From positions 62,001 through 126,000 of the forward strand of contig JAFRCE010000002.1 in assembly GCA_017404505.1 (NCBI GenBank): a DNA stretch of 64,000 bases, written 5' to 3'. A program made the translations under genes and the position numbers. Position 1 is the stretch's first letter, and the number at the start of each line of letters is the position of its first letter. Shown piece by piece: positions 1-64,000 of this stretch. Under the pieces are notes generated by a model. That model made no database searches. It had not been told where the DNA came from and saw only the letters and a list, made by a program, of their open reading frames with translations. Source of the stretch: Solobacterium sp. (GTDB taxonomy: Bacteria; Bacillota_I; Bacilli_A; Erysipelotrichales; Erysipelotrichaceae).

Positions 1-507
1 AACGCCGATTTCCGGATAGAACACGGTAATGGCCGTGTTCGGCACGTCCGCGAATCCGGAAAGGGCGGCTTTGCCGGTATCGCCGCTGGTCGCCGTCAGG
101 ATGGCGATCGTGTCGTCACGGTTTTCCTTCTGATAGGCGGTGCTCAGCAGCCGCGGCAGGATGGTCAGGGCGATATCCTTGAAGGCGGAGGTCGGGCCGT
201 GCCAGAGATCCATCAGCCAGCCGCCGTGGAATTTCCGCAGCGGAACGATTTCTTCTGTGTCGAACTTTTCGTCATAAGCACCTTTTGTGCACTGCTCGAT
301 CTCAGCAGGTGTATAATCGTCAAAGAATGCGCCGATGATGCGGGAAGCCTGCTGCTGATATGTCAGATCCAGCAGTTCAGCCGGATCGATATGAATGTCC
401 ATCGCAAGCGGCGTATACAGACCGCCGTCTTCGGAAAGACCGCGGATGATCGCCTCGTGGGCATACAGGGCTGATTTTTTATTTCTCGTACTGACATACT
501 TCGTCAT
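1..507 (-). CDS. thrC: Threonine synthase, N-terminal part (cut by window start)
   Basis: Threonine synthase converts O-phosphohomoserine to threonine with PLP. The first 169 codons are visible; the rest lies outside the window. The start ATG is preceded by AAGGAG at a normal distance. The N-terminus begins MTKYVSTRNK, as in the family, and HGPTSAFKD around residues 103-111 holds the expected PLP lysine (K110). It is transcribed away from hom-lysC-asd, which make its pathway precursor, so the two units share a 93-bp intergenic region. Family call is firm; the full length cannot be judged. Confidence 0.93.
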   Translation of the reverse strand, partial: MTKYVSTRNKKSALYAHEAIIRGLSEDGGLYTPLAMDIHIDPAELLDLTYQQQASRIIGAFFDDYTPAEIEQCTKGAYDEKFDTEEIVPLRKFHGGWLMDLWHGPTSAFKDIALTILPRLLSTAYQKENRDDTIAILTATSGDTGKAALSGFADVPNTAITVFYPEIGV

Positions 508-518
508 AAAACATCTCC

Positions 519-547
519 TTGTAATGTGTTCCCAAAAATGATACTAT
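519..547 (+). promoter_or_regulatory. Candidate promoter of hom-lysC-asd
   Basis: TTGTAA and TACTAT are separated by exactly 17 bp, a plausible sigma-A promoter. The predicted start of transcription is near 554, inside the palindrome at 552-564. Confidence 0.4.
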
Positions 548-551
548 GTTC

Positions 552-564
552 GTGTTTTAAACAC
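552..564. promoter_or_regulatory. Palindrome over predicted hom transcription start
   Basis: GTGTTT-T-AAACAC is a perfect 6-bp inverted repeat around one base. It lies between the divergent thrC and hom genes and over the predicted hom start site, a good place for an operator. No regulator is identified. Confidence 0.3.
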
Positions 565-600
565 AAGTGTATTTGTATTGCGAACAAACGGAGGGGGATT

Positions 601-1749
601 ATGAAAGTTGGGCTTTTAGGACACGGAGTTGTCGGCAGCGGCGTCAGGAAGATCATTGACGACGGTCTGACATGGGAAGTACGGGAACTGGAAGTGACAA
701 GGATCCTTGTCAAAGACGCATCGGAAATAACGGACCCGCGGATGACGCTGCATGCGGATGAAGTCCTGAATGATCCTGCCATCGATGTGATCGCCGAATG
801 CATGGGCGGCCTGGAACCGGCTCATTCCTATGTGAAAAAAGCGTTGGAAAACGGTAAATACGTCGTGACTTCCAATAAGAAAATGCTGGCGAATTACTGC
901 AATGAACTGTTTGACATCGCCCGGAAGAACAATGTGACCATCCATTATGAAGCGTCCTGCGGCGGCGGTATTCCCTGGATGGCATCGCTTGACCGGACCA
1001 GAAGGGTGGATGACATTATATCCTTCCGCGGTATCTTCAACGGCACGACGAATTACATTCTGGAAAGAATGAGCCGGGAAGGCTCCTCCTTCGCGGACAA
1101 GCTGAAAGAAGCGCAGGAACTTGGCTATGCCGAGCGTGATCCGTCGGACGACATCGACGGCCATGATGTCCGTTTTAAAGTGAACCTATCCTGTGTCAAA
1201 GCTTTTGACACACTGCAGAATATCGACGACATCATCACCTTCGGCATCCGTAATATCGATAAAAAAGACCTGCAGTGGTGTGCGGACAACGGCTATGCGT
1301 GCAAACTGCTCGGCAACGGTGAATTCCATGCCGACCGGATCTGCGCGTTCGTCATTCCGACCTTCCTGAAGAAGGAGGACGTCTTTGCCAACATACCCTT
1401 GAATTTCAATGCGATCGAAAGCAATTCCCTGACTCTGGGCAGAGCGATGTTCTTCGGCCAGGGAGCCGGCTCACTGCCGACGGCGCATGCCCTCGTGCAG
1501 AATATCGTGGATATCTACAAGAGCCAGGATCCGGAAATCAACGACAAGTTTCCGGTCGCCATTGACAACAGCCGGCATGAAGGCGTCTATTATATCCGCA
1601 CTCTCAGACCGGAAGTCTTCGCGGCCTGCACAGACCGGATGATCTCTGATGACACGCTGATTACCGGCCGAATCTCACTGCTGGAAATTGCCCGCCTGGC
1701 TGAAAAAGCGGCGGATGACAAACTGTTTATTGCCGAGGTGACAGAATGA
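601..1749 (+). CDS. hom: Homoserine dehydrogenase
   Basis: It reduces aspartate semialdehyde to homoserine with NAD(P)H. I chose the ATG at 601 because GGAGGGGG lies just upstream and the protein then begins MKVGLLGHGVVGSG, the Rossmann nucleotide loop at residues 4-14; an upstream in-frame extension has no such support. GGGIPW (121-126), NGTTNY (147-152) and DIDGHDVRFK with the likely catalytic K193 are present. The protein has 382 residues and only a short tail of about 55 after the catalytic domain, so a complete ACT regulatory domain is not evident. It is first in hom-lysC-asd and overlaps lysC by 4 bp. Confidence 0.93.
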   Translation: MKVGLLGHGVVGSGVRKIIDDGLTWEVRELEVTRILVKDASEITDPRMTLHADEVLNDPAIDVIAECMGGLEPAHSYVKKALENGKYVVTSNKKMLANYCNELFDIARKNNVTIHYEASCGGGIPWMASLDRTRRVDDIISFRGIFNGTTNYILERMSREGSSFADKLKEAQELGYAERDPSDDIDGHDVRFKVNLSCVKAFDTLQNIDDIITFGIRNIDKKDLQWCADNGYACKLLGNGEFHADRICAFVIPTFLKKEDVFANIPLNFNAIESNSLTLGRAMFFGQGAGSLPTAHALVQNIVDIYKSQDPEINDKFPVAIDNSRHEGVYYIRTLRPEVFAACTDRMISDDTLITGRISLLEIARLAEKAADDKLFIAEVTE

Positions 1750-3086
1750 TCAAAGTAGTTAAATTCGGCGGCTCAAGCGTCGCCAACAGTGTTCAGTTCG
1801 CAAAGGTGAAGAATATTGTGGAAAGCGACCCTTCCCGCAAATTCGTCGTCACCAGTGCCTGCGGCAAGGAATCCCATGAGGATCACAAGATCACCGACCT
1901 GCTGTATCTCTGTGAAGCACATGTAAGGTACGGTGTCTCCTATGATGATATCTTTAATCTGATCGAGGACAAATATCAGCGGATCAAAAAAGATCTGCAT
2001 CTGACGATCGACCTCGACCGGGAGTTTGCCATGATCCGGGATCATATCCGGCATGGCATATCCACCGACTATCTGGTTTCCCGCGGTGAGTATCTGACCG
2101 CGCGATGCCTGGCAGAATATCTCGGCGCCTATTTCGTGGATGCGAGTGAAGTGATCTTCTTCCGTTACGACGGCAATATCGACATGGAGCGCAGCCGTCA
2201 GAAGCTGCTGGAAAAATGCACGGACCACGCCAGGGTCGTGATTCCCGGTTTCTACGGTGTTCTGCCCAATGGCGTAATCAAAGTCATGAGCCGCGGCGGC
2301 AGTGATATTACCGGCAGTGTCATCGCCAATATCATCGATGCCGACGTCTATGAAAACTGGACAGATGTCAGCGGCTTCATGGTGGCGGATCCGCGGATCA
2401 TCAAAAACCCGCTGCGCATTCCCCGTATTACCTACAACGAACTGCGGGAAATGAGCTACATGGGCGCCAATGTTCTGCATGACGACGCGGTGTTCCCGGT
2501 CCGTTCCAAGAACATCCCGATCAATATCCGCAACACCAACGAGCCGGACAATCCCGGCACGATGATCATGAATGACTGCAGTGAAATGGACCGGCTGGAG
2601 CCGCCTCACTTCGTGACCGGTATCACCGGCCGTAAAAACTACACCGTCATTACCCTGGTCAAGAGCCACAGCTCCGCGGAAGTCGGCTTCCTTAGACGGA
2701 TCCTTTCCATCTTTGAGGAATACCATGTATCGATCGAGAGCGTTCCCTGCACGGTGGACACGTTCTCCGTCATCGTTCAGTCCGCCTTTGTGGAACACTG
2801 TGTCTATGAGATCCTGGCCCGGCTGAAGAAGGAATTCGATCCGGATGATCTGCGGATCGAGGAACATATGGCCCTGGTTGCCATTGTCGGCCGCGGCATG
2901 CGTTCGGTACCGGGCATGTCGGGAAGACTGCTTTCCGAGTTCGGCCGTAATGCCATCAACCTGAAAGTCATCAATCAGAGTTCCGACGAGCTTTCGATCG
3001 TCGTCGGCGTGGACAACCGTGATTTTGAAAAAGCGATTCAGTGTATCTATGACAGATTTATAGCAGAGGAGAAAAAAACTGTATGA
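1746..3086 (+). CDS. lysC: Aspartate kinase
   Basis: It phosphorylates aspartate, the committed step to threonine, methionine and lysine. The N-terminus has KFGGSSV at residues 6-12, the amino-acid kinase signature. After about residue 300 there are two ACT-like units (around FVTGITGRKNYTVITLV and MALVAIVGRGM), so feedback regulation by an end-product amino acid is likely. At 446 residues the length is normal for the single-function enzyme. It starts in a 4-bp ATGA overlap with hom and ends in another with asd, suggesting translational coupling of the three genes. Confidence 0.93.
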   Translation: MIKVVKFGGSSVANSVQFAKVKNIVESDPSRKFVVTSACGKESHEDHKITDLLYLCEAHVRYGVSYDDIFNLIEDKYQRIKKDLHLTIDLDREFAMIRDHIRHGISTDYLVSRGEYLTARCLAEYLGAYFVDASEVIFFRYDGNIDMERSRQKLLEKCTDHARVVIPGFYGVLPNGVIKVMSRGGSDITGSVIANIIDADVYENWTDVSGFMVADPRIIKNPLRIPRITYNELREMSYMGANVLHDDAVFPVRSKNIPINIRNTNEPDNPGTMIMNDCSEMDRLEPPHFVTGITGRKNYTVITLVKSHSSAEVGFLRRILSIFEEYHVSIESVPCTVDTFSVIVQSAFVEHCVYEILARLKKEFDPDDLRIEEHMALVAIVGRGMRSVPGMSGRLLSEFGRNAINLKVINQSSDELSIVVGVDNRDFEKAIQCIYDRFIAEEKKTV

Positions 3087-4066
3087 AAATCGGAATCCTT
3101 GGCGCTACCGGTGCTGTCGGCAGACAGATGCTGGAGTGCATTGAAGAAAGAAACATCGAAGCGGATGAAATCCGCCTGTTCGCCAGTGCCCGCTCAGCCG
3201 GCAAGACAATGAAATACAAAGGCACAGATCTTGTGATCCAGGAAGCGACCCCGGAAGCCCTGCAGGGCCTGGATTATGTCCTCGGCGCTGTTTCCAATGC
3301 TTTTTCCAGGCAGTACGCACCGCTCATCAAAGCGGCCGGTGCTGTTTATATCGACAATTCCAGCGCGTTCCGTCTGGAAGATGACGTTCCGCTGGTCGTT
3401 CCGGAAATCAACGGTGAAGATGCTCTGAAGCACAACGGTATCATTGCCAATCCGAACTGTTCCACCATCATCACGATGATGGCGGCCGCGCCGATCGCCC
3501 GTATTTCACCGATCAAAAAGATTACCGCCACGACCTTTCAGGCAGTCAGCGGCGCCGGTATCGGCGGTCTGCAGGAACTGAACAGCCAGGTTCAGGCGAT
3601 TCATGACGGCAAAGAGCCGGAAATCAAAGTATTCCCGCAGCAGATCGCGTTCAACTGCATCGCCGAGATCGGTTCCTATAACGAAAACGGCTATACGGCG
3701 GAAGAAATGAAAATGCAGAACGAAGGCCGCCGCATTCTCCATCTGCCTGATCTGAAAGTCACCTGCACCTGTGTGCGGGTGCCGGTTTACCGTTCCCATT
3801 CCATTTCCTTCACTGCCGTGACGGAGGACAAGGTTACCGTGGAACAGGCCAGGGAGGCGATCGTCAATGCAGAAGGCACGAAACTGGTCGAAGACCATGT
3901 TCCCTCACCGCTTGAAACCTCCAACCAGGACATCGTCTATGTCGGCCGTATCCGTGCCGATCTGTGCGAGGAAAACGGTCTTGCCATGTGGTGCTGCGGC
4001 GATCAGATCCGCAAAGGCGCTGCCGCAAACGCCGTGCAAATAATGGAGTACTTACTTTCGCACTAA
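3083..4066 (+). CDS. asd: Aspartate-semialdehyde dehydrogenase
   Basis: It makes aspartate semialdehyde from aspartyl phosphate, linking LysC to Hom. GATGAVG at residues 7-13 is the NADP loop, NPNCSTI carries the catalytic cysteine (C126), and RVPVYRSHS carries the expected histidine (H239). The 327-residue length is typical. AGGAG lies upstream, and the start overlaps the lysC stop by 4 bp. Because the semialdehyde also feeds lysine and cell-wall precursor synthesis, this operon probably serves more than threonine. Confidence 0.95.
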   Translation: MKIGILGATGAVGRQMLECIEERNIEADEIRLFASARSAGKTMKYKGTDLVIQEATPEALQGLDYVLGAVSNAFSRQYAPLIKAAGAVYIDNSSAFRLEDDVPLVVPEINGEDALKHNGIIANPNCSTIITMMAAAPIARISPIKKITATTFQAVSGAGIGGLQELNSQVQAIHDGKEPEIKVFPQQIAFNCIAEIGSYNENGYTAEEMKMQNEGRRILHLPDLKVTCTCVRVPVYRSHSISFTAVTEDKVTVEQAREAIVNAEGTKLVEDHVPSPLETSNQDIVYVGRIRADLCEENGLAMWCCGDQIRKGAAANAVQIMEYLLSH

Positions 4067-4101
4067 TGTGTTAGAATTACTGTTGCAGGAGGTACGTCCT
4101 T

Positions 4102-4638
4102 ATGTTTAAAAGAACAGTCTTAAGTGCCCTGGCCATCGCAGCCGGTGTCGGTGCCGGTTTACTGCTGAAAGTGCTGCAGGACAAAAAGAATGAAACAGCA
4201 GAAGATGAATATGACGATGATGAGGAGATCCATTTCATCCGCATCAACGATGACGACGATGAAACCGAAGAACCCGCTGCCGCTGAACAGCCGGAAATCA
4301 GTCCGGAAGTCAGGGAAATCAGTGGTCTTTATCCATATCTGAAGCCGGAATTCATCAGCAGTCTTCTGGACAAAAACGACGAACTGAACAAGGCTTATCC
4401 GGAAGACACGCTGATCACGCTGGTGCACAATGCGGCATTTGCCGATAAGGGCGAGGCGGAAGGTTTTGTCGAGATCATGGAGCCGGCCGGATATCAGTGT
4501 GCTGTTCAGGAAGACGGAACGGTTTCCGCTTCCAAGAAACTGTTTACCGAAGAAGGTGCTATCATCAGCGATATTCTGAATGTCGCCAACCAGACAGCTG
4601 CCTTAAAGGGAACATACAAAGATTATCAGGTTCAGTAA
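4102..4638 (+). CDS. Membrane-anchored acidic protein of unknown function
   Basis: I do not recognise a family. The 178-residue product has one N-terminal hydrophobic segment (about residues 5-25). A very acidic linker rich in D and E follows (about 33-70), then a soluble domain beginning SGLYPYLKPEF. It should sit at the membrane with the acidic part facing one side; the topology is uncertain. GGAGG precedes the ATG. It lies 35 bp after asd with no terminator between, so it may be read from the same transcript, and a terminator follows it. Confidence 0.75.
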   Translation: MFKRTVLSALAIAAGVGAGLLLKVLQDKKNETAEDEYDDDEEIHFIRINDDDDETEEPAAAEQPEISPEVREISGLYPYLKPEFISSLLDKNDELNKAYPEDTLITLVHNAAFADKGEAEGFVEIMEPAGYQCAVQEDGTVSASKKLFTEEGAIISDILNVANQTAALKGTYKDYQVQ

Positions 4639-4647
4639 CATCAACAG

Positions 4648-4673
4648 GCCGGAGCGATCCGGCTTTTCTTTTT
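4648..4673 (+). terminator. Intrinsic terminator
   Basis: GCCGGA-GCGA-TCCGGC followed by TTTTCTTTTT. It probably ends the hom-lysC-asd transcription unit. Confidence 0.85.
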
Positions 4674-4726
4674 GTGGTCAAGAAAGTGAAATTGCGATAT
4701 AGTACTTTCATATCGGAGGCAGGCAT

Positions 4727-5317
4727 ATGAGTGAAGAAAACAAGAATGATGCTGAGATCAAGAATGATGTGATCTCCAATCTGTACAAGATTATCGGACT
4801 GGTCCTGGTAGCGGGCGGTGTCATCGCCTTCACACTGCTTTCCGGCAACCGCAACAGCAATACGACGGACGGATGCCGGGTGAATGAGTATTCTCCTTTC
4901 GGCCAGGCTCAGCAGGGTGTGTGGGTCGATCTGAATTCCTACGCCGGAGCATACGCGGTATCTTATTTTGATATGGAATTTCCTGAGAAACCTCTGCCGG
5001 CCTACCCGAACGATCATTACCGGGCGTTCAAACGGATGTTCATGGAAGTGTATTACACGGACGATGCCGGTTCGGAAGGAGTCCGCTTTACCAAAGGCTA
5101 TACGTGCAACGGCGCCGAAGTATATGATACCGACGGCATGACGTTCCGCAGCACGATCATTGAAACGATCGGCGACGTGGATGTCACAGAGCGCGGCGAC
5201 GGCGAAAAGATCGCCATGGCGACCTGGTATGTCGGTGACTACAGCTACGGCATTCTGGCCCTGGAACATCCGCTTGACAAGGATGTCATGGAAGAACTGG
5301 TCAGACAGCTGAAATAA
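4727..5317 (+). CDS. Single-span membrane protein of unknown function
   Basis: The product has 196 residues. An N-terminal cytoplasmic stretch of about 20 residues is followed by one hydrophobic span (IIGLVLVAGGVIAFTLL, about residues 22-40) and then a domain of about 150 residues outside the membrane. That domain has conserved-looking aromatic positions (WVDLNSY, MEVYYTDD, TWYVGDYSYGI) but I recognise no family. GGAGG lies 8 bp before the ATG. It is flanked by terminators on both sides, so it should be transcribed alone. Confidence 0.75.
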   Translation: MSEENKNDAEIKNDVISNLYKIIGLVLVAGGVIAFTLLSGNRNSNTTDGCRVNEYSPFGQAQQGVWVDLNSYAGAYAVSYFDMEFPEKPLPAYPNDHYRAFKRMFMEVYYTDDAGSEGVRFTKGYTCNGAEVYDTDGMTFRSTIIETIGDVDVTERGDGEKIAMATWYVGDYSYGILALEHPLDKDVMEELVRQLK

Positions 5318-5337
5318 AAGGCGAAAGCCTTTTTTCT
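5317..5337 (+). terminator. Intrinsic terminator
   Basis: AAAGGC-GAAA-GCCTTT with a T-run, overlapping the last base of the preceding gene. Confidence 0.8.
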
Positions 5338-5362
5338 TATTCATGGCAGTCCAGCAGTAATC

Positions 5363-5371
5363 TGTTATAAT
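5363..5371 (+). promoter_or_regulatory. Extended -10 promoter of the ecfA1 operon
   Basis: TGTTATAAT is a perfect extended -10 element; the -35 region is weak. It is 24 bp upstream of the ecfA1 ATG. Confidence 0.6.
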
Positions 5372-5394
5372 AGTTTCGTTTTTAAGGAGATAAG

Positions 5395-6222
5395 ATGGCA
5401 ATTATTGAAGTTAAAGATCTGACTTTCTCATATGATGAAACGAAAACAACGATCGATCATGTTTCGTTTGCCATTGAGGAAGGAACATATACGACGATTG
5501 TCGGTCATAACGGCTCCGGTAAATCCACGATCGCCAAGCTTCTGGCCGGTCTTCTGGAAAAGAAGAGCGGTTCGATTCTGATCGACGGCATGGAACTGAA
5601 TCTGGAAAATCTCTTCCGGATCCGCAGCCGGATCGGCATTGTTTTTCAGAATCCGGATAACCAGTTTATCGGTTCGACGGTCAGGGACGACATTGCCTTC
5701 GGGCTGGAGAATCACTGTGTTCCCCAGCCGGAAATGGACGGTATTATCGAAGTCAATGCCGAGCGCGTGCATATGACAAAGTATCTGGACCACGAACCGT
5801 CCCATCTGTCCGGCGGTCAGAAGCAGCGGGTCGCGATTGCCGGGGTTCTGGCCATGAAGCCGAAGATCCTGATTTTTGACGAAGCGACTTCCATGCTGGA
5901 TCCGTCCGGCAAAGACGAGATCAAGCGGGTCATCAGGAACATTCATAAAGAGAGTTCACTGACGATTCTGTCGATTACCCACGACATTGACGAAGTGGCC
6001 GGCAGTGATCACGTGATCGCTCTGGAAAACGGCAAAATCGCCATGCAGGGCACTCCGCACGAAGTCTTCTCGGAAGTGGACGCTCTCAAAAAAATCAAGC
6101 TGGACGTTCCGTTCAGTCTCAAGATGCAGCAGAAACTGGCGAAACGGGGTGTCAGGGTCGGAAAACATATCACCATGGAAGGACTGGTAAAGGAATTATG
6201 CCAATCTCATTCGAACATGTAG
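5395..6222 (+). CDS. ecfA1: Energy-coupling factor transporter ATPase EcfA1
   Basis: One of two ABC ATPases that power the shared ECF module for vitamin and trace-nutrient uptake. Walker A GHNGSGKST is at residues 37-45, followed by the Q-loop region (NPDNQF), the signature LSGGQKQR and Walker B ILIFDEATSMLDPSG. The 275-residue length is typical. AAGGAG lies upstream. It is first in ecfA1-ecfA2-ecfT-truA, the usual Bacillota order. No substrate-binding S component is adjacent, as expected for a group II ECF system whose S proteins are encoded elsewhere. Confidence 0.95.
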   Translation: MAIIEVKDLTFSYDETKTTIDHVSFAIEEGTYTTIVGHNGSGKSTIAKLLAGLLEKKSGSILIDGMELNLENLFRIRSRIGIVFQNPDNQFIGSTVRDDIAFGLENHCVPQPEMDGIIEVNAERVHMTKYLDHEPSHLSGGQKQRVAIAGVLAMKPKILIFDEATSMLDPSGKDEIKRVIRNIHKESSLTILSITHDIDEVAGSDHVIALENGKIAMQGTPHEVFSEVDALKKIKLDVPFSLKMQQKLAKRGVRVGKHITMEGLVKELCQSHSNM

Positions 6223-7058
6223 GTTATGTCTATTCCAAGGGAACACCTTATGAATATCAGGCTCTGAAGGACGTCTGTCTGGAAATCGAAGAGGGAAAGA
6301 TCACGGCAGTGATCGGCCAGACCGGTTCCGGAAAAAGTACGCTTGTCCAGCATTTGAACGCACTGTTACTGCCGGAATCCGGTGAAGTGCATATTCTTGA
6401 TCGGGTCATCAAAGCCGGTGACAAGCCAAAGCAGCTGAAGTCACTGCGCAAGGAAGTCGGCCTGGTATTCCAGTTTCCGGAGTATCAGCTGTTTGAGGAA
6501 ACCGTTCTCAAGGATGTCGCCTTCGGACCGAAAAACTTCGGGGCATCAGAGGAAGAAGCGAGAAAGAGAGCGAAACAGGCTCTGAAAATGGTCGGCCTGA
6601 GTGAAGAATACTACGAGCGCAGTCCGCTGGAACTGAGCGGCGGACAGAAGAGAAGAGTCGCCATCGCCGGTATTCTGGCCATGGATCCGCAGATCCTCGT
6701 GCTGGATGAACCGACCGCCGGTCTTGATCCGCAGGGCACGGAAGCGATGATGAAGCTGTTTCATGCACTGAATCATACCTACGGCAAAACCATTCTGATC
6801 GTGACCCACGACATGGAACAGGTTTTCCGTTACTGCGACAAAGTGGTTGTCATGGAAGACGGCGGTGTCCGCATCCATACGGACAAAGACACGTTCTTCA
6901 GTGATCCGGATGCCTGCCGGAAGATGAATATTCTGCCGCCGGTGCTGATCCGCATGAAAGAACTGCTGAAGGCGAACGGCTTCGAAGTGGCGGACGACAT
7001 CATCACGGAAAACGCACTGGCCGACTGTATTGCAAGGCAGGTGAAGAAACATGGGTAA
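6198..7058 (+). CDS. ecfA2: Energy-coupling factor transporter ATPase EcfA2
   Basis: Second ECF ATPase, expected to pair with EcfA1 on the EcfT scaffold. It has Walker A GQTGSGKST (residues 40-48), signature LSGGQKRR and Walker B ILVLDEPTAGLDPQG. The start lies 25 bp inside the end of ecfA1, with AAAGGAA just upstream, so coupled translation is likely. At 286 residues it is normal for the family. Confidence 0.95.
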   Translation: MPISFEHVGYVYSKGTPYEYQALKDVCLEIEEGKITAVIGQTGSGKSTLVQHLNALLLPESGEVHILDRVIKAGDKPKQLKSLRKEVGLVFQFPEYQLFEETVLKDVAFGPKNFGASEEEARKRAKQALKMVGLSEEYYERSPLELSGGQKRRVAIAGILAMDPQILVLDEPTAGLDPQGTEAMMKLFHALNHTYGKTILIVTHDMEQVFRYCDKVVVMEDGGVRIHTDKDTFFSDPDACRKMNILPPVLIRMKELLKANGFEVADDIITENALADCIARQVKKHG

Positions 7059-7851
7059 TATTACATTGGGAAGATATATTCCCCTGGATTCACCGATCCA
7101 TAAAATGGATCCACGAGCCAAGATCATGGCCATGCTGCTGGTGCTTGTGGCCATCTTCTTTCCGGCCGGATGGATCGGCTATGCCATTATTTTCGCGGCT
7201 GCCTCGCTGACTATCATTCTGGCCAGACTGTCCTTTACCTTTATCTGGAAAGCCATGAAACCGATGCTGTTCATGCTGGTTTTCCTGTTTGTGATCAATG
7301 CGTTTCTGCTGAAGACAGGTGATCCGCTGCTCACGCTCGGATCCTTCACGCTTTACAGTGACGCTGTCTTTCAGACGCTGTATATCGCGGTCCGTCTGTT
7401 ACTGATGGTCATGATCACGACCTGTCTGACGGCGACCACCAAACCGCTGGATATGACGCTTGGTATTGAAGACCTTCTCAAACCGTTTCAGAAGATCCAC
7501 GTGCCGGCCCATGAGATTGCGATGCTGATCAGTATCGCTCTGCGCTTTATTCCTGACCTGATCGACGAGACCGAAAGAATCATCAAGGCGCAGGAATCAC
7601 GCGGCGTCGATCTGAAGGAAGGAAAGATCATGGAGAGGATCATGGCGATCCTGTCACTGATCGTGCCGCTGTTCGTGTCCGCTTTTCAAAGAGCGGAAGA
7701 CCTCGCCAACGCGATGGAAGCGCGCGGCTATGCACCGGGTGAGCAGAGAACCCGCTATAAAGTTTTAAAGATGGAAGGAAGAGACTATATCCTGCTTTTC
7801 TGCGCTGCCGCGATACTGGCGGGAATGGTCTGGCTTGCGTATTACAGATGA
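7051..7851 (+). CDS. ecfT: Energy-coupling factor transporter transmembrane protein EcfT
   Basis: Membrane scaffold that connects S components to the EcfA ATPases. The 266-residue protein is strongly hydrophobic in its first half. It carries the conserved coupling helices around AQESRGVDLKEG and ANAMEARGYAPG, the two Ala-Arg-Gly motifs expected to contact the ATPases. It overlaps ecfA2 by 8 bp and truA by 4 bp. Confidence 0.95.
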   Translation: MGNITLGRYIPLDSPIHKMDPRAKIMAMLLVLVAIFFPAGWIGYAIIFAAASLTIILARLSFTFIWKAMKPMLFMLVFLFVINAFLLKTGDPLLTLGSFTLYSDAVFQTLYIAVRLLLMVMITTCLTATTKPLDMTLGIEDLLKPFQKIHVPAHEIAMLISIALRFIPDLIDETERIIKAQESRGVDLKEGKIMERIMAILSLIVPLFVSAFQRAEDLANAMEARGYAPGEQRTRYKVLKMEGRDYILLFCAAAILAGMVWLAYYR

Positions 7852-8897
7852 CAAGATTCAAATGCGTTGTCAGTTATAAAGGCAGAAATTATGACGGCTG
7901 GCAGTCACAGCTCAACGGCAGATCCATTCAGGAAAAGATCGAGGAAGTGATTGCCCGCATCGCTCAGGAGCGTATCGTGATTACCGCTGCCGGAAGAACC
8001 GATGCCGGTGTGAATGCACACGGGCAGGTTTTTCATTTTGACTGCGATAAGAATCTGAGTGCTTATAAATGGCAGGGAGCGATCAACGGTTTCCTGCCGG
8101 ATGATATCCACATCATGTCTGTGGAGGAAACCGACGAGCGTTTTCATGCCCGCTACTGTGTCCGCATGAAACAGTACGATTACCGTATCCAGATGGGAAA
8201 GTATGACGTGTTCAGCAGCGACTATGCCTGGCAGTGCCCTTATGATCTGGATATTGAACGGATGAAAAAAGCCGCTTCCTGGCTGATCGGAACGCATGAT
8301 TTTACTTCCTTCAATTCCAGCAGTCTGAAAGAATATCCCGATCAGGTCAGAACCGTGCGTGATATCCGCTTTGAACAGACCGGTGATCTGCTCAGGATCT
8401 CATTTACCGGCAAGGGTTTCCTGCGTTACATGGTTCGGATGATGAGCGCTCAGCTGATCGAAGCGGGGCGCGGGAAAATCGAACCGGAAGACATCCGCAG
8501 GATGCTTGAAAATCCTTCCCGGACCGGGATCCGCCGGAATGCCGAACCGCAGGGACTGACCTTAGAGAAGATCGATTACTTTGAAATCCCGGCACTCAAT
8601 GAACAGGGCATGGTCCGCGAGTTCCTCTTTGACGATATTCTGCCGGCGGGAAAAGACCTGGCCGAGCTGGAACAGGCGGTCCGTATGAGGAATCTGCCGC
8701 GCACCTACGCGCTCAGCACCCGCCATTCCCAGACGATTCTCGGTGTCTTTGAAGTGATGGCCGAAAGCGGCACGATCCGGCTGTATGATCCGGCGGAAAA
8801 CAGGGAAACAGCCGTCAGTCTGATCCCGCAGCTGCAGGATTGGGCGGCAAAAAACGGCTTTGCGGAATCCTTTTCCGTAACAGTTTCATCTTTCTGA
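7848..8897 (+). CDS. truA: tRNA pseudouridine synthase A with C-terminal extension
   Basis: TruA modifies uridines 38-40 in the anticodon arm of tRNAs. The catalytic aspartate is D52 in AAGRTDAGVNAHGQ, and the expected core runs to about residue 245. The protein is 349 residues, roughly 100 longer than the usual enzyme. The tail (after about 250) contains a strand-helix-strand pattern around TILGVFEVMAESGTIRLYD and AVSLIPQLQDWAAKNGF that looks a little like the end of a GNAT acetyltransferase fold; this is a guess. The start overlaps ecfT by ATGA. Confidence 0.93.
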   Translation: MTRFKCVVSYKGRNYDGWQSQLNGRSIQEKIEEVIARIAQERIVITAAGRTDAGVNAHGQVFHFDCDKNLSAYKWQGAINGFLPDDIHIMSVEETDERFHARYCVRMKQYDYRIQMGKYDVFSSDYAWQCPYDLDIERMKKAASWLIGTHDFTSFNSSSLKEYPDQVRTVRDIRFEQTGDLLRISFTGKGFLRYMVRMMSAQLIEAGRGKIEPEDIRRMLENPSRTGIRRNAEPQGLTLEKIDYFEIPALNEQGMVREFLFDDILPAGKDLAELEQAVRMRNLPRTYALSTRHSQTILGVFEVMAESGTIRLYDPAENRETAVSLIPQLQDWAAKNGFAESFSVTVSSF

Positions 8898-8917
8898 TGC
8901 GGAAATGAAAAAATGGT

Positions 8918-8946
8918 TTGACTTAACCATATGATTCTAATAAAAT
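8918..8946 (+). promoter_or_regulatory. Strong promoter of rplM-rpsI
   Basis: TTGACT and TAAAAT are separated by exactly 17 bp, close to the sigma-A consensus. Confidence 0.85.
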
Positions 8947-8954
8947 AATTGAGT

Positions 8955-8995
8955 CCAACATTTTGTTAATGTAGCCCCGGAAACTACATTAGGAG
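8955..8995 (+). promoter_or_regulatory. Hairpin leader of rplM, candidate L13 autoregulatory leader
   Basis: AATGTAG (8968-8974) and CTACATT (8984-8990) form a 7-bp stem with a 9-nt loop directly before the AGGAGG site. AACA-TTT-TGTT just upstream adds a second small stem. Structured L13 leaders are known in Bacillota; here the match is by position and simple hairpin shape only. Confidence 0.5.
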
Positions 8996-9006
8996 GATAT
9001 TAAAAG

Positions 9007-9441
9007 ATGCGTCAGACAACGATGTTAAAGCCAAGCGAAGTCGAACGTACATGGTATGTCGTAGATGCGGCAGACTGCACACTCGGCCGTCTTGCAACAA
9101 AAGTCGCAACCGTATTAAGAGGCAAGCATAAGCCGACTTATACACCACATGTCGACTGCGGAGATTATGTTATCGTCGTAAATGCCGATAAGGTCAAGAT
9201 CTCCGGTGACCAGGATTTCAAGAAGTTCTATTACAGTCATTCTATGTTTCCTGGCGGACTGCGTACAAGAAGCACAAAGACAATGCGCGAAAAGTACACA
9301 GTTGAATGGGTAGAAAAAACCATCAAGGGTATGCTGCCACACAACAAATTAGGCGATGTTCAGCGTAAGCATGTCTTCGTCTACATGGGACCTGACCACC
9401 CGCATGCAGCTCAGAAACCAGTTGAGCTGAAGGTTAAGTAA
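9007..9441 (+). CDS. rplM: 50S ribosomal protein L13
   Basis: Early-assembly protein of the large ribosomal subunit. The 144-residue length and motifs such as [16 protein letters not shown] near the N-terminus and GMLPHNKLG near residue 100-115 are typical. AGGAGG precedes the start. It is followed 17 bp later by rpsI, the usual pair. Codon use is visibly biased compared with the surrounding genes, as expected for a highly expressed gene. Confidence 0.98.
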
Positions 9442-9458
9442 GGAGGAGACGAGGAGAT

Positions 9459-9866
9459 ATGGCAACGAAAAAGAAGTCAGCAGTAACCTATATCGGAACT
9501 GGACGTCGTAAGCAGTCTGTAGCCCGCGTCTTCATGACTCCTGGTACAGGTACAATCACTGTCAACGGACGTACACTGGAAGAATACCTGCCGCAGGCAA
9601 CACTGCGCATGGTCGTTAACTCTCCGCTCGTACTGACAGAGACAAAGGAACAGTTTGATATCAAGATCAACGTAGCAGGCGGCGGCTATACAGGCCAGGC
9701 CGGTGCTATGCGTCATGGTATCGCCCGTGCCCTTCTGGAAGCTTCTGAAGATTACAGACCGGTACTGAAGAAGGCTGGATTCCTGACCCGTGATTCCCGT
9801 GAAAAGGAAAGAAAGAAGTACGGTTTGAAGGGTGCCCGTCGTGCACCGCAGTACTCCAAGCGTTAA
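9459..9866 (+). CDS. rpsI: 30S ribosomal protein S9
   Basis: Small-subunit protein whose C-terminal tail reaches the P-site tRNA. The 135-residue product starts with a short basic tail, has [13 protein letters not shown] near residues 13-25, and ends in the conserved YSKR. AAGGAGGAG lies upstream. It shares the rplM promoter and is followed by a terminator. Confidence 0.98.
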
Positions 9867-9905
9867 TCGTTTGCGTACTGGACTGGAAACGCATTTGAAA
9901 AATCT

Positions 9906-9932
9906 CATTGCGAAAGCAATGGGTTTTTTTTT
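9906..9932 (+). terminator. Intrinsic terminator after rpsI
   Basis: CATTGC-GAAA-GCAATG followed by nine T residues. Confidence 0.92.
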
Positions 9933-9984
9933 GCGGAAAAGCACTTCCTCAGCGCAATAGTTCTGTTGAAGGGAGGAAATCAGA

Positions 9985-10398
9985 ATGCTCAGATCGCAGG
10001 AACAATATGGGATTTTCGGCTATGATGCCGAACAGGAGGAAACAAAGCGGAAGAAAATGTCGGAAAAGAAAAAAGAGATGCGGTTCTGGATCGCTTCTCT
10101 GCTTCTGTCATTCGCAGCTGCCTGTGTGTTTTTTGTGCAGGCGTGGTTCCGGGTTACCCGGCATCCCCAGCTGTCATTGCCGGAAGAAACCGTGACTCTT
10201 GCCAAAGGAGAGCCGTTTGACGCCATGCGCTATGTACATACCGACAGCAGCGGCGAAGGCACACTGATCCTGCCGGAGGAAATTGACACGTCATTCCCCG
10301 GCAAAAAAGCGGCTGTCTACCGTCTGCAGTACGGGAAACGGGAAATCATGCGGACATTGCTGGTGAAAGTCGAAGAAAAAGCCGGATCATCAGATTGA
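9985..10398 (+). CDS. Small membrane-anchored protein with Ig-like outer domain
   Basis: Unknown function. The product has 137 residues: a charged cytoplasmic N-terminus (about 1-32), one membrane span (FWIASLLLSFAAACVFFVQAW, about 34-54), and about 75 residues outside. The outer part (VTLAKGEPFD, GKKAAVYRLQYGKRE) has the short-strand pattern of small bacterial Ig-like domains of the DUF5011 kind; this is an inference from pattern. GGGAGG precedes the ATG. Its end overlaps the end of convergent serC by 9 bp, and no terminator is visible there. Confidence 0.72.
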   Translation: MLRSQEQYGIFGYDAEQEETKRKKMSEKKKEMRFWIASLLLSFAAACVFFVQAWFRVTRHPQLSLPEETVTLAKGEPFDAMRYVHTDSSGEGTLILPEEIDTSFPGKKAAVYRLQYGKREIMRTLLVKVEEKAGSSD

Positions 10399-11499
10399 TT
10401 CGGCTTCCAGATGGTTTTCTTCAAACTCTTTCATGAAACTGACGAGGGCTTTGACGCCTTCGTACGGCATGGCATTATAGAGGCTTGCCCGCATGCCGCC
10501 GACACTGCGGTGGCCTTTGAGATTGACCAGACCTTTCTCTTCGGCTTCCCGGATAAATACCGTATCGAGATTGGCGTCACCCGTCACGAAGGTAACATTC
10601 ATCAAAGAACGGTCCTGCACGGCAGCGGTTGGCCGAAAGAGGATGGACTGATCCAGATAATCGTAAAGAAGCTTTGCCTTGGCTTCATTGATCCGCTTCA
10701 TTTCCGACAGACCGCCGAGATGCTTCAGCCATTTGAAGACTTTGCCACAGATATAGATGCTGTAGACCGGCGGCGTATTGTACAGGGAACCGCTGCTGGC
10801 ATATGTCGCATATTTCAGCATGGTCGGTGTAGCGGGATAAACGTCCTCGCGGATCAGATCTTCCCGGATGATGACAATGGCCATGCCTGCCGGTCCGACA
10901 TTTTTCTGCACACCGCCCCAGAGCAGGCCGAAGCGGGATACGTCCAGCGGCTCGCTTAAGAAGCAGGAGGAAATGTCCGCGACCAGAGGAATGTCACCGG
11001 TTTTTGGCAGTTCATGGAAAAGGGTTCCGTAAATCGTGTTGTTCAGGCAGAGATAGACATAATCCGCATCATTCCGGAAAGTGATCTGACGGAAATCGGG
11101 AATGGCAGTGAAATGGTCCGCTTCGCCGGAAGCGGCAGCTCTTGCGTCACCGTACAGTGACGCTTCCTTGAAGGCCTTTTTTGACCAGAGACCGGTAATG
11201 ATATAATCGGCCTTGCCGTTTTTCATCAGGTTCATCGGCACCATGGCAAACTGCATATGACCGCCGCCCTGGACGAAAAGGACTTTATAGTTATCAGGAA
11301 TATGCATCAGATCGCGCAGATCCTGTTCGGCTTCGTCGATGATTTCCTGGAACAGCGGCGTGCGGTGGCTGATTTCCATGACCGACATGCCGGATCTTTC
11401 GTAACTCAGCATTTCTTCCGCGGCTTCCTTCAGCACTTCTTCGGGAAGCACTGCCGGACCGGCGGAAAAGTTATATACTCTTTTCGTTTTCATCTTCAT
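10390..11499 (-). CDS. serC: Phosphoserine aminotransferase
   Basis: PLP enzyme of serine synthesis: 3-phosphohydroxypyruvate to phosphoserine. The N-terminal YNFSAGPAVLP is diagnostic, and WGGVQKN carries the expected PLP lysine K199. The 369-residue length is normal. The start overlaps the stop of the upstream S58-type peptidase gene by ATGA. GGAGG is only 4 bp from the first ATG, so initiation at the third codon, also ATG, is possible. No other serine-pathway gene is adjacent. Confidence 0.95.
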   Translation of the reverse strand: MKMKTKRVYNFSAGPAVLPEEVLKEAAEEMLSYERSGMSVMEISHRTPLFQEIIDEAEQDLRDLMHIPDNYKVLFVQGGGHMQFAMVPMNLMKNGKADYIITGLWSKKAFKEASLYGDARAAASGEADHFTAIPDFRQITFRNDADYVYLCLNNTIYGTLFHELPKTGDIPLVADISSCFLSEPLDVSRFGLLWGGVQKNVGPAGMAIVIIREDLIREDVYPATPTMLKYATYASSGSLYNTPPVYSIYICGKVFKWLKHLGGLSEMKRINEAKAKLLYDYLDQSILFRPTAAVQDRSLMNVTFVTGDANLDTVFIREAEEKGLVNLKGHRSVGGMRASLYNAMPYEGVKALVSFMKEFEENHLEAESI

Positions 11500-12455
11500 T
11501 TCACCTCCGCGTCTGCTTTGCGTATACCGTAAGACGGTCCTTCGGGACGGGCAGCTCTGGCAATGGCCTTTGCCATGACTTCGGCGGCCAGCACACCGAC
11601 GGTGTTGATGTCGGAAGGAATTGAACCGTTGGACATCGCATAGACGGTATCCCCGTCAAACATGGTATGGACCGGCCGGATCGCCCGGGCAAAGCCGTCG
11701 TGGGCCATGCCGGCAACCTTGCTCAGGGCAGTTTTGTTCAGCCCGGCATTGGTAATGATGGCTCCGATCGTCGTGTTCTGACGGAACAGATTGACAGCCT
11801 GCATGGTTTTGATCAAAGCTTCCGCAGCATCAACAAATTCACCTGTCTTTGGATCGTATACACCGGCAATCTTTTTCCCGTCGGTGTCATAGATATCACC
11901 GACCGCGTTCACGGCCACAATGGCACCGACTTTCAGGTCACCAGCCTGAACGGCATATGTTCCGAGTCCGGCTTTCATCATCGAAGCGGGCCCGAGTACC
12001 TTTCCGACCGTGGCACCGCAGCCGGCACCGTAGGATCCCTCCTGAAAAATGCCTTTTTCCGCATTCAGGCAGGCCTGATAGCCAAGCGCACTGTCAGGCC
12101 GGACCTTGCTGTCGACAAAGCCAAGGTCAAACAGACAGGATGCGCAGACGATCGGCACCACACCGGCATCGGTGGGGAAGCCGATATTTCTTTCTTCCAG
12201 ATACTTCATGATGCCATCTGCCGCGCTTAAGCCGAACGCGCTGCCGCCGCTGAGCAGGACGGCATTGACACTGCTGTTGTCAGCCAGGGGATTGAGCAGC
12301 CCGCTTTCCCGGGAGGCAGGGGCGCCGCCGCGGATATCGATGCCGGTAACAGCACCGGGATCAGCGAGGATGACAGTGCATCCCGTCGCGCTTTTTTCAT
12401 ATTCCGCATTTCCGAAACGGAAACCTTCGATTTCCGTGATTCTGATTTCTTTCAT
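11496..12455 (-). CDS. P1/S58 family peptidase (DmpA/BapA-like)
   Basis: Members are self-cleaving N-terminal-nucleophile aminopeptidases or amidases. I chose the ATG at 12455 because GAGGTG lies 7 bp upstream and the product (319 residues) starts MKEIRITEIEGFRFG; a longer in-frame reading has a low-quality N-terminus. LLSGGSAFGLSAADGI (about 70-85), GAGCGATVGKV and AHDGFARAIRPVHT are family motifs. The likely cleavage and nucleophile region is QNTTIGAIITNAG, with threonine as nucleophile (inferred). The natural substrate is unknown. It is translationally coupled to serC. Confidence 0.85.
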   Translation of the reverse strand: MKEIRITEIEGFRFGNAEYEKSATGCTVILADPGAVTGIDIRGGAPASRESGLLNPLADNSSVNAVLLSGGSAFGLSAADGIMKYLEERNIGFPTDAGVVPIVCASCLFDLGFVDSKVRPDSALGYQACLNAEKGIFQEGSYGAGCGATVGKVLGPASMMKAGLGTYAVQAGDLKVGAIVAVNAVGDIYDTDGKKIAGVYDPKTGEFVDAAEALIKTMQAVNLFRQNTTIGAIITNAGLNKTALSKVAGMAHDGFARAIRPVHTMFDGDTVYAMSNGSIPSDINTVGVLAAEVMAKAIARAARPEGPSYGIRKADAEVK

Positions 12456-12501
12456 AAATAACACCTCGAATACGTACATCATATAATAAAACGGCCGTGA
12501 A

Positions 12502-12530
12502 TTGATGAAAAACAGGAGATATGCTATGAT
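12502..12530 (+). promoter_or_regulatory. Promoter of the lipoprotein gene
   Basis: TTGATG, 17-bp spacer, TATGAT, with TGC before the -10 giving an extended -10. The predicted leader is about 40 nt and includes GGAGG. Confidence 0.75.
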
Positions 12531-12579
12531 ATGGCGCGCAGGCGTAAAGATGCCTGAGACAATACGGAGGTGTATTGAA

Positions 12580-12987
12580 ATGTTGAAGAAATTATTAAAA
12601 GCAGCTGCTGCGGCAGTATTTGCCTTATCACTGGCAGGCTGTGCGAAGAGTGAGTTCGGCATGAGAGTGAATGAGGATCTGAATGTCGAGATAAATGCGG
12701 AAAATGCCACGAAAGGCTCCAACGCCATGGCGGGAACCTTCGATCTGAAAGACGGACAGAAGATCGTTGTCGAATCCGAGATCGATGGCGAGGTTCTTGT
12801 CAAATTCTACAGTGTTACCAATGACGCGGAAACATTGCCGGTTCCAGATGAATCCGCCAAGCCTGATTTTGAACTGACTGTCAACAGCTCGGGAAAAACG
12901 GAGTATGATCTTGCGGCAGGCGACTATTTCGTTTCGTCGGAAGCCACGGCCAAAACGACCGGTAAGATCATCATCTCTGCCAAATAA
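12580..12987 (+). CDS. Small lipoprotein of unknown function
   Basis: The ATG at 12580 follows GGAGG and gives a 135-residue product starting MLKKLLKAAAAAVFALSLAGC. That is a signal peptide ending in a lipobox (LAGC, C21), so the protein should be lipid-anchored outside the membrane. The mature part is a small beta-rich domain (FDLKDGQKIVVESEIDG, AAGDYFVSSEATAKTTG). I do not recognise the family. Upstream in-frame codons overlap the promoter and are not used. It has its own promoter and a terminator. Confidence 0.85.
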   Translation: MLKKLLKAAAAAVFALSLAGCAKSEFGMRVNEDLNVEINAENATKGSNAMAGTFDLKDGQKIVVESEIDGEVLVKFYSVTNDAETLPVPDESAKPDFELTVNSSGKTEYDLAAGDYFVSSEATAKTTGKIIISAK

Positions 12988-13020
12988 GGGACAGATACAG
13001 AAAAGGCGGAATAAAACAAA

Positions 13021-13044
13021 AAAAGGGAACCTGCGTTCCCTTTT
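13021..13044. terminator. Bidirectional terminator between lipoprotein and tRNA genes
   Basis: AAAAGGGAAC-CTGC-GTTCCCTTTT is symmetric, with A-rich and T-rich flanks that serve both strands. Confidence 0.85.
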
Positions 13045-13047
13045 CAA

Positions 13048-13123
13048 TGGTGGAGCTTAGCGGGATCGAACCGCTGACCCCCTGCTTGCAAAGCAGGTGC
13101 TCTCCCAGCTGAGCTAAAACCCC
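13048..13123 (-). tRNA. tRNA-Ala (anticodon TGC), CCA encoded
   Basis: Read on the minus strand the 76 nt fold as a cloverleaf. The anticodon arm is CCTGC-TTTGCAA-GCAGG, anticodon TGC. The T arm contains GGTTCGATCC. The 3' end CCA is encoded in the DNA. Confidence 0.97.
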
Positions 13124-13143
13124 ACATCAATTCAGTAAAATAG

Positions 13144-13217
<74 letters not shown>

Positions 13218-13237
13218 ATTTCACCGAATGCTTATCC

Positions 13238-13266
13238 ATAATAACCCTGTAATATATGAAAGTCAA
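13238..13266 (-). promoter_or_regulatory. Promoter of the tRNA-Ile/tRNA-Ala unit
   Basis: On the minus strand TTGACT, 17 bp, TATTAT, starting transcription about 14 bp before tRNA-Ile. Confidence 0.85.
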
Positions 13267-13321
13267 CAATTATTTTTCTAAATATGCAATGTCTGTTTTC
13301 GGGATGACCCGGAAGTAAAGA

Positions 13322-13350
13322 TTGCGAAAGAAAACAGCCTGTGATAAAGT
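13322..13350 (+). promoter_or_regulatory. Promoter of the small exporter gene
   Basis: TTGCGA, 17 bp, TAAAGT. Confidence 0.6.
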
Positions 13351-13376
13351 TATGCAGGTATTTACGGAGGTATCAG

Positions 13377-13868
13377 ATGGAAGGTTTTATTGCCTGGTGG
13401 GCGGCCCATATCCCGCTTTCTCCTCAGCTGTCAGTGTTTTTCATCAGTATGATCCCGCTGATCGAGGAAAGAGGCGGACTGATTCTGGCCAGAATGCTCG
13501 GACTGCCGATGTGGGAGGCTGTCTTCTGGTGTGTGATCGGAAACATCGTGCCGATTCCGTTTATCCTCTGGGGTATCAAAAGCGTGCTTCACTGGATGTC
13601 GGAACATCATCTTTCCAAAGTCGCCGAATGGCTGATGGCCAAAGCCGAAAAGAACAAGCCGAAGATCGACCGCTATGGCTTCTTTGGTCTGCTGCTGTTT
13701 GTCGGCATTCCGCTGCCGGGCACCGGTGCCTGGACGGGAAGCCTGGTCGCGTCCGTGTTTGACATGGACCTGAAAAAGGCATCGATTTCGATCCTGCTGG
13801 GTATTTTCCTGGCGGCTGTAATCATGACGTTCCTGTCATATGGTGTGTTTGGATCTGTGATCTCCTGA
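13377..13868 (+). CDS. Small multi-drug export family membrane protein (COG2426-like)
   Basis: The ATG at 13377 follows GGAGG, giving 163 residues with four or five hydrophobic segments. The segment with IPLIEERGGLILAR and the loop IPLPGTGAWTG are typical of the small multi-drug export (Sm_multidrug_ex) family. The family name comes from weak functional data, so substrate and direction of transport are open. It has its own promoter, and the terminator overlaps the stop region. Confidence 0.85.
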   Translation: MEGFIAWWAAHIPLSPQLSVFFISMIPLIEERGGLILARMLGLPMWEAVFWCVIGNIVPIPFILWGIKSVLHWMSEHHLSKVAEWLMAKAEKNKPKIDRYGFFGLLLFVGIPLPGTGAWTGSLVASVFDMDLKKASISILLGIFLAAVIMTFLSYGVFGSVIS

Positions 13869-13885
13869 GCGGGATCACTTTTTTT
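13857..13885 (+). terminator. Intrinsic terminator overlapping the exporter stop codon
   Basis: GTGATC and GATCAC pair around a 10-nt loop, followed by seven T residues. The 5' arm lies in the last codons of the gene. Confidence 0.75.
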
Positions 13886-13905
13886 ATACCATCAGAGAGG
13901 GATTG

Positions 13906-13914
13906 TGATTTAAT
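13906..13914 (+). promoter_or_regulatory. Extended -10 element directly before ispD
   Basis: TGATTTAAT ends only 7 bp before the ispD ATG. Transcription would start at or next to the start codon. Confidence 0.5.
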
Positions 13915-13921
13915 AGTATTA

Positions 13922-14569
13922 ATGAAATACACAGCTGTAATCGTTGCCGCGGGAAGCGGCACAAGAATGAAACTTGGCTATAACAAAGTCTATGCGAAAA
14001 TGCGGGACGGCCGGACGATCCTGAATCATACCATGGATGTTTTCCGGGCCGACAAAGACTGCATTCAGATCGTTGTCGTTACCGAGGCGCTTGCCTATTA
14101 TCAGAATATGGAAGGAGACTGGCCAGGCCTGATCACGCTCGCCAAAGGCGGAAAAACCCGTCAGGAGAGTGTCAGAAACGGTTTGCTGGCGGCCATCGGT
14201 GAATATGTCATGATCCATGACGGAGCCCGTCCGTACCTGGATCAGAAGAGTCTGAAGAGCATCAAAAAGGCGCTGAAGACAGATGACGCGGTACTGCTTA
14301 CGGTGCCGTGCAAGGACACGATCAAGAAGATCGATGCGGAAGGTTATGTTGAGCTGACCTATGACCGCAGCACGCTGGCTGCTGCCCAGACGCCGCAGGC
14401 ATTTAAAACGAGCCTGCTGATGGAATGCATGGCCAAGGCGGAACAGGCGAAATTCACCGGCACGGATGACTGCTCACTGGTGGAAGCCTTCTCGGATGTC
14501 AGAGTCAGGACGGTCGAAGGAAGCTACGCCAACATCAAGATCACCACACCGGAAGACATGGAGCACTGA
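13922..14569 (+). CDS. ispD: 2-C-methyl-D-erythritol 4-phosphate cytidylyltransferase
   Basis: IspD/TarI-type nucleotidyltransferase of 215 residues. IspD transfers CMP to methylerythritol phosphate in isoprenoid synthesis. The N-terminal VAAGSGTRM (about 8-16) is the CTP loop, MIHDGARPY is about 98-106, and AAQTPQAFK about 155-163 is also conserved. In place of the usual PKQF after the loop it has YNKVYAKM, a divergent form that keeps a lysine. There is no Shine-Dalgarno site, and the -10 box ends 7 bp upstream, suggesting a leaderless mRNA. No other MEP-pathway gene is adjacent. Confidence 0.87.
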   Translation: MKYTAVIVAAGSGTRMKLGYNKVYAKMRDGRTILNHTMDVFRADKDCIQIVVVTEALAYYQNMEGDWPGLITLAKGGKTRQESVRNGLLAAIGEYVMIHDGARPYLDQKSLKSIKKALKTDDAVLLTVPCKDTIKKIDAEGYVELTYDRSTLAAAQTPQAFKTSLLMECMAKAEQAKFTGTDDCSLVEAFSDVRVRTVEGSYANIKITTPEDMEH

Positions 14570-14597
14570 AGCATATCTGAATTGTCTTGTGGAAAGA

Positions 14598-14629
14598 AAC
14601 AGTCTGGAAATCTGATCCGGACTGTTTTT
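14598..14629 (+). terminator. Intrinsic terminator after ispD
   Basis: AACAGTCTGGA and TCCGGACTGTT pair (one G-T) around a 7-nt loop, with a T-run. Confidence 0.85.
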
Positions 14630-14692
14630 GCGTCATCGTCGAACGATTCCGGATCATAGGTTATAGTATACGTACATGGAGGTGAAGAAGAG

Positions 14693-15211
14693 ATGAGTTT
14701 TTACACACTTGCCAAAGCACGTTATTCCTGCCGCAGTCTGAGTGACAGACCGGTTCCCAAAGAAACGGTCGACAGGATCATCGCAGCCGGCATGGCTGCT
14801 CCGACAGCCTGCAACTATCAGCCGTTCCGTATCTGGGTCATGGAGTCTGCAGAAGCATTGGCGAAGATCAAGAGCTGCACGAAGCAGAAGTTCGTCCTTC
14901 CGGCACCGGTCGTGTTTGTCATCGGCGCCTGTCCGGAAGAAGGCTGGGTCAGAGAATTTGACAGCCGTAATTTTGCCGCTGTCGATGCGTCGATCGCGGC
15001 AACGCATATGATGCTGCAGATTCAGGATCTCGGACTCGGCACGACCTGGATCGGTCATTTTGACGTCAAAGCCGCAAAGGAAAAGTTTCCGGATATGGCG
15101 GACTGTGATCTGATCGCTATGTTCGCGGTCGGCTGGCCTGCCGAAGACGCGGCGCCTGCCGTCCTGCATGACAAAACAAAAGAGGCATCGGAAATCGTCC
15201 GCCGGTTGTGA
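14693..15211 (+). CDS. Nitroreductase family protein
   Basis: FMN-dependent oxidoreductase of the nitroreductase fold, 172 residues, at the short end for the family. KARYSCRSLSDRPV (about 8-21) is the flavin-binding N-terminus; AAPTACNYQPFRIWV and the GLGTTWIGHF segment near residue 115 are also typical. The substrate is unknown. GGAGG precedes the ATG. It is a single gene bounded by terminators. Confidence 0.9.
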   Translation: MSFYTLAKARYSCRSLSDRPVPKETVDRIIAAGMAAPTACNYQPFRIWVMESAEALAKIKSCTKQKFVLPAPVVFVIGACPEEGWVREFDSRNFAAVDASIAATHMMLQIQDLGLGTTWIGHFDVKAAKEKFPDMADCDLIAMFAVGWPAEDAAPAVLHDKTKEASEIVRRL

Positions 15212-15249
15212 ACGTCCGGATGCCCCGTACACTGTAACGTTTTATGATG

Positions 15250-15282
15250 AAACAGCCAGGTTCAGAAGAACCCGGCTGTTTT
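15250..15282. terminator. Bidirectional terminator between nitroreductase and carbonic anhydrase
   Basis: AAACAGCCAGGTTC pairs with GAACCCGGCTGTTT. It lies between convergent genes and touches the carbonic anhydrase stop codon. Confidence 0.8.
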
Positions 15283-15839
15283 CAGTCTTCAAGCCATTCA
15301 ACGATGCCGCTTTCAATGTGATACAGGGCACCGATTGCTTTGAAACAGCATTTGCCGGCAAATGCCGTGCGGATCTTTTCCAGCTGATACAGGACATTCC
15401 GGCGGCTGGCGGCGGTCAGATCCGGTTCGCCTTTAATTGCTTTGTAAATATCCTTTGTCAGGGTTCCGGCATAGCCTTCGAGATGTCCCTGCGAAGCGGC
15501 TTCCACCGCGCCGCAGTTCGTGTGGCCAAGCACGACGGTCAGCGGCACATGCAGGTGCTCCGCGGCATATTCGATACTGCCGAGCTGAGACGCGTCAATG
15601 ACATTTCCGGCTACACGGATCGTGAAGATCTCGCCGATGCCGGCTGAGAAGATCGCTTCGGGAATCTCGCGGGAGTCCGAACAGGCGATAACGGTCGCGT
15701 AGGGGTGCTGACCGTGGGCATAGGTTTCTTCACGGATATGACGGGAAATATCACCCGGATTCCGCTCGGAATCGATGTACTGTCTGTTGCCTTCCTTCAG
15801 TTTCTGAAGGGCTTCCTGTGCAGTGTATTGTGTTTTCAT
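15282..15839 (-). CDS. Beta-class carbonic anhydrase
   Basis: Zinc enzyme interconverting CO2 and bicarbonate. The ATG at 15839 follows GGAG and gives 185 residues; in-frame sequence further upstream runs through the neighbouring terminator and is rejected. The zinc and catalytic set is complete: ACSDSR (C53, D55, R57) and HTNCGAV (H106, C109). A TATAAT box on the minus strand at 15869-15864 is well placed as its promoter. Confidence 0.95.
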   Translation of the reverse strand: MKTQYTAQEALQKLKEGNRQYIDSERNPGDISRHIREETYAHGQHPYATVIACSDSREIPEAIFSAGIGEIFTIRVAGNVIDASQLGSIEYAAEHLHVPLTVVLGHTNCGAVEAASQGHLEGYAGTLTKDIYKAIKGEPDLTAASRRNVLYQLEKIRTAFAGKCCFKAIGALYHIESGIVEWLED

Positions 15840-15890
15840 AACGCTTGCTCCGTCTTTATAAATATTATAGTGTTTTCCTCTGCCGGCGGG

Positions 15891-15919
15891 AATAAGAAAG
15901 GGAGTGTTCATACACTCCC
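15891..15919 (-). terminator. Terminator of the DUF4015 gene
   Basis: On the minus strand GGGAGTG-TATGAA-CACTCCC followed by TTTCTTATT. Confidence 0.8.
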
Positions 15920-15936
15920 GTACTGTTCTTTTCAGA

Positions 15937-17643
15937 TCATTCGCTGATGCGTTCATAGAACGCCGGCACATATTCCCAGTAGCGCCATAATTCACTCGGC
16001 GCGTTCCAGACCATGTAGCCGTCATCCAGACCGTTGCTGTAAAGAGAATCGATCTGCTCATTGATCTTGTTGACGTCGTAAACGACTTCCGGATCTTTAT
16101 AAGTGGTGTCGAAGCCCTGGATCCAGGTGCGTACTTTGGCCGGATTCGGTGTTTCGTCCTGACGGTCGGTGATATACAGACCCCAGTTGTAGAGCAGTTC
16201 ATAAGGAACTTCCCAGACGGCCTGGGCAATACCGTAGTCATGGATCGCGAAGTGATCCGGATACGGCATGGCGCACATGACATCGGCGATGTTGGACATC
16301 ATCGGCCAGTACTGGCCATAAGCGGTGACATAATCGTTTGATGTTTCGCCGAATACGTCACAGGACAGATATACATTTCTGTCATGCAGTTCGTCACGGG
16401 CATAGATCAAGTACTTATTGATAGCCTGCGCCATGGTTTCGCCGTAGGTGTTGCGGAAATCGATGTTGTCCATTTCCAGATCGATCAGATCCGGGAAACG
16501 GATATAGTCAAAGTTGATTTCATTGAAGCCCATTTCTTCCGCCGCCTCAATGGCAAGCCGGATATTGTATTCCCAGACCGAACGCTGATAAGGGGATGGC
16601 CAGTAGGCGCTTGCCAGAGTATACGGCGCGCCGCTGCTGATATCCACCAGACAGTTTTCTGGATGGTCTTCCGCATAGAGGTCATCCTTGAAGGTGACGA
16701 TACGGCCAATGACATAGATGCCGTTGTCCTTGCACTTCTTCACCGCCGCTTTGTAGGCTTCAAACGAATTGAAGGCATTGTCATAGGAGGTCGGGCTGTA
16801 TTCCTTGATGACCGGTGACTCGTAAGCCGGTCCGTCGCTTTCCTTGATGTCGATAATGAAGGCGTTGATGCCGCTGTTATTGGCGACTTCAATATAGTCA
16901 TCGATCGATTCGATGCATGCTTTGTTCAGATATAAGGTACGTACTTCCCGGGGCATCGGATTGTTGGCAAAATTGCCTTTGTCGACAACGGAATAGTCCA
17001 GGGTGTAGGCATTGCCGCCGCCGTAGATGTCTTCTCTTTCGTGCTGGAAGGAAGCCACGGTATCGGGAATGTCGGATGAATTTCTGACCAGATATTCACT
17101 GCGCAGATAGCCCTGCTGATCATTCACCGTGACCTTGTAACGGTCGACGCTGCCGTCCGGCAGAAGATTTGCGAAGCCATTGATCTGCACTTCCGCACCG
17201 GTATCGGCGGTCGAGGCGATTGCCGGACCGGATGGATCCTTGTAGATTACGGCCGGTCTTACGACAAAGCCGGATGATTCTTTGACAGCACCCTGCAGGT
17301 CACTGCTCAGCTGATCGTCTGTCATCAGATATTCCACTTCGTCAATGAAGACAAGCCGGTATTCCTTTCCTTCTTCGTCGTCTTCGTTTTCTTTGATCAC
17401 CAGCGGCACGACACGGGTTTCCACCGGTGTTCCGCGGACCAGCGTCAGTGTTCCTTCGCCGTCGCGCTGTTCGATTTCCACCGTTTTTTCTTCCGAAGAG
17501 ACATACAGCGTTTCCCGCTTTTTCTCTTCTTCCAGTCTTGCCTGTTCTGCCAGATAGTTCTGATACACTTTGTATCCAACGAATCCGCCGCCGGCCAGCA
17601 ATAGTACGATTGGTGTGACAATTACCCATTTTCTCAGTTTCAT
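15937..17643 (-). CDS. Putative glycoside hydrolase, DUF4015/COG1306 family, with SH3-like domain
   Basis: A surface-anchored 568-residue protein. One N-terminal membrane span (about 5-25) is followed by a charged linker, an SH3-like segment around residues 135-205, and a TIM-barrel-like domain. The barrel carries the family hallmark FNEINFDYIRFPD near residue 375. Family members are predicted to act on polysaccharides; activity is not proven. I placed the start at MKLRKWV; an alternative ATG 39 bp upstream is less likely because a 6-bp hairpin (17668-17683) covers it. The Shine-Dalgarno site is weak for both. Confidence 0.85.
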   Translation of the reverse strand: MKLRKWVIVTPIVLLLAGGGFVGYKVYQNYLAEQARLEEEKKRETLYVSSEEKTVEIEQRDGEGTLTLVRGTPVETRVVPLVIKENEDDEEGKEYRLVFIDEVEYLMTDDQLSSDLQGAVKESSGFVVRPAVIYKDPSGPAIASTADTGAEVQINGFANLLPDGSVDRYKVTVNDQQGYLRSEYLVRNSSDIPDTVASFQHEREDIYGGGNAYTLDYSVVDKGNFANNPMPREVRTLYLNKACIESIDDYIEVANNSGINAFIIDIKESDGPAYESPVIKEYSPTSYDNAFNSFEAYKAAVKKCKDNGIYVIGRIVTFKDDLYAEDHPENCLVDISSGAPYTLASAYWPSPYQRSVWEYNIRLAIEAAEEMGFNEINFDYIRFPDLIDLEMDNIDFRNTYGETMAQAINKYLIYARDELHDRNVYLSCDVFGETSNDYVTAYGQYWPMMSNIADVMCAMPYPDHFAIHDYGIAQAVWEVPYELLYNWGLYITDRQDETPNPAKVRTWIQGFDTTYKDPEVVYDVNKINEQIDSLYSNGLDDGYMVWNAPSELWRYWEYVPAFYERISE

Positions 17644-17667
17644 AGTGATTCCGGACGCACCTGTAAA

Positions 17668-17683
17668 TGCCTTCGCAGGCATC
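17668..17683 (-). other. Small hairpin in the leader of the DUF4015 gene
   Basis: ATGCCT-TCGC-AGGCAT is a perfect 6-bp stem about 25 bp upstream of the chosen start. It may influence initiation; no function is shown. Confidence 0.35.
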
Positions 17684-17860
17684 TGTGCGCTTTTCCCCCT
17701 TTTTGAGACTTGAATTCATTGTAAAGGAAGAACGGACAGTTGAAAAGGTTCGTGCTGTTTGGAACAGCCGTTTTTTCTTCTGAAGGGCAGTTCAAAAGAC
17801 GAGTGCCGGATGATTTGCGGAATACAGTCATATTGTGTGCTTTAACAGCGGCCGTTCAAG

Positions 17861-17866
17861 TAAAAT
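17861..17866 (+). promoter_or_regulatory. -10 box directly before the MFS gene
   Basis: TAAAAT ends 6 bp before the ATG at 17873 and no Shine-Dalgarno site exists between. The -35 region is weak. Confidence 0.4.
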
Positions 17867-17872
17867 GGAATC

Positions 17873-19126
17873 ATGCAGAAGGAAGAAAAGAACACCCTCT
17901 GGACAAGAGATTTCACGATCATTACAGCCGGCAGTGTCGTCTCCATGCTCGGCAATGCGATGTCCGGTTTCGCGATGAGTCTGATGGTGCTGGATTATAC
18001 GGAATCCACGCTTCTTTATGCTGTTTATCTGGCGGTATTTACCATTCCGCAGATCATTGTGCCGATCATTTCCGGAGCAATCCTTGACCGTTTCTCACGG
18101 CGACGGACGATTTACATGCTTGATTTCCTCTCCAGCGTACTTTATCTGATCGCTTCGTTTATTCTCGCCGGCGGCTGGTTCAGTTTCCCGCTTTTTGCCA
18201 TATATGTTTTCCTGATTGGTTCGATCCACAGTATCTATCTGGTCGCATACTCCAGTTTTTATCCGCTGCTGATCACCAAGGGGAACTATGCCAAGGCATA
18301 TTCCGTCGCTTCTGTTCTGGAAACACTGTCGGCGATCATGGTGCCGGTGGCGACATTTGTATACAAGCAGGTCGGTATTTCACCGCTGCTTGCCGCCAAT
18401 GCGGTCTGTTTCTTCCTGGCAGCGGTCATGGAAACAAGAATTGCCGACGGTTATGAACAGTACATCGAACTGCAGAAAAAGACGGAAGACACGCAGCACC
18501 GGACAAAAATGATGCTGCGGGATATCCGGGAAGGTTTCTTCTTCCTGAAAAATGACAAAGGCCTGCTGGCCATTGCCCTGTACTTTACCGTGTCAGCCAT
18601 GACCTACGGCGCGACCAATGTTCTGACGCTGCCATGGTTCAGGGCAAATTATGCCGACGGAGAATACATCTTCATGATCGTGGCCGGCATGAGTGTGGTC
18701 GGCCGGGCGGTCGGCGGCGGTATGCATTACCGGAAAAAGATCCCGGCGGAATATAAATTCCGGATCGCCTTTTTCGTCTACATCGTCACAGCCATCCTGG
18801 AAGGCACGTATCTGTATCTGTCGCTGCCAATGGGCGCGCTGTTCTGCTTTATGTCCGGCATTCTCGGGGTGACCAGCTACACGATCCGTGTTTCGGCAAC
18901 CCAGGCATATGTGCCGGATGAGAAGAAGGGCAGGTTCAATGGTGCTTTTAATATGCTGAATACATGCGGCAGTCTGGTCGGCGAACTGACAGCCGGCTGG
19001 CTTGCTCTGCAGATCTCGCCGCGGTTTGTCATTTCCGGCTTCATGGCATTCTGTCTTCTTTCTGCCTTTGTCTTTATCGGCCGGCGCCGCAGGGAAGTCG
19101 CTGCGATCTACAATGTTGAACAGTAA
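17873..19126 (+). CDS. Major facilitator superfamily transporter
   Basis: 417 residues with about twelve hydrophobic segments. The cytoplasmic loop DRFSRRRTIYM after the second span (about residues 76-86) matches the MFS loop motif, and a long charged central loop (about 190-220) separates two halves. It resembles the MFS_3 drug-efflux type; the substrate is unknown. There is no ribosome-binding site and a -10 box ends 6 bp upstream, so a leaderless mRNA is likely. The TatD-type gene follows 19 bp later. Confidence 0.9.
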   Translation: MQKEEKNTLWTRDFTIITAGSVVSMLGNAMSGFAMSLMVLDYTESTLLYAVYLAVFTIPQIIVPIISGAILDRFSRRRTIYMLDFLSSVLYLIASFILAGGWFSFPLFAIYVFLIGSIHSIYLVAYSSFYPLLITKGNYAKAYSVASVLETLSAIMVPVATFVYKQVGISPLLAANAVCFFLAAVMETRIADGYEQYIELQKKTEDTQHRTKMMLRDIREGFFFLKNDKGLLAIALYFTVSAMTYGATNVLTLPWFRANYADGEYIFMIVAGMSVVGRAVGGGMHYRKKIPAEYKFRIAFFVYIVTAILEGTYLYLSLPMGALFCFMSGILGVTSYTIRVSATQAYVPDEKKGRFNGAFNMLNTCGSLVGELTAGWLALQISPRFVISGFMAFCLLSAFVFIGRRRREVAAIYNVEQ

Positions 19127-19145
19127 AGCGGAATGGAGAGGGAAA

Positions 19146-19904
19146 ATGGACTATATTGACGCGCACTGTCATCTCGGAAGCCGGCAGTATGACAGTGACC
19201 GGACAGATGTGATCGAAAGAATGCTGGATCAGGGTGTCCGCAATGTCATCATGATCTGCTGCAGCCGGCATGATCTGCAGGCATCTCTGCCGCTGAGAGA
19301 CAGGTATCCCGGCTTTAAACTCGCCTGCAGCATTCATCCGCAGGATCTTGAAAATGACAGCAGCGAAGAAAGGCTGCAGAAACTGAATGAAATCATTACG
19401 TCCTGTCATCCCGATATGATCGGTGAAACAGGTCTGGATTATTATTCTCATCCGCATACCAGGGAGCAGCAGAAACATTTCTTCATCGCCCAGCTGGAAC
19501 TGGCCCGCCGGTACCATCTGCCTGTGAATGTTCACAGCCGCAAAGCCAGTGCCGATACGCTGGCCATCCTGAAGGAACATCCCTGTGAGGGCATCATTCA
19601 CAGCTACAGCGGTTCCGTGGAAATGGCAAGGCTCTATATCAAAGAAGGCTACTATATTTCCTTCGGTGCCAGCGTTCTGTTCCCCGGCTCGAAAAAGCCG
19701 CGCCAGGTCATCGCCGATATTCCTCTTGAGCGCCTGCTGATCGAAACCGATTCGCCGTATCAGAGTCCGGTTTTAGGACACCGGCATGAACCGGAAGATG
19801 TCATCCGTATTTATGAAGCGATCAGTCAGATCAGAAACATCCGTATTGAACAGCTGGCGGAAGCGGTTCTGGCTAACTTTAACCGGCTTTTTGACAAAAA
19901 ATGA
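19146..19904 (+). CDS. TatD family metal-dependent hydrolase
   Basis: The ATG at 19146 follows GGAGAGGG and gives 252 residues; a longer in-frame reading is simply the end of the MFS region. The metal ligands of TatD nucleases are all visible: DAHCHL (H7, H9), GETGLDYY, NVHSRKA, IIHSYSGS and ETDSPY. Known members are DNases or other phosphoesterases; the role here is not determined. It is probably co-transcribed with the MFS gene. Confidence 0.9.
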   Translation: MDYIDAHCHLGSRQYDSDRTDVIERMLDQGVRNVIMICCSRHDLQASLPLRDRYPGFKLACSIHPQDLENDSSEERLQKLNEIITSCHPDMIGETGLDYYSHPHTREQQKHFFIAQLELARRYHLPVNVHSRKASADTLAILKEHPCEGIIHSYSGSVEMARLYIKEGYYISFGASVLFPGSKKPRQVIADIPLERLLIETDSPYQSPVLGHRHEPEDVIRIYEAISQIRNIRIEQLAEAVLANFNRLFDKK

Positions 19905-19945
19905 TATATTCAATCATTAAAATCATGACTTCCTCACAATACAGA

Positions 19946-20040
19946 CAGTGAGGGGGTCTTTTCTTATACAGTGTCTGGGATATCGGAATACAGACACAGC
20001 ATTCTTTTACAGAGATGGCAGATGTACTGCTGCAATATGT
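19946..20040 (+). pseudogene. Decayed copy of the comFA 5' end
   Basis: Positions 19946-20010 align without gaps to 21314-21378, which spans the comFA ribosome-binding site and first codons; by my count about 55 of 65 bases agree. Similarity continues to about 20040 with a small gap (TGTACTGCTGCAA against GGTACTGCCGCAA). The start codons are lost but the GAGGGGG site remains. It sits immediately before the TIR gene, so it marks a duplication or recombination that placed that gene here. Confidence 0.75.
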
Positions 20041-20129
20041 CTGCGGGGTTTTATTTGCTCTTTTGAATGCTTGTAAATATTTCAGTATTCCATTACGCTG
20101 AAACAAACAGAAAAGAGGATTCTAAGAAT

Positions 20130-21149
20130 ATGAAGCAAAATGTGTTTATAAGTCACTCATCTCAGAATGCCTGGCTGGTTGATGACTTAATGAAACTGAT
20201 TTTCGCTGTTAACCCGGACGTATTTATTTTCTGTTCGTCAGATGAATCATCAATTGATCCAGGCCAGAATTTCAAGGATACGATTTATAAAAATCTGAAA
20301 AATGCCGATGTTTTCATTGCAATCATTTCCAGAGAATACTGGCGGAGCAAATACTGTGCATTTGAACTTGGTGCCGCATACGAGAGATATTGCGACGATG
20401 ACGTGGCATCTATTCTGATTCAGCCGATGCTGCTGCCGCCTCTGAACAAAGGCCAGGCTTTGGCAGATACACCGTTAGTTGAAATGCAGCTTGCGGATCT
20501 CACGTCAGCAAAGTCAGTTACGGAAGTTCTACGGCACTTTAGCGAAGATAAGAATGATCCGACGATCGCAAAGCTGAATGTCGCAATTGCCAGATTCTGC
20601 ACAATGATTCATGAATCCATATTGCGAAAAGCATCATTGTATGACGGAGTCGAAGCAGGTGCTTATTTTGATGAGAGAGGCAGGCTGCCGGTTCCGCGTG
20701 ACAGAATCGCAAAATGCCGCAGTGCAGATGATTCTTTCGAATTCACATTTAACCTGTCATTACTTGAATACGATGATCCATCCTTTGCCTCAGTCGCACT
20801 CGTATATTGGGAAAATCTGAATCTCAGGGAATACCTGTCCTTTGACAGTGATGCCGCATTCTGTTTTACCGCAGATAATCGTGATGGGGTTCTGAATAAA
20901 CTGACGGTTGAATTCAAAAGTGCGGATAACAACAGGGTCTTTGTAAATGAAACAATTGTGGAAGCTGGTAAAAACGTAATCCGCATTCCCTTAAAAAACA
21001 TGAATTACAGACCTTTGGAGTGTATCAGGGAAATCTGTTTTGTAATACATCCGACAGATATGAACTGTCTTGACGGTGAAGTTGTTTTCAGCAATATCCG
21101 TATTGATTTTGAGACTTCGAATTCAATCAGGAAGATGGAATGTGATTAA
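20130..21149 (+). CDS. TIR-domain protein with C-terminal jelly-roll-like domain
   Basis: 339 residues. The N-terminal 140 are a TIR domain: NVFISHSSQN (4-13), a middle acidic stretch, and YCAFELGAAY, whose E79 is at the position of the catalytic glutamate in NAD-cleaving TIR enzymes. From about 195 to 330 lies a beta-rich domain (DSFEFTFNLSLLEY, VVFSNIRIDF) resembling carbohydrate-binding modules of the CBM11 kind (inference). Bacterial TIR proteins often serve in antiphage defence, but no partner gene is nearby. The gene is visibly richer in A+T than its neighbours. GAGG lies 11 bp before the ATG; initiation may be weak. Confidence 0.8.
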   Translation: MKQNVFISHSSQNAWLVDDLMKLIFAVNPDVFIFCSSDESSIDPGQNFKDTIYKNLKNADVFIAIISREYWRSKYCAFELGAAYERYCDDDVASILIQPMLLPPLNKGQALADTPLVEMQLADLTSAKSVTEVLRHFSEDKNDPTIAKLNVAIARFCTMIHESILRKASLYDGVEAGAYFDERGRLPVPRDRIAKCRSADDSFEFTFNLSLLEYDDPSFASVALVYWENLNLREYLSFDSDAAFCFTADNRDGVLNKLTVEFKSADNNRVFVNETIVEAGKNVIRIPLKNMNYRPLECIREICFVIHPTDMNCLDGEVVFSNIRIDFETSNSIRKMECD

Positions 21150-21330
21150 GATTTATCATTTACAGTCGTTTTACGAATTAATGATTCTGCGGGCAGTCAG
21201 TAAGTATGTTTATATGTGAAGCAGAATCGATTCCTTTCCGTTTTCAGCGGATTGAAGGCCGCGAAAAATCATTGATAAAAAGAGAGAAACAGACCTTTTC
21301 ACGAATATATATACAGTGAGGAGGTCTTTT

Positions 21331-22479
21331 ATGATGCAGTGTCCAAGATGTCTGAATACAGACAAAGCATTCTTTTACCGGGGCAGCAGGGGATGGTACT
21401 GCCGCAAATGCATATCCTTTGGAAGAGTCATGCTGGAAGAGGAAAATGAGCCGGTGTCTCTTGCGCCTGTTTCCGAAGGCAGTGAGGAATATACCCTGCA
21501 GTATCCTCTGACGAAGGCCCAGGAAGAGATCGCTGTGAAGTGCGCGGAACTCATCGATACATCGGATGTGCTGCTGCACTGTGTCTGCGGTGCCGGCAAG
21601 ACGGAACTCGTAGTCCTGAGTATCGCGAAGATGCTGAAGGAGAAAAAGAAGGTGTGTTTCGCGATTCCGCGCCGTCAGGTGGTTCTGGAACTGCGGGAAC
21701 GGCTGGCAGGGTATTTCCCGAAGGCGAAAGTCGTTGCCGTATGCGGCGGGCACACGGAGGAGACGGACGGGGATCTGATCGTCTGCACGACCCATCAGCT
21801 TTACCGCTACTACCGGGTGTTTGACCTGCTGATCCTGGATGAACCGGATGCGTTTCCCTTCCGGGGCAGCGAGGTGCTGCACGGCATTGCCGAAACCAGC
21901 AGGAAAGGCCATATGATCTGTCTGAGCGCGACACCGGATCAGGAATTGCTGAGAAAAGAAAGAGAAGGATCGCTGATCCGTCTGGTTCTGAACAGAAGAC
22001 CGCACGGTCATCCGCTGCCGGTCCCTCAAATCAAAGTTGTTCCGGATAAAGTCATGTTTCTGTCACTGATCCGCTGGCTGCACAGACACCGCGCGCAGTC
22101 CTGCATGGTATTTGTGCCGTCCATCAAAAAGGCCCAGTATCTATACTGGTTTCTTTTCCTTCTGTTTCCCTGCTGCCTGTGCACCAGCCATACGGAAAAC
22201 AGAGATGAGGTGATCCGTGCGTTCCGCGAAAAAAAGAACGGTGTGATGCTGTGCACTACAGTGATGGAGAGGGGACTGACCATTGAAAACGTGCAGGTCT
22301 GCGTCTATCAGGCGGACAGCCGGATCTTTGATGAAGCGGGGCTGGTTCAAATGGCCGGACGGGTCGGGCGTGTCTTCGCCTATCCGGAAGGAGACGTGCT
22401 GTTTCTCTGCCGCCGGCGCAGTGAGAAAGCGGAACGGTGTGTCAAAGCTCTCAGGGAGGCGAATCTGTGCGCTGTCTGA
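21331..22479 (+). CDS. comFA: ComFA-like DNA helicase/translocase for competence
   Basis: ATPase thought to pull transforming DNA through the membrane. The ATG at 21331 follows GAGGAGG. The 382 residues begin with a zinc finger (CPRC and CRKC), then Walker A CGAGKTE near 86, DEAD-like LDEPDAF near 170, SAT near 200 and a C-terminal helicase half ending QMAGRVGR. The protein is about 80 residues shorter than the Bacillus one. It overlaps comFC by 13 bp. The decayed 5' copy upstream suggests this locus was rearranged when the TIR gene arrived. Confidence 0.9.
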   Translation: MMQCPRCLNTDKAFFYRGSRGWYCRKCISFGRVMLEEENEPVSLAPVSEGSEEYTLQYPLTKAQEEIAVKCAELIDTSDVLLHCVCGAGKTELVVLSIAKMLKEKKKVCFAIPRRQVVLELRERLAGYFPKAKVVAVCGGHTEETDGDLIVCTTHQLYRYYRVFDLLILDEPDAFPFRGSEVLHGIAETSRKGHMICLSATPDQELLRKEREGSLIRLVLNRRPHGHPLPVPQIKVVPDKVMFLSLIRWLHRHRAQSCMVFVPSIKKAQYLYWFLFLLFPCCLCTSHTENRDEVIRAFREKKNGVMLCTTVMERGLTIENVQVCVYQADSRIFDEAGLVQMAGRVGRVFAYPEGDVLFLCRRRSEKAERCVKALREANLCAV

Positions 22480-23069
22480 TGTGCGGAAAGAACCGGGATG
22501 AAGGCACTTTCCGTGATCTGTTTGACCCGCAGGATCCGCTCTGCGAGAAGTGCCGCAGCGAGTGGCGGCGGAAACACATCCGCTTCCGGCTCGGCGGGGT
22601 GACGGCGGAAAGCTCCTATGTCTACAACGAAGCGTTTTCCCGCTGTCTGATCCAGTTCAAGGAACTGAATGACGAAGCTCTGAGAGACGTTTTTCTCTAT
22701 GAAGTCGCTGACCGGCTGCGGTTTCGCTACCGTGGCTATACGCTGTGTCTTCTGCCCAGCAGTGAAGAAAAAAGCGCCGCCCGGGGTTTCAGCCATCTGC
22801 GTCTGATGTTTGCCTGTCTGAAGATGCCGATGATCGAACCGTTTCGCAAAGTGACATCACAGGATCAGAAGAATCTGAACCGCGAAGAACGTCTTGCCAT
22901 GCAGGATGCCATCATTCTGAAAGACGGTGTGCAGCTGCCGGAAAAGATCCTGCTGTGCGATGATACCATCACGACCGGAGCGACCATGCTCGGAGCCCTT
23001 GCGGCACTGGGACAGAAGGCGCAAAAAGTGCGTATTTATGCGGTCTCGGCAAATATCAGATGGTTATAG
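22467..23069 (+). CDS. comFC: ComFC/GntX-like phosphoribosyltransferase-fold protein
   Basis: I start it at GTG 22467, which follows AGGGAGG and leads straight into the zinc-finger CxxC (CLMCG) with a second CEKC. The 200-residue product ends with a phosphoribosyltransferase loop ILLCDDTITTGATM (about 172-185). ComFC is needed for DNA uptake in competent bacteria; the reaction is unknown. It overlaps comFA. In many Bacillota hpf follows; here secA follows directly. Confidence 0.88.
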   Translation: MRCLMCGKNRDEGTFRDLFDPQDPLCEKCRSEWRRKHIRFRLGGVTAESSYVYNEAFSRCLIQFKELNDEALRDVFLYEVADRLRFRYRGYTLCLLPSSEEKSAARGFSHLRLMFACLKMPMIEPFRKVTSQDQKNLNREERLAMQDAIILKDGVQLPEKILLCDDTITTGATMLGALAALGQKAQKVRIYAVSANIRWL

Positions 23070-23075
23070 GATTCA

Positions 23076-23104
23076 TTGCCTTTTATACCCGTTATCTGTA
23101 TAAT
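23076..23104 (+). promoter_or_regulatory. Promoter of secA
   Basis: TTGCCT, 17 bp, TATAAT; the leader is about 27 nt with GGAGG before the ATG. Confidence 0.8.
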
Positions 23105-23137
23105 ATTAGGGCTTGAGGCTGAAAAAATGGAGGTTTT

Positions 23138-25498
23138 ATGGCAAATTTGATATCCAAATTGTTCAATGAAGATGGCCGTAGACTGAAACAGGTAGAAAAG
23201 AAGATCCAGAAGGTTCTTGATCTGGAAGAAGAATACAAAAACAAGTCGGATGAAGACCTGAAAGCGATGACTCCTTATCTGAAGGAAAAACTCGCCAACG
23301 GGGCAACACTGGACGATATTTTCACAGAAGCTTTCGCGACAGCCCGTGAAGCCTGCCGCCGTGTCATCGGGGAATTCCCGTATCCGGTGCAGCTGATGGG
23401 TGCCGCTGTCCTGCAGGGCGGCGATATCGCGGAAATGAAGACCGGTGAAGGTAAGACGCTGACTTCCGTCATGGCTGTTTACCTGAACGCTCTGGAAGGC
23501 AAGGGCGTGCATGTCGTAACCGTCAACGAATATCTTTCCAAGCGTGACTCGGAATGGATGGGACAGATTCACAGATGGCTGGGCCTGACGGTCGGTCTGA
23601 ATCTGCGTCAGCTTTCCAAACCGCAGAAGCGGGCAGCTTACGCCTGTGACATTACTTATACGACAAACTCGGAACTGGGTTTCGATTATCTGCGTGACAA
23701 CATGGTCACCCGTGTGCAGGACAGAGTTCTGCGCGGTCTGAATTTCGCCCTCGTCGACGAAGTTGACTCGATCCTGATCGATGAATCCCGGACACCGCTT
23801 ATTATTTCCGGCGGCCAGAAGCAGACAGCCAACCTGTATCTGCAGACAGACCGCTTCGTCAAACGTCTGAAGGAAGAGGAAGACTATGAGGTCGACGTCA
23901 AGAGCCGTTCCGTACAGCTGACGGAACAGGGCGTTTCCAAGGCTGAGCGTGTCTTCCGTGTCGAGAATCTGTATGATCTGAGTCATACCCAGCTTCTCCA
24001 TCACATCAACCAGGCGCTGAAGGCGAACTATGTCATGATGCGCGACGTTGAATATGTCGTGGATGAGGAAGAAGACGAAATCGTCATCGTCGACCCGAAT
24101 ACCGGCCGTCTGATGAAGGGACGTCAGTGGTCTGACGGTCTGCATCAGGCTGTTGAAGCCAAGGAAGGCATCTCCATCAAGCAGGAGACGACGACCCTGG
24201 CTACCATCACATATCAGAATTTCTTCCGTCTGTACAACAAGCTGTCCGGTATGACCGGTACCGCCAAGACAGAGGAAGAAGAATTCCTGGAAATCTACAA
24301 CATGTTCGTTGTCGAGATTCCCACCAACAAACCGGTCAAGCGTATCGACTACCCGGATGCGGTTTACGGCACCAAGAAAGCGAAATTCAAAGCGCTTGTC
24401 GATGAGGTCGTGGAACGGCATGCCAAGGGACAGCCGATCCTGGTCGGCACCATCGCGGTCGAAACATCCGAACTGATTTCGAAATACCTGAAGGAAAGAA
24501 AGATTCCCCATCAGGTTCTGAATGCGAAGAACCATGCCCGTGAAGCGGATATCATCGCGCATGCCGGACGTATGGGGGCGGTTACGATCGCCACCAACAT
24601 GGCCGGCCGTGGTACCGATATCAAGCTCGGTGAAGGTGTCAGAGAACTTGGCGGTCTTTGCGTCCTTGGTTCGGAGCGTCATGAATCCAGACGTATCGAC
24701 AACCAGCTGCGCGGCCGTTCCGGACGTCAGGGCGACCCGGGTATGTCCCGTTTCTTCGTCTCCGTGCAGGATGATCTGATGATCCGTTTCGGATCGGAAC
24801 GGATGGAAGGTCTGTTCGCTTCGCTGGGTGATGAGGTCATTGAATCCAAAACGGTTACCAAAGCGATCTCCAGTGCCCAGAGACGTGTCGAAGGTGTCAA
24901 CTACGACGCCCGTAAACAGCTGCTTCAGTATGACGATGTCATGCGCCAGCAGCGTGAAACCATGTATGAGCAGAGAGATTTCATTCTCGAGAATGACGAT
25001 GTCCATTCGGTCATTCATGACATGTTCCGCCGGGTCATTTCCGATATGGTCGCTTCTCACGTCGATCCGGAATCCCGTCAGATGGAAGTTGACTGCGAAA
25101 GCCTGATCAAGGGTCTGAACGATATCGGCTTCAAAGACCTTGTATCCATGGCGGACATTCAGGGTCAGAACAATAACGACGTCATTCAGATCTGCCTTGA
25201 TAAAGCATGGCAGTACTATGAAAACAAGATCGAACCGATCAGAGCACGCATGCTGGCGATCGAAAAGGAAGTCGCCCTCAGAATGTTTGACCGTGCCTGG
25301 TCGAATCATATCGATACGATGGACAAGCTGCGCAACGGTATCGGTCTGAGAGGCTATGCCTCAAAGAATCCGCTGCAGGCATATGTCCAGGAAGGTTATG
25401 AATTATTCCAGGGAATGATGCAGACGATCTCACAGGATATCGTGTCCTACTGCATGAACGTCCGTGTCGTCCCTGCTCAGCAGAAACAGGAGGCTTAA
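23138..25498 (+). CDS. secA: Preprotein translocase ATPase SecA
   Basis: Motor ATPase of the Sec export pathway, acting at the inner face of the membrane. Walker A MKTGEGKT is at about 100-107, DEVDSILIDESRTPL at about 207-221, TMAGRGTDIKLG-type motif (ATNMAGRGTDIK) near 490, and RGRSGRQGDPG follows. The 786-residue length is normal for the short Bacillota form, and the C-terminus ends without the cysteine-rich zinc tail. It has its own promoter, and prfB starts 1 bp after its stop codon. Confidence 0.97.
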   Translation: MANLISKLFNEDGRRLKQVEKKIQKVLDLEEEYKNKSDEDLKAMTPYLKEKLANGATLDDIFTEAFATAREACRRVIGEFPYPVQLMGAAVLQGGDIAEMKTGEGKTLTSVMAVYLNALEGKGVHVVTVNEYLSKRDSEWMGQIHRWLGLTVGLNLRQLSKPQKRAAYACDITYTTNSELGFDYLRDNMVTRVQDRVLRGLNFALVDEVDSILIDESRTPLIISGGQKQTANLYLQTDRFVKRLKEEEDYEVDVKSRSVQLTEQGVSKAERVFRVENLYDLSHTQLLHHINQALKANYVMMRDVEYVVDEEEDEIVIVDPNTGRLMKGRQWSDGLHQAVEAKEGISIKQETTTLATITYQNFFRLYNKLSGMTGTAKTEEEEFLEIYNMFVVEIPTNKPVKRIDYPDAVYGTKKAKFKALVDEVVERHAKGQPILVGTIAVETSELISKYLKERKIPHQVLNAKNHAREADIIAHAGRMGAVTIATNMAGRGTDIKLGEGVRELGGLCVLGSERHESRRIDNQLRGRSGRQGDPGMSRFFVSVQDDLMIRFGSERMEGLFASLGDEVIESKTVTKAISSAQRRVEGVNYDARKQLLQYDDVMRQQRETMYEQRDFILENDDVHSVIHDMFRRVISDMVASHVDPESRQMEVDCESLIKGLNDIGFKDLVSMADIQGQNNNDVIQICLDKAWQYYENKIEPIRARMLAIEKEVALRMFDRAWSNHIDTMDKLRNGIGLRGYASKNPLQAYVQEGYELFQGMMQTISQDIVSYCMNVRVVPAQQKQEA

Positions 25499-25499
25499 T

Positions 25500-26604
25500 A
25501 TGGAATTGTTTGAAATGAAACAGAGCGTAGCTCGCAGCCAGGCCAAATTGGAGTCGCTTGGCTCCTCTCTTTGACCTCGCGTCTAAGCAGGAGAAAATTA
25601 ACGAAAATAACGAATTGATGAATGCGGCTGATTTCTGGAACGATCAGAAAAGAGCTCAGAAGATCATCCGCGAAACAAACCAGCTGAAAGGACTGCTGGA
25701 CACTTACGAAAGTCTCAGTGCCGGACTTTCTGATCTTGCCGAAGGAATCAGTGAACTGTCGGTATCCTTTGATCCGGACATGAATGAGATCATTGAGGAA
25801 GAATACAGTGATGTCATGAAGAAATTTGACGCTTTTGAGATCCAGGTTCTTCTCTCCGGTGAATACGACAACCACAATGCCATTCTCGAAATCCACCCGG
25901 GAGCGGGCGGAACCGAGGCCATGGACTGGGCTTCCATGCTGTACCGCATGTATATGAGATGGGCGGAGCGGCATGGCTACAAGATCACTCTGATGGACTA
26001 TCAGGAAGGTGAAGAAGCCGGTATGAAGTCCTGCTCGGTGCTGATCGAAGGCCCGATGGCCTATGGCTATCTGAAGGCGGAAAACGGCGTTCATCGTCTG
26101 GTCAGAATCTCGCCGTTTGATTCCAATGCCCGCCGCCACACGAGCTTTGCCTCGGTGGAAGTCATGCCGCAGTTCGAGGACGACGTGGACATTGAAATTG
26201 ACGACAAAGACCTGGATGTCATTACGATGCGTTCTTCCGGCGCCGGCGGCCAGCACATCAACAAGACCGACAGTGCCGTGCGCATGACCCATAAGCCGAC
26301 CGGTATCGTCGTCTTCTGTCAGACCCAGAGATCACAGCTGCAGAACCGTGAAGCGTGCCTGAACATGCTGAAATCAAAACTGCTGCAGCTCAAGATCCGT
26401 GAGAATGAAGAACGTGCGGCTGCTGTCCGCGGCGAAGTGAAGGCGAACGAATGGGGATCTCAGATCCGCTCCTATGTCTTCCACCCGTATTCCATGGTCA
26501 AGGATCTGCGTACTGCTCATGAAACCGGCAATATCCAGGCTGTCATGGACGGTGATCTGGACGGTTTCATCGACAGCTATCTGCGCAGCCAGATCCAGGG
26601 CTGA
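25500..26604 (+). CDS. prfB: Peptide chain release factor 2, programmed +1 frameshift
   Basis: RF2 ends translation at UGA and UAA. The first frame starts at ATG 25500 behind AGGAGG and reaches TGA at 25572-25574 after 24 codons (MELFEMKQSVARS to GSSL). A +1 shift at CTT TGA C continues as DLASKQEK, giving 367 residues. The stop-codon-reading SPF (ISPFDSNARR) and the catalytic GGQ (GAGGQH) are present. This is the classic autoregulation: low RF2 favours the shift. The purine-rich stimulator normally just before CTT is not obvious. Confidence 0.95.
25569..25575 (+). other. Programmed +1 frameshift site of prfB
   Basis: CTTTGAC, identical to the conserved slippery heptamer. Bases 25554-25568 before it are TCGCTTGGCTCCTCT, without the AGGGGG-type internal Shine-Dalgarno; GGAG lies further upstream at 25550-25553 and could pair with CTCC. 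Confidence 0.93.
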
Positions 26605-26608
26605 AGAT

Positions 26609-27481
26609 ATGCGCAAAACAATCGTCATACCAATTACGGATGATTTAAACGGCCTTAAGATCAAGGCCGTTTTGTCACAGTCCGTCGGTCTGTCCAGACG
26701 GGAGATCTCGCGTCTGAAATTCACCGAAAACGGTATTCTTCTCAATGGCAGTTCCGCCTACATCACCGCTGTCGTGCAGACCGGCGACAGGCTGGAAATC
26801 AATTTCCCGGATTATGATCTGGCGCACTATACGCGGATCAGCGGCAAACCGCAGATTCTGTATGAAGACGAGGATCTCGTCGTCGTCAACAAACCGGCCG
26901 GCATGCCGTGTCACCCCAGCCATGAACACCTTGACGACGATATGGGGACCCTGCTGCAGAATTATTACGGTTCATCCTTTACGATCCGGGCTGTCGGCCG
27001 GCTGGACAAGGACGTTTCCGGCATCATGCTGTATGCGAAAAACCAGCCCGCGGCAGCCAGGCTTTCCCGGCAGCGGACAGAATGTCTTCTGAAAAAGACC
27101 TATACTGCCATCGCGGAAGGAATCCTTGATGAAAAGAAAGGAATCCTGCGGTACCGGCTGGCAAAGAAGGAAGGGCATCGTGACCGCCGCATTTCCCGGA
27201 ACGGTCAGGAATGCGTGACGGAGTATGAAGTGATTGCCGAGCATGGCAGTCTTTCCGTTCTGCATGTCTCGATCATCACCGGCCGCACTCATCAGATCAG
27301 AGCCGGCATGGCATACGCGGGTCATCCGCTATGCGGCGACAGGCTGTACGGCGGCCACACGGAGTTGATTCCCCGGCCTGCTCTGCACTGTTCAAAACTG
27401 GTTTTTGAACAGCCGTTTACAAAGGAACAGGTTCAGATCGAATGTGAACCGGCTGAAGATATGAAAAGACTTCTGGGATAA
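26609..27481 (+). CDS. RluA-family RNA pseudouridine synthase
   Basis: The ATG at 26609, 4 bp after the prfB stop, gives 290 residues with an S4-like N-terminus (LSRREISRLKFTENGILLNG) and the catalytic motif AVGRLDKDVSGIMLY, whose aspartate attacks the target uridine. GRTHQIRAGMA near residue 235 is conserved. Which rRNA or tRNA site it modifies cannot be told from sequence. There is no clear ribosome-binding site, so translation may be coupled to prfB. Confidence 0.88.
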   Translation: MRKTIVIPITDDLNGLKIKAVLSQSVGLSRREISRLKFTENGILLNGSSAYITAVVQTGDRLEINFPDYDLAHYTRISGKPQILYEDEDLVVVNKPAGMPCHPSHEHLDDDMGTLLQNYYGSSFTIRAVGRLDKDVSGIMLYAKNQPAAARLSRQRTECLLKKTYTAIAEGILDEKKGILRYRLAKKEGHRDRRISRNGQECVTEYEVIAEHGSLSVLHVSIITGRTHQIRAGMAYAGHPLCGDRLYGGHTELIPRPALHCSKLVFEQPFTKEQVQIECEPAEDMKRLLG

Positions 27482-27496
27482 TCTCAGAAGTCTTTT
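27464..27496. terminator. Bidirectional terminator between convergent genes
   Basis: AAAAGACTTCTG and CAGAAGTCTTTTT pair around 9 nt that include the stop codon of the RluA-type gene. Confidence 0.88.
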
Positions 27497-27504
27497 TGTC
27501 CGAT

Positions 27505-28815
27505 TCAAAGCCAGTCGGTATACCAGAAATAAGCGGTTTTCGCATCCAGATGGACCGGCTGGGAGAAGTGGATCTTTTTTCTCTGGAACAGGTCAATGCC
27601 ATCCTGAACTTCCGGATCGAAATAAGCATCAACCGGCTGATCGCTGATATTGACAGCGAAAGTCAGCTGGCCTTTTTCGTTGCGGCGGCGGAATACATAC
27701 TGCTGATTCTGCAACCATACCTGTTTATAGTCGCCGTCAGTGAAGACGGAATATGACCTGCGCATTTCACAGAGGCGGGCGATATAGTCACTCAGGCTGT
27801 TCCATTCCGGTACTTTGAATTCCGGCCGCAGCTGGTGGTCGGTAAACTTTGTCCGGGCGCCTTTGACACCCCATTCACTGCCATAATAGATACATGGCAT
27901 TCCAGGCATGGCAAACATCAGCGAGTAGGTAAGCGGCAGGTCTCTTGCGTCATTCAGAACGCTGGCCAGCCGGTCGACGTCGTGGTTGTCCGCGAAGGAC
28001 AGAAGATGTCTGCCGCGGTAAAGCGTCCACGGATCACTGCCGAACTGGCGGTTCAGGGAATGGCCGATTTCAAACAGGTTCTTTGAATTCATTGAGGAAA
28101 AGAGACCTTTGCGGCATTCATAATTGGTAACGCTGTCCAGCAGTCCGTCCTGCATCAGTACATTGTAGTCGCCGCCGATCATTTCACCGATAAACAGGAA
28201 GTCGGGATCGTAGGAGCGGATATGGCTGCACAGTTCCCGCATGAAGTTTCTGTCTACCATGTAGGCTACGTCAAGACGCAGTCCGTCGATGCCGAACTCG
28301 GCGATCCACTGATCGGCACGCTCGATCAGATAGCGGCGTACCGTTTCGTTCTGCATATTCAGTTTGACCAGTTCGTTGTGGCCTTCCCAGCCTTCATACC
28401 AGAAACCGTCCTGATGATTGTGATCATCAAAGTTGATATGGAACCAGTCTTTATAGGGGGAATCCCATTTCTTCTGTATGACGTCCTGGAAGTAGCCGAA
28501 ACCGCGGCCGACATGATTGAATACACCGTCCAGGATCACTTTGATGCCGGCATCGTGCAGGGCGTTGCATACCGCGGCGAAGTCGTCATTGGAACCAAGA
28601 CGGCAGTCGATTCTGCTGAAATCACGGGTATCGTAGCCATGCCTGTCACTTTCGAAAACAGGGTTGAACAGAATTGCCGTAATGCCGAGTTTTTTGAAAT
28701 GGGGGATCCAGTCAATGACACGCAGGATCCGGCTGGCGAAAACGCCGTCATTGTGTTTCGGCGCGCCGCAGAATCCCAGCGGATAGATCTGATAGAATAT
28801 CTGATTAAAGTCCAT
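27505..28815 (-). CDS. GH13 alpha-amylase family glycosidase
   Basis: A cytoplasmic enzyme (no signal peptide) of 436 residues with a (beta/alpha)8 barrel. The catalytic trio is complete: GLRLDVA (D182), FIGEM (E211) and FADNHDVDR (D279); GVFNHVG at about 97-103 is also conserved. AGGTGAG precedes the ATG at 28815. It likely acts on maltodextrins or related alpha-glucans; precise specificity is unclear. The start overlaps the end of the Nudix gene by 11 bp. Confidence 0.92.
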   Translation of the reverse strand: MDFNQIFYQIYPLGFCGAPKHNDGVFASRILRVIDWIPHFKKLGITAILFNPVFESDRHGYDTRDFSRIDCRLGSNDDFAAVCNALHDAGIKVILDGVFNHVGRGFGYFQDVIQKKWDSPYKDWFHINFDDHNHQDGFWYEGWEGHNELVKLNMQNETVRRYLIERADQWIAEFGIDGLRLDVAYMVDRNFMRELCSHIRSYDPDFLFIGEMIGGDYNVLMQDGLLDSVTNYECRKGLFSSMNSKNLFEIGHSLNRQFGSDPWTLYRGRHLLSFADNHDVDRLASVLNDARDLPLTYSLMFAMPGMPCIYYGSEWGVKGARTKFTDHQLRPEFKVPEWNSLSDYIARLCEMRRSYSVFTDGDYKQVWLQNQQYVFRRRNEKGQLTFAVNISDQPVDAYFDPEVQDGIDLFQRKKIHFSQPVHLDAKTAYFWYTDWL

Positions 28816-29623
28816 CAAAACTCACCTGGCCTTTCTTGTAGAGACGGATCATTTCCGATGTCAGTGAGACCGTATCGGGACTGTCGATATCTTCATCGCG
28901 GCCGGCCCATCTTGCGACTTTCAGTTCACTCTCGTCCATGGTAATGGTGTCTTTGCCTTTGACGCGGCAGAAAAAGCCAAACAGCAGGGTGGAAGAGAAC
29001 GACCAGGGCTGGCATTTGTAATAGTGAAGGTGTTCCACATCAATGCCGGCTTCTTCTCTGACTTCCCGGATCACGGTTTCTTCTATTGTTTCGCCAATCT
29101 CGGTAAACCCGGAAATCAGTGCGTAGTTATTGTAGGTGCTGTGCGCGAACTTCGTCACGAGGATCTGATCCTTTTCGTTGATGACCGCGACGATCACAGC
29201 TGGTGAGATCTTCGGGTAAACGATATTTCCGCATCTTTCACAGCGCATTGCCCGTTCTTTTTTATCACGGATCATCGGATAGGAACAGCGGCCGCAGTAC
29301 TGGTTGTCATTCATCCACTGGTACAGCTGCCAGGCGGTAATGGCCGCGAAGGCAAGATGCTGCGGCTGATAGCTGCGCAGTGAGCGGACAGGGATGGTGA
29401 CATGGGCGGCTTCCGGTTCGCTGATCAGGAAAAAACCGGTGCTGTTGATCTCAAACAGAAAGGTATAACTGCTGTAATAAGCCAAATCTTCGAAACGGAA
29501 AAAAGTCTCATCCGTTTTGACGACGGCCTGGCTGCCGGCAAAGGCAAACAGGTAATCACCGGTACGGGGTGAGCGCGGCAGATATTCATTGTGAAGCTTA
29601 TAAGGGTATATATCCTGTATCAT
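28805..29623 (-). CDS. nudC: NADH pyrophosphatase-like Nudix hydrolase
   Basis: 272 residues with the NudC layout: an N-terminal domain, a four-cysteine zinc ribbon (CGRC and CERC, about 112-135), and a complete Nudix box GFTEIGETIEETVIREVREE(AG) around 172-194. NudC cleaves NAD(H) and can remove NAD caps from RNA; SQPWPF-like WSF appears as QPWSFSS. It has no Shine-Dalgarno of its own, but a 6-codon ORF with one ends in an ATGA overlap with its start. A TATAAT box lies at 29665-29660 on the minus strand. Confidence 0.88.
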   Translation of the reverse strand: MIQDIYPYKLHNEYLPRSPRTGDYLFAFAGSQAVVKTDETFFRFEDLAYYSSYTFLFEINSTGFFLISEPEAAHVTIPVRSLRSYQPQHLAFAAITAWQLYQWMNDNQYCGRCSYPMIRDKKERAMRCERCGNIVYPKISPAVIVAVINEKDQILVTKFAHSTYNNYALISGFTEIGETIEETVIREVREEAGIDVEHLHYYKCQPWSFSSTLLFGFFCRVKGKDTITMDESELKVARWAGRDEDIDSPDTVSLTSEMIRLYKKGQVSFDGL

Positions 29624-29640
29624 ATAAAGAAAATGCCCAT
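29620..29640 (-). CDS. Six-codon leader ORF coupled to nudC
   Basis: ATG 29640 reads MGIFFI and stops at TGA that overlaps the nudC ATG (ATGA). GGGAG stands 5 bp before its ATG, while nudC itself has none. A 4-bp GC stem (29635-29646) overlaps the start. Probably a device for translational coupling; the peptide itself may have no role. Confidence 0.5.
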   Translation of the reverse strand: MGIFFI

Positions 29641-29710
29641 CCGGGCTCCCAACAAATTTATTATATACAAATAATTTTTGAAATTAAAGACTGTCATTCA
29701 TTCACGGCAT

Positions 29711-29719
29711 TGATATATT
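29711..29719 (+). promoter_or_regulatory. Candidate promoter of the micro-ORF locus
   Basis: TGATATATT is an extended -10 element about 45 bp before the first micro-ORF. No good -35 is visible. Confidence 0.4.
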
Positions 29720-29762
29720 AAAAGTGAAGATAGAAGTACCAATTATCAAGGAGGTACAGATC

Positions 29763-29792
29763 ATGAAAGAGGTATTGCTCAATTACAATTAA
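29763..29792 (+). CDS. Micro-ORF 1, nine residues (MKEVLLNYN)
   Basis: A perfect AAGGAGG lies 8 bp before the ATG. The sequence MKEVLLNYN is closely related to micro-ORF 2 (MKEILLEIH), and the whole block from the upstream GTAC through the stop codon is repeated. Paired start contexts this strong are unlikely by chance. Function is unknown; it could be a peptide, a leader that controls the following RNA, or a ribosome-loading device. Confidence 0.6.
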   Translation: MKEVLLNYN

Positions 29793-29794
29793 AA

Positions 29795-29812
29795 GTCTTC
29801 TGAAAAGAAGAC
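29795..29812 (+). other. Hairpin after micro-ORF 1
   Basis: GTCTTC-TGAAAA-GAAGAC, 6-bp stem, followed by an A-run and therefore not a terminator on this strand. Confidence 0.5.
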
Positions 29813-29870
29813 ATAAAAAAAGAAATTGAGTAAAAAAAGAGAATCAGTACTTACAAAGGAGGTATTGATC

Positions 29871-29900
29871 ATGAAGGAGATTTTACTCGAAATTCACTAA
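29871..29900 (+). CDS. Micro-ORF 2, nine residues (MKEILLEIH)
   Basis: AAAGGAGG lies 8 bp before the ATG. Nine codons and a stop, the same length as micro-ORF 1, with MKE-LL shared. Upstream AGTAC-TTACAAAGGAGGT matches the context of copy 1. The start-to-start distance is 108 bp. No known family. Confidence 0.6.
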   Translation: MKEILLEIH

Positions 29901-30169
29901 CCGTCCACTTGGATAAATGCAGAAATGTCCAGGGGGACGTAGAAAAAACAAAGCTTCACAAAAAAAGAAAGTGAAAGTCTGCATGAGGGCAGACCAATGG
30001 CAAATTTCGGTTAACAACTGAATATTGAAATCATGCAGCGAAAGCTGTAAACATAGAAATAAATATTTCATGGCGATGGTGAAAGCATCGCATGAGAAAG
30101 AAAAAAAAGAAAGTGACATTTCACCGAAAACAGCAAATCGGAAATTTCAAAAAAAAAACTATAATTAAG
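29901..30169 (+). ncRNA. Structured A-rich RNA downstream of the micro-ORFs (unidentified)
   Basis: About 270 nt with no convincing gene. Visible stems are CGTCC/GGACG enclosing CTTGGA/TCCAGG (29902-29940), GTCTGC/GCAGAC (29978-29996), CAGC-GAAA-GCTG (30034-30048 region) and GCGATG/CATCGC (30073-30092 region). Two lysine-rich frames (29917-30021 and 30070-30168) are open but lack ribosome-binding sites. It does not show tmRNA, RNase P or SRP RNA signatures. The unit ends at a strong terminator. Confidence 0.45.
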
Positions 30170-30202
30170 AAAAGATCCCTGTAAAGAAAGGGATCTTTTT
30201 TT
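30170..30202. terminator. Strong terminator of the micro-ORF locus, also usable by the PHP gene
   Basis: AAAAGATCCCT and AGGGATCTTTT form an 11-bp stem with an 8-nt loop and a T-run; on the minus strand a T-rich tail also follows. Confidence 0.92.
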
Positions 30203-30204
30203 GG

Positions 30205-31023
30205 TTAATCAAACAGGTCAATGTCAGTTTCCGTAAACCCGCTGTCCGTCAGAACACTCAGTGACCGGAAACCGGCTTTCCGGATCAGGGCAAGAGCCTG
30301 CGGATAATAGCAGTCCAGATCGTTCCGGTTGTGGCAGTCGCTGTTCAGCATGATCCTGGCACCTTTTTCTTTCAGATAACAAAGCAGATTGAAGGCCGGA
30401 TAGGGTGTTCTGCGGGTGCCCCTGGCAATCGCGCCGGTATTGACTTCGAAGATCCGCTCAGTGCCGAGGTCATCAATGGCGTCCGTCATGACGCGGACAT
30501 AAGCGGGATCGTCAAAGCGGATATAGGATTCGTCTTCATTGTATTTGGTAATCAGATCCAGATGGCCGATCATATCGATTTCCGGCCAGCTTTTCAGCGT
30601 GTGGTAACAGGAACAGTAATCTTTCGCAAGCCGGACGAAATCATTGCCGTACCATTCCTGAAGATATTTTTCAAAGACTTCTCTTGAATAATCGACCGGG
30701 AAGACTGCGCCGTCTTTTTCAACGCAGTGCACACTGCCGATCATGTAGTCATACGGTGTTTTGTCTTTGATCCGGTAAAGAACGTCGACTTCCGTGCCAA
30801 GATAGATCGTTATCTGATCCCGGTATTTTTCCCGGAGGGCGTTTACATCACGGATGTAGTCCTTTGTGCCGGCAAGACTCATGGCATAGTCGTCATATTC
30901 CACATGGCCATGGCCGCTGAAGCCCAGGATGTCAAAGTGTTTTTCAATGGCACTCAGCACCATTTCTTCCGGTGTGTCGTTGCCGTCGCAGTAGACGGTA
31001 TGGGTGTGCAGGTTCTGTTTCAT
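30205..31023 (-). CDS. PHP-domain phosphatase (histidinol-phosphatase type)
   Basis: 272 residues with PHP metal motifs HTHTVYCDG (5-13), SGHGHVEY, MIGSVHCVE, MIGHLDLITKY and NSDCHNRND. The order and spacing match HisK-type histidinol phosphatases, but no histidine gene is near, and related PHP enzymes act on other phosphoesters, so the substrate is open. GAGG precedes the ATG. It lies 20 bp after the P-type ATPase homologue and is probably co-transcribed with it. Confidence 0.85.
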   Translation of the reverse strand: MKQNLHTHTVYCDGNDTPEEMVLSAIEKHFDILGFSGHGHVEYDDYAMSLAGTKDYIRDVNALREKYRDQITIYLGTEVDVLYRIKDKTPYDYMIGSVHCVEKDGAVFPVDYSREVFEKYLQEWYGNDFVRLAKDYCSCYHTLKSWPEIDMIGHLDLITKYNEDESYIRFDDPAYVRVMTDAIDDLGTERIFEVNTGAIARGTRRTPYPAFNLLCYLKEKGARIMLNSDCHNRNDLDCYYPQALALIRKAGFRSLSVLTDSGFTETDIDLFD

Positions 31024-31043
31024 GATTGCCTCATTTCTTATGG

Positions 31044-33164
31044 TCAGCGGAAACGGGATGCCGCGAAGACGGCGGCTGCCGAACAGGCCAGCGGGATCAG
31101 AAGCGGCATCGGATACGGTATAAACTGCGGCAGGATAAAACCGAAAAGGGAAACGGCCGCCGCGTGATAAATGATCACAGCGAGCTCGGCATACTGGATG
31201 CGGCTGTTCAGAGCCTGGGAAATACGGATGGCTTTAATGAAATCAGAAAGCCGTTTTCTGGTCAGCTGCAGACCGATATTCTCATAGGAAGTCTGTGCGC
31301 CGGAACCGATAATGACGGATACGTCGGCCGGCAGGGCGGTGATGTGAGAACTATTTCCGGAAAGATACGCGCTGACTTCATTGGCATCGGACGCATTTTG
31401 CAGAAGCCGTTCGATTTCATATCGAGCTGGCTGGTGAATGACGTTTTCCAGCTGCAGTTCTTTCTGCAGCAGCAGCGATTCATCGGCGCTGCCGTCACTC
31501 AGCAGACAGATGTCGATTCCCATATTCTGCAGTTCCCTGACAGCTTCCGGTACACCGGGAAGCATCGGCCGGATGGCGGCGATCAGGCCGATGATCCGGT
31601 CTTCTTCAGTAAACAGCAGAACCCGCTTGCCTTCCTGGCGCAGTCTGCTGATCAGTGGATCCCAGTCATCGGTATCGATGCCGTGGCTGAGGATCTCCTC
31701 CATGAAACCGGCAGAATAGCGGCTCATGGACTGAATCGCCTGGCGGCCGCGGGAACTGAGACGGGTAAACTCTTCTTTGTCGATGCCGGCGATCCGGCGG
31801 GTTTTCAGATATCTGGTAACCGCTCTTGCGAACGGCTGTTCAGAACGGCTTTCCAATGCGTAGGCTATGTATTCGAATTCGCTTTCCGACAGTCCGGAAG
31901 CAGGAATAAAATCGGTTACCGTCAGTTCGTCGTCGGTGATGGAATGATTCTGTTCCATGACGGCCAGATCGACGCGCCCCGTCATCTCCAGGGCATCAAC
32001 GGTGCGGAACAGGATGTGTTCGGCAGCCGCGCCGCGGGCTGAATGCATGACGGCGTTGGCGGAAGTCAGTGACAGAGCCGGCAGGGCCGCACAGGCCAGG
32101 ACCGACATGGCAGCTGAGAAGGCGAAGACAGGATCATGCCGCAGGGTATACCAGCCAAGGCCGGAAAGAAGAACAGCCAGCAGCGTATACAGGAACAGAT
32201 TGCCGGTAAAACTCTTGAAGGGCGAACGGAAGGATCCGTCTGAAGCGGTCTTTTCAGCCATTTCAGCCAGTTTCATCATCGCGGTCGTGTTGCCGACCCG
32301 CTCGGCTTTCAGGGCAATGGATCCTTTCAGGCATTTTGAGTTGGCATAGACATAAGAACCTTTTGTTTTTTCGACCGGTTTTTCCCAGCCGGTCAGAGCG
32401 GATTCATCCATGACCGCGAAGCCTTTGTACACCCGGCCATCCGCCGGAACGATCTCGCCGGGACGGATGACAATGATCTGATCGACTTTCAGGTCACTGA
32501 CCGCTTCCATGGTTTCCTGATGATCTTTGTAAACGGCGGCGGTCCGCGGCAGCAGACTGTGCTGCGGCTGCAGATACGCGGTGCGGCAAAGCCGCAGCCA
32601 GTCGCGGATCAGCATGGCATAAAACAGAGCCCACGAACTGTCGGCAAACAGCAGAACCGACTGAATATCCTGCCGCACCAGCAGAACGATGCCGCAGACA
32701 AAAGTCAGACAGGCGATCAGAACCGCCGCGAAGATACTGATGCTTTTGGGGTTTTTCAGCTCCTGCAGGGCATCCGGAATGACACTGCGGGTCAGATAAA
32801 AGACCGCCAGACTGAAGCCGGGGGCGATCCACATGCCGAACGGGAGCCAGCGGCAGATCAATCCGGCCGCGCCAAGCAAAGCGCATACGGCAAGCGGAAG
32901 CGAGAAAACATGACGGTCTGATGGGACAGATGTCTCTTCTGTTTCCTCTTTCAGATAAGCCTGGTAGCCTGCTTCGCGGACGGCCTGTATAATACGGTTC
33001 GGACGGATCAGTTCATCGTCGAATTCCACGGAAAGGGTGTGATTTTCAATACTGATCGACGCGCTTCTGACGCCGCTCAGCGATCTGACTTTTCTTTCAA
33101 TGGAATCGGCGCTGACCTGAATGGAAATGTCGGAAACCGAAAATGTCTTTTGTGTGATAGCCAT
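31044..33164 (-). CDS. Heavy-metal P-type ATPase homologue lacking catalytic motifs
   Basis: 706 residues, collinear with P1B metal-pumping ATPases: N-terminal HMA-like domain (1-75), membrane spans, actuator domain (PGEIVPADGRV, DESALTGWEKP), nucleotide domain and C-terminal spans. Every key motif is altered: metal-binding CxxC is SADS (18-21); TGES is TGWE (258-261); CPC is CAA (358-360); DKTGT is EQNHS, with the phosphorylated aspartate now E404; HP is QP (443-444); GDGxND is replaced by SGNSSH (602-607). The frame is intact and GAGG precedes the ATG. It should not pump ions by the known cycle; a sensor, scaffold or regulatory role is a guess. Confidence 0.9.
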   Translation of the reverse strand: MAITQKTFSVSDISIQVSADSIERKVRSLSGVRSASISIENHTLSVEFDDELIRPNRIIQAVREAGYQAYLKEETEETSVPSDRHVFSLPLAVCALLGAAGLICRWLPFGMWIAPGFSLAVFYLTRSVIPDALQELKNPKSISIFAAVLIACLTFVCGIVLLVRQDIQSVLLFADSSWALFYAMLIRDWLRLCRTAYLQPQHSLLPRTAAVYKDHQETMEAVSDLKVDQIIVIRPGEIVPADGRVYKGFAVMDESALTGWEKPVEKTKGSYVYANSKCLKGSIALKAERVGNTTAMMKLAEMAEKTASDGSFRSPFKSFTGNLFLYTLLAVLLSGLGWYTLRHDPVFAFSAAMSVLACAALPALSLTSANAVMHSARGAAAEHILFRTVDALEMTGRVDLAVMEQNHSITDDELTVTDFIPASGLSESEFEYIAYALESRSEQPFARAVTRYLKTRRIAGIDKEEFTRLSSRGRQAIQSMSRYSAGFMEEILSHGIDTDDWDPLISRLRQEGKRVLLFTEEDRIIGLIAAIRPMLPGVPEAVRELQNMGIDICLLSDGSADESLLLQKELQLENVIHQPARYEIERLLQNASDANEVSAYLSGNSSHITALPADVSVIIGSGAQTSYENIGLQLTRKRLSDFIKAIRISQALNSRIQYAELAVIIYHAAAVSLFGFILPQFIPYPMPLLIPLACSAAAVFAASRFR

Positions 33165-33217
33165 AATACCTCATTAATTCTAATGAAAAATCATTTCCCG
33201 TCAAATCTGCGGTTCGT

Positions 33218-33262
33218 AAAAAGAAAGACCTGTTCCAGAAAGAAACAGATCCTTTTGAAAAC
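33218..33262 (-). terminator. Terminator-like hairpin in the ATPase-homologue leader
   Basis: On the minus strand GATCTGTT and AACAGGTC pair (one G-U) around 9-10 nt and are followed by TTTCTTTTT. It lies between the promoter at 33378-33383 and the gene, so it may act as an attenuator. Confidence 0.5.
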
Positions 33263-33307
33263 GGACAAAGCAGAACAGCAGCTGAAAGGGAAACCGGATT
33301 CCATCCT

Positions 33308-33340
33308 CTGATCCAGGTGTGTACCGGGCTGATCCAGGTG
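33308..33340. repeat. Two 12-bp direct repeats, 21 bp apart
   Basis: CTGATCCAGGTG at 33308-33319 and again at 33329-33340. The 21-bp period is two helical turns. They lie just inside the predicted transcript of the ATPase homologue and could bind a regulator or form part of a leader RNA. Confidence 0.6.
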
Positions 33341-33377
33341 AGACAGAAATGGAAATGGCGCTTTTCTTCATACCCTG

Positions 33378-33383
33378 ATTATA
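33378..33383 (-). promoter_or_regulatory. -10 box for the ATPase-homologue transcript
   Basis: TATAAT on the minus strand; the -35 region is weak. The leader to the gene start would be about 205 nt, unusually long for this window. Confidence 0.5.
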
Positions 33384-33518
33384 CATGCAGGAAGGGAAAA
33401 ATGGGCACCAGGCTATCCGCACGAAAAACTTACAGTGTTCGTGTTTTTGGCTCATGAGAAGACAGGAGGGACGAAAAAAAGGTATGATAGAGTACAGAAG
33501 TCGGAAGAGAGGCATATT

Positions 33519-35321
33519 ATGACACCAAAAGAACGGGTCGCTTTATTGAGACAATATATGAAGGAGGAAGGGATCGACATCTATTACATTCCGAATGAGG
33601 ACGATCATCTTTCCGAAGAATACACCGCGGATTATTTTAAATGCAAATCGTTTATTTCCGGTTTTTCCGGTGAAGCGGGATGCACGATCGTTTCGCAGGA
33701 TTTCGCCGGTCTGTGGACCGACGGCCGTTATTTCACCCAGGCGGAACAGGAACTGGCGGGGACCGGCGTGGAACTGATGCGTATGGGGCAGGAAGGCGTT
33801 CTGGATCCGCTGGCTTTCCTGGCTGCCAACACACCGGAAAACGGTGTTCTCGGCTATGACGGCCGGGTCGTTTCGGCAGCTTCTTCCCGGTATCTGAAAG
33901 AAGTTCTGAAAAAGAAAAACGCGAAACTGTCCGTGCATCATGATCTGGCCGGCAAAGTGTGGGGCGAAGACCGCCCGGCCATGCCGCAGGAAAAGATTTA
34001 CACACTGGCCCAGAAGTATACCGGCGAAAGCGTGAAGGATAAAATCAGCCGTACGCGGGCGAAGATGCAGGAAAAAGGCGCTGACGTTCTGATCCTGACC
34101 GCTCTGGAAGATCCCTGCTGGCTGCTGAATATCCGCGGCAATGATATTGTCTGCACACCGGTTTCCTATGCTTTCGCGATGGTGAGCATGGACAGTGTCA
34201 GCTATTATATCGATTCTGCCAAACTGACGAAAAAGACCGTTAAACACCTGCAGGACAACGGCGTTTCCATCCGGGCTTATGAAGCGCTGGCGGAAGATCT
34301 TGCCGCTTTGCATGGCAAGACTGTCTGGGCAGCGCTGCGCACCCTGAACACGGAACTGTATGCCGCGCTGGCGGAGGATAACCGCATTCTGAACGAGCCC
34401 TCGCCGCTGCTGCTGTTCAGGGCTGTCAAGAATGAGACAGAGATCCGCAATATCCGTAATGCGCATGTAAAGGACGGCATTGCCATGGTCCGCTTTATCA
34501 AATGGGTCAAGGAAACCGTCGGTGAAAAGAAGATGACGGAAGTGACGGCCCAGAATTACCTCTATGATCTGCGTGCCGCCCAGGCGGATTACATCGAGCC
34601 TTCTTTCCCGACCATCTCCGCCTATCAGGCCAATGGCGCGATGATGCATTATTCGGCCACCGACGAAAACCATGCCAAAGTGGAACCGCGCGGCTTCCTG
34701 CTGGTGGACTCGGGCGGAACCTATAAAGACGGCACGACGGATATCACCCGTACGATTTCCCTTGGCCGGCTGAGCAAAGAAGAAAAGATGTTGTATACAA
34801 AAGTCCTGAAAGGCCATATGGCACTTGGCCATGCCAGATTCCTTTACGGCACCTGCGGCAATAACCTGGATATTCTTGCCCGCGGTCCTTTATGGGACAT
34901 CAATATCGATTACCAGTGCGGCACCGGCCACGGCGTCGGTCATGTGCTCAGTGTTCACGAAGGTCCGCACGGCATCCGCTGGGGAATGGGCACACCGGCC
35001 CGGCCGGCTGTCCGGCTTGAACCAGGTATGATCGTCACCAACGAACCGGGTGTCTATATGCCGCACAAACTCGGCATTCGCATTGAGAACGAACTGCTGG
35101 TAACCAGAGGCGAAAAGAACTTTTACGGCCAGTTCCTGTATTTTGAAGATGTCACTTACTGTCCGTACGATCTGGAAGCCATCGATCTGAAATACCTGAG
35201 CGACGAGGAAATCGGCTGGCTGAACGATTATCATCAGAACGTGTATCGGATCCTTTCTCCGCATCTGAACAAAGAAGAGAAGAAATGGCTGCGCGAGGCA
35301 ACCAGGAAAGTGAAAAGATGA
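33519..35321 (+). CDS. pepP: Aminopeptidase P family protein (M24B, Xaa-Pro)
   Basis: Metallopeptidase releasing N-terminal residues before proline. The ATG at 33519 follows GAGAGG; in-frame sequence upstream covers the promoter and is rejected. The 600 residues hold two creatinase-like N-terminal domains, then the M24 pita-bread domain with its metal ligands: VDSGGTYKDGTTDITRTI, GTGHGVGHVLSVHEGP, TNEPGVY and IENELLVT. The length matches the three-domain eukaryote-like form. It overlaps the exonuclease III gene by 4 bp. Confidence 0.93.
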   Translation: MTPKERVALLRQYMKEEGIDIYYIPNEDDHLSEEYTADYFKCKSFISGFSGEAGCTIVSQDFAGLWTDGRYFTQAEQELAGTGVELMRMGQEGVLDPLAFLAANTPENGVLGYDGRVVSAASSRYLKEVLKKKNAKLSVHHDLAGKVWGEDRPAMPQEKIYTLAQKYTGESVKDKISRTRAKMQEKGADVLILTALEDPCWLLNIRGNDIVCTPVSYAFAMVSMDSVSYYIDSAKLTKKTVKHLQDNGVSIRAYEALAEDLAALHGKTVWAALRTLNTELYAALAEDNRILNEPSPLLLFRAVKNETEIRNIRNAHVKDGIAMVRFIKWVKETVGEKKMTEVTAQNYLYDLRAAQADYIEPSFPTISAYQANGAMMHYSATDENHAKVEPRGFLLVDSGGTYKDGTTDITRTISLGRLSKEEKMLYTKVLKGHMALGHARFLYGTCGNNLDILARGPLWDINIDYQCGTGHGVGHVLSVHEGPHGIRWGMGTPARPAVRLEPGMIVTNEPGVYMPHKLGIRIENELLVTRGEKNFYGQFLYFEDVTYCPYDLEAIDLKYLSDEEIGWLNDYHQNVYRILSPHLNKEEKKWLREATRKVKR

Positions 35322-36073
35322 AACTTGTATCATGGAACGTAAACGGGCTGCGGGCCTGTATGAAAAAGGGATTTGCGGATTTCTTCATGACTGCTGACGC
35401 GGATATTTTCGCGGTGCAGGAAACAAAAATGCAGCCGGAACAGTTGGAAGACGACATGCGCTTCACCGGCTATCATATGTATATGAACAGCGCCGAAAGA
35501 AAAGGCTATTCCGGCACGCTGGTCTATACCCGCAGCGAGCCGCTGTCCGTGCAGTATGAAATTGAAGGCGACACGACGAAAGAAGGACGTGTGATCACCC
35601 TTGAATACCCGGATTTCTATTTTGTCTGCGCTTATGTGCCGAATTCCAAGGAAGGTCTTGTCCGGCTGCCTTACCGTATGGAATGGGAAGAGCTTCTGAA
35701 GGCGCATCTCAGAAAACTTGACGCTGTCAAACCGGTTATCTATACCGGTGATCTGAATGTCGCCCATAACGAAATCGACATTAAAAATCCGGAAACGAAT
35801 CATAAGAACGCCGGCTTCTCAGATGAGGAAAGAGAGAAGATGACACAGCTTCTCGCGGCCGGTTTCCGCGATACTTTCCGTACCCTTTATCCGGAAGAAG
35901 TGAAGTATTCCTGGTGGAGCTACCGCTTCAAGGCCAGAGAAAGAAACACCGGCTGGCGCATCGATTATTTCCTTGTTTCAGAGAGAATCATGGACAAAGT
36001 AACCGAAGCGGGGATTCACAATGATGTTCTCGGATCGGACCACTGTCCGGTATCGCTGAATATATCTTTATAA
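35318..36073 (+). CDS. xth: Exodeoxyribonuclease III / AP endonuclease
   Basis: Base-excision repair enzyme of the EEP fold. The ATG at 35318 overlaps the previous stop (ATGA) and gives 251 residues beginning MKLVSWNVNGLRA. QETKMQ carries the metal glutamate, TGDLNVAHNEID the catalytic aspartate and asparagine, and GSDHCPV the catalytic histidine near the C-terminus. Normal length for the family. Confidence 0.95.
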   Translation: MKLVSWNVNGLRACMKKGFADFFMTADADIFAVQETKMQPEQLEDDMRFTGYHMYMNSAERKGYSGTLVYTRSEPLSVQYEIEGDTTKEGRVITLEYPDFYFVCAYVPNSKEGLVRLPYRMEWEELLKAHLRKLDAVKPVIYTGDLNVAHNEIDIKNPETNHKNAGFSDEEREKMTQLLAAGFRDTFRTLYPEEVKYSWWSYRFKARERNTGWRIDYFLVSERIMDKVTEAGIHNDVLGSDHCPVSLNISL

Positions 36074-36085
36074 GTGCGAATCCTG

Positions 36086-36091
36086 TATAAT
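36086..36091 (+). promoter_or_regulatory. -10 box of the dipeptidase gene
   Basis: TATAAT, 28 bp before the ATG, with a GGGGG-type ribosome-binding site between. The -35 region (TATCTT) is weak. Confidence 0.45.
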
Positions 36092-36119
36092 TAGGAATGT
36101 TTTCAGGGGGTAAACTGCT

Positions 36120-37481
36120 ATGGATGTAAAATCTATGGTTAACAGATATCGCGGCGAACTGCTTGCCAGACTTGGCAAACTGGTCGCCATCAACAGTGAA
36201 ATGGGTACGGCGAGTGAAGACGCGCCGTTTGGCGAGGCACCGAAAAAAGCGCTTCTGACTGCTTTGGACATGATGGCCAGGGACGGTTTTGTGACGAAGG
36301 ATGTGGATCATTACGCCGGTTATGCCGAAATGGGCGAAGGTGAGAAACTGATCGGCATCGTCGGACATCTGGATATCGTTCCGGCCCGCAAAGAAGACGG
36401 CTGGGATACTGATCCGTTTGTCATGACCGAGAAAGACGGCATTCTGTACGGCCGCGGTGTCAGCGATGACAAAGGCGCTGTCGTTGCCGCAATGATCGCC
36501 ATGAAGGTGATCCGCGACATGAACGTTCCGCTTCATAAGCGGATCCGTCTGATCATGGGAACCAATGAGGAAAACGGTTCGAAATGCCTCGAGCATTATG
36601 TAGAAAAGGAAGGCTCCTGTGACTACGGCTTCACACCGGACGGCGAGTTCCCGGGTGTGCATGGTGAAAAGGGCATGGTCGCGGCTGTCTACCGTTCCAA
36701 GCTGACCGGCATCCGCGCCATTCAGGGTGGCACAGCCAGAAATGTCGTCTGTCCGAAATGCACGGTAACGGTCGACAAAGCCAGTTTCTCCCGCAAGAAA
36801 CTGGAAGATTATTTCAATAACAACGATCTGGAATTCTCGATCGGGGAAAGTGAAAAGGGAATCGATATCACGGTTGTCGGCGTGGCCGCGCATGCCAGTA
36901 CGCCGGAACTTGGTGTCAATGCCATTTCCTGGCTCTTTATGGGTCTGAAGGAAGCCGGCTATCAGGACCCGTTCGTGAATTTCTACTGCTCACATATCGG
37001 TCTGAACACGGACGGTGAAGGCCTTGGCTGCAAATGCGAGGATGAATACGGAGCCCTGACTCTGAATGCCGGTGTGATCGGCATGAAGGACGGTATCGTC
37101 GAGGGATCGATCGACATCCGCTTCCCGGTCACGTTCAGTTCCCGCAAGGTCATCGGCATGATGAAAGACCGTCTTTCTGACGAAGGCGGTGAAGTGGAAG
37201 TTCTGCATGGTGTCGAACCGCTGTTCTTCCCGCCGGATTCACCGCTGGTAACATCTCTGCTGAGTGCCTATCAGGAAGTCACCGGTGATTTTGAGACAAT
37301 GCCGATGACGATCGGCGGCGGTACATACGCCAAGGAAATCGAGAATACGATCGCCTTCGGATGTGCTTTCCCCGGCAAGGACTACCGCATCCACAATACC
37401 AATGAATGGGTGCCGGTCGATGAGCTGCTTCTGCAGGCGGAAATCTACGTCAGAGCGATTCTGAAACTGCTGAGTCTTTAA
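36120..37481 (+). CDS. Sapep/PepV-type M20 dipeptidase
   Basis: Mn or Zn dependent dipeptidase, 453 residues. Metal and catalytic positions of M20 are present: VGHLDIVPA (about 80-88), GRGVSDDKGAV (about 103-113) and GTNEENGSKC (about 146-155), with a lid domain in the middle. It probably completes peptide breakdown in the cytoplasm, together with the nearby aminopeptidase P. It is bounded by its own promoter and a terminator. Confidence 0.92.
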   Translation: MDVKSMVNRYRGELLARLGKLVAINSEMGTASEDAPFGEAPKKALLTALDMMARDGFVTKDVDHYAGYAEMGEGEKLIGIVGHLDIVPARKEDGWDTDPFVMTEKDGILYGRGVSDDKGAVVAAMIAMKVIRDMNVPLHKRIRLIMGTNEENGSKCLEHYVEKEGSCDYGFTPDGEFPGVHGEKGMVAAVYRSKLTGIRAIQGGTARNVVCPKCTVTVDKASFSRKKLEDYFNNNDLEFSIGESEKGIDITVVGVAAHASTPELGVNAISWLFMGLKEAGYQDPFVNFYCSHIGLNTDGEGLGCKCEDEYGALTLNAGVIGMKDGIVEGSIDIRFPVTFSSRKVIGMMKDRLSDEGGEVEVLHGVEPLFFPPDSPLVTSLLSAYQEVTGDFETMPMTIGGGTYAKEIENTIAFGCAFPGKDYRIHNTNEWVPVDELLLQAEIYVRAILKLLSL

Positions 37482-37493
37482 GCAATCCGCAAG

Positions 37494-37517
37494 ATCCTGT
37501 CACATGACAGGATTTTT
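37494..37517 (+). terminator. Intrinsic terminator
   Basis: ATCCTGTC-ACAT-GACAGGAT followed by TTTT. Confidence 0.85.
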
Positions 37518-37545
37518 CGTTGTCCGGCTGACGGGATACAAATAA

Positions 37546-37554
37546 TGCTATAAT
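37546..37554 (+). promoter_or_regulatory. Extended -10 element directly before the HAD gene
   Basis: TGCTATAAT is a perfect extended -10; only 9 bp separate it from the ATG, so transcription should begin 0-3 nt before the start codon. Confidence 0.7.
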
Positions 37555-37563
37555 ATAAAAGTT

Positions 37564-38397
37564 ATGAAGAAAGCCGCTCTGATCTACGATTTTGATAAAA
37601 CCCTCTGCACCAAGGACATGCAGGAATACAGCCTGATTCCGGCCCTTGGCTATGATAACCCGGGTGAATTCTGGAACGAGGTAACGGAACTGACGATCCG
37701 CAACCATATGGACAGCATCAGTTCGTATCTGTATGTTCTCCAGCATAAATTCGCGGAACAGAACAATCCGCTCCGCAAGGATATGTTCTTCAGTCTGGGC
37801 AAGGAGATCGTTCTTTATCCCGGTGTGGATACATGGTTCAAACGAATCAATGAATACGGCCGCAAAGCCGGCTTCCTGATCGAGCACTACATTATTTCCT
37901 CGGGTATGAAGGAAATCATCGAAGCAGTACCGATCGCGGACGAATTCACGAGAATCTATGCCTGCCGTTATTTCTATGAGAACGGCATCGCCGTATGGCC
38001 GGCCCAGATCGTCAACTATACGACCAAGACACAGTATATCTTCCGCATCAACAAACAGGTTCTTGACGAAAATGACGACAAGGACCTGAATGAATATGTC
38101 GATCCGAAAAAACGGCCGCTGCCATTCAGCCGGATGGTGTATATCGCGGACGGTATCACGGATATTCCCTGTATGCGGCTGGTCAAGGAATACGGCGGCA
38201 AATCGATTGCGGTTTATAACAGAGAATCCGCAAAAGCCGAGAAAACAGCCCGGAAGCTGATCGATGACGGCCGGGCGAATTACATGGCCGCGGCGGATTA
38301 CAGCGAAGGCAGTGACATGGAAGTGCTGATGAAAAAGATCATCGATCATATGAAGGCTGATGCCCGCCTGGAAGAACTTGAAGGACAATACAGATGA
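37564..38397 (+). CDS. HAD-superfamily phosphatase
   Basis: 277 residues; the nucleophile motif YDFDKTLC (D9, D11) is at the N-terminus, a lysine-containing motif and VYIADGITDIPCM (around residues 195-207) complete the HAD core. It resembles phosphoserine-phosphatase-like HAD enzymes with a helical cap; the substrate is unknown. No Shine-Dalgarno site exists and the -10 box is 9 bp upstream: probably leaderless. It overlaps the next gene by ATGA. Confidence 0.88.
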   Translation: MKKAALIYDFDKTLCTKDMQEYSLIPALGYDNPGEFWNEVTELTIRNHMDSISSYLYVLQHKFAEQNNPLRKDMFFSLGKEIVLYPGVDTWFKRINEYGRKAGFLIEHYIISSGMKEIIEAVPIADEFTRIYACRYFYENGIAVWPAQIVNYTTKTQYIFRINKQVLDENDDKDLNEYVDPKKRPLPFSRMVYIADGITDIPCMRLVKEYGGKSIAVYNRESAKAEKTARKLIDDGRANYMAAADYSEGSDMEVLMKKIIDHMKADARLEELEGQYR

Positions 38398-39173
38398 CTG
38401 ATAACAAGAAAACAAAGAATACTGCGAAAAAGAAAAAATTCAGAAATCCGCTGGCTGTGGTCCTGACCGTTCTGCTTGTCTTTCTTGGCATCGGCGTGAC
38501 GTTTGCCGGCTGTCTGCATCTCAGCCATGACAAGATCATCGTCGCTGTGGATGCCGCATACGGCGGTGAACAGACCGGATACACCGGCATTGTCAATGAG
38601 GCGGAATTCAATGAAGGAGTCGTCAATGCGTTATGCGCACGACTGGCGGACGATGACCGTTTCATTGTGCTGCGCACCCACGACGCGGGTACTTCCCGGG
38701 CGATCCTGAACATTGTCAGGGAAATCAACGAATCAAGAGCGGACTTGGTGCTGAGCATTCATGCCGGCTATGACCCGGATCCGCAGAAAACCGGCATGCA
38801 TATCTATGCCGAACAGCCGGCTTCGGATAATCATGAGCGCAGTCTGGAACTGGCCCGCTCGATCCGGGAAACATTCGCGGAAGATCTGAGCGCCGAAGTG
38901 AATTACATGTATTATGAACCGATCGGCGAGGACAGATACCAGATGAAAGTCGTTGGCGAGAACGATAAAAACGATTATGAGCTTGCCACCTGGACGATCA
39001 TGGAAAAGACGCTTGTCCCGGCAGTTGTCACGGAACAGATCTATGTCAGCAATGAGGCGGATGTCTCAGCCTGGGCTAATGAAGAAGGCTATAAGAAAAC
39101 AGCCGAACTGTATTACCGTGCTCTCTGCCGTTATTACGGCATCGATCAAAGAGCCGCAAAACCGAAGAACTGA
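38394..39173 (+). CDS. Amidase_3-like cell-wall protein with altered zinc site
   Basis: 259 residues: basic cytoplasmic start, one membrane span (about 20-40), then a domain with the layout of N-acetylmuramoyl-L-alanine amidases of the Amidase_3 family. Zinc ligands expected are His in GHGG, Glu, and His in SIHA. Here the first motif reads DAAYGG (Y56 instead of His); E69 in NEAEFN and H123 in SIHAG are kept, and the catalytic glutamate E214 (VTEQIYVSN) is kept. Activity is therefore doubtful. Coupled to the HAD gene by a 4-bp overlap. Confidence 0.8.
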   Translation: MTDNKKTKNTAKKKKFRNPLAVVLTVLLVFLGIGVTFAGCLHLSHDKIIVAVDAAYGGEQTGYTGIVNEAEFNEGVVNALCARLADDDRFIVLRTHDAGTSRAILNIVREINESRADLVLSIHAGYDPDPQKTGMHIYAEQPASDNHERSLELARSIRETFAEDLSAEVNYMYYEPIGEDRYQMKVVGENDKNDYELATWTIMEKTLVPAVVTEQIYVSNEADVSAWANEEGYKKTAELYYRALCRYYGIDQRAAKPKN

Positions 39174-39193
39174 AGAGGGGAAGCCCTCTTTTT
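39173..39193 (+). terminator. Intrinsic terminator
   Basis: AAGAGGG-GAAG-CCCTCTT followed by TTT, overlapping the stop codon. Confidence 0.75.
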
Positions 39194-39214
39194 GCTTAAC
39201 CGGAGGAGAACAGA

Positions 39215-40078
39215 ATGGAATACTTCAAAACAGCGCCGCTGGCCAACGGCGTCACACTGATCACGGATCTGAGCGGTGTCTTCTTTTACCTCGTCGAAGG
39301 AAAGGAAAAGGCGGCTCTGATCGATACCGGCACGGGCATCGGCAATCTGGCGGAATTCGTAAAGACGCTGACGGACAAACCCCTGACGGTTCTCATCACG
39401 CACGTTCATCCGGATCATGCCGGCAATATCTATACCTTCGCCGACGAACAGGTATTCATTCCGGAAAAAGACCTGCCGGATCTGAACACGGATACCCTCA
39501 GTTATGAAACAAGAAGAGGATACTACATGATGATGAAGCAGATCATGGATCCGCAGGGCAGTCCGTGTCCGGATGAAATGATCGTCCGCTGCCGTGATAT
39601 CAGACCGCAGACGGTTCAGGATCATGACGTCTTTGATCTGGGCGGCAGAAGTCTGGAAGCGGTGGCCATGCCCGGACATACCTTTGGGTCCACTGCTTAT
39701 CTCGACCGGACGAACCGGATGATCTTTATGGGTGATGCGGCTAATCAGAATACACTGCTGTGCTGTGAGACGTCCGACACTCTGGAAAACTATTATCATG
39801 CCCTGCAGCGTCTGAAAGGCATGGAAGGCACCTATGATATCTTTCTCATCTGCCATGGCGCGCCACTGGCGCGAAAGAGCACGGTTGACGATCTGCTCGC
39901 CTTATGCGAAGAAGTCATGGCGGCGGAAAAACAGGGAAGGCATGTCGGAACGATTGCCGACGGTCTGAATCCTTACGGAGACGGCCGCCGGATCAGGGAA
40001 ACAGACCGCTTCATGAACCGTCTGGACGGCGGCACCGGCAACCTGGTATACCGGCCGGCAAATGTCTGGAACAAGTAA
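39215..40078 (+). CDS. Metallo-beta-lactamase fold hydrolase
   Basis: 287 residues. THVHPDHAG (about 67-75) is the metal motif HxHxDH; MPGHTFGS and MGDAANQN supply the next ligands. The fold covers glyoxalase II, lactonases and others, and nothing here fixes the substrate. GGAGGAG precedes the ATG. A terminator-like hairpin lies just upstream, so it may have its own promoter, though none is clear. Confidence 0.88.
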   Translation: MEYFKTAPLANGVTLITDLSGVFFYLVEGKEKAALIDTGTGIGNLAEFVKTLTDKPLTVLITHVHPDHAGNIYTFADEQVFIPEKDLPDLNTDTLSYETRRGYYMMMKQIMDPQGSPCPDEMIVRCRDIRPQTVQDHDVFDLGGRSLEAVAMPGHTFGSTAYLDRTNRMIFMGDAANQNTLLCCETSDTLENYYHALQRLKGMEGTYDIFLICHGAPLARKSTVDDLLALCEEVMAAEKQGRHVGTIADGLNPYGDGRRIRETDRFMNRLDGGTGNLVYRPANVWNK

Positions 40079-40113
40079 AAAAGGAGTGGGATTTATGACA
40101 TCTCACTCCTTTT
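40079..40113. terminator. Bidirectional terminator between convergent genes
   Basis: AAAAGGAGTG and CACTCCTTTT pair with a 15-nt loop. Confidence 0.85.
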
Positions 40114-40132
40114 CAATCGCTTTCTTCACTGC

Positions 40133-41527
40133 TTATTCCACTGTGTTCTGAAAGTCTACCGTGACATTTCCATTCGCGTCATAAACAACCGCGTCTTTGT
40201 CCAGAACCATTGTGTCGATGGCCGCCAGATAGGCTTTGACGGAAGGATATTCCGGCTCATAAGCCGCGACGATCTTTTTGGCGGCGCTTCCTTCATCCGA
40301 CAGCAGCGCGTCGATGACGAACAGCTGGGCCTTGATGGAATTCATACAGAGTCTTTCAGGATCTGAGGGATCGAAGTCGATGCCGTGGAAGGTGCCGGTC
40401 GCACCGGCGGCATTGAACTGTACACCCGGCATGACGCAGGTGATATCACCGAAGTCAGAAGAGCCGGTACCCCAGTCTTCATAGTCAAAGCGCACTCTGG
40501 CTTCGCCGACCAGATCAGAGCAGCACGATTCCACCAGTTTCATGAATTCCTTGTCGTGATGTTCCGGCGCATATCCCGGCCGGTCTCTCAGTTCCACGCC
40601 GGCTCCGATCGCCAGGGCGGCTCCGGCCATGGCCCGGTTGACTTTTGTGTTTTCCCGCTTGATGGCAGTCAGAGTTTTGCCGCGGACATAGCTTTCGATC
40701 TTCATTTCGTCAGGAATGATATTTACCGCGCAGTTGACGCCCATCATGATCGGATGGAAACGGATCGTATCCTGATCCGGGAAGGTTTCCCGGAGGTCAT
40801 TGACTGCCTGCAGACCCAGCATGGCCGCATACTGGGCGTTGATACCGAGATGCGGAGCACCGCCGGCATGGGATGATTTGCCTTTGAAACGGATCGTTTT
40901 GGCCATACAGCCGTTATTGCCGTAGCCGCACTCAAAATCATACGGTTCGCCTTCGCCGGCTGCCGTGCCGTGAACCATAATCGCCAGATCGACGCCGTCG
41001 AGAATGCCTCTGTGCATGAATTCCGTCTTGCCGCCAAGATATTTTATGACGCCTTTCTGCCGCAGTTCTTCCCGGAAATTCAGCTGGATCATTTCCTCGG
41101 CCGGCACGGCAATCAGCCGGATGGTTCCGCAGAGTCCGTCCAGTGCGTTTTCCTCTTTCAGCGCCGCCGCCAGACCAAGCAGGGCAGCCGACTGGGCGTG
41201 ATGTCCGCAGCAATGTGTCATGCCGTTGACGGATTCCGGATGGTTGGCGATATCCAGGGCGTCCAGTTCTCCGAAAACAGCCAGCACAGGACCTTCCCTG
41301 CCGGTATTGACATCCACGTAAAAGCCGGGAATGTCACCAAAGCCGTCGATCTTTCCGGCCAGCACCGGCTCATAGCCGAGTTCCTGATACTTTTCAACCA
41401 GATAATTGTGAGCTTCCCATTCGGTGTAACCGGTCTGCGGATGTTTCCAGAGCCATCTTTCCGCTTCCAGAACCATCTGCCGGTATTTGTCGGCGTTGTT
41501 TACAAGCGTTGTCTGTCTTTCGTTCAT
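40133..41527 (-). CDS. M20 family amidohydrolase (AbgB-like)
   Basis: 464 residues. It has GELDALD (about 84-90), THCCGHHAQ (about 107-115) and PAEEM (about 138-142), the metal-site motifs of the M20D group, plus a dimerisation lid starting near GCMAKTIRFKGKSSHAGG. AbgB-type members split p-aminobenzoyl-glutamate, while others act on N-acyl amino acids, so specificity is open. GAGGTGAG precedes the ATG. Confidence 0.9.
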   Translation of the reverse strand: MNERQTTLVNNADKYRQMVLEAERWLWKHPQTGYTEWEAHNYLVEKYQELGYEPVLAGKIDGFGDIPGFYVDVNTGREGPVLAVFGELDALDIANHPESVNGMTHCCGHHAQSAALLGLAAALKEENALDGLCGTIRLIAVPAEEMIQLNFREELRQKGVIKYLGGKTEFMHRGILDGVDLAIMVHGTAAGEGEPYDFECGYGNNGCMAKTIRFKGKSSHAGGAPHLGINAQYAAMLGLQAVNDLRETFPDQDTIRFHPIMMGVNCAVNIIPDEMKIESYVRGKTLTAIKRENTKVNRAMAGAALAIGAGVELRDRPGYAPEHHDKEFMKLVESCCSDLVGEARVRFDYEDWGTGSSDFGDITCVMPGVQFNAAGATGTFHGIDFDPSDPERLCMNSIKAQLFVIDALLSDEGSAAKKIVAAYEPEYPSVKAYLAAIDTMVLDKDAVVYDANGNVTVDFQNTVE

Positions 41528-41568
41528 GATCTCACCTCATCAATTACAGACAGTATAGTATATTACAT

Positions 41569-41590
41569 GCATGCGCGGCTATTCGCATGC
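41569..41590. promoter_or_regulatory. Inverted repeat between divergent genes
   Basis: GCATGCG and CGCATGC, 7 bp perfect, 8-bp spacer. It lies between the amidohydrolase and the small gene at 41687, next to TATA-like sequence; candidate operator. Confidence 0.4.
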
Positions 41591-41686
41591 CGGCAGAAAA
41601 GCAATTTATCGTAGAAAATATATTTAAACGATCTTACGGAAACGCTTCGCTGTACGATGGAAGTATCAGAATGGGAGAAGATGAAA

Positions 41687-41953
41687 ATGAACGCGAAAGA
41701 AAAGACATCCATGCCGGAGGATCTGCTGCGGAACGCGGCCGGCGGTGTGGATCCGACCAACGAAGACCTGCAAGGTTATATCAAGGTTTTACAGGAACGT
41801 CCGGGTATTCTGGAACGGCTGAATGCTTCCACGGCAGATGAGGAAGATATTGACTGTATCCTGAAATACTTTCCGACCATAGACCGGTTTACGTATATGG
41901 CGAGAAAGTTTTACGGCCGCAGCCTGGAAGAAATCGTTGCCATGATCGGATAA
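41687..41953 (+). CDS. Small protein of unknown function (88 aa)
   Basis: The ATG at 41687 is the best start (GGGAG 9 bp upstream); two in-frame ATGs lie a little earlier. The product is soluble and charged, with an N-terminal segment PEDLLRNAAGGVDPTNED and a C-terminal helical part RFTYMARKFYGRSLEEIV. I recognise no family. The AAGG resembles a double-glycine leader, but the rest does not look like a peptide precursor and no maturation gene is close. Confidence 0.65.
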   Translation: MNAKEKTSMPEDLLRNAAGGVDPTNEDLQGYIKVLQERPGILERLNASTADEEDIDCILKYFPTIDRFTYMARKFYGRSLEEIVAMIG

Positions 41954-41970
41954 TTGATTCTGACAGGAAA

Positions 41971-42010
41971 AAAACGCTGAAGCTGTCTTGTGACATTTCA
42001 GCGTTTTTTT
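41971..42010. terminator. Bidirectional terminator
   Basis: AAAACGCTGAA and TTCAGCG with T-runs on both strands; serves the small gene and the tRNA on the other strand. Confidence 0.88.
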
Positions 42011-42016
42011 TGGCAG

Positions 42017-42089
42017 TGGAGCTTACGAGGATCGAACTCGCGACCTCATGATTGCGAACCATGCGCTCTCCCAGCTGAGCTAAAGCCCC
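42017..42089 (-). tRNA. tRNA-Ala (anticodon CGC), CCA not encoded
   Basis: 73 nt cloverleaf on the minus strand. The anticodon arm is CATGG-TTCGCAA-TCATG, anticodon CGC. The acceptor GGGGCTT pairs with AAGCTCC; discriminator A is followed by CTG. It begins 27 bp after the S66 peptidase gene and may be read from it. Confidence 0.93.
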
Positions 42090-42116
42090 ATTTGGACGTG
42101 CGCATATATCATATCC

Positions 42117-43100
42117 CTATTTGAGTAAGAATGTAAGGGCTGATTTATGATTTTTATACTCCAGATCGAGAATTGCCCCGTTGATCATCGTCATCGAGGG
42201 AATCGTATGACCGATATCTGCCTGATAGAGAACGGGAATATCAGGGAAAGCCAGCTGAATGGCGTCCTCATAATTCATGCCGGTGTCATTTGATTCAAAC
42301 AGCACACGGCCGACCAGGATGGCTTTCGCATGTTCAAACCAGCCGGCATAGCGCATCTGCAGCAGAGTACGGTAGAAAACCTCAGCGCCTAAAGAGAAAT
42401 TGTCAAAATACCAGATGATGCCGTCATCCTTGTAGCGTCTGACAAAATCTTTCGCGCCGTCATATTTCGTGCCGATCACGTCTTTCAGCACGTCGATGCA
42501 GCCGCCGATACAGCGGCCCTGCACATGCAGGGAATCAACGGTTCCAAGCCATCTGACCGGAGTGTCATATTCGATTTTTTCAGCCAGGAAGCCGGGTGTT
42601 TTCATATATTTCCGGAAGCTTTTCTGAACCGGCAGATCGCCGCTGATGATCTTCAGATTGTTTTTCAGAAAGACTGGAAGTGGGGAAATATCATAACTGC
42701 CGGCATTGCAGCCGTAAATCGTGGCGACGTCGTATTTTGTCGTATAGGGGAACAGCAGTCCGGTCGGATCGGAAGCGCCCATAAGCCATTTGGGGTTTTT
42801 CTGCATAGCCTTAAAATCGACATACGGCAGGATCTCAAACAGGAAATCACCGCCGGCTGCCGCCATGACGAAGTTCACATCTTCATCTTTGAAAAGAGAA
42901 ACAAGTTCCGCCGCCCGGGTTTTCGCATCGCCGCCGCGCATGTCATTGACGCGGACAGACGGCGTTTCCTTGATCCGGTAGCCTTTCTTCTTCAGGGTCA
43001 GAAGCGAACGGTCAAAGTCTTCCAGTTTGCGGCCGACGCCGGCACTCGGCGCCGAGATGCCAATCGTATCGTTTTTCTGTAAAAAAGCAGGAAAGATCAT
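42117..43100 (-). CDS. S66 family peptidase (LD-carboxypeptidase/MccF-like)
   Basis: 327 residues. The serine nucleophile lies in LMGASDPTG near residue 109; the glutamate/histidine parts fit VGRVLFESND and IGHTIPSMTM toward the C-terminus. S66 enzymes trim murein tetrapeptides or inactivate peptide-nucleotide antibiotics (MccF); the sequence does not decide between these. GAGGTGAC lies upstream of the ATG. No signal peptide, so it is cytoplasmic. Confidence 0.88.
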   Translation of the reverse strand: MIFPAFLQKNDTIGISAPSAGVGRKLEDFDRSLLTLKKKGYRIKETPSVRVNDMRGGDAKTRAAELVSLFKDEDVNFVMAAAGGDFLFEILPYVDFKAMQKNPKWLMGASDPTGLLFPYTTKYDVATIYGCNAGSYDISPLPVFLKNNLKIISGDLPVQKSFRKYMKTPGFLAEKIEYDTPVRWLGTVDSLHVQGRCIGGCIDVLKDVIGTKYDGAKDFVRRYKDDGIIWYFDNFSLGAEVFYRTLLQMRYAGWFEHAKAILVGRVLFESNDTGMNYEDAIQLAFPDIPVLYQADIGHTIPSMTMINGAILDLEYKNHKSALTFLLK

Positions 43101-43170
43101 AAGTCACCTCAAGTCTCTTATCAGTATACCATTAACGGCTGATACAATAGGGGAAGAAAAGGAAGCGGAA

Positions 43171-43920
43171 ATGACACTCGCACTGATAACGGGCGGCTCG
43201 GAAGGAATCGGTCTGGAGCTGGCAAAATGCTTTGCCTCGGACGGAACCGATCTGATCCTGATGGCCCGTGATATGAAAAAACTGAATCAGGCAAAACAGC
43301 TGCTGGAAAAAACGTACGCTGTCCATGTGACGGTGATATCCAAAGACCTTTCTCAGCCGCACGCTGCTCGAGAACTGTATGAACAGCTGAAAGACAGAAA
43401 TATCGACTATGTCATCAACAATGCCGGCTGCGGCACAGCCGACGCGTCATGGCGCATTCCGCCGGAACAGGATGAAGCGATGATCAGTGTTAATGTCACC
43501 TCAGTGACGGTTCTGACCAGCCTGTTTCTGAACGACATGCTGGCGCGAAACAGCGGCACGATCATGAATGTCGCTTCCACCGGCGCTTTTCTGCCCGGCC
43601 CGTATATTGCCTCCTATTATGCTTCCAAAGCATATGTATTGCGCTATACGGAAGCAGTGGCGGAAGAAGTCAGGGGCAGCGGCGTGCACGTGTGCTGCCT
43701 GTGTCCGGGACCTGCTGCCACTTCCTTTTACCGCAAATCGCGTCAGAAAGTTCCTTCTTTTGCCATGCAGGCGGCCGACTGCGCGGCGTATGCCTATGCG
43801 AAGATGAAAAGCGGTCAGACAGTCATTGTCCCAGGGATGATTAACCAACTTTCCCGGCTGGTGCCGAAAAAACCGGCCATGTATTTTGTTGGAAAACTGA
43901 AAAAGAAAAAAGACGGCTGA
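43171..43920 (+). CDS. Short-chain dehydrogenase/reductase
   Basis: 249 residues from ATG 43171. TGGSEGIG (about 7-14) is the nucleotide loop, NNAGCG is about 89-94, and YYASKA holds the Tyr-x3-Lys catalytic pair near 155. Classical SDR; substrate unknown. An extended -10 (TGATACAAT) lies about 30 bp upstream. An in-frame extension overlapping the divergent S66 gene is rejected. Confidence 0.9.
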   Translation: MTLALITGGSEGIGLELAKCFASDGTDLILMARDMKKLNQAKQLLEKTYAVHVTVISKDLSQPHAARELYEQLKDRNIDYVINNAGCGTADASWRIPPEQDEAMISVNVTSVTVLTSLFLNDMLARNSGTIMNVASTGAFLPGPYIASYYASKAYVLRYTEAVAEEVRGSGVHVCCLCPGPAATSFYRKSRQKVPSFAMQAADCAAYAYAKMKSGQTVIVPGMINQLSRLVPKKPAMYFVGKLKKKKDG

Positions 43921-43941
43921 TTCATGATTCAGTCGTCTTTT
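43908..43941. terminator. Bidirectional terminator between SDR and dacA
   Basis: AAAAGACGGCTGA and TCAGTCGTCTTTT pair (one G-T) across the SDR stop codon. Confidence 0.82.
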
Positions 43942-45134
43942 GAAAACCAGGAACGGATCCGCAGATAGATGCGCATGAAGAAGTTTTTCTCACGCGGAAT
44001 GGTCAGTGTGTAGTCCTTGCTGAAGAGGACATGGTCACCGCCTTTGACGATCAGCGCGCCGGAGACTTCTCGCTCTTCATAGCTTGCCTTGACTTCATCC
44101 GGCAGGGTGATGGTCACGGATGTCTTCCATTCTTCCGGCAGGTCCAGGGTCAGCTCCTGCGGTGCTTCAATATACAGCATTTCCTTGTCGAAGGAATGGT
44201 TCACCGTGATCGTATGCAGCACTTCGCCGGAGGTGAAGAAGGTCTTGCGGTGCCAGCTGTGCAGTTTCTGCATGGTTTCACTGGCATCCACGACATGCAG
44301 GGGATCTTCCATCACGTCACTGGCATTGCCGGTGACAACGATCAGATTCAGATTGTTGATCTTCGTCCAGTAAGCCAGACAGTAGCCGGCTTCGTAGGTG
44401 AAACCGGTTTTGCCGCCGATCATTTCCGAAATGTCGACTTCCTGACGGTCAGCTGCCATGGTGGCGGTGGAATAGATGTCGACGCCGTCCGGGAAGGTGG
44501 CAACGCTGCCGAGATGGTATTCGTTGGTGCTGAAGATCGTCCGGAACATTTCATTCTGCAGGCAGTAATCCAGCAGTTTCGCCATATCTCTGGCTGTTGA
44601 ATAGTGATCCGGATCATGCAGTCCGGAAGTGTTGACGAAATGGGTGTTCGTCATGCCAAGTGCCTTGGCCTTCATGTTCATCAGGTCGACATAGGCATCG
44701 ATACTGCCGGACACTTTCGAAGCCAGGGCGTTCGTCGCGTCGGCTGCTGAAGGCAGGGCGACCGCATAAAGCAGATCGCGGATAATCGGATCGTCACCTG
44801 GTTCATAGGCAATCCGGGAAGCATTTTCTTCCGCCAGACCGGCAGTCATTTCTTCTGTGATCGTGATCCGTTCGTCATAGTCTTTGATATTCTCAATGGC
44901 TACGATGGCGGTCATCATCTTGGTCATGGAAGCCGGATACATCCGCTCGTCAGGATTCTTTTCGGATAAAACCTGACCGGTATCGGCATCCATGATGATG
45001 ACATATTTACTGCGCAGGCTGTCTGCCAGAGTGTCGTCTGTTCCATCCGCCAGAACAGAGGCGGGGGAAAACAGGACGGACGCGGCAGTGAGTGCGCTCA
45101 GCAGGATTCGTCTTAGGGTTTTCTTCTTTTTCAT
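43929..45134 (-). CDS. dacA: D-alanyl-D-alanine carboxypeptidase (S11)
   Basis: Penicillin-binding protein that trims peptidoglycan pentapeptides. 401 residues: signal peptide ending near ASVLADG (about 30), SMTK (S69-K72), KTG (K242-G244), and a C-terminal domain with a basic/amphipathic end (FFMRIYLRIRSWF) suited to membrane attachment. The second motif, normally SxN, reads S129-A-A. No Shine-Dalgarno site precedes the ATG; TATAAT ends 7 bp upstream, so the mRNA should be leaderless. Confidence 0.92.
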   Translation of the reverse strand: MKKKKTLRRILLSALTAASVLFSPASVLADGTDDTLADSLRSKYVIIMDADTGQVLSEKNPDERMYPASMTKMMTAIVAIENIKDYDERITITEEMTAGLAEENASRIAYEPGDDPIIRDLLYAVALPSAADATNALASKVSGSIDAYVDLMNMKAKALGMTNTHFVNTSGLHDPDHYSTARDMAKLLDYCLQNEMFRTIFSTNEYHLGSVATFPDGVDIYSTATMAADRQEVDISEMIGGKTGFTYEAGYCLAYWTKINNLNLIVVTGNASDVMEDPLHVVDASETMQKLHSWHRKTFFTSGEVLHTITVNHSFDKEMLYIEAPQELTLDLPEEWKTSVTITLPDEVKASYEEREVSGALIVKGGDHVLFSKDYTLTIPREKNFFMRIYLRIRSWFSKDD

Positions 45135-45141
45135 GTTTTCT

Positions 45142-45147
45142 ATTATA
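45142..45147 (-). promoter_or_regulatory. -10 box directly before dacA
   Basis: TATAAT on the minus strand with 7 bp to the ATG. Confidence 0.6.
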
Positions 45148-45187
45148 TTGAAAAGAATGTATAAAGAAAGAGAAAAAGCCTGTTTTT

Positions 45188-45212
45188 AGCGTTTGCAGGT
45201 GATGAAAACGCT
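45188..45212. promoter_or_regulatory. Inverted repeat between dacA and mtnN
   Basis: AGCGTTT and AAACGCT, 7 bp perfect, 11-bp loop. A second smaller repeat, ATTCAT-GA-ATGAAT, lies at 45225-45238. Candidate operators in a divergent promoter region. Confidence 0.35.
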
Positions 45213-45281
45213 TTACACATATGGATTCATGAATGAATCGGTTTATAATAGAACAGATGAATCTGAAGGAGTCGAATGCTT

Positions 45282-45980
45282 ATGAAAATCGGAATTATCG
45301 GTGCCATGGATATTGAAATCGTTAATCTGCTGGACCGGATGATCATCAGTAAATCAGAAGAAGCTGCCGGTATGAAATTCTACGTCGGAAAAATCGGCAA
45401 GATCAATACAGTCATTGTCCGTTCCGGTATCGGCAAGGTCAATGCCGCGACCTGCACCCAGATCATGATTGACCGTTTCAAGGTCACGCATATTATCAAT
45501 ACCGGTATTGCCGGCTCACTGGACAGCCGCATCAATGTCGGTGACGTGGTCGTTTCCACCGATACTGTTTATCATGATTTCAGCGTCGGCGCGTTCGGCT
45601 ATCCGGCCGGTCAGGTTCCCGGTCATGACGGACTTGGCTTCAAAGCCGATGAATCCCTGCGGCAGAAGATCCTCGATGCCATCCGCACCAGTGCTCCGGA
45701 TATCGGCGTGCATGAAGGCAGAATTGCCAGCGGTGACCAGTTTATCGCATCCCAGGAGAAGAAAGACTTTATCCGCGGTACATTCGGCGCTCTGTGTACG
45801 GAAATGGAAGGCTGCGCGATTGCCCACACGGCTGAGCGGAACGGCATTCCGTTTGTCATTGTCCGCTATATCTCTGACAAGGCAGACGATTCCGCGGAAG
45901 TGGACTATGGCGCATTTGAGCGGGAAGCGGCGAACAACTCCGCGAACATCCTGTTCTCGGTGATTCACTCGTTTGAATAA
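45282..45980 (+). CDS. mtnN: 5'-methylthioadenosine/S-adenosylhomocysteine nucleosidase
   Basis: It cleaves adenine from MTA and SAH, recycling methylation by-products. 232 residues from ATG 45282 (an ATG 6 bp upstream is also possible, AAGGAG being 4 or 10 bp away). KIGIIGAMDIEI with the catalytic glutamate (E11) is N-terminal, TEMEGCAIAH near 170 binds the ribose, and YISDKADD supplies the catalytic aspartate. TATAAT stands about 37 bp upstream. Confidence 0.94.
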   Translation: MKIGIIGAMDIEIVNLLDRMIISKSEEAAGMKFYVGKIGKINTVIVRSGIGKVNAATCTQIMIDRFKVTHIINTGIAGSLDSRINVGDVVVSTDTVYHDFSVGAFGYPAGQVPGHDGLGFKADESLRQKILDAIRTSAPDIGVHEGRIASGDQFIASQEKKDFIRGTFGALCTEMEGCAIAHTAERNGIPFVIVRYISDKADDSAEVDYGAFEREAANNSANILFSVIHSFE

Positions 45981-45985
45981 CAAAG

Positions 45986-46008
45986 AAAAGGCCGCGGCCT
46001 TTTTTTTC
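45986..46008 (+). terminator. Intrinsic terminator after mtnN
   Basis: AAAAGGCC-GC-GGCCTTTT followed by more T residues. Confidence 0.85.
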
Positions 46009-46172
46009 TGGCAAGGTTTCTGAAAGGATCCGCCACGGTGCCGGAAGGCGGCTTGGAGGACATCGCAGAAGCCGTCCGGAACGCTGCTCCAAAGGCACGG
46101 AAAACAGTCTGTCAAAAATGACCGGAAATGCCGGAAAAGCCTGTAAATAAAGCATATTTTGGGTGCTCTCTA
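46009..46172. other. Gap with GC-rich inverted repeats, no gene recognised
   Basis: No convincing coding frame. CCGCC/GGCGG and CGGCTT/AAGCCG stems are visible between 46029 and 46080. It could be a small RNA or a relic; the SRP RNA signature is not present. Confidence 0.3.
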
Positions 46173-46200
46173 TTGAAAACACAATAAAAAGGGATAAAAT
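46173..46200 (+). promoter_or_regulatory. Promoter of the HU gene
   Basis: TTGAAA, 16 bp, TAAAAT. Confidence 0.7.
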
Positions 46201-46228
46201 TATCTTCAGATAAGGAGGCCAATGTATT

Positions 46229-46519
46229 ATGGCAGAAGTAAAGGTTATTACAAAGAAAACTATCGCTGAAGATCTGGCAGCTAAATTTGATTTAACAAAG
46301 AAAGACGCAAACGAAGCAGTAAATTTCGTTTTTGACGAAATCGCCAAGACAATGAAGAAGGGCGGCGAAGCCAACATCAATGGTTTCGGCAAATTCTCTG
46401 TCGTTAAGAAAAAGGCCCGTTTAGGTCTGAACCCGGCAACCGGTGAAAAGATCAAGATCAAGGCTACAAAATCTCCGAAGTTCAAGGCAAGCAAGACACT
46501 GAAGGACCTTGTCAAGTAA
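46229..46519 (+). CDS. hup: HU-family DNA-binding protein
   Basis: Nucleoid protein that bends DNA. 96 residues with the family core: INGFGKFSV, ARLGLNPATGEKIKIKATKSP (DNA-clasping arms) and KFKASKTLKDLVK at the end. AAGGAGG precedes the ATG. Codon bias is strong, as for rplM and rpsI. Single gene with its own promoter. Confidence 0.97.
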   Translation: MAEVKVITKKTIAEDLAAKFDLTKKDANEAVNFVFDEIAKTMKKGGEANINGFGKFSVVKKKARLGLNPATGEKIKIKATKSPKFKASKTLKDLVK

Positions 46520-46545
46520 TCCGGGAAATCAATCAGCTTTGCAGG

Positions 46546-46567
46546 GAAGAGGAAACTCTTCTCTTTT
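46546..46567 (+). terminator. Terminator after the HU gene
   Basis: GAAGAG-GAAA-CTCTTC followed by TCTTTTC. Confidence 0.65.
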
Positions 46568-46573
46568 CTTATG

Positions 46574-46601
46574 AAAAAATCACTTCCCGAGAAGTGATTT
46601 T
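46574..46601 (-). terminator. Terminator of the cyclophilin gene
   Basis: On the minus strand AAATCACTTC-TCGG-GAAGTGATTT followed by a T-run. Confidence 0.85.
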
Positions 46602-46607
46602 GAATGC

Positions 46608-47081
46608 TTATTCAACGATATAGACGCGTTTCATGACCTGCTTTTCCAGCGGCTTGTCACGGCGGTCGGTTTTGACGGATGCGATTCTGTCAACAGCTTC
46701 CATGCCTTCCACGACTTTGCCGAAGGCGGCGTAACTGCCGTCCAGGTGCGGTGCATCCTGGTGCATGATGAAGAACTGGGAAGAAGCGGAATCGGGATTC
46801 ATGGCACGGGCCATGGAGATGACGCCGCGGGTATGCTTCAGAGGGTTTGGAACGCCGTTGGCAGCGAATTCACCTTTGATATTCTTTTTTGAGCCACCCA
46901 TGCCGGTGCCGGTCGGGTCACCGCCCTGAATCATGAAGCCGCGGATGACGCGGTGAAAGATCAGACCGTCGTAGAAGCCTTCTTTGACAAGTTCTGTGAA
47001 GTTGGCGACAGTGATGGGAGCTGCTGAGGGATCAAGTTCGATCTTGATCACATCGCCGTTTTCCATTTCGATAACTACCAT
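46608..47081 (-). CDS. ppiB: Cyclophilin-type peptidyl-prolyl isomerase
   Basis: 157 residues, no signal peptide, so cytoplasmic. The active-site motif FHRVIRGFMIQGGDPTGTG is at about residues 41-59, with SQFFI near 105 and the tryptophan position replaced by a leucine (HLDGSYAAFGKV). GGAGG lies 10 bp before the ATG. It helps proline isomerisation during folding. Confidence 0.94.
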   Translation of the reverse strand: MVVIEMENGDVIKIELDPSAAPITVANFTELVKEGFYDGLIFHRVIRGFMIQGGDPTGTGMGGSKKNIKGEFAANGVPNPLKHTRGVISMARAMNPDSASSQFFIMHQDAPHLDGSYAAFGKVVEGMEAVDRIASVKTDRRDKPLEKQVMKRVYIVE

Positions 47082-47101
47082 TTTCTATAATCCTCCATTC
47101 A

Positions 47102-47131
47102 GAAAAAAGGGACGCATTATTTCGCCCCTTT
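47102..47131 (-). terminator. Terminator of glgP
   Basis: On the minus strand AAAGGG and CCCTTT around a 14-nt loop, followed by TTTC. Confidence 0.65.
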
Positions 47132-47146
47132 ATCATATACCTCTGA

Positions 47147-49405
47147 CTATCTTAAATGCCAGATGTCGTTGTTGTATTCCTTGATCGTACGGTCCGAGGA
47201 GAAGAAGCCGCTCTTGGCGATATTGACCAGTGACTTCCGCTTCCACCATGCTCTGTTTTCATAGTCCATCAGGGCTGTTTCCTTGGCAGCACAGTAGCTT
47301 TCCAGATCGAGCAGAGTCATGAACCAGTCCTTGTTGATCAGGTTGTCTCTCAGTTCACTGAGCAGAGCCTTGTCGCCGATCGCGCACAGCTCCTCACCGG
47401 CAATGAAGTCCACACACTTATGGATGGAATTGGACCGGTAATAGAAGTCCGTCGCATGGTAGCTGCTGGTGTTGTACAGACCGATGACCTCGTCAGAAGA
47501 ACGTCCGAAAATATAGATGTTGTCATTGCCGACCAGATTGCGGATCTCGACGTTGGCACCGTCCGCCGTACCAAGGGTAACTGCGCCGTTCAGCATGAAT
47601 TTCATGTTGCCGGTGCCGGATGCTTCCTTGGAAGCCAGGGAAATCTGTTCGGAAATGTCACAGGCCGGAACGATCTTCTCGGCTTTGCCGACGTTGTAGT
47701 TGCTGATCATGACGACGCGCAGGTATTTGCTGACTTCCGGATCGTTGTTGATCAGTTCCTGCAGGCAGAGAATGAGATGGATCACGTTCTTGGCCATCTT
47801 GTAGGCCGGTGCGGCTTTGCCTCCGAAGATCACGGTAATCGGACGCGGCGGCAGAGCGCCGTTTTTGATCAGCATGTATTTATAGATGATCCAGAGGGCG
47901 TTCATCTGCTGACGCTTGTATTCATGCATACGCTTGATCTGGACGTCGAACACGGAATTCGGATCGATATCGATATTTTCTCTTTCCTTGACGTAGGCGG
48001 CCAGGCGCACTTTGTTCTGATATTTGATATCCTCCAGCTGGTTCAGAACGTTTTCATCATTGTAATAGCGAAGCAGTTCTTCCAGATGGCTGGCATCCTG
48101 TTTCCAGCCTTCGCCGATCAGTGTGTCGATCAGGTTTGTCAGCCGCGGATTGGAATGCATCAGGAACCGGCGGAAGGTAATGCCGTTGGTCTTGTTGTTG
48201 AAACGCTGCGGATATACGTTATAGAACGGCTTGAGTTCCTGGTTCTTCAGGATCTCGGTATGCAGAGCGGCGACGCCGTTGATGGAACGCGAGTAATGCA
48301 TGTCCATCTTCGCCATGTGCACGCGGTTGTTCTCGTCGATGATCATCAGATCCGGATTGCCGCTGAAGGCGCAGTATGCCGCGTAGTCAAGACCTTCGAT
48401 GATCGGCAGAAGATGGGGAACCACTTCCGCCAGATAGTCAAGCGGCCATTTTTCCAGAGCTTCCGCGAGAATCGTGTGGTTGGTATAGGCACAGACATTA
48501 TTGACAATGTCAGCTGCTCTTTTCATCGGAATGCCTTCCGCCATCAACAGACGGATCAGCTCGGGGATGACCATGGACGGATGCGTGTCGTTGATCTGCA
48601 CGGCGACGTACTGATCGAGACGGTGCAGGTCATGGCCTGCTTCTTTTTCGTTTTTGATGATCAGCTGAGCGGCGTTGCTGACCATGAAGTACTGCTGGTA
48701 GATACGCAGCAGCTGTCCGTCCCTGTCACTGTCGTCCGGATAGAGGAACAGAGTCAGGTTCTTTTCGATATTTGTCTTATCGAACTGAATGCCGTCATGG
48801 ACGATGCTTTCATCAACGGAATCCAGGTCAAACAGATGCAGCGTGTTTTTGTTTCCCTTATAGCCGATGACATCCATGTCATACAGACGGGAATGGTAAA
48901 CCTTTCCGGCCAGTTGGATCGGGAAGGAGATACCGGTGTCTCTGAGCATGTTGCCGCAGTCAAGCCATTCATCCGGAATTTCATACTGCTTGTGATCTCT
49001 GAACTGCTGTTTGAAGAGTCCGTAGTGGTAACGCAGACCGACGCCGTCACCCGGTAAATTCAGCGTGGCGATCGAATCAAGGAAACATGCGGCCAGTCTT
49101 CCCAGTCCGCCGTTGCCAAGAGACGGTTCTTTTTCAACATTCTCAACAGCGTCGATCGATTTGCCGTTGATTCTGAGAATTCTGCTCATCTCGTCATACA
49201 GTCCGAGATTGATCAGATTCTTGCCCAGCTGCTTGCCGGTCAGAAATTCGGCGCTGATATAATAAACTTTCTTACTGCCCTGAACATAGGGAATATTCGC
49301 GGCCCGCTGGCGGACCAGTTCAAGACAGGCTTCATAAATCTCACTTTCAGCTGCTTCAGCGATATCTTTTCCCAATAAAGATACCAGTTCTTCCTGAAGT
49401 GTCAT
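47147..49405 (-). CDS. glgP: Glycogen/maltodextrin phosphorylase
   Basis: It releases glucose-1-phosphate from alpha-glucans. The ATG at 49405 follows AAGGAGG and gives 752 residues; an in-frame extension upstream is in the leader. [15 protein letters not shown] holds the PLP-binding lysine and TADGANVEI follows. [14 protein letters not shown] near residue 100 is conserved. No glg synthesis genes are adjacent; the GH13 enzyme at 27.5 kb could act in the same pathway. Confidence 0.96.
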
Positions 49406-49488
49406 AAGAGCCTCCTTATCAGTGTCAAAAAGACACATACTTTGGTAGATTAACAGAAAACAATATCTATTGCAAACGATTTAAACAG

Positions 49489-49510
49489 CAAAAAAGCCTT
49501 TTAACAGGCT
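49489..49510 (-). terminator. Terminator-like hairpin upstream of glgP
   Basis: On the minus strand AGCCT-GTTAAA-AGGCT followed by six T residues, 84 bp before the glgP ATG. No minus-strand gene lies further upstream, so it may be an attenuator or a guard against antisense transcription. Confidence 0.5.
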
Positions 49511-49554
49511 GTTATTTCCGCACTGGCATGTCATGTTCACGAAAGAAACTGGTA

Positions 49555-49563
49555 TGCTATAAT
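49555..49563 (+). promoter_or_regulatory. Extended -10 promoter of the uppP-like gene
   Basis: TGCTATAAT, with a weak -35 (TTCACG, 16-bp spacer). Confidence 0.65.
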
Positions 49564-49592
49564 ATCTGCGATATCAAAGAGGGAAAAGATTT

Positions 49593-50447
49593 ATGACGTT
49601 CTTACTGAATTTGCTTCAGTCACTGCTTTACGGATTTGTCATGGGGCTTACCAGCTGGCTTCCGATCAGTTCGGCCGCTCATATGACTCTAATGAAATCT
49701 TTTCTGCCGCTCCGGGTGTTTGAGGACTATCTGTCCAATATGGCATTCTGGAGTCTTTTCCGTTCGGTGATCCAGCTGGGCGGTCTTGCGGCTGTCCTGC
49801 TTCTTTACTGGAACCGGCTGAATCCATATCAGAAAGGCCTGCGGGAACAGTGGAAACGCAAGATCACAAGGCTCTGGCTGATGATTCTGATCAGCTGTGT
49901 GCCGGCCGGCCTGGTCGGTATTCTGCTGGATGATATCATCATGACGACATTGAGCAAAGGCTATGCGCTGGCTGCCGGACTGATCCTCTTCGGAGCCTTC
50001 ATGGTCTTTGCCGAACTGAAAGAGACACCGGTCAGAGCCGAAACGGTCAATCAGATCAGACCGGCTGATTCCGCCAAGATCAGCCTGTTCCGTTTCCTGT
50101 CACTGATTCCCGGCATTGGCCATTCCGCCAGCACGATCATCGGCGGCAAGCTGATCGGTTTCAGCCGGGAAACCGCCGCGGAGTATTCGTTCTTTCTGGC
50201 AGTTCCGACCATTGCCGGCGCCTTCATTATGAGAGTGATCAAATACATTCTCGCCAATGCTATGTTCAGCTTTTCGGCTTTCGGCATTCTGCTGGCCGGC
50301 CTGGTGGTATGTTTTGTCACTTCGCTGTTTGTGATGCGCTATCTGCTGCGCTATATCCGCCGCAACGATCTGAAGGTTTTCGGCATTTACCGGATCGCTC
50401 TGGGGATCCTTGTACTGGTATTCACACTTTTTAAAGTGATTTCATAA
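49593..50447 (+). CDS. UppP/BacA-like membrane protein lacking catalytic residues
   Basis: 284 residues, polytopic, collinear with undecaprenyl-diphosphate phosphatase. In Escherichia coli BacA the first motif has E17 and E21 (EGLTEFLPVSS); here the same positions are M17 and S21 (MGLTSWLPISS). The second motif PGxSRSxxT, with its essential arginine, reads PGIGHSAST (H177 at the arginine position). The rest of the fold is well kept, including SRETAAEYSFFLAVP. It is probably not a phosphatase; binding or transport of a polyprenyl lipid is possible. The ccdA-tlpA gene starts 12 bp later. Confidence 0.88.
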   Translation: MTFLLNLLQSLLYGFVMGLTSWLPISSAAHMTLMKSFLPLRVFEDYLSNMAFWSLFRSVIQLGGLAAVLLLYWNRLNPYQKGLREQWKRKITRLWLMILISCVPAGLVGILLDDIIMTTLSKGYALAAGLILFGAFMVFAELKETPVRAETVNQIRPADSAKISLFRFLSLIPGIGHSASTIIGGKLIGFSRETAAEYSFFLAVPTIAGAFIMRVIKYILANAMFSFSAFGILLAGLVVCFVTSLFVMRYLLRYIRRNDLKVFGIYRIALGILVLVFTLFKVIS

Positions 50448-50459
50448 CGGAGTTTTTCA

Positions 50460-51635
50460 ATGGATTATACGATCAGTGCTTACAGTCTTTTCGTGGAAGG
50501 CCTGCTGTCGTTTTTCTCGCCCTGCGTGCTGCCGCTGATTCCTTTATATATCAGCTACCTGACCAGGGACGCCCGGGAAGAAAATGAAGACGGCACATAT
50601 ACATACCGGCGCGGCCGGACATTCTTTCTGACACTGTGCTTTGTGCTTGGCATCTGCACAGTGTTCTTTCTGGCCGGCCTTGGCTCGGCAGCTCTGCGGA
50701 ATTTCTTCGCGGACCACAAGACAGCCATGCAGGTGGGCGGCGGCGTCATTCTGATTCTGTTCGGCCTGGTATCCCTGCATGTCATTGAGATTCCTTTCCT
50801 GAACCGCACCTATCAGAAGAATATGAATCTGAACGGCACCATGTCCTGTCTGAAAGCATGGATGATGGGCTTCTTCTTCAGTTTCGCCTGGTCACCCTGC
50901 ATCGGTCCGATGCTGGCCCATGCCCTTGTCATGGCATCCTCGGCCGACACGGCTTCCCAGGGCTGGATGTTCATCGCATCCTATACGCTTGGCTTTATTC
51001 TGATGTTCCTTCTGCTGGGGCTGTTCACCAACACCATTCTGAATCTGCTGAAGAAACACAGAAATATCGTACAGTATACCGGAACCGCGGCCGGCATCAT
51101 CGTACTCGTCATGGGAGCTTACATGCTGTATCAGGGCTTTGCCGGCATGCGTACCGCGCCGGATACTTACAGCCAGAGCGAGCCGGCCCAGGAGGAAGCT
51201 TCCGAGGGTCAGCCGGTGACCGTCGACATGTACGACTTCACCCTGCCGACCGCCGAGGGAAAAACCATCCGTCTTTCCGGTCTGAAAGGCAAGGTGGTCG
51301 TGCTCAATTTCTTTGAAACCTGGTGCCAGTACTGCAACCAGGAACTGCCGACCTTCCAGAAGATCCACGAAACGATGGATGATGTCAAAGTGATCATTGT
51401 CACGACACCTTCCGTTGGCAGTGAAGGAGACGCGGAGTATGTCGTGAACTATCTGCGTGACAAAGGCATCACAGCCGAAATTGCTTTTGACGATAAACTG
51501 GCGATGACCAGAACCTTCGCCGTTACCGGTTATCCGATGACTTACTTCATCAATAAAGACGGGGAATACACCGGTTATTATCCCGGTTACGCACCGGAAG
51601 AAATGCTTCTGGAATACATTGAAAGCCTGCGCTGA
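50460..51635 (+). CDS. CcdA-like membrane protein fused to a thioredoxin-like TlpA domain
   Basis: 391 residues. Residues 1-225 are a CcdA/DsbD membrane domain with the two redox cysteines in FFSPCVLPLIPLY and SWSP-type AWSPCIGPML. After a short linker (about 235-250) comes an AhpC/TSA-like thioredoxin domain with WCQYC (about 290). Electrons would pass from cytoplasmic thioredoxin through the membrane to the outer domain. GGAG precedes the ATG. Co-transcribed with the uppP-like gene. Confidence 0.9.
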   Translation: MDYTISAYSLFVEGLLSFFSPCVLPLIPLYISYLTRDAREENEDGTYTYRRGRTFFLTLCFVLGICTVFFLAGLGSAALRNFFADHKTAMQVGGGVILILFGLVSLHVIEIPFLNRTYQKNMNLNGTMSCLKAWMMGFFFSFAWSPCIGPMLAHALVMASSADTASQGWMFIASYTLGFILMFLLLGLFTNTILNLLKKHRNIVQYTGTAAGIIVLVMGAYMLYQGFAGMRTAPDTYSQSEPAQEEASEGQPVTVDMYDFTLPTAEGKTIRLSGLKGKVVVLNFFETWCQYCNQELPTFQKIHETMDDVKVIIVTTPSVGSEGDAEYVVNYLRDKGITAEIAFDDKLAMTRTFAVTGYPMTYFINKDGEYTGYYPGYAPEEMLLEYIESLR

Positions 51636-51655
51636 AAATTTCTGAAATTCAGGTA

Positions 51656-51684
51656 TTGCATGCATGAAAACATGGCTGTATAAT
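51656..51684 (+). promoter_or_regulatory. Promoter of pyrG
   Basis: TTGCAT, 17 bp, TATAAT. Transcription should start near 51691, before the hairpin at 51696-51752. Confidence 0.8.
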
Positions 51685-51695
51685 CAGTCTGTCCA

Positions 51696-53382
<1,687 letters not shown>

Positions 53383-53431
53383 GGCGTTTCTGAGATATGA
53401 TACTAGCAAATCAGTGTGAAAGGGGAAGCCT

Positions 53432-54973
53432 ATGGCAGACAAGATTATCGTATTGGATTTCGGCAGTCAGTATAACCAGCTGATTGCCCGCAGAATCAGG
53501 GAATTCGGTGTATACAGCGAACTGCATCCGGGCAGTATGAAACTGCAGGACATTCTGGCGATGAAAGATGTCAGGGGAATCGTCTTTTCCGGCGGTCCGA
53601 ACAGTGTATATGAAGACAATTCCCCAAAATGCGATCCGGCAATCCTGTCATCCGGTCTGCCGGTTCTCGGCATCTGCTACGGCATGCAGATGACACATTA
53701 CATGCTGAAGGGAGAAGTAACTCCTTCCGACAAGAAAGAATACGGCCGGACAGAAATCAAGGTCACGGCTGACAGTCCGCTGTTTGCCGGCCTGCCGGAA
53801 ATTCAGACCGTCTGGATGAGCCACGGGGATCAGGTGACAAAACTGGCGGATGGCTTCCATGGTATCGCCTATAGTGCCTCATGTCCGTTCGCGGCATCTG
53901 CCGATGATGAAAGAAAGATCTACACGCTTCAGTTCCACCCGGAAGTCAGACACAGTGAATATGGTCTCGACATTCTGCGCAACTTTGTTTTTAGGATCTG
54001 CCATGCTGAAGCAAACTGGACCATGGCAGATTATATTGATACCCAGATCCGTGAAATCAGGGAAAAAGTCGGTGATGACAAAGTTCTGCTTGGTCTTTCC
54101 GGCGGTGTGGATTCATCGGTTGTCGCGGCACTTCTCAACAAAGCCATCGGCAAAAACCTGTACTGCATGTTCATTGATCATGGTCTGTTAAGAAAAGGTG
54201 AGGCGGAATCTGTCATGGATACGTTCTCGCGGAACATGGATCTGAATCTGATCAAGATCGATGCCAGAGACCGCTTCATGGAAAAACTGAAGGGACTGAA
54301 AGATCCGGAGGACAAGCGAAAAGCAATAGGCAATGAATTTGTGTATACCTTCCGGGATGAAGTCGCAAGACTCCTTGCCGGTACGGATATCAGGTGGCTG
54401 GCCCAGGGAACCCTGTACACGGATGTCATTGAATCCGGCACGGATACTGCCCAGACGATCAAATCGCATCATAATGTCGGTGGTCTGCCGGAAGATATGA
54501 ATTTCCAGCTGATCGAACCCTTGAATAAACTGTTCAAGGACGAAGTCAGGGAACTGGGCACAGAACTTGGGCTGCCCGAAGAAATGGTCTGGCGGCAGCC
54601 TTTCCCGGGACCGGGACTCGGCATCCGCGTGCTTGGCGAAATCACGGAAGAAAAACTGCAGATCGTCAGAGACAGCGACGCGATCCTCAGAGAGGAAATC
54701 CGCAAGGCAGGTCTGCACCGGGAAATCTGGCAGTACTTTACCTGTCTGCCGGATATTCATTCGGTCGGCGTCATGGGCGATCAGCGGACATATGATTATA
54801 CAGTGGTGGTAAGAGCCGTCACTTCCATTGACGGAATGACTGCTGACTGGGCAAGAATTCCCTATGACGTACTGGACAGAATCTCCACCCGTATCGTCAA
54901 TGAAGTGGCACACGTCAACAGAGTGGCTCTGGATATCACTTCCAAGCCGCCGGGCACCATAGAGTGGGAATAG
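53432..54973 (+). CDS. guaA: GMP synthase (glutamine-hydrolysing)
   Basis: It converts XMP to GMP. 513 residues: class I glutaminase with GICYGMQ (nucleophile cysteine near 80) and FHPEV, ATP-pyrophosphatase loop [12 protein letters not shown] near 218-229, and the conserved C-terminus [17 protein letters not shown] lies before the ATG. The 3' end of guaA is a known insertion site for genomic islands, and the mobile element begins just after it. Confidence 0.97.
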
Positions 54974-55070
54974 TTCAACAAGGCTTTGATGTACATCAAA
55001 AGTGGGAGAAAATCATCGTATAAAAGCCAATTTTTGAACATGAAACCCATAAAAATCTATTAAATCCATG

Positions 55071-55099
55071 AAAAAAGCCGTCCATGTGACGACTTTTTC
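55071..55099 (+). terminator. Intrinsic terminator downstream of guaA
   Basis: AAAAAGCCGTC-CATGT-GACGACTTTTT with one internal mismatch. Confidence 0.75.
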
Positions 55100-55118
55100 T
55101 GTTCCCGGGAATTTGTCT

Positions 55119-55140
55119 GATACCATTTTGATACCATTTT
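55119..55140. repeat. Tandem 11-bp direct repeat, possible integrase arm sites
   Basis: GATACCATTTT occurs twice head to tail. Short direct repeats near an attachment site are typical integrase arm-binding sites; this is an inference from position. Confidence 0.45.
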
Positions 55141-55245
55141 CTGGAAAAACACTATTCTGAGTGGGTAATTCGGTATATTCTCCGCGGTTTGATCAGGACC
55201 CGAAGCCGGAATATATTTGAATGATAAATACTGGCAGATATGTAA

Positions 55246-55677
55246 TTATTTGAAATTGATCGTCCACTCTATGTAATCTTCTTTGCTGATTCTGCCTTCT
55301 TCTAAATCAGCCTTCTTTTGTATCCAATTATCCAGAAAGTCAAACATTAGTTCATTGCTGAAATGCAGAGAGTAATCATCTTTCCCATGCTTTTCAATTA
55401 TTATCGGGAAATCACGATCATACTCCAGCAGGTGAAATGCAAAGTCCAGCATGTTCGTATGAGGCTTGCTGCTTAGATACAGTGAGGTAACACCTAATAC
55501 CGAACTGATCTTTTCCAGCATTTCCTCTTTCGGCACATGCGTCCCGTTTTCGTATTGTGAAATACGAATTCTGCCGTTTTCGCCAGGAGGCAATCCAACC
55601 TTTTCAGCTAACTCTGTCTGCGTTAATCCCCGGAACTGTCTGACGAAGCGAATGCGATCGCCCATAGTCAGTTCCAT
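55246..55677 (-). CDS. cI-like helix-turn-helix repressor of the mobile element
   Basis: 143 residues. The N-terminal XRE-type HTH is clear (GDRIRFVRQFRGLTQTELAEKVG, then RISQYENG). The C-terminal half (LLEYDRDFPIIIEKHGKDDYSLHFS) has no recognised domain, and no peptidase motif of LexA type is visible, so release by self-cleavage is unlikely. AAAGGAGG precedes the ATG. It is divergent from the excisionase-like gene and should bind the three operators between them. Confidence 0.88.
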   Translation of the reverse strand: MELTMGDRIRFVRQFRGLTQTELAEKVGLPPGENGRIRISQYENGTHVPKEEMLEKISSVLGVTSLYLSSKPHTNMLDFAFHLLEYDRDFPIIIEKHGKDDYSLHFSNELMFDFLDNWIQKKADLEEGRISKEDYIEWTINFK

Positions 55678-55707
55678 AACACGAAACCTCCTTTCCTTAT
55701 CACGAAT

Positions 55708-55737
55708 ATTCTAGCATATGGTATTTAACGATGTAAA
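55708..55737 (-). promoter_or_regulatory. Promoter of the repressor gene
   Basis: On the minus strand TTTACA, 18 bp, TAGAAT with TGC before the -10. Operator 1 overlaps its -35 box. Confidence 0.65.
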
Positions 55738-55750
55738 TTAAAAACTTTAC
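55733..55750. promoter_or_regulatory. Operator 1 of the element repressor
   Basis: GTAAA-N8-TTTAC (GTAAATTAAAAACTTTAC). Overlaps the -35 of the repressor promoter. Confidence 0.75.
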
Positions 55751-55759
55751 TGTTTGATA

Positions 55760-55788
55760 TTGACGTAAATAAAAAACTTTACTAAACT
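55760..55788 (+). promoter_or_regulatory. Promoter of the xis-int operon
   Basis: TTGACG, 17 bp, TAAACT. Operator 2 fills the spacer. Confidence 0.7.
55765..55782. promoter_or_regulatory. Operator 2 of the element repressor
   Basis: GTAAA-N8-TTTAC (GTAAATAAAAAACTTTAC), 17 of 18 bases as in operator 1, start 32 bp after it. Confidence 0.75.
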
Positions 55789-55797
55789 ATGTATACA

Positions 55798-55815
55798 GTA
55801 AAGAAAATAATTTAC
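55798..55815. promoter_or_regulatory. Operator 3 of the element repressor
   Basis: GTAAA-N8-TTTAC with a different spacer and an extended dyad (CAGTAAA/TTTACTG), start 33 bp after operator 2, just downstream of the xis promoter. Confidence 0.7.
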
Positions 55816-55837
55816 TGTGCAGAAAGGAGCAGATATT

Positions 55838-56047
55838 GTGGATAACAGAACATTTTTAAGCGCTGCGGATGTGGCAGAAGAACTTGGATCTTCAAAAGCC
55901 TATGCTTACAAACTGATCAAAGTCCTGAATAAGGAACTTGAAGAAAAGGGCTATATTGTCATTCCGGGAAAAGTGAATCGCAATTATTTCCGGGAGAAGA
56001 TGTATGGAGGCACCAGAAAAGAGTATGCCGGTTTACAAAGACAATAA
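55838..56047 (+). CDS. Excisionase-like small HTH protein
   Basis: I start at GTG 55838 because AAAGGAG lies 8 bp upstream. The 69-residue product has a winged-helix pattern FLSAADVAEELGSSKAYAYKLIKVLN and a basic C-terminus. Its position directly before the integrase, overlapping it by 44 bp, and its size fit a recombination directionality factor; a regulator role is also possible. First gene after the operator region. Confidence 0.7.
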   Translation: MDNRTFLSAADVAEELGSSKAYAYKLIKVLNKELEEKGYIVIPGKVNRNYFREKMYGGTRKEYAGLQRQ

Positions 56048-57110
56048 AACAGGGACCTGGTATGTTTCCAAACGCTATCAGGACTGGGATGGTAAAGAAA
56101 GACGTCTGTTCAAAAGGAACTTTGCGACAAAGAAAGAAGCGAAGGAATATGAATCCTCCTTCATATCGCAAAAGAAGGGCAACCCCAGCATCCGTTTCAG
56201 AGATTTCATAGAGATTTATTATGAAGATCGCAGGCAAAATACGAAGCCATCCACGTTTCTTACAAAGAAAAACGTGATAGAAAACTGCATACGTCCGTAT
56301 TTTGATGATTTTCGACTTGCGGACATTACTCCGAAAGAGGTTATGAAATGGCAGAATACGATGCTGACAAAGACCTGTAAGACCGGAAGGAAATATTCAA
56401 AAGAAACATTAAGGTCAACCCATGCGCAGCTGAGTTCTATTTTCAATCATGCAGTTCGTTATTATGGACTACGAATGAATCCGGCACAGATCGTTGGGAC
56501 GATCAAGAATGATGAAATGAAAGAACCGGATGTCTGGACAGTGGATGAGTATAGAAGGTTTTCAGAAGCTATCAGCAACAAACCAATCATCTATATGGCG
56601 TTTGAAGTTCTTTTCTGGTGCGGTCTCAGGATCGGAGAGCTCATGGCTTTGACACCGGAAGACATTGACTTTGAAAACAAAACACTTCATATATGCAAAT
56701 CGTTGCAGCGGATCGGCGGCGAAGATGTGATCACAACACCGAAGACAAAACGTAGCAATCGCTATGTGGATATGCCGGAGTTTCTGTCGGATGAACTTAA
56801 AAACTATATGGAGAATTTATACCAGGTCGAAACAGGAGCAAGAGTTTTTCCGATCACAAAGAATGGCATGTATCACGAAATGCAGCGTGGCTGTAAGGCA
56901 AGCGGTGTAAAGAAGATCCGTATTCATGATCTCAGACATTCTCATGTATCCATGCTGATGGAACAGGGAGTTTCACCGATCGACATTGCCAACAGAGTCG
57001 GTCATGAAGCAATCCAGATCACGTACCACTATGCACATTCCTATGACACCAAAGGCAAAGAAATTGCCAATCTTCTTGAAAAACTGGAGGACAAGGAAAA
57101 TGAGTCATAA
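56004..57110 (+). CDS. int: Tyrosine recombinase/integrase
   Basis: 368 residues with an N-terminal arm-binding domain (about 9-50, GTWYVSKRYQDWDGKERR), a SAM-like core-binding domain (about 62-160) and the catalytic domain. Catalytic residues are visible: R209 (CGLRIGEL), HxxR at H308-R311 (HDLRH), H334 (GHE) and nucleophile Y343 (TYHYAH). It should integrate and, with the excisionase, excise the element. GGGAG is 7 bp before the ATG. Confidence 0.93.
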   Translation: MEAPEKSMPVYKDNKTGTWYVSKRYQDWDGKERRLFKRNFATKKEAKEYESSFISQKKGNPSIRFRDFIEIYYEDRRQNTKPSTFLTKKNVIENCIRPYFDDFRLADITPKEVMKWQNTMLTKTCKTGRKYSKETLRSTHAQLSSIFNHAVRYYGLRMNPAQIVGTIKNDEMKEPDVWTVDEYRRFSEAISNKPIIYMAFEVLFWCGLRIGELMALTPEDIDFENKTLHICKSLQRIGGEDVITTPKTKRSNRYVDMPEFLSDELKNYMENLYQVETGARVFPITKNGMYHEMQRGCKASGVKKIRIHDLRHSHVSMLMEQGVSPIDIANRVGHEAIQITYHYAHSYDTKGKEIANLLEKLEDKENES

Positions 57111-57444
57111 GAATAATGACAGGCATGGAAGATGGAGAGATAAAATTGTATCTTTCCGAGTTTCTCGGGGAGAAGATGAAATGCTGGAACGGAAGGTGGC
57201 ACTGTCCGGAAAGACGAAGCAGGACTATATCATTGATACTCTGCTGGACAAGACAATCACAGCACTGCCATCACCATTTGTCATCTTCAATATCCGCAAG
57301 GAGCTGTGTCGTTTTATCGAATTATACGGATCTGATCTGAGCCCATATGACGAAGATCTGAAGCAATGGATGCTGAAACTGATTCAATGTTTTGACGGAA
57401 AAGAAAAAGCAAAAGCAAATACAGATGAGGAGCCACGCCAATGA
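57100..57444 (+). CDS. Ribbon-helix-helix protein of the mobile element
   Basis: 114 residues from ATG 57100 (AAGGAA upstream), overlapping int by 11 bp. The N-terminal half KIVSFRVSRGEDEMLERKV followed by SGKTKQDYIIDTLLDK has the strand-helix-helix pattern of CopG/MobC-like DNA binders seen beside rep genes in such elements. It may control replication or relaxosome formation. Longer in-frame sequence lies inside int and is rejected. Confidence 0.75.
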   Translation: MSHKNNDRHGRWRDKIVSFRVSRGEDEMLERKVALSGKTKQDYIIDTLLDKTITALPSPFVIFNIRKELCRFIELYGSDLSPYDEDLKQWMLKLIQCFDGKEKAKANTDEEPRQ

Positions 57445-59141
57445 ATCCCGCATTAAATACTGCATTAACTTTTGCCAAATCCAATATAAGAGTTTTTCCG
57501 TTGAAAAACAATTCCAAGAGCGAACAGGTGCTGCGTTCCTGGAAAGAAGAAGCTTCCTGCAGTAAGTTTCAGATCAATGGATGGTTCATCGGAAGAAATT
57601 ATAATGTCGGAATCTGTACGGGCAACGGACTTATTGTCATTGATGTCGACTGCAAACATTCCAGAGAGGGAATCGATCTGATCAAAGAATACGCAGACCG
57701 GTTCCCGAAAACTCTGGTAGTACAGACTCCTTCGGGAGGTTATCATCTCTACTACAAAGTGGATAGAGAAATTGGTAATCGTGTCGGACTGTATAAGGAG
57801 ATCGACATCAGAGGCGAAAACGGATATGTCGTAGGAGCCGGAAGCACGATCGGCGATAAAGAGTATAAAGTGATCCGTGATTGCCCGATTGTAGAAGCAA
57901 ATGAGGCCGTTTACAGCTTCCTGGAAGGTCCTAAGCAGGAACATAGGCAAGATATCTATTCTTTCGAAAAGATCGCTCAGGGAAAGCGAAATGACACCTT
58001 GTTCCATCTTGCCTGCTTTCTGCAGAAAAGGGGATTGGCAGATCAATCGATTCGTGAAGCTATTTCCAGCGAGAACGAAATCAAGTGCGATCCGCCTTTA
58101 TCTGCAAAGGAACTCGATACACTGGTCAACAGTGCATTGAAATATAACAAAGGCACTTATGAGACCGGCAGTGAGATCACGTATGGCGGAAGATTCACCG
58201 CCGCCGATCTGTTATCAGGTCCGATCAGTGAGACACAGGATATTGTGGAGGGACTTGTCAGCGTAGGAGTTACTCTGCTTGGAGCACCCCAGAAAAGCGG
58301 TAAGACCTTCTTCTGTATTCAAATGGCCGATGCATTATCTTCTGGCAAAGAATTCCTTGGTAAGAAAGTGATTCAGGGAACTGTGCTTTATCTGGCTTTG
58401 GAAGATCATAAAACCAAGCTGCAGAAACGCTTGAAAGCAATGGGGATCGAACCGAAGAATAATCTGATCATCGATATTCTGAAGCCGGATCCATTTTTCG
58501 ATCTGGAGACAAGGATCAAGGAAGAATTGGAAAAGAATTCGGATCTGAAGCTCGTGGTAATCGATACGTTTTCCAAGATCAGATCACGTGATGACAGGGA
58601 CTATGAAACGGAATATGCAGAAGTGACCAGGTATCACAGTCTGGCATTTCAATATAACCTGGCAATCATCCTGGTAACTCATCTCCGGAAAGAAATCAGT
58701 CCGGATCAGCCCTTCGATGCAATCTATGGCAGCCGAGGCTTGACAGCCGGTGCGGATACGATCCTGGTTATGTATAAACGCAATTACCTCAGCAACTGCC
58801 GGCAGCTATATGTCCAGGGTAAAGATATCCCGGATGATGAGCTGACCATATACCAGAACGATCATTTTCTCTTTGAAGTCACTGAGAACGATTACGATGA
58901 GATGATCGATGATAACCTCATGCGGGTGATCAACTATATCGTTGCCAACAAAACGTATGAAGGGTCACATGATGCATTGTGTTCGAAGCTGTCATTGCCG
59001 CTGAGAGGGAAGGGATTACAGGCACTGCTGACAAAGAACAAGGACCTTCTTTCTGACACGAATATCCAGTATGAGATTCTTCCCAGAACCAATAAAGCAA
59101 GGCAGATGAAACTGGTCTATTTCGGTGATGAAAGCGTGTGA
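57441..59141 (+). CDS. Primase-polymerase plus RepA-like ATPase
   Basis: 566 residues. The N-terminal prim-pol domain (about 1-165) has the metal aspartates in VIDVD (D68, D70) and TPSGGYHLYY. The C-terminal AAA_25/RepA-type ATPase has Walker A GAPQKSGKT (281-289), Walker B LVVIDTF near 370 and a conserved histidine (ILVTHLRKE). It should start and unwind element DNA, supporting replication after excision or transfer. It starts in an ATGA overlap with the ribbon-helix-helix gene. Confidence 0.9.
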   Translation: MNPALNTALTFAKSNIRVFPLKNNSKSEQVLRSWKEEASCSKFQINGWFIGRNYNVGICTGNGLIVIDVDCKHSREGIDLIKEYADRFPKTLVVQTPSGGYHLYYKVDREIGNRVGLYKEIDIRGENGYVVGAGSTIGDKEYKVIRDCPIVEANEAVYSFLEGPKQEHRQDIYSFEKIAQGKRNDTLFHLACFLQKRGLADQSIREAISSENEIKCDPPLSAKELDTLVNSALKYNKGTYETGSEITYGGRFTAADLLSGPISETQDIVEGLVSVGVTLLGAPQKSGKTFFCIQMADALSSGKEFLGKKVIQGTVLYLALEDHKTKLQKRLKAMGIEPKNNLIIDILKPDPFFDLETRIKEELEKNSDLKLVVIDTFSKIRSRDDRDYETEYAEVTRYHSLAFQYNLAIILVTHLRKEISPDQPFDAIYGSRGLTAGADTILVMYKRNYLSNCRQLYVQGKDIPDDELTIYQNDHFLFEVTENDYDEMIDDNLMRVINYIVANKTYEGSHDALCSKLSLPLRGKGLQALLTKNKDLLSDTNIQYEILPRTNKARQMKLVYFGDESV

Positions 59142-59143
59142 AA

Positions 59144-59194
59144 GTGACGGTGTGACGATACTATGACACTGTCAAACAACCGTCACACCGTCAC
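59144..59194. repeat. 14-bp perfect inverted repeat, candidate ori/oriT
   Basis: GTGACGGTGTGACG (59144-59157) and CGTCACACCGTCAC (59181-59194), 23-bp spacer. It starts 2 bp after the primase stop and lies between the rep and mob genes. Confidence 0.75.
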
Positions 59195-59329
59195 CATTGT
59201 CAAAAAAGCATCTCGGCTGAACGGGAAGGAATTCCATTCGTGTTACTTTCTCGCAAGCAACGTATCTGGCATGCCATATACAGATAGTTCAGGGATTTTC
59301 CCTGAGACCCACTATTGCAAAGGAGGTAA
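59195..59329. other. Candidate origin of transfer region
   Basis: Non-coding, directly before mobC. It contains TGGCATGCCA (59267-59276) and CAGGGA-TTT-TCCCTG (59290-59304). Location and dyads suit oriT; the nick site cannot be named. Confidence 0.5.
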
Positions 59330-59692
59330 ATGAATACCATGGTGAAGAGAAAACGAGGAAGAATGGTCTGCTGCAGAATGAATGAAGCAGAGTTTCACAA
59401 GTTTGATCAGCTTGCCAGAGAAGCCGGTATTCCCAAAGAGGTTTATATCCGCAACCTGCTGAACGGACTGCTTCTGAAACCGGCCCCGAAAGAAGAACTG
59501 GTCGAAGTGATCCGACAGCTTCGCCGGATTGGAAATAACATTAACCAGCTTTCTGCTGCAGCTAATCGTAACGGGCATATGGATACCCCTCTTTACAAAG
59601 AAAACTATGCTCTGTTGCAAAAAGAAATCAATGAGATTAAGGGGCTCATACAGGACCCTATCGAACTGAAAGAGGAATACCCATGCCGATAA
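59330..59692 (+). CDS. mobC: MobC-like relaxosome protein
   Basis: 120 residues with the MobC pattern: a basic start, RMNEAEFHKFDQLAREAGIPKEVYIRNLL and the conserved IRQLRRIGNNINQLSAAANRNG (split here: EVIRQLRRIGNNINQ). It helps the relaxase open oriT. AAAGGAGG precedes the ATG (an ATG 9 bp later is also possible). It overlaps the relaxase by 10 bp. Confidence 0.9.
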   Translation: MNTMVKRKRGRMVCCRMNEAEFHKFDQLAREAGIPKEVYIRNLLNGLLLKPAPKEELVEVIRQLRRIGNNINQLSAAANRNGHMDTPLYKENYALLQKEINEIKGLIQDPIELKEEYPCR

Positions 59693-61014
59693 CCAGCATC
59701 TGGCCGATCAAAGGCAGCTATGTTCAAGCACTCAGTTATATTGCCAATCCCATGAAAACGGAAGCGAAAGACGGTATCGTCGCAGAACTTGAAGATGTCC
59801 TTGATTACGTCAGCAACGGCGAAAAGACCAACCAGAAATACTATGTCACCGGGATCAACTGTGACCCGGACAGTGCCACGGAGTCTTTTCGGAAAACTAA
59901 GATTGCCTTTGGCAAGCCAGATGGTGTACTCGCCTTCCATGCCATCCAGTCATTCAAGCCTGGTGAAGTCAATGCAGCATTGACACATCAGATCGGCGTG
60001 GAACTTGCTGCAAAGATGTGGGGTGATAAGTTTGAAGTTGTTGTCTGCACGCATCTGGATAAAGATCATCCGCATAATCATTTCGTTGTCAATTCTGTTT
60101 CCTGGGTAGATGGAAAGAAGTTTGATAACAGCAGAAAAGACTATCAGAGATTCTCTTCCCTCTCCGATGATCTTGCAAGACAGTATGGGCTCAGTGTGAT
60201 AGATAAGCCTCAGGGAAAAAGCAGACACTATGCCGAATGGAAATCTGATCAGGAATACAAGCCGACAATACGATCAATGATCAAGGAAGATATTGATTAT
60301 GTTATTTCCGAATCGGAAAGCTTCAAAGAGTTTGAAATCAATCTGCGGAAACTGGGATATGAGATCAAGCGTGGAAAGTATCTTGCGGTAAAAGCGCCCG
60401 GCGGCAAGAGATTCATACGCTTATATAAGCTTTCTGCTGTTGAAGACTATTCAGAAGAAGCAATCAAAGAGAAAATCCTGAATAATTCTGCTGTGCATTT
60501 TAAATCGTTTTATATCACAGAAATACCTGCAGCTGTTACCATTTCCGGCAAAACAAAAGAGACAGCGAAGCTGAAAGGCTTTCAGGCATTGTATGTAAAG
60601 TACATGTTTCAGATGGGAATCCTTTCTGAGCATCAAACCAGGAATCAGAGAGTGCCCTTCTCCATGAAACAGGATCTGAAGCATCTGGATGCTATTACAG
60701 AACAGGTTTCGTACCTGTTCAAGCATGAAATTATAGATATAGAATCCCTATCCTCGCGGTTAGCGCTGCTGACGGATGAAAAAGCACAGCTGTCTTTTAA
60801 AATCAGGAATCTCTGCAAGCTGATCAAACAATCTGATGATCCCGTTAATATTGAAAAGCTGAAGTCAGACCGCGAAACCACACAGAAAAGTCTTAAGCAG
60901 ATCCGGAAGGAAATCCGGCTATGTGAAAACATACAGAAAAGATCAGAAGAGTTGGAAGCAATGCGTGATCAGCCGAACTATGCCATTGCTAAGAAGGAAG
61001 AGCGTTACCGGTAA
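59683..61014 (+). CDS. MOBP-type relaxase
   Basis: 443 residues; nicks oriT and leads the strand into a recipient cell. The N-terminal tyrosine is Y19 (ALSYIANPMKT), and the metal motif HxDxxHxHxH is H124-H133 (THLDKDHPHNHFVVN). The C-terminal third is coiled coil-like and charged (about 345-435). The length is normal for small mobilizable elements. Confidence 0.92.
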   Translation: MPITSIWPIKGSYVQALSYIANPMKTEAKDGIVAELEDVLDYVSNGEKTNQKYYVTGINCDPDSATESFRKTKIAFGKPDGVLAFHAIQSFKPGEVNAALTHQIGVELAAKMWGDKFEVVVCTHLDKDHPHNHFVVNSVSWVDGKKFDNSRKDYQRFSSLSDDLARQYGLSVIDKPQGKSRHYAEWKSDQEYKPTIRSMIKEDIDYVISESESFKEFEINLRKLGYEIKRGKYLAVKAPGGKRFIRLYKLSAVEDYSEEAIKEKILNNSAVHFKSFYITEIPAAVTISGKTKETAKLKGFQALYVKYMFQMGILSEHQTRNQRVPFSMKQDLKHLDAITEQVSYLFKHEIIDIESLSSRLALLTDEKAQLSFKIRNLCKLIKQSDDPVNIEKLKSDRETTQKSLKQIRKEIRLCENIQKRSEELEAMRDQPNYAIAKKEERYR

Positions 61015-61124
61015 TCAAGCATTGAATTTTCCGTTCAATTACAGACTGTGTCAGACTATGCCCTGCATTAAAGTAATCTGCATAACAGTTTTTCCTATCC
61101 TTTATGATTCAGCACTTTCCGTTC
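61015..61124. other. Gap between relaxase and PTS gene
   Basis: Convergent gene ends. A weak ATTGAA/TTCAAT dyad near 61021 is all I see. The right attachment site would be expected here but no repeat of the guaA end is present. Confidence 0.4.
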
Positions 61125-61601
61125 TCAGGATTCGAAATCGAGTTTTGCGTCACCCGGAGCGATCTGGATATAAACATCCGTACCCTTATTCCGGATAAAG
61201 CGGAGATCCTCAAGATCTTTTTCATCCATATAGACATGCGCATCGCGGGTTTTGACTTTTCCCGGTGCCTCATGCATGTTTCCGATACAGAGCTTATCGA
61301 TCGGAACACCGCCTTCCACCAGCACTCTGGCAGCCTGTGGATTCCTTACGATCAGGAATATGTGCTGAGAGGGGGACGCCTTATGGATGACGGCACAGGT
61401 TTTTTCAAGCGTGAAAAATCGTATGCCGCAGCCGGCGTTTTCGGCAGTCGCCCGCATGAGAGACTGCTGAATTTCATCTTCTGCCGCCAGATCATCCGCG
61501 ACGACGATCAGGTTGCAGCCGGCAAGTGAGCTTGTCCACGCAACTCCGACCTGCCCGTGGACGAGCCGGTTGTCGATTCTTGTCAAAAGAATATCTGACA
61601 T
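61125..61601 (-). CDS. PTS system mannose/sorbose-family EIIB component
   Basis: 158 residues. TRIDNRLVHGQVGVAW near the N-terminus carries the phosphorylated histidine H15. The mannose-fructose-sorbose/N-acetylgalactosamine type is clear; the sugar is not. GAGG lies before the ATG. The matching EIIA, EIIC and EIID genes are not in the window. It follows the DeoR regulator on the same strand by 36 bp and may be in its operon. Confidence 0.92.
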   Translation of the reverse strand: MSDILLTRIDNRLVHGQVGVAWTSSLAGCNLIVVADDLAAEDEIQQSLMRATAENAGCGIRFFTLEKTCAVIHKASPSQHIFLIVRNPQAARVLVEGGVPIDKLCIGNMHEAPGKVKTRDAHVYMDEKDLEDLRFIRNKGTDVYIQIAPGDAKLDFES

Positions 61602-61637
61602 AGTTGTTCCTCATGTTCATGAATATTCTTTGGTATT

Positions 61638-62396
61638 TTAAGCAATGATGACGTCAGTCACCTCACGCAGCTGCCGCAGCGTTTCTTCTGAGATTGCGGT
61701 GTCTGTGATCACGTGATCAAAATCGCTGACTTTATAGAATTCAAAGAAGTCATAGCGGCCGAATTTGCTGGAATCCGCAACCAGATATTTTTCATCCGCA
61801 TGATCCAGTACCGCTTTCTGGACTTCTCCTTCCGCTTCACTGTATGTATATACACTGCTGCCGACGATGCCGTTGACGCTGATGAATGCTTTGGAGAAAC
61901 GCATGCTGCGGATGGACTGAAGGGATACCGTACCGACGAATGCGCCGGTAATGGGGCGGTATTCTCCTCCGACAAGAAGCAGGTCGACGGAAGAACTGCG
62001 GCTCAGGATGTCAAAGACCGGCAGACTGTTTGTGACGATCCGCATATTCCGGTTCTTCAGATTTGAAGCGGTGAGCTCGAGCGTTGTGCCCGGTCCGATA
62101 AAAATGGTTTCGCCGTCTGAAACCTGCGCTGCGGTCAGATTGGCGATATCGTTTTTTTCTGCTTCCTGAAGACGTTTTTTTTCCAGGTGGGAGCGTTCAA
62201 GACCGCTTTCATCTGAATAGATTCTCTGGGCGCCGCCATGGGTGCGGATGAGCAGACCTTGCTGCGCCATTTCACTCAGATCTCTTCTTACAGTCATGTC
62301 CGATACGGATAATTCCTGCATAATCTCATTTACTGTTACGGTTCCCGTGCTGTTCAGCATATTCCGGATATGATTCTGACGTTCTTCTTTTTTCAT
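61638..62396 (-). CDS. DeoR-family regulator (LacR-like)
   Basis: 252 residues from ATG 62396 (GGATGGAAC upstream); a reading 15 bp longer has no ribosome-binding site. The N-terminal HTH is EERQNHIRNML to VSDMTVRRDLSEM, followed by RTHGGAQ and a sugar-phosphate sensor domain with FIGPGTTLELTA (about 100) and VADSSKFG (about 216). Next to lacA-lacB it is probably the LacR repressor of tagatose-6-phosphate metabolism, released by a sugar phosphate. Confidence 0.9.
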   Translation of the reverse strand: MKKEERQNHIRNMLNSTGTVTVNEIMQELSVSDMTVRRDLSEMAQQGLLIRTHGGAQRIYSDESGLERSHLEKKRLQEAEKNDIANLTAAQVSDGETIFIGPGTTLELTASNLKNRNMRIVTNSLPVFDILSRSSSVDLLLVGGEYRPITGAFVGTVSLQSIRSMRFSKAFISVNGIVGSSVYTYSEAEGEVQKAVLDHADEKYLVADSSKFGRYDFFEFYKVSDFDHVITDTAISEETLRQLREVTDVIIA

Positions 62397-62426
62397 ATTT
62401 GTTCCATCCAATCTGTTTGTATTATA

Positions 62427-62460
62427 TATCGAACAGAAAAATCAAACAAGTATCGAACAG
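62427..62460. promoter_or_regulatory. Direct repeats upstream of the DeoR gene
   Basis: TATCGAACAG at 62427-62436 and 62451-62460, 24 bp apart, each followed by a CAAAC motif. Candidate operator for the DeoR protein. Confidence 0.5.
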
Positions 62461-62572
62461 TCAAACATATCAAAAACAACCCGCAGTTTTGTACAAAACA
62501 ATAAAAGTGCCAATTTATCTAGTCTTTTTGCGGTTGCTAAGAATTGTTTTATTGTTTATATCAAAATATTTA

Positions 62573-62587
62573 TGTTTAAAATAAACA
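62573..62587. promoter_or_regulatory. Inverted repeat TGTTTA-AAA-TAAACA
   Basis: Perfect 6-bp arms. Known LacR sites contain TGTTT, so it is a possible second operator. Confidence 0.45.
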
Positions 62588-62595
62588 AATTATTG

Positions 62596-62624
62596 TTGAT
62601 TATTTGTTTGGAACGAACTATACT
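62596..62624 (+). promoter_or_regulatory. Promoter toward the HTH gene and lacAB
   Basis: TTGATT, 17 bp, TATACT. Confidence 0.7.
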
Positions 62625-62663
62625 GTAATCGCAGAAAGGAAAAGGATCCATTCACGGTGAAGT

Positions 62664-62897
62664 ATGATTGTATACGAGAGATTGTGGAAAACGATGAGAC
62701 AAAAGAAAATAACGTACTATCAGCTTGAGAAGCACTACGGCATCAGCACAAACACTCTGCGGCGTCTGCGGAGGAATCAGAATATCAGCACATATACGCT
62801 GAATAAACTGTGTTACATTCTGACCTGCGGTCTGGTCGATATTGTGGAATTCCGTGAAGATCCGGACGAAGAGCGTCCTGTGAAGCGCGTTCCCTGA
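62664..62897 (+). CDS. Small Cro/CI-type helix-turn-helix protein
   Basis: 77 residues, an HTH of the XRE/HTH_26 kind: KKITYYQLEKHYGIS and NTLRRLRRNQNIS, then ending with an acidic-basic tail. GGTGAAG precedes the ATG. It lies between the DeoR gene and lacA and is closed by a terminator. Such short proteins often act as host or prophage regulators; its target is unknown. Confidence 0.78.
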   Translation: MIVYERLWKTMRQKKITYYQLEKHYGISTNTLRRLRRNQNISTYTLNKLCYILTCGLVDIVEFREDPDEERPVKRVP

Positions 62898-62924
62898 TAC
62901 CTGCAGCAATTATTATCAGAATCT

Positions 62925-62956
62925 ATGAGAGGGCGGTCATGCTCTCTCATTTTTTC
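62925..62956 (+). terminator. Terminator after the HTH gene
   Basis: ATGAGAG and CTCTCAT pair around a 12-nt loop, followed by TTTTTT. Confidence 0.85.
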
Positions 62957-63174
62957 TTGATTTATGTTGAATCTTTCATTCGATTTGACATTTGCTATTC
63001 CTCGTTAACGGCATCCTTTCTGCATGGCAGACCACTGCACTTTATGACGGATATGAAAAGGAATACAGCGATTCTATACTTTTCGTAAGAGCTCACTTTC
63101 TGAAAGGATTATCGGATCCGAAATCCCAATAAGCCGGCCGGCTTTCCAGATAACTGATATTAGAGGAGGAAATA
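62957..63174. other. lacA upstream region
   Basis: 218 bp without a gene. TTGACA at about 62986 lacks a good -10 at the right distance; TATACT near 63079 lacks a good -35. GAGGAGG precedes lacA. A promoter for lacAB is expected here. Confidence 0.4.
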
Positions 63175-63630
63175 ATGGTTTTTGTTATCGGCTCGGATCC
63201 TGCAGGAAAAGACCTGAAGGAAATCATCATACAGTTTCTTTCGGAAAACTCGTACGAAGTGATTGATGTGACCGGAAATGATCCGGTTGATTTCGTCGAT
63301 GCATCGGTGGCTGTCGTACGCGAAGTCAGGAAATCTGATGACTGCTACGGCATCATTGTCGACGCATTTGGCGCGGGTCCGTTCATGACAGTCACCAGGA
63401 TCAAGGGCGTCATCGCCGCTGAAGTATCTGATGAGAGAACTGCTTACATGACCCGTTCACATAATAATGCTCGGATCATCACCCTCGGATCAGAGATTAC
63501 CGGTCCCGCCATGGCAAAGAACATCGTGAAAAGCTTCGCGGAAGGTTCTTATGACGGCGGCCGTCATCAGGTCCGTGTGGACATGCTGAATCATATGGGA
63601 AAAGAAATCATGCTGGAGGAAACGGAATGA
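63175..63630 (+). CDS. lacA: Galactose-6-phosphate isomerase subunit LacA
   Basis: With LacB it turns galactose-6-phosphate into tagatose-6-phosphate. 151 residues; [13 protein letters not shown] at the start and [20 protein letters not shown] in the middle are typical LacA. It lacks the cysteine that LacB and RpiB carry, as expected for the LacA subunit. GAGGAGG precedes the ATG. It overlaps lacB by ATGA. Confidence 0.92.
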
Positions 63631-64000
63631 GGATCGCACTGGGATGTGACCATATTGTCACAATCGAAAAGATTGCCGTCGCTGACCATCTCAAGGAGAA
63701 AGGTCATGAAGTGATTGACTGCGGCACATATGACAATTTCCGCACGCATTATCCGATCTACGGAAAGCGTGTCGGTGAGGCGGTTGCCCATGGCGAAGCA
63801 GATTTCGGCATCTGCATCTGTGGAACAGGCGTCGGCATCAACAATGCCGTAAACAAAGTTCCCGGCATCCGGGCAGCGCTTGTGCGCGACATGACGACAG
63901 CTCTTTACGCCAGAAAGGAACTCAATGCGAATGTCATCGGGTTCGGCGGAAAGATTACAGGCGGCTTTCTGATCAACGATATCATTGACGCATTTCTCGA
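63627..64000 (+). CDS. lacB: Galactose-6-phosphate isomerase subunit LacB (cut by window end)
   Basis: About 124 codons are visible. [12 protein letters not shown] at the start and [27 protein letters not shown] near residues 60-85, with the catalytic cysteine in CGTG, mark the LacB/RpiB fold; pairing with lacA decides for LacB (longer than the usual 20-residue motif is given here only by position). It starts in the lacA stop codon, so the two subunits are co-translated. Confidence 0.9.

Follow-up and report, generated by a model that had tools for sequence, protein, structure and literature searches.

The window, by which we mean the whole 64,000-nucleotide stretch of Solobacterium DNA analysed here, carries an intact gene for a full-length relative of the heavy-metal P1B-type ATPases in which every catalytic motif is replaced. 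Degenerate homologues of this pseudo-P1B ATPase are found in 23 of the 70 species of the genus, which consists of gut-type bacteria, and purifying selection clearly retains them. It is a relative of the copper exporter CopA, probably without catalytic activity and retained as a scaffold or regulator anchored in the membrane. The gene and its parts are located as follows.

31044..33164, minus strand: pseudo-P1B ATPase gene, 706 aa, intact (open reading frame, Pfam, 22 aligned full-length homologues)
32955..33152, minus strand: HMA-like domain, residues 5–70, CxxC replaced by IQVS (PF00403)
32211..32558, minus strand: A (actuator) domain, residues 203–318, TGE changed to TGW (PF00122)
32385..32387, minus strand: codon of W260, which replaces the dephosphorylation Glu of TGE (alignment)
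31902..32018, minus strand: first part of the P domain, residues 383–421 (AlphaFold model, joint alignment)
31953..31955, minus strand: codon of E404, which replaces the phosphorylated Asp (alignment)
31629..31901, minus strand: N domain, residues 422–512, HP lost (family alignment)
31251..31628, minus strand: second part of the P domain, residues 513–638, GDGxND lost, new invariant E562 (alignment)

The frame starts with ATG and has no internal stop, in line with the intact frame of the original prediction. Three Pfam families match the 706-residue protein above cut-off (HMA, 4.7e-10; E1-E2_ATPase, 7.9e-32; Hydrolase, 4.7e-9), and the P1B domain order (HMA, A, P, N) is present together with the eight helices. 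Collinearity with P1B ATPases, also claimed at the outset, holds from end to end: positions 5–706 of the family profile align with 3–705 of Archaeoglobus fulgidus CopA (3j09) at 2.3e-93. Among the NCBIfam models only the general TIGR01494 passed (81.0 against a cut-off of 62.3) and all heavy-metal models failed; the score for TIGR01525 (heavy-metal ATPases) is 189.7, below its curated cut-off of 346.25. Structure prediction, which had been proposed as a check, gave a P-type fold (AlphaFold model, pLDDT 84, pTM 0.74) whose best structural match is the copper P1B ATPase 7r0g (Z 32.3, rmsd 5.1 over 613 residues). The complete P1B layout is thus predicted to fold.

Motif positions were fixed by a joint alignment of the pseudo family with 29 intact CopA proteins, and in agreement with the original prediction none of the catalytic motifs is kept. 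In the window protein CxxC of the HMA-like domain reads IQVS (residues 15–18), and its second Cys is Ser in 22/22 family members. TGES has become T258-G-W260-E, CPC has become A360-L-P and GDGIND has become L601-S-G-N-S-S; CPC, GDGxND and the Glu of TGE are gone in all 22 members. DKTGT is E404-Q-N-H-S. The Lys of this motif is missing throughout (22/22), and the position of the catalytic Asp holds Glu in 17 members and Asp in five, i.e. an acidic residue is always kept. HP of the N domain is Q443-P and TGD is S556-D-G. In TM7 the motif YN is YH in 22/22, with Y666 invariant and H667 in place of Asn, and the copper-group motif MxxSS of TM8 is absent from the window protein. The replacements first proposed for TGES (TGWE), DKTGT (EQNHS, with E404) and HP (QP) are borne out by the joint alignment. 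Three further losses were recognised correctly but misplaced: CxxC had been read as SADS, three residues away from the true IQVS, CPC as CAA, which lies two residues upstream of the true ALP, and GDGxND as SGNSSH, one residue off the true LSGNSS. Shifts of one to three residues leave the conclusion of loss unchanged. DKTGT, CPC, TGES and GDGxND are all kept in 30/30 CopA proteins inspected (the Zn/Cd-type ATPase of the window genome also keeps them, and is counted among the 30 only if added). Since the same losses are fixed in 22 aligned homologues while CopA keeps the motifs, chance is excluded. By ancestry and predicted fold the protein belongs to an enzyme family whose catalytic residues it has lost, which marks it as a probable pseudoenzyme. 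The Zn/Cd-type P1B ATPase of the window genome (L002, G000:C12:12150-15677) is itself intact, and its N-terminus contains several HMA-type repeats spaced by His/Glu-rich stretches (HDHCDCHEHHEHEHHH).

The 22 aligned full-length members, the window's included, are 89 to 28% identical and every one is degenerate. A 23rd member, with approximately 25% identity, is found at the same locus in G034, where it is an open and likewise degenerate frame. This member (L135:6312-8456) is the most divergent one; TG of TGE is also gone, motif I is EQDDIV, and a SIYPC sequence resembles part of the CPC region. In the scans of the family and order, the weakest aligned member scores 830 bits, followed by an intact CopA of another genus with 421 bits; the best match beyond the aligned members in 273 family genomes (in G103) is an intact CopA. 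With a threshold of E <= 1e-115, samples of the class (395 genomes) and of the phylum (392 genomes) gave no match apart from the window's own, and a member as far removed as the G034 one would escape this search. In G078 the gene lies on two contigs (L042 on G078:C2 and L049 on G078:C212) with equal score and identity, probably due to a contig duplicated in the assembly.

The gene has been passed on vertically, at a single locus. In 21 of the 22 members it is divergent from a pepP-like gene, the exception being G077; in most members exoIII and dipeptidase genes follow beyond the pepP-like gene, and the other side carries nudix, amylase, rluD, prfB and secA genes where the contig reaches them. 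A remnant of the gene was sought by tblastn at the locus in 28 non-carriers of the first screen, and none was found save the open, degenerate member of G034, which is the sole P-type gene there; an intact orthologue at the locus is thereby rejected. Frames adjacent to pepP in five non-carriers were considered as remnants, and according to Pfam none is P-type: they match DUF1275, metallo-beta-lactamase, MatE and acetyltransferase, and one is without a Pfam match. Absence without trace from most of the genus means that the pseudo-ATPase is dispensable in some settings. Upstream of the window gene lies the following candidate promoter.

33177..33204, minus strand: sigma-70-like promoter TTGACG-16-TAGAAT (10/12 consensus bases)

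Over the whole region, 4 promoter-like sites were counted where 2.8 would be expected. The stretch from the −10 box through to ATG (TTTTTCATTAGAATTAATGAGGTATT) is identical in four genomes (G000, G087, G011 and G017), and with such a stretch the predicted leader is very short.

According to the Nei-Gojobori method, dN/dS of the window species and its closest relative (G000/G087) is 0.105 (bootstrap 0.078–0.138), and other pairs give 0.08–0.27 (0.084 to 0.272), although individual values are approximate in those pairs where dS is high. Values this far from 1 support the original claim of a pseudoenzyme under selection and not decay. For neighbouring genes dN/dS is 0.03–0.19, and dN of the pseudo-ATPase is approximately two to three times theirs. 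The gene is therefore clearly retained by purifying selection, though a looser one than acts on most neighbours, and part of the sequence change may be relaxed constraint.

Constraint lies elsewhere than in CopA: variation along the membrane path is almost unrestricted, while the HMA-like segment, the A and N domains and the first P segment are conserved. Mean pairwise identity of M1–M2 is 0.18 as compared to 0.87 in CopA; for the N domain the two values are 0.42 and 0.46. In the pair G011/G017, where dS of the two proteins is nearly equal (0.92 and 0.88), dN of the MA–M2 segment is 0.339 against 0.057 in CopA, while in the N domain it is 0.114 against 0.194, and the whole protein evolves about 2.6 times faster than CopA. 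The N domain is slower than that of CopA in most but not all pairs; in G061/G075 it is no slower (0.456 vs 0.441). CopA has 215 conserved positions; 23 of these persist in 20 or more of the 22 members, and 90 have disappeared from almost every member. Another 25 positions are newly fixed, i.e. at least 20/22 members share a residue that is rare in CopA, examples being S18, Y273, E288, A303, T306, P315, Q405, Y432, L453, E562 and H667. Many of them lie in the final part of the A domain and in its link to M3 (residues 288–326), so that new near-invariant residues lead into this helix. In the N domain the family conserves the pattern LEYIAYALxSRSxxPFA[KR]AITRYL[KR]; the net charge of this domain is +1.2 as compared to −4.4 in CopA, a difference too weak to base a ligand on.

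Without sites for phosphorylation, dephosphorylation and the binding of nucleotide and metal, the E1/E2 cycle and metal pumping would be impossible under the established mechanism of P-type ATPases. The pattern of sequence conservation points to a membrane-anchored cytosolic binding module. If this is true, the membrane helices would now be mainly an anchor, and the conserved cytosolic face, chiefly the N domain and the rebuilt linker from the A domain to M3, would bind a partner protein or a ligand; binding might then be relayed by a shape change or act by simple recruitment. A residual chemical role is thinkable, with an acidic residue at the catalytic position in 22/22. We only tentatively suggest a more specific version, in which an entire P-type ATPase now serves the bacterium as a receptor or signal adaptor in its membrane. 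The N domain would then offer a new ligand or partner site and the rebuilt A-domain-to-M3 linker would relay the shape change, without phosphorylation or transport.

Which partner could such a protein have? According to the phylogenetic tree the closest active relative of the pseudo family is CopA, a P1B-1 copper-exporting ATPase. The 22 members form a single clade beside it (SH-aLRT 100, joining branch 2.34 changes per site), with long branches that leave the inner order of the clade unsure. The two proteins are alike in domain order, eight helices, predicted fold and full-length sequence relationship. They differ in that the pseudo-ATPase has no catalytic or metal-binding motif, has one N-terminal HMA-like domain and none at the C-terminus, unlike CopA of the same genome, and has its conservation shifted from the membrane path to the cytosolic domains. 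CopA is also present in 12 of the 14 carriers tested. The dead paralogue could, by analogy, regulate the active CopA of the same cell, or another P-type ATPase, in a mixed complex, as the dead trypanosome prozyme does with its active partner (PMC5201418); dead paralogues are known to act as activators. We consider this unlikely: protein search and PF00122 matches revealed no CopA in the carriers G084 (94% complete) and G085 (86%), both of them incomplete assemblies, and in G084 the gene is still under selection (dN/dS of G062/G084 is 0.113). Moreover, the copper-type operator TACANNTGTA was not found upstream in 21 members. In one carrier, G073, the CopA gene (L161, G073:C305:3031-5748) is broken by a TAA codon, which is either real or an assembly error in a genome that is 65% complete.

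With its rebuilt membrane domain the protein could alternatively be an energy-independent transporter, channel or receptor for another small molecule, for example around the YH motif (Y666, H667) of TM7. The invariant Y666 and the replacement of Asn by H667 in 22/22 fit such a role, as does the identity of 37–40% retained by M3 to M6. The first membrane helices, however, are the least conserved part (18–20% identity, dN up to 0.70), unlike a constrained path, and we find this reading quite improbable. It is even harder to see the protein as a still active enzyme with an altered site, e.g. a HAD-type phosphatase using [D/E]QDGT as DxDGT. DQD does occur in five members (e.g. DQDGTVTT in L011), the acidic residue is kept in 22/22, 14 of the 22 have a Lys near the position of HAD motif III, and ERMA with DKQGI and without TGES or GDGVND has been reported active (PMC13322241; contested by PMC12134183). 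On the other hand, the Mg-binding GDGxND is lost in 22/22, and 17 members have Glu at the catalytic position, among them the window protein, whose motif is EQNHS; such activity would be very surprising. That the gene is decaying and was caught before breaking is hardly credible, even with dN two to three times that of the neighbours and a drifting membrane part, because 23 full-length frames remain open down to 25–28% identity with dN/dS of 0.08–0.27 and a conserved promoter. Recent decay is refuted by the open frames and by dN/dS far below 1; neither an orthologue with intact DKTGT nor a frameshifted copy or remnant, the signs of decay named in the original prediction, was found (28 non-carrier loci by tblastn). 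A dead scaffold or regulator thus remains our preferred reading.

Pseudokinases and pseudoproteases are well known. Descriptions of pseudo-P-type ATPases are, to our knowledge, scarce, and opinions differ on the best case, TMEM94/ERMA. This contested protein and the ATPase domain of Plasmodium GC-beta, both eukaryotic, are the closest precedents. The animal TMEM94/ERMA is P-type-ATPase-like without TGES or GDGVND, and it had no ATPase activity in one study (PMC12134183), while Mg transport was reported by another group (PMC13322241). It shares with the pseudo family a P-type ATPase architecture without TGES and GDGxND, but the Asp and Lys remain in it (DKQGI), and it is a eukaryotic protein with ten helices, structurally closest to SPCA. 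The P-type ATPase domain of PfGC-beta is likewise degenerate, with most signature residues unidentifiable (PMC6592433); it is of P4 type and fused to a guanylate cyclase, whereas the bacterial protein is stand-alone and of P1B type. Trypanosome prozyme and similar proteins, as inactive paralogues kept by selection, illustrate a possible mode of action (PMC5201418), although the fold is another one and the active partner is known there. No bacterial clade of this kind is described in the literature searched, most subscription journals being outside its scope.

That the gene has been retained in at least 23 species suggests a new use of the pump's body, for a task other than pumping. With 23 or more natural variants, the clade separates what a P-type ATPase body can do without its engine from what a pump needs. 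The N and A domains, to which constraint has moved from the membrane path, are predicted, in a testable way, to be where the new function lies.

The original prediction had also paired the gene with a PHP phosphatase. A PHP-domain gene (30205-31023, minus strand) does follow the pseudo-ATPase in the same direction after 20 bp, so the adjacency in the window stands, but a conserved pairing does not: the two genes adjoin only in the window species and in G087, by which the phosphatase is ruled out as a functional partner. In these two species the PHP gene may be co-transcribed with the pseudo-ATPase, given the 20 bp gap and a terminator-like hairpin (30199-30170, minus strand) that comes after the PHP gene.
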